Part shown: in pieces, positions 1-8,025 of the stretch | How the letters are laid out: the number at the start of each line of letters is the position of its first letter | Position numbering within the stretch: the first letter of the stretch is position 1 | Source of the DNA: Thermodesulfobacteriota bacterium | Lineage (GTDB): Bacteria; Desulfobacterota; DSM-4660; Desulfatiglandales; HGW-15 | Assembly: GCA_025454125.1 (NCBI GenBank) | Contig: JALOPA010000061.1 | Span: forward strand, 1-8,025 | Length of the DNA: 8,025 bases | Direction: 5' to 3' | The notes under the pieces: model-generated | What the model was told of the DNA's origin: nothing | The model's input: only the letters and a program-made list of their open reading frames with translations | The model's database searches: none | Translations under genes and position numbers: made by a program

Positions 1-1
1 C

Positions 2-919
2 TTTGAACTCAAAGAAGCAGGAATTCTCACGGATTCAGACTTTGCAGGGTGTCCCTCCGACAACGCAGGCAAGTTCTACTGGCTGCTGGACCGGATTGTC
101 CGGCGGGAAGGCATTGGAGATGTTCTGGCCAACGGCAGCTACTGGGCGGCCAAGCAGATCGGAAAGGGCGCAGAGGCCTATGCGCACAACAACATCAAGA
201 AGCATGAGCAGCTCCCTCTCAAGCTGGGAATGCTCAATCCCATTTATTACCTGATGTACTGCACCGGGGAGAAGTCGAACATCACCCAGATCGAGGGGAA
301 CTTCCCCCAGGCGCCCTTCTCAACAAAAGAGCTGAAAGAGGCCTTCGTGAAGGACTGGGTCCAGGCCCCCAACGACAAATTCAAGCAATACGTTCTGGAT
401 TGGGAGATGCGAGGGGAGCGCTCCATGCCCTTCTGGCCGCCGGTCGAAGCCTGCTGTGAAATCGTGGACTGGCAGGAGAAGATGCACCACATTGACGACG
501 CTCTTGGGTTGTGCGCCGGCTTGTCGTCCTTCCCCCTCAAGCCGCCCTACCACATCCACAACCTGCCGCTCTTCATTTCAGCGGCGACCGGGATGGACAT
601 GGATGAAGAGGGGCTGACGAAAATCTTCAACCGGAACCGGAACCTGGTGCGGGCCATCAATGTGAGAAGAGGATTGAGAAGGGTTGACGAGACGCCTCCG
701 GAAGACCATTGGAAGAAGCGGTTCCCGGAGCTCGAGAAGCAGCTCCTGGACGGCTACTACAAGTTCAAGGGGTGGAACGACGATGGCATTCCTACCAAAG
801 AGTCTCTGCAGGCCCTGGGTTTGGATTATGTCGCAGAGGACTTTCTCAAGAGGGGCATCCTGAAGGACAATGGAGGCGCCCCCTCCAAGGAAAGCCCGGC
901 TGAAACAAAAAAGAAATAA
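2..919 (+). CDS. bamB: Class II benzoyl-CoA reductase, tungsten active-site subunit BamB (AOR family), 3' part only
   Basis: The frame is open from base 2 to the TAA at 917-919 and gives 305 C-terminal residues; the family is about 650 aa, so roughly half lies left of the window. The part present matches the C-terminal domains of aldehyde:ferredoxin oxidoreductases: an early REGIGDVLANGS segment and the DDALGLC motif near residues 165-171 of the fragment (Cys codon 512-514). In AOR enzymes this last motif helps bind the tungstopterin and supplies the fourth ligand of the [4Fe-4S] cluster; the other three cysteines would be upstream. In the family the subunit reduces the benzoyl-CoA ring to a cyclic dienoyl-CoA in the cytoplasm without ATP. 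The naming relies on the following bamC-F genes, because the fragment alone could be another AOR paralogue. Translation ends in a Lys-rich tail, 21 nt before bamC. Confidence 0.8.
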   Translation, partial: FELKEAGILTDSDFAGCPSDNAGKFYWLLDRIVRREGIGDVLANGSYWAAKQIGKGAEAYAHNNIKKHEQLPLKLGMLNPIYYLMYCTGEKSNITQIEGNFPQAPFSTKELKEAFVKDWVQAPNDKFKQYVLDWEMRGERSMPFWPPVEACCEIVDWQEKMHHIDDALGLCAGLSSFPLKPPYHIHNLPLFISAATGMDMDEEGLTKIFNRNRNLVRAINVRRGLRRVDETPPEDHWKKRFPELEKQLLDGYYKFKGWNDDGIPTKESLQALGLDYVAEDFLKRGILKDNGGAPSKESPAETKKK

Positions 920-924
920 GCTGA

Positions 925-934
925 AGAGGTGGTG
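925..934 (+). promoter_or_regulatory. Ribosome binding site of bamC
   Basis: AGAGGTGGTG contains GAGGTG, a good match to the 3' end of 16S rRNA, about 8-10 nt before the ATG at 941. It decides the start: the in-frame GTG codons at 929 and 932 lie inside this motif and cannot use it. Confidence 0.65.
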
Positions 935-940
935 ACCGTC

Positions 941-1489
941 ATGGGTGAGAAAAAAAAGAAAATCGTCAAGACGATCAAAGTGGATCTGGACAAGTGCAAC
1001 GGTTGCCGGGCATGTGAGGTCGTCTGCTCCGCCTTTCACGCGGCGCCGAAATACAGCAGCAACAATCCGGCAAGGTCCAGAATCCGTGTGATTCATGAAC
1101 CGCTCCGGGACGTCTATGTCCCTGTGTATGCGGGCGAGTATGCCAAGGCCGAGTGCATGGGCCGCGACAAGTACGTAATTGACGGAAAGGAATACGACGA
1201 ATGCAGCTTTTGCAGGGCCTCCTGCCCGTCCAGGGACATCTTCAAAGAACCCGACTCCGGTCTTCCTCTCAAGTGCGACATGTGCGAAGACGACCCGAAG
1301 CAGGAGAAACCCCTGTGCGTCCAGTGGTGCCTGAACGACGCTTTGGTTTACGAGGAAAGGGAAGAGGAAGTCGAAGAGGAAGTGAAGCAGGAGGACGTGG
1401 AGATCGGACTGGATTCCATGATCGACAAGTACGGGCTGGAAAAGGTCATGGACACCGTCAATCGAATGGCTCTCTCCAAGAAGGAATAG
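941..1489 (+). CDS. bamC: Benzoyl-CoA reductase electron-transfer subunit BamC (three [4Fe-4S] clusters)
   Basis: A 182-aa soluble ferredoxin-like protein with no signal peptide. Cysteines fall into a CxxCxxCxxxC set (C19, C22, C25, C29), a CxxCxxxC set (C88, C91, C95) and a CxxC...CxxxC set (C112, C115, C126, C130), with one extra (C72). Twelve ligands fit three [4Fe-4S] clusters, in the fold of the HycB/DmsB-type iron-sulfur subunits. Stretches such as RDIFKEPDSGLPLKCDMCE look specific to the BamC group rather than to generic ferredoxins. In the known BamBC complex this subunit carries electrons to the tungsten subunit. The tail (about residues 138-155) is strongly acidic (EEREEEVEEE). It follows bamB by 21 nt and is probably co-transcribed with it. 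The ATG at 941 was preferred to the GTG codons upstream because of the Shine-Dalgarno position. Confidence 0.85.
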   Translation: MGEKKKKIVKTIKVDLDKCNGCRACEVVCSAFHAAPKYSSNNPARSRIRVIHEPLRDVYVPVYAGEYAKAECMGRDKYVIDGKEYDECSFCRASCPSRDIFKEPDSGLPLKCDMCEDDPKQEKPLCVQWCLNDALVYEEREEEVEEEVKQEDVEIGLDSMIDKYGLEKVMDTVNRMALSKKE

Positions 1490-1498
1490 GAATAAAGC

Positions 1499-1564
1499 AG
1501 TGACAAGTGACAAGTCACGAGTGAAAAGTTAAGATTTTAATCTCGCTCCTTGTTCATTGTCACT
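1499..1564 (+). repeat. Heptamer-period inverted array between bamC and bamD
   Basis: The 84-nt gap holds 7-bp units in head-to-head orientation. The + strand units are AGTGACA (1499), AGTGACA (1506), AGTCACG (1513), AGTGAAA (1520) and AGTTAAG (1527). Read from the - strand, the right half gives AGTGACA (1564-1558), ATGAACA (1557-1551), AGGAGCG (1550-1544) and AGATTAA (1543-1537). The outer ends AGTGACAA and TTGTCACT are perfect inverted repeats, and the centre AGATT-TT-AATCT is a second perfect one (1532-1543). The function is unknown. Confidence 0.75.
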
Positions 1565-1573
1565 CATAAGTAA

Positions 1574-2758
1574 ATGAGTTCGCCAAAAAAAGAGGAAAGA
1601 ACAGTGGAAACCGTAGCCCCATACAAAGAGATCATTGATGTCATCAAGGCGAGCGGCGGAGACGCCTTCAAGCGGTGCTTCCAGTGCGGACTGTGCGATG
1701 TGGTCTGCCCCTGGAACAAGGTCACGAAATTCAGCATGCGCAAGATCGTCCGGGAAGCCACCTTCGGTTTGACGGACATAGAAACGGAAGACATCTGGCG
1801 CTGCACGACCTGCGGCAGGTGCCCTCAGCAGTGCCCCAGGGACGTGAAGCAGATCGACTCCGGGGTGGCCCTGCGCAGGGTGGCCACGGAGTACGGCGTT
1901 TTCCCCAAGCCGGTCAAACCGGTGCGGACCGTCAACGCAGGCCTGGTCGCTCAGGGGAACCCCTTTGGGGAAGACCGGGAAAAGAGGGCGGCCTGGGCCG
2001 AAGGGCTCTCGGTCAACCCCTTCACCGAGGGCATGGAGTACTTGTACTTCCCCGGCTGCTACCTCTGCTATGATCCGCGATCCAAGAAAGTGGCAAAAGC
2101 CACAGCAGCGATTCTCAACATGGCAGGCGCGGATTACGGGATCCTGGGGTCTGCGGAGAACTGCTGTGGGGAAAGCATCCGCAAGACAGGCGATGAAGCG
2201 CTGTTCAAACGCCTGGCCAGAGAAAACATCAAGACCTTCGTCGACAACGGGGTGAAAAAAATCGTGGTCTCTTCGCCCCACTGCCTCCACACCTTCAAAA
2301 ACGAGTATCCCGACTTCAGGGTGAACTTCGAAGTGCTTCACATAACCCAATTGTTGTTCCAGCTGATCCAGGAGGGGAAGATCAAGCTCACCAAGGAGTA
2401 CGGGAAAAAAGTGGCTTATCACGACCCCTGTTATCTGGGCCGGCACAACGGCATCTTCGATGAGCCCCGGGGTATTCTGAACAAGGTGCCCGGTCTGGAG
2501 CTGAAAGAGTTGCCGGAGGCGAGGATCGACAGCCTCTGCTGCGGAGGCGGAGGCGGCAGGGTGTGGATGGAAACGCAAAAAGGCGAACGGTTCTCCGACC
2601 TCCGAATGGAGCAAGCGATCGGGGTCGGGGCCGAGGTGCTGGTCACGGCCTGCCCCTACTGCATCACCATGTTCGAGGACAGCAGGCTGACCCTGAACGT
2701 GACTGAAAAGATCGAGGTCAAGGACATCACGGAGATCGTCCAGGAAGTGATCGAATAA
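1574..2758 (+). CDS. bamD: HdrD-like subunit BamD (HdrC-type ferredoxin domain fused to HdrB-type CCG domains)
   Basis: A 394-aa cytosolic iron-sulfur protein. The N-terminal part has two classical [4Fe-4S] motifs: C35, C38, C41, C45 and C77, C80, C83, C87, each followed by Pro. Next come two CCG domains as in HdrB/HdrD. The first has C162 (and C165), C197-C198 and C237, but Ser replaces the first Cys of the final CxxC (S234-P-H-C237). The second is complete: C286, C322-C323, C360-P-Y-C363. In heterodisulfide reductases such domains bind noncubane [4Fe-4S] clusters; in the Bam complex the electron acceptor of this subunit is not settled. The ATG at 1574 follows an in-frame TAA, so the frame cannot extend upstream, but no Shine-Dalgarno sequence precedes it. 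A GTG at 1604 sits behind AGAGGAAAG and could be the real start (384 aa). Gaps of 84 nt before and 122 nt after are filled by repeats. Confidence 0.85.
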   Translation: MSSPKKEERTVETVAPYKEIIDVIKASGGDAFKRCFQCGLCDVVCPWNKVTKFSMRKIVREATFGLTDIETEDIWRCTTCGRCPQQCPRDVKQIDSGVALRRVATEYGVFPKPVKPVRTVNAGLVAQGNPFGEDREKRAAWAEGLSVNPFTEGMEYLYFPGCYLCYDPRSKKVAKATAAILNMAGADYGILGSAENCCGESIRKTGDEALFKRLARENIKTFVDNGVKKIVVSSPHCLHTFKNEYPDFRVNFEVLHITQLLFQLIQEGKIKLTKEYGKKVAYHDPCYLGRHNGIFDEPRGILNKVPGLELKELPEARIDSLCCGGGGGRVWMETQKGERFSDLRMEQAIGVGAEVLVTACPYCITMFEDSRLTLNVTEKIEVKDITEIVQEVIE

Positions 2759-2762
2759 GAGA

Positions 2763-2859
2763 GGAATGATGGAATGATGGAAGAATGGAATAGACAAGGA
2801 AGGCACCTGTCAGGGAGTTTCTGCAATATTCCAGTATTCCAGTATTCCCGTATTCCATT
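2763..2859 (+). repeat. Octamer-period inverted array between bamD and bamE
   Basis: The left arm has 8-bp units GGAATGAT (2763), GGAATGAT (2771), GGAAGAAT (2779) and a partial GGAATAG (2787). The right arm has ATTCCAGT (2828), ATTCCAGT (2836), ATTCCCGT (2844) and ATTCCATT (2852). The GGAAT and ATTCC cores are complementary and keep the same 8-bp phase, so the arms can pair around a loop of about 34 nt. On the - strand such sequence translates as the HHSIIP-like runs often seen in spurious ORFs. It fills most of the 122-nt gap and ends about 9 nt before the bamE ribosome binding site. Confidence 0.75.
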
Positions 2860-2867
2860 TTTTCGAC

Positions 2868-2872
2868 TGGAG
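2868..2872 (+). promoter_or_regulatory. Ribosome binding site of bamE
   Basis: TGGAG ends 8 nt before the GTG at 2881 and is the only purine-rich motif close to it. It supports GTG as the start codon and places the full FAD-binding Rossmann motif (VVGGGISG) about 20 residues in, as expected. Confidence 0.55.
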
Positions 2873-2880
2873 AAATAAAA

Positions 2881-5800
2881 GTGGAAAAAGAACAAGTGGA
2901 ACAGGTTGCCAAGAGTGTAGAGGACAGTCCCTATGGGGACGTCATGGTTGTGGGCGGGGGGATCAGCGGCATCCAAGCCTCTCTGGACCTTGCCACGGCC
3001 GGGTTCAAGGTTTACCTGGTTGAAAAGGCCCCCAGCATCGGCGGCCACATGGCGCAGCTGGACAAGACCTTTCCCACCAACGACTGCTCCATGTGAATTC
3101 TCGCACCGAAACTGGTCGAGGTCGGCCGGCATCCGAACATCGAAGTCCTGACGTACACGGAAGTGGATCGGGTTGAAGGAGAGGTGGGAGACTTCAGGGT
3201 CACCCTGGTCAAGAAGCCCAGGTACATTCTGGAGGACAAATGCACGGGGTGTACCACGTGCGTGGAGTACTGCCCTGTCAAGTACCCGGATCAGTACAAC
3301 CAGGAGATCTCCAAGAACAAAGCGGTCCATGTGTATTTTGCACAGGCCATACCGCTGATCACCTACATCGACGAAAGCTGTCTTTATCTCAAGGAAGGGA
3401 AGTGCCGCATCTGCGAAGGAGTGTGCAAGAACAACGCCATCGATCTGAAGCAGACCGCCCAGAGGAAAGAAATCAGCGTGGGGGCGATCGTCCTGGCTCC
3501 GGGCTTTGAACCCTTTGATCCCAAGACCAAGAAGGAATACCACTACGGAGAGTTCGCCAACGTGGTCACCAGCATGGACTATGAGCGGCTGCTCTGCTCC
3601 ACGGGTCCCTACGCCGGTGAGATCCTGCGCGCCTCCGACATGAAACACCCCCACAATGTCGCCTGGATTCAGTGCGTCGGGTCCCGGCGGGTCACGCCGG
3701 GAGAGAACAGCTACTGCTCCGCGGTGTGCTGCACCTACACGCAGAAACAGGTGATTCTGACCAAAGACCATGACGCCGGAGCGAAGTGCACCATCTTCCA
3801 CAATGACATCCGCTCCTACGGAAAGGATTTTGAGCGCTACTACGAGAGGACGGAGAAGCTCCCTGAGGTTCGCTTCATCCGGAGCTACACCTCCATCGTG
3901 AGGGAGGACCCCGTCACCAAGAACGTCACGGTGCGATACTCCAACCCCGAGGAGGGCGTCAAAGAAGAGGAGTTCGACATGGTGGTCCTGTCCATCGGGT
4001 TGAACCCTCCGACCGATGCCAAGGAGATCGCGCAGAAGTTCGGCATTCAGCTCGACACCAACGATTTCTGCAAGCTCGATCCGGTCAACCCCATGGTGAC
4101 CAACAAGCCCGGCATCTTCGTGAGCGGAGGCTTCCAGGGGCCCATCGACATCCCGGAGTCTGTGTTCAGCGCCAGCGGCGCCGGCTCCCAGATCGGCCAG
4201 CTTCTGGATTACCGGCGAGGCAACCTTGCCAAGGAAAGGGTCTACGCCACGGAGCGGGACGTGTCCAAAGAGGAGCCGAGGATCGGGGTTTTCGTTTGCC
4301 ACTGCGGGGCCAACATCGGAAGGATCGTCAATGTCCCTGACACCGTGGAGTACTGCAAGACCCTGCCCAATGTGGTCTACGCCCAGGAACAGCTCTTCTC
4401 CTGCGCCACCAACTCGGCCAAAGAGATCACGGACGTGACCAAGGAAAAGGGCCTCAACCGGGTGGTGATCGCCGCCTGCTCGCCCAGGACCCTGGAACCT
4501 CTTTTCCGGGACACGGTTCGGGAGGCGGGGATCAACCAGTACTTCTGTGAAATGGCGAATATCCGGGAGCACAACTCCTGGGTTCACTCCAAGGAAAAGG
4601 AAGAGGCCACCGAGAAAGCCAAGGACATCATCCGCATGTCGGTAGCCCGGGCCTGCCACCTGGAACCGTTGCAGGAATTCGACCTGCCTGTTGACAAGGC
4701 CGCGCTCGTGGTGGGCGGCGGCGTTGCCGGCATGAACTGCGCCCTCTCCATCGCCAGCCAGGGACACGAAGTCCACCTGGTGGAAAAAGCCAACGAGTTG
4801 GGCGGGGTTGTACGGAAGATCCATTCCACCCTGGACGGATTGGACGTGCAGGCCTACTTGCGCGACCTGATCGCCAAGGTCTACAAGCACCCGCTGATCC
4901 ACGTCTATCACAACGCGACCATCCCCCAGGCCACCGGCTACGTGGGCAACTTCGTGACCACGGTGAAGTCCGAAACCGGGGTTGCGGAGATCAAACATGG
5001 GGCCGCTGTCCTGGCCATTGGGGCCGATCTCTACACGCCCACCGAGTACCTCTACGGACAGGACGACAGGGTCGTGACCCATCTGGATCTGGAGGAGAAG
5101 ATCGTCAAGGGCGACGAGAAGATCATGAATGCCAAGAGCGTGGTCATGATCCAGTGCGTGGGCTGCAGAAACGAGGATAGAAACTACTGCAGCCGCATCT
5201 GCTGCAGCCAGTCCGTGAAGAACGCCCTCAAGCTCAAAGAGAAGAACCCGCAGGTGGACGTCACCATCCTCTTCAGGGACATGAGAACCTATGGCTTCAA
5301 AGAGAATTCCTACCGGGAAGCCTCGGAGAAGGACGTGAAGTTCATCCGCTACGAGCCGCAGGATCCGCCTCAGGTGGAAGCGGGAGAGTCGGACGAGGGC
5401 CGGCCTGTGCTCAAGGTCACGGCAACGGACTACATTTTGGGCAAGAAGATCGTTCTCGACGCCGATGTGCTTGCCTTGGCGGCCGCCGTCATTCCTTCCG
5501 CAGCGACTCAGGAAATCGCCAACCTCTTCAAGGTCACACTGAGCCCGGACGGCTTCTTCAAAGAGGCCCACGTCAAATTGAGACCGGTGGAGTTCGGGAC
5601 GGATGGCGTTTATCTGTGCGGCCTGGCCCACTACCCCAAGTTCATGCAGGAAACGATCAACCAGGCCTACGGGGCTGCGGGCCGGGTGTTGACCCTTCTC
5701 TCCCACGACACGGGGGTGGCCTCCGGGTCTGTGTGCCAGGTGAATGAGGCCCGGTGCATGGGGTGCGGGGCCTGTGTGGCCGCCTGCACTTACGGGGCCC

Positions 5801-6006
5801 TGGACCTGCGTGAGACCAAGCAGGGAAAGAAGGCCACGGTCAATCCTGTTCTCTGCAAAGGGGACGGGTTGTGCAACACCAAGTGCCCTACAGGCGCTAT
5901 ACAGCTCAAGCACTACACGGATGAGGAGCTTATCAGCGAAATCGACGCGATCGCTCCCAAGGAAGAGATTTTGCCGCAAATGGGTAAAGCGGTGGGGGAT
6001 GTGTAG
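2881..6006 (+). CDS. bamE: Selenocysteine-containing duplicated HdrA-like subunit BamE
   Basis: Reading the TGA at 3094-3096 as selenocysteine gives 1041 aa. Order of domains: FAD Rossmann motif VVGGGISG (about residues 23-30); the HdrA signature NDCSM-U72-ILAPKLVE, where the family usually has Cys; two [4Fe-4S] motifs (C121, C124, C127, C131 and C167, C175, C178, C182); the rest of the HdrA flavoprotein; a CHCG segment (C473, C475) opening a linker; a second Rossmann motif VVGGGVAG (about 610-617); and a C-terminal two-cluster ferredoxin (C959, C962, C965, C969 and C992, D995, C998, C1002). The last motif has Asp at the second ligand position. HdrA proteins are the flavin-based bifurcating core of heterodisulfide reductases; two HdrA units in one chain fit BamE, and family size is about 1000 aa. 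It is cytosolic. Standard gene calling would give a 71-residue piece and a start at the internal GTG 3163. The next gene, bamF, is 235 nt away. Confidence 0.87.
3094..3096 (+). other. Selenocysteine codon (UGA) of bamE, residue 72
   Basis: The TGA follows CSM and precedes ILAPKLVE in one unbroken frame. This is the HdrA segment where a conserved Cys sits, and some methanogen HdrA proteins also have Sec there. The downstream frame stays open for 969 residues with intact family motifs, so neither a true stop nor a frameshift fits. Confidence 0.88.
3100..3120 (+). promoter_or_regulatory. SECIS-like hairpin in bamE
   Basis: CTCG-c-ACC (3100-3107) pairs with GGTCGAG (3114-3120), leaving one bulged C and a GAAACT loop that starts with G. 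An alternative fold pairs CCGA (3106-3109) with TCGG (3122-3125) and puts GGT in the loop. The first fold starts only 3 nt after the UGA, closer than in the E. coli fdhF element, so which one acts is uncertain. Confidence 0.4.
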
Positions 6007-6084
6007 AAGGGCAAGAAGGAGTTCAGCTGCAATCAGTAAGAGCCGCTGACCGCCGGGACGACTTCGCAAGAAGCCTTCCAGGTC

Positions 6085-6172
6085 GTCACCCCGGCGAACC
6101 CGCCTGAGGCGGACAAGAGCCGGGGTCCAGAACGCATTGGAATTGCTGGATTCCGGCTTCCGCCGGAATGAC
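6085..6172 (+). repeat. Dispersed palindromic repeat (VIPAEAGIQ type) between bamE and bamF
   Basis: GTCACCCCGGCG at 6085 and CGCCGGAATGAC at 6161-6172 are near-perfect inverted ends. Inside are CCGCC-TGA-GGCGG, nested within CCCCGGC...GCCGGGG, and a perfect hairpin ATTCCGGC-TTCC-GCCGGAAT (6150-6169). Read on the - strand the right end encodes VIPAEAGIQ, a telltale of a repeat found in many copies in diverse proteobacterial genomes. It occupies the middle of the 235-nt bamE-bamF gap; nothing recognisable lies in 6007-6084. Confidence 0.75.
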
Positions 6173-6210
6173 GGAAAAGGCTGCTTCCGGACTTCTAATA
6201 AGTTGATTAA

Positions 6211-6225
6211 GCCGGGATCTCCGGC
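6211..6225 (+). promoter_or_regulatory. Small hairpin just upstream of the bamF ribosome binding site
   Basis: GCCGG (6211-6215), loop GATCT, CCGGC (6221-6225) make a perfect 5-bp GC-rich stem ending 3 nt before the purine-rich ribosome binding region. It could affect ribosome access or mark an RNA processing end; the stem is short and may be chance. Confidence 0.3.
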
Positions 6226-6228
6226 AAA

Positions 6229-6235
6229 GAGGTGA
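6229..6235 (+). promoter_or_regulatory. Ribosome binding site of bamF
   Basis: GAGGTGA is an extended match to the 16S rRNA 3' end, 6 nt before the ATG at 6242. This strong site supports a start before the TGA at 6296, and so the selenoprotein reading. The internal ATG at 6353 has no comparable site. Confidence 0.75.
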
Positions 6236-6241
6236 GAACCA

Positions 6242-7078
6242 ATGAGTGCAGTAGCAAAATTCAAGCCGAAGGTATTGGGTTTCGTCTGCCACTGGTGAGC
6301 GTACGGGGCTGCTGACCTAGCTGGAGTTTCCAGACTACAATATACCACAGAGATGAGGCTGATCCGCGTCATGTGTTCGGGCCGGGTGGACATGGGCTTT
6401 GTCCTGCGGGCCTTTTCCAACGGCATGGACGGGGTGTTTATCGGCGGCTGCCGCTTGAACGAGTGCAATTACGTCACCCACGGAAATTACCACTCCCTCA
6501 ACATGGTGCTTCTCCTGAGAAGAATCCTGGAGCATGTCGGGCTCAACCCGGAACGGTTGAGGATCGAGTTCATGTCCGGCGCCGAAGCCAACCTGTTCGT
6601 GGAGGACGTCAATGGGTTTGTCAAGAAGGTGAAGGCTCTGGGTCCTCTTGGGGAAGCTGAAGGAATCGACCGGCAGGAGCTGAAAGCACGTCTCGCTGAG
6701 ATGTCGAAGCTGGTTCCTTACTTCAAGCTGATGAACCAGGAGAAGCTGGCCTCCCGTTTCAAGACTCGGGAAGAACATGAAGGACTGTTCACCAAAGAGG
6801 AGATCGACAAGCTGTTCAGTGAGATGGTCTCCTACTACATCGATCCGGAAAAGTGCCAGGCCTGCATGACCTGCCTCAGGAGATGCCCTGCAGAAGCAAT
6901 CATAGGCGGCAAAAACAAGATCCACGTGATCGACCAGGACAAGTGCATCAAGTGTGGAACGTGCTTTGAAGTGTGCCCCCCGCGCTTTGCATCGATCAAG
7001 AAGCTTTCCGGCGAACCTGTGCCGCCTCCCCTTCCTGAAGAGAAAAGGACTCTGGTCAGAAAGGCCAAAGAAAAATAG
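6242..7078 (+). CDS. bamF: Selenocysteine-containing MvhD-like subunit BamF with C-terminal ferredoxin domain
   Basis: Reading the TGA at 6296-6298 as selenocysteine gives 278 aa. Residues 11-125 are an MvhD/FrhD-type domain: FVCHW-U19-AYGAADLAGVSRLQY, then IRVMCSGRVD (C45) and GGCRLNEC (C70, C75). U19 replaces the second Cys of the usual CxWC motif. MvhD carries a [2Fe-2S] cluster and passes electrons from a hydrogenase or other partner to HdrA; here the partner would be BamE. After a charged linker (about 126-200) come two [4Fe-4S] motifs, C205, C208, C211, C215 and C235, C238, C241, C245, then a Pro- and Lys-rich tail. Stand-alone MvhD is only about 140 aa, so this is a fused form. Without recoding, the gene would be called from the ATG at 6353 and lose the metal-binding N-terminus. 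It is the last gene of the + strand run. Confidence 0.87.
6296..6298 (+). other. Selenocysteine codon (UGA) of bamF, residue 19
   Basis: The TGA falls exactly at the second Cys position of the conserved MvhD N-terminal CxWC motif (C16-H-W-U19). The motif starts upstream of the TGA and continues downstream (AYGAADLAGVSR) in the same frame. Confidence 0.9.
6318..6337 (+). promoter_or_regulatory. SECIS hairpin in bamF
   Basis: CTGGA (6321-6325) pairs perfectly with TCCAG (6329-6333) around a GTT loop beginning with G. TAG (6318-6320) extends the stem with CTA (6335-6337) across one bulged A. The stem starts 19 nt and the loop 27 nt after the UGA, within the spacing usual for bacterial SECIS elements that recruit SelB. 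Confidence 0.65.
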
Positions 7079-7104
7079 GAGAAGTCCCGAAAGGGACTTC
7101 TCCT
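7077..7104. terminator. Intrinsic terminator, mainly for fdhD (- strand), overlapping the bamF stop
   Basis: AGGAGAAGTCCC (7077-7088), loop GAAA, GGGACTTCTCCT (7093-7104): a perfect 12-bp stem that includes the last two bases of the bamF TAG. On the - strand it is followed by ATTTTTCTTT, the complement of the A-rich final Lys codons of bamF, giving a textbook terminator for fdhD. On the + strand no T-tract follows (CACTCCCG), so stopping of the bam transcript here would be weaker or depend on other factors. Confidence 0.75.
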
Positions 7105-7202
7105 CACTCCCGTTGCTCACTCCTTCTTTCCAAAAGAACCGGAATCCAACCTATTGCTCTCAAGCGGCAATGCCTCGCAGGTTTCTGAAAAACACCTGTC
7201 TT

Positions 7203-7329
7203 GCAGGCTGCTCAAAAACGGCCAGATGCAAGGCGGCCGAAGTCCCGAGGAATGAGACGTACAGTCCAGTACGTCGCAATGACGAGGGACGAGGACAACG
7301 CAGCAGATGGGCGTTTTTCAGCAGCCTGC
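7203..7329 (+). repeat. Imperfect long inverted repeat between bamF and fdhD
   Basis: The ends GCAGGCTGCT (7203-7212) and AGCAGCCTGC (7320-7329) are perfect inverted copies. Pairing continues through AAAAACG and its complement CGTTTTT and returns in the near-palindromic centre GACGTAC...GTACGTC. A degenerate copy of the left end (GCAGG-TTTCT-GAAAAAC) starts at 7177. There is no ORF that looks like a transposase, so this is a MITE- or REP-like dispersed element. Sequence at 7105-7176 shows nothing recognisable. Confidence 0.75.
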
Positions 7330-8025
7330 CAGGCGGCGGGAACCGCAGTAGACATTAATCCCTGACCCCTTGAACGGCGAGGCCAGGGTCATATTCAGGG
7401 AGTCGGCGAGCTCCACGGCCAGGGCCGTAGGACGGGAGGCTGCCAGGATAAAGGGAATTTTGGCTCGCGCAGCCTTTTGTACAAGCTCGTAGCTGATGCG
7501 GGAAGAGAGGATCAGGATCGCCGCCTGGTGCAAAGTCCTTTTGAGGAAAAGCTTGCCAATGGCCTTGTCCAGTGCGTTGTGGCGGCCAACGTCTTCAGCG
7601 AGAGACAGGAGTTCGAAGTTGGAGCTGTAGATGGCCGCAGCATGAGAGGCGCGGGTCTTCCGGTACAGGGCCTGGTGCTCCTTCAAGTTCTCAAGGCACT
7701 GATAGGCCCTTTCCAATTCAATGGCCGGACCGTCGGCCAGGGGCTTGACGATCTGAGAAAGGTCCTCGACGAGTTCCTTTCCGCAGATGCCGCAGCTTGT
7801 CTGACTCACAAAGCCCCGGCGCTCCAGCACTCCCTTGATGGAGCTCAGGCGGATCGGGTTGACCGTCAGGGTGACCACATTGGTCGCTTCCCCGTCGCAG
7901 GAGGCGATGGTTCCAACGTCGTCCGGGCTGTCCACGATGCCCTCGGCCAGACAAAACCCGGCCACATGGGCCGGTTCGTCCCCCGGGGTACGCATGACAA
8001 CAGCGTAGGGCTGGCCCTGAATCCG
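7318..8025 (-). CDS. fdhD: Formate dehydrogenase accessory sulfurtransferase FdhD, N-terminus outside the window
   Basis: The frame is open from the right edge to the TGA at 7320-7318 and gives 235 residues. FdhD proteins are about 260-280 aa, so some tens of N-terminal residues are missing. The ATG at 7995 is internal, because the family motif PYAVVMRTPGDE straddles it. Clear family marks are the TSCGICGKE motif (Cys codons 7794-7792 and 7785-7783), LAEDVGRHNALDKAIG, and SRPTALAVELA. FdhD takes sulfur from the cysteine desulfurase IscS and passes it through the CxxC to the molybdenum/tungsten bis-pterin cofactor, activating formate dehydrogenases in the cytoplasm. It is convergent with bamF, 239 nt apart. 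The last residues (LAGC) and the stop come from the adjoining inverted repeat. AOR-type enzymes are not known to need FdhD, so it probably serves a formate dehydrogenase encoded elsewhere. Confidence 0.95.
   Translation of the reverse strand, partial: RIQGQPYAVVMRTPGDEPAHVAGFCLAEGIVDSPDDVGTIASCDGEATNVVTLTVNPIRLSSIKGVLERRGFVSQTSCGICGKELVEDLSQIVKPLADGPAIELERAYQCLENLKEHQALYRKTRASHAAAIYSSNFELLSLAEDVGRHNALDKAIGKLFLKRTLHQAAILILSSRISYELVQKAARAKIPFILAASRPTALAVELADSLNMTLASPFKGSGINVYCGSRRLAGC

Follow-up and report, generated by a model that had tools for sequence, protein, structure and literature searches.

A bam cluster described in Desulfococcus multivorans has UGA-encoded selenocysteine (Sec) in BamE and contains ETF genes (bamOP), and in the part of that paper cited here the proteins listed with Sec are BamE and an MvhD, none of them called BamF (PMC5109826). 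In NaphS2, according to the part of the source cited here, BamB-F and BamG-I are located in separate clusters (PMC2988823). The DNA analysed here (the window) is a stretch of 8,025 nucleotides from a Thermodesulfobacteriota bacterium. It resembles the Geobacter-type class II benzoyl-CoA reductase in BamB and BamC, in BamD, BamE and the MvhD part of BamF as compared via relatives, and in the order B-C-D-E-F. It differs in having no bamGHI behind bamF and in the C-terminus of BamF, which is a ferredoxin tail of the BamH type where that of short BamF is ArsR-like. Where the window has putative Sec in BamE, two Geobacter loci (L038 and L073) carry Cys. Sec in BamE would be common to the window and D. 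multivorans, as far as the cited part of that paper goes. NaphS2 likewise has BamB-BamF in one cluster with BamG-I not adjoining, but a separate BamG-I cluster is reported for it in the cited part of PMC2988823. In comparison with NADH-ferredoxin modules of the BfuABC/HydABC type, as outlined in the cited part of PMC9304861, the BamF tail resembles the C-terminal 2x[4Fe-4S] end of the B subunit, whereas neither the FMN/NADH core nor an A or C subunit is encoded in the window operon. The BamF head and BamE resemble methanogen MvhD/HdrABC (5odc), which has Cys where window BamF and BamE have predicted Sec; in the window, moreover, HdrA is doubled, HdrC is fused to HdrB, there is no hydrogenase, and the partner is the tungsten pair BamBC.

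Organization of the locus

The earlier note on this DNA had proposed a bamBCDEF operon, and five subunit genes were indeed found on the forward strand in that order, ending at 7078 (Table 1). The gene content it gave was correct for the five subunits, while the in-frame TGAs of bamE and bamF and the reverse-strand fdhD were absent from it. The start of bamB lies outside the window, and bamC, bamD, bamE and bamF are complete. The order B-C-D-E-F is not due to chance: it recurs in 40 of the 45 relative loci that extend 6.5 kb or more beyond BamB. None of the five Bam proteins was named over a curated cut-off by NCBIfam.

Table 1. Features of the window, with positions, strand and supporting evidence.
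Feature	Position	Strand	Evidence
bamB, 3′ part; tungsten subunit, AFOR_C domain, C-terminal 305 aa	2..919	+	PF01314 E 4.1e-43; 4z3w_A
bamC; three-cluster ferredoxin subunit, 186 aa, GTG start	929..1489	+	4z3w_E
bamD; HdrC-HdrB fusion, 394 aa, two CCG stretches	1574..2758	+	CCG E 1.6e-37, Fer4_8; HdrC and HdrB chains
bamE; double HdrA-like flavoprotein, 1041 aa, GTG start, GGAG upstream	2881..6006	+	5odc_A HdrA
In-frame TGA of bamE, read as selenocysteine, BamE residue 72	3094..3096	+	codon comparison; aligned HdrA residue is Cys
SECIS-like hairpin of bamE, 7-bp stem, AGGU loop	3112..3129	+	comparison with relatives
bamE-bamF spacer with palindromic element	6007..6241	+	read from sequence
bamF, fused type; FlpD/MvhD domain and ferredoxin tail, 278 aa	6242..7078	+	FlpD E 2.8e-45, Fer4
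In-frame TGA of bamF, read as selenocysteine, BamF residue 19	6296..6298	+	codon comparison; aligns with MvhD Cys (5odc_D)
SECIS-like hairpin of bamF, 5-bp stem, GTT loop	6321..6333	+	comparison with relatives
BamF tail, homologous to C-terminal 2x[4Fe-4S] end of BamH	6830..7075	+	alignments
12-bp hairpin at bamF stop codon	7077..7104	.	terminator score on - strand; none on + strand
fdhD; sulfurtransferase family, convergent, 5′ end beyond window	7318..8025	-	PF02634 E 2.7e-60; TIGR00129 over cut-off; CGIC motif

No bamGHI was found behind bamF within the window, where the hairpin at the stop codon, probably the end of the operon, is followed by convergent fdhD. FdhD was rejected as an obligatory partner, as 7 of 21 bam genomes, which are not a random sample, had no FdhD match at E<=1e-20. 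A 26-nt probe of the palindromic element between bamE and bamF had no match in 80 loci (L001-L080).

BamD consists of an HdrC-like part followed by an HdrB-like part, according to its matches to HdrC and HdrB chains, and BamE consists of two HdrA-like halves, with three stretches matching 5odc_A HdrA (E 1.4e-179); its match to NF040770 (E 1.5e-276) is yet under the cut-off of that model. The HdrC-HdrB fusion and double HdrA noted earlier were thus recovered, and domain and chain matches identify all three components of a bifurcation part, namely an HdrCB-type BamD, an HdrA-type BamE and an MvhD-type BamF.

The fused BamF and its electron input

The head of BamF matched MvhD (5odc_D, E 8.4e-41), and the predicted model of the protein (mean pLDDT 84.1) had 5odh_D as its best Foldseek match. 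The tail is 63-76% identical to 20 BamH tails (51% over the partial tail in L014), with homology extending to the last residues, and among its PDB matches the B subunits of bifurcating complexes and RnfB outscore free ferredoxins. Short BamF ends in an ArsR-like C-terminus; in fused BamF the ferredoxin end of BamH takes its place. The 50 BamF genes seen in relatives comprised 26 short ones followed by bamG/bamH, 21 fused ones with no bamG/bamH behind them, and 3 that were left untyped (L005, at a contig end; L043 at 4515, a 63-aa piece; L077, with 67 nt to the locus end). None of the 47 typed genes combined a fused BamF with bamG/H behind, so the two are mutually exclusive. The MvhD-ferredoxin fusion had been taken in the earlier note for the known, canonical arrangement. 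This does not hold, since the two Geobacter loci have short BamF followed by bamGHI, and the fusion marks a second operon type with no bamGH behind bamF. Gene order and homology suggest that fused BamF with no bamGHI behind it represents a new variant of the known class II benzoyl-CoA reductase.

By sequence, this variant consists of BamBC, BamD, BamE and a BamF with a BamH-type tail, with no bamGHI behind and predicted Sec in both BamE and BamF, and we consider it fairly probable that it performs a ferredoxin-fed, NADH-free bifurcation. Reduced ferredoxin would dock on the BamF tail, the counterpart of which in BamH is part of an NADH/ferredoxin module, and electrons would move through the MvhD-type site of BamF, which contains the predicted Sec, to the flavin of BamE and be bifurcated at that point. 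One electron would travel through the ferredoxin domains of BamE and through BamC to the W-pterin of BamB for ring reduction (-622 mV), and the other would leave via BamD toward an acceptor of high potential, which may be ETF and menaquinone. The fused-type enzyme would make no use of NADH. Direct feeding of BamF by ferredoxin, with HdrA-type bifurcation driving ring reduction, is likely. ETF genes beside a CCG/Fe-S protein were observed near five fused-type operons (L004, L043, L044, L069 and L075; domains scanned in L044), and two operons of the GHI type (L021 and L045) also have ETF genes nearby.

It is also possible, although we regard it as unlikely, that the enzyme is an ordinary eight-subunit class II complex, with BamGHI encoded elsewhere and joining in trans and the BamF tail serving as an extra docking or relay domain. 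Two near relatives with fused BamF (G001 and G003) have another bam operon besides, which is divergent, contains GHI genes and in G001 includes a BamH-like gene, so BamGHI could act in trans. L003 and L057 have tandem operons in which GHI precede the fused type, and separate clusters are reported for NaphS2 in the cited part of PMC2988823. Against this stand the mutual exclusion of the BamF tail and bamG/H in the 47 typed genes and four Desulfosarcinaceae-level genomes (G017, G051, G055 and G056) in which fused BamF is the only form, G017 being the complete genome of Desulfosarcina alkanivorans. In these four, no BamH above 58% identity was found, the best matches being 51-58% identical and ending at residue 611-623 of 642, and BamB was present at 74-78% with BamA over cut-off. 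Nine other genomes of the D. alkanivorans family (14 with a BamF match) had a full-length BamH match at 73-80%. The BamH search covered 20 fused-type genomes, leaving out that of L057. Several fused-type draft genomes had NuoF-like matches of 60-66%, which may be divergent BamH, because identity to the probes is no higher than 63-65% even for the genes that position marks as BamH in L057 and L058. Among the literature matches listed, no report of D. alkanivorans growing on benzoate was found.

Catalytic subunits and selenocysteine codons

The C-terminal 305 aa of BamB align with no gaps to residues 364-651 of 4z3w_A (487 bits, E 2.2e-145) and are 70.8% identical to Geobacter metallireducens BamB over 288 columns. 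BamC matched the solved G. metallireducens subunit 4z3w_E (281 bits, E 2.9e-83) and retains the 12 Cys for three predicted [4Fe-4S] clusters, in agreement with the three-cluster ferredoxin called earlier. Cys322 and the Glu251/Glu257/His260 stretch (G. metallireducens numbering) lie upstream of the window, which covers the other half of BamB. In the 75 of 86 BamB rows with data, C322 was present in 74, E251 in 72 (3 gaps), E257 in 74, H260 in 75 and H255 in 40. Cys322 is a W ligand which, according to the cited part of PMC12096430, other AOR/WOR members lack except YdhV.

Among 17 genomes with relatives, not including the host, BamA (TIGR03200) was over cut-off in 14 and BamQ (TIGR03201) in 13. 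For BamR (TIGR03189), none of 9 genomes had a match over cut-off and 1 of 9 had one at E<=1e-60, and this model may not cover the enzyme of strict anaerobes. The BamA and BamQ matches agree with the class II assignment of the earlier note, and BamB, with the full-length protein of L001 also compared, sides with BamB and not with aldehyde oxidoreductases. By homology, the assignment of the window operon to class II (tungsten) benzoyl-CoA reductases, with BamBC as catalytic core, is well supported. That the host is an obligate anaerobe and an aromatic degrader is a reasonable inference.

A complex built on a BamB paralogue, with another aryl- or cyclohexadienoyl-CoA as its substrate or working in reverse in syntrophs to form the ring from cyclohexane carboxylate, seems a good deal less probable. 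The window BamB lies apart in the tree from that of G. metallireducens (represented there by a C-terminal piece), several relatives near the window lack the His at position 255, and records named Syntrophaceae and Desulfomonile are among the relatives. Speaking against a paralogue are the 70.8% identity, the presence of BamA and BamQ in most of the 17 genomes, and two drafts (G002 and G007) in which the window-type BamB is the sole BamB-like match at E<=1e-30. An aldehyde oxidoreductase with an Hdr-type partner, instead of a ring reductase, is ruled out to near certainty, for although BamB is a member of the AOR superfamily (PF01314), its best aldehyde-oxidising AOR match reached 44 bits against 487 bits for BamB, and Cys322 is present in 74 of 75 relative rows.

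Standard ORF calling places the starts of bamE and bamF at 3163 and 6353. Because of Sec it misses the real ones, which lie further upstream, so operons of this kind are easily misread. Each frame crosses one TGA. At the BamE position, 49 of 60 BamE-like matches have TGA and 11 have TGC, and at the BamF position, 44 of 49 BamF-like matches have TGA, 4 have TGC/TGT and 1 has a gap. An Rfam scan for SECIS gave nothing of use (one sub-threshold nematode snoRNA match), and the hairpins were therefore judged by comparison with relatives. The BamE hairpin was seen in 48 of 49 TGA relatives and in 0 of 11 Cys relatives, with 99.7% of cells paired (48 distinct sequences) and two pairs changed on both sides (3 cells). 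The BamF hairpin was seen in 42 of 44 TGA relatives and, at the same place, in 0 of 4 Cys relatives, with 98.5% of cells paired and no covariation. In Cys-type BamE, 55 of 77 stem cells still pair, although no 5-pair stem was found; in Cys-type BamF, 11 of 20 still pair, with no 5-pair stem at the place of the hairpin. When a wider stretch was folded, the four Cys-type BamF sequences were more stable than the TGA type (mean -12.7 versus -9.7 kcal/mol). Such pairing and folding energies of the Cys type count against the hairpins.

BamE and BamF each show an in-frame UGA, Cys homologues and a SECIS-like hairpin, and we read both TGAs as probable Sec codons. Under standard ORF calling both genes look broken, as pseudogenes or sequencing errors with real stops would. 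Such an origin is very improbable and was rejected, since the same TGA recurs in 49 of 60 and 44 of 49 matches, exchanges with Cys codons in 11 and 4, and is accompanied by hairpins that the Cys codons lack.

Operon types among relatives

A one-time clean split of the operon types was expected and was not found. Fused BamF proteins cluster together, and BamF alone sorts by operon type; the types interleave in the BamE and BamB trees. In the BamE tree (matches over 850 columns, 54 rows) the fused label requires 10 changes, at least 7 of them forced by starred branches, and in the BamB tree (matches over 260 columns, 86 rows, 40 of them with no operon type; minus-strand matches left out) it requires 9, at least 3 of them forced. 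From the tail tree, one non-Bam row and all tails shorter than 200 nt were omitted. The interleaving looks as if input cassettes had been swapped. We tentatively propose, at slightly less than even confidence, that there are two interchangeable input cassettes, either short BamF with BamGHI or the fusion of BamF with the BamH end, which were exchanged several times among BamE/BamB lineages across phyla, and that the fused type is ferredoxin-only and NADH-free, its HdrA-type bifurcation alone reaching the ring potential.

Organisms apparently without BamGHI would reveal the indispensable part of the ATP-free route to -622 mV, and fused-only organisms would supply a five-subunit class II enzyme for study. 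If this is true, a very hard ring reduction may run on two interchangeable power inputs, the fused type having no NADH-handling genes next to bamF but a piece of one of them joined to it.

Two types of BamF in the operon

An earlier note had read a bamBCDEF operon for a class II benzoyl-CoA reductase in the window. The subunits were found in the claimed order (see table), and of the 45 relative loci that extend 6.5 kb or more beyond BamB, 40 conserve the order B-C-D-E-F. BamB of the window aligned to the G. metallireducens BamB structure over its residues 364-651 (E 2.2e-145), and its best aldehyde oxidoreductase match reached only 44 bits. The match of BamC to the small subunit (E 2.9e-83) retained all twelve cysteines, and the HdrA N-terminal domain was absent from the first BamE half and present in the second. 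A 12-bp hairpin lies at the end of bamF, followed by the convergent gene. Two 15-nt probes of the repeat in the bamF-fdhD interval had no match in the 80 loci.

Features of the window with coordinates and strand
Feature	Position	Strand	Remark
bamB, last 305 residues	2-919	+	matches G. metallireducens BamB structure
bamC	929-1489	+	matches small subunit of G. metallireducens structure
bamD, HdrC-HdrB fusion	1574-2758	+	
bamE, two HdrA-like halves	2881-6006	+	
bamF, MvhD domain and two-cluster ferredoxin tail	6242-7078	+	
inverted repeats between bamF and fdhD	7172-7334		overlapping, 30-nt arms, REP-like
fdhD, 5′ end beyond window	7318-8025	-	convergent to bamF

The comparison covered fifty BamF genes in 80 loci on genome contigs, kept out of 412 that were found. 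Of the fifty genes, 26 had no ferredoxin tail and were followed by bamG or bamH (GHI type), with bamI also present in 24 cases; the other two loci, L050 and L063, end before the bamI position. Another 21 carried the tail and had no bamG or bamH within 3.5 kb (fused type), in loci extending at least 619 nt downstream of bamF. Three genes were left untyped, and none of the compared BamF genes combined a tail with bamG or bamH behind it. When six fused and five short BamF were aligned, they were alike to about residue 196 and divergent after it. Short BamF had 250-257 residues, with the exception of L058 (397), and fused BamF 270-289, with the exception of L043 (partial read). At its C-terminus the short BamF of L059 (at 16767) carried a winged helix of the ArsR-like kind (HTH_5, E 1.8e-9), which is odd in an electron-transfer subunit and could be a docking or regulatory domain.

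The BamF tail was 63-76% identical to 20 BamH tails (51% over the partial L014 tail), sharing the last motif with BamH, and in the PDB it was closer to B subunits of bifurcating hydrogenases and transhydrogenases and to RnfB than to free ferredoxins. BamH of L016, L057 and L058 ends before the ferredoxin end. In L022, a BamH-like ORF of 1028 aa (1291-4377) has this end replaced by a region that, judged by eye, resembles a glutamate-synthase-beta/NfnB-type pyridine nucleotide oxidoreductase, a possible third end for the BamH module.

In the tail tree, 22 fused BamF (including the window) and 20 BamH were split by a branch with support 100/97. The fused proteins likewise formed a group by their MvhD parts (94/90, below the star). 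In the BamE and BamB trees, both of the quick kind, the types interleaved: the fused label changed 10 times among 54 BamE rows, at least 7 of them forced, and 9 times among 86 BamB rows (46 typed), at least 3 forced. Since fused BamF groups while the BamE and BamB types interleave, we read these trees as suggesting that fused BamF arose once and that input cassettes were swapped repeatedly against the BamB-E core. The same tree pattern would result if BamE underwent gene conversion between tandem copies. If cassettes were exchanged, tandem operons of the kind present in L003 and L057 were perhaps the route.

BamGHI genes elsewhere in the genomes

In a search of 20 genomes that carry fused BamF, G003 alone had a BamH of full length at 70% or higher; the remaining genomes gave best NuoF-like matches of 52-66%, and G030 gave none at E<=1e-80. 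Because BamH identified by position in L057 and L058 was just 63-65% identical to the probes, these draft genomes leave the absence of BamH unproven. This absence appears clearer, as far as sequence searches go, in the D. alkanivorans family, where 14 of 30 genomes searched had a BamF match at E<=1e-60. Four of the 14 (G017, G051, G055 and G056) had only fused BamF, with best BamH matches of 51-58% whose alignments end at residue 611-623 of 642, and nine others had full-length BamH at 73-80%. G045 had short BamF genes, one at a contig end, and only a partial BamH match (53%); both BamF types were present in G038 and G046. G017 is the complete D. alkanivorans genome, and the contigs of G055 and G056 reach 6.5 and 7.3 Mb. 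All four fused-only genomes had BamB at 74-78% and BamA over the cut-off, with a single BamB copy in G017. According to the available part of a study of 43 Desulfobacteraceae genomes, BamBC is confined to aromatic-degrading genera, including Desulfosarcina (PMC11887813); growth of D. alkanivorans on benzoate was not found in the literature excerpts searched.

The loci closest to the window by BamB were L001-L004, and fused BamF at 69-82% was present in G001, G003, G004, G006 and G009. Besides fused BamF, G003 had a complete GHI operon in tandem, and in G001 a further BamF, of the short type, was accompanied by a BamH-like gene (60%) ending before the tail, so that the window host may also encode BamGHI elsewhere in its genome.

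Neither a BamF-BamH tail swap nor a class II reductase without BamGHI was found in the literature excerpts searched, in which the primary papers on the Geobacter and D. cetonica complexes appear as citations. The nearest case in these excerpts is NaphS2, where BamB-F and BamG-I are encoded in separate clusters, and the excerpted 2026 classification of tungsten oxidoreductases gives the Geobacter enzyme with BamGHI only.

Selenocysteine codons and neighbouring genes

In the standard reading one TGA interrupts bamE and another bamF. The BamE site was TGA in 49 and TGC in 11 of 60 BamE-like hits covering it, including one 46% paralogue (L043 at 1426); the BamF site was TGA in 44 and TGC or TGT in 4 of 49 BamF-like hits, L004 lying in a masked stretch. 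In BamE, 48 of 49 TGA genes and none of 11 Cys genes had a hairpin behind the site, with a 7-bp stem and an AGGU loop; in BamF, 42 of 44 TGA genes and none of 4 Cys genes had one of 5 bp. Over 48 distinct sequences, 99.7% of BamE pair cells were standard pairs, with both-side changes in two pairs (3 cells), and sliding the stem lowered pairing to 0.9-58.3%. The BamF stem was almost without variation, and thus shows conservation, not covariation. Against the hairpins, Cys-type sequences still paired in 55 of 77 cells (BamE) and 11 of 20 (BamF). In typed loci, BamE had TGA in 21 of 21 fused-type and 17 of 26 GHI-type genes (TGC in 9); the ten Cys-type genes in the BamE tree formed a single group (support 87) and are therefore not independent events. 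Selenocysteine is already published for D. multivorans BamE (PMC5109826, seen in excerpt), so a finding of this kind has a precedent.

Of the 80 loci, 21 had an fdhD-family gene in the vicinity of the bam operon. This gene lay directly behind bamD in seven (L035, L044, L057, L058, L061, L067 and L079), preceding bamE in the six that cover bamE. An excerpted list includes an expressed FdhD within a bam cluster (PMC13101534). Since 7 of the 21 genomes with bam genes gave no FdhD match, a role in maturing the W cofactor of BamB may be confined to some lineages. In 24 of 80 loci (e.g. L007, L010, L014 and L023), a recurrent protein of some 150 aa was encoded beside the bam operon, often immediately 5′ of bamB; the one member scanned was a GNAT acetyltransferase. 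BamB His255 is described as an invariant Zn ligand in the part of PMC12096430 available; among 75 BamB rows, 40 had His at 255, 18 had it at 254 instead, and 17 at neither. Near the window, L003 and L004 were of the His254 kind, and L001 and L002 kept His255.

Proposed electron path of the fused type

ETF genes with a CCG/Fe-S protein lay near the fused-type loci L004, L043, L044, L069 and L075 (protein domains were scanned in L044), and ETF genes also lay near the GHI-type L021 and L045. The ETF genes near the fused type are a lead to the electron acceptor, and the CCG protein would, in our reading of its hydrophobic N-terminal part, be membrane-bound.

As proposed in the available text of PMC9304861, BamGHI is a BfuABC module that joins electrons from NADH and ferredoxin and passes them to the HdrA module, and the excerpt of PMC12096430 proposes that the class II complex bifurcates possibly twice. 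In comparison, the fused type retains the BamH ferredoxin end and lacks the FMN/NADH core. We infer the whole path of the fused type: ferredoxin electrons would enter directly via BamF, a single bifurcation would take place in BamE, and the low-potential branch would lead to BamC/BamB and the high-potential branch through BamD. Direct ferredoxin entry with a single bifurcation would be the simplest reading of this type.
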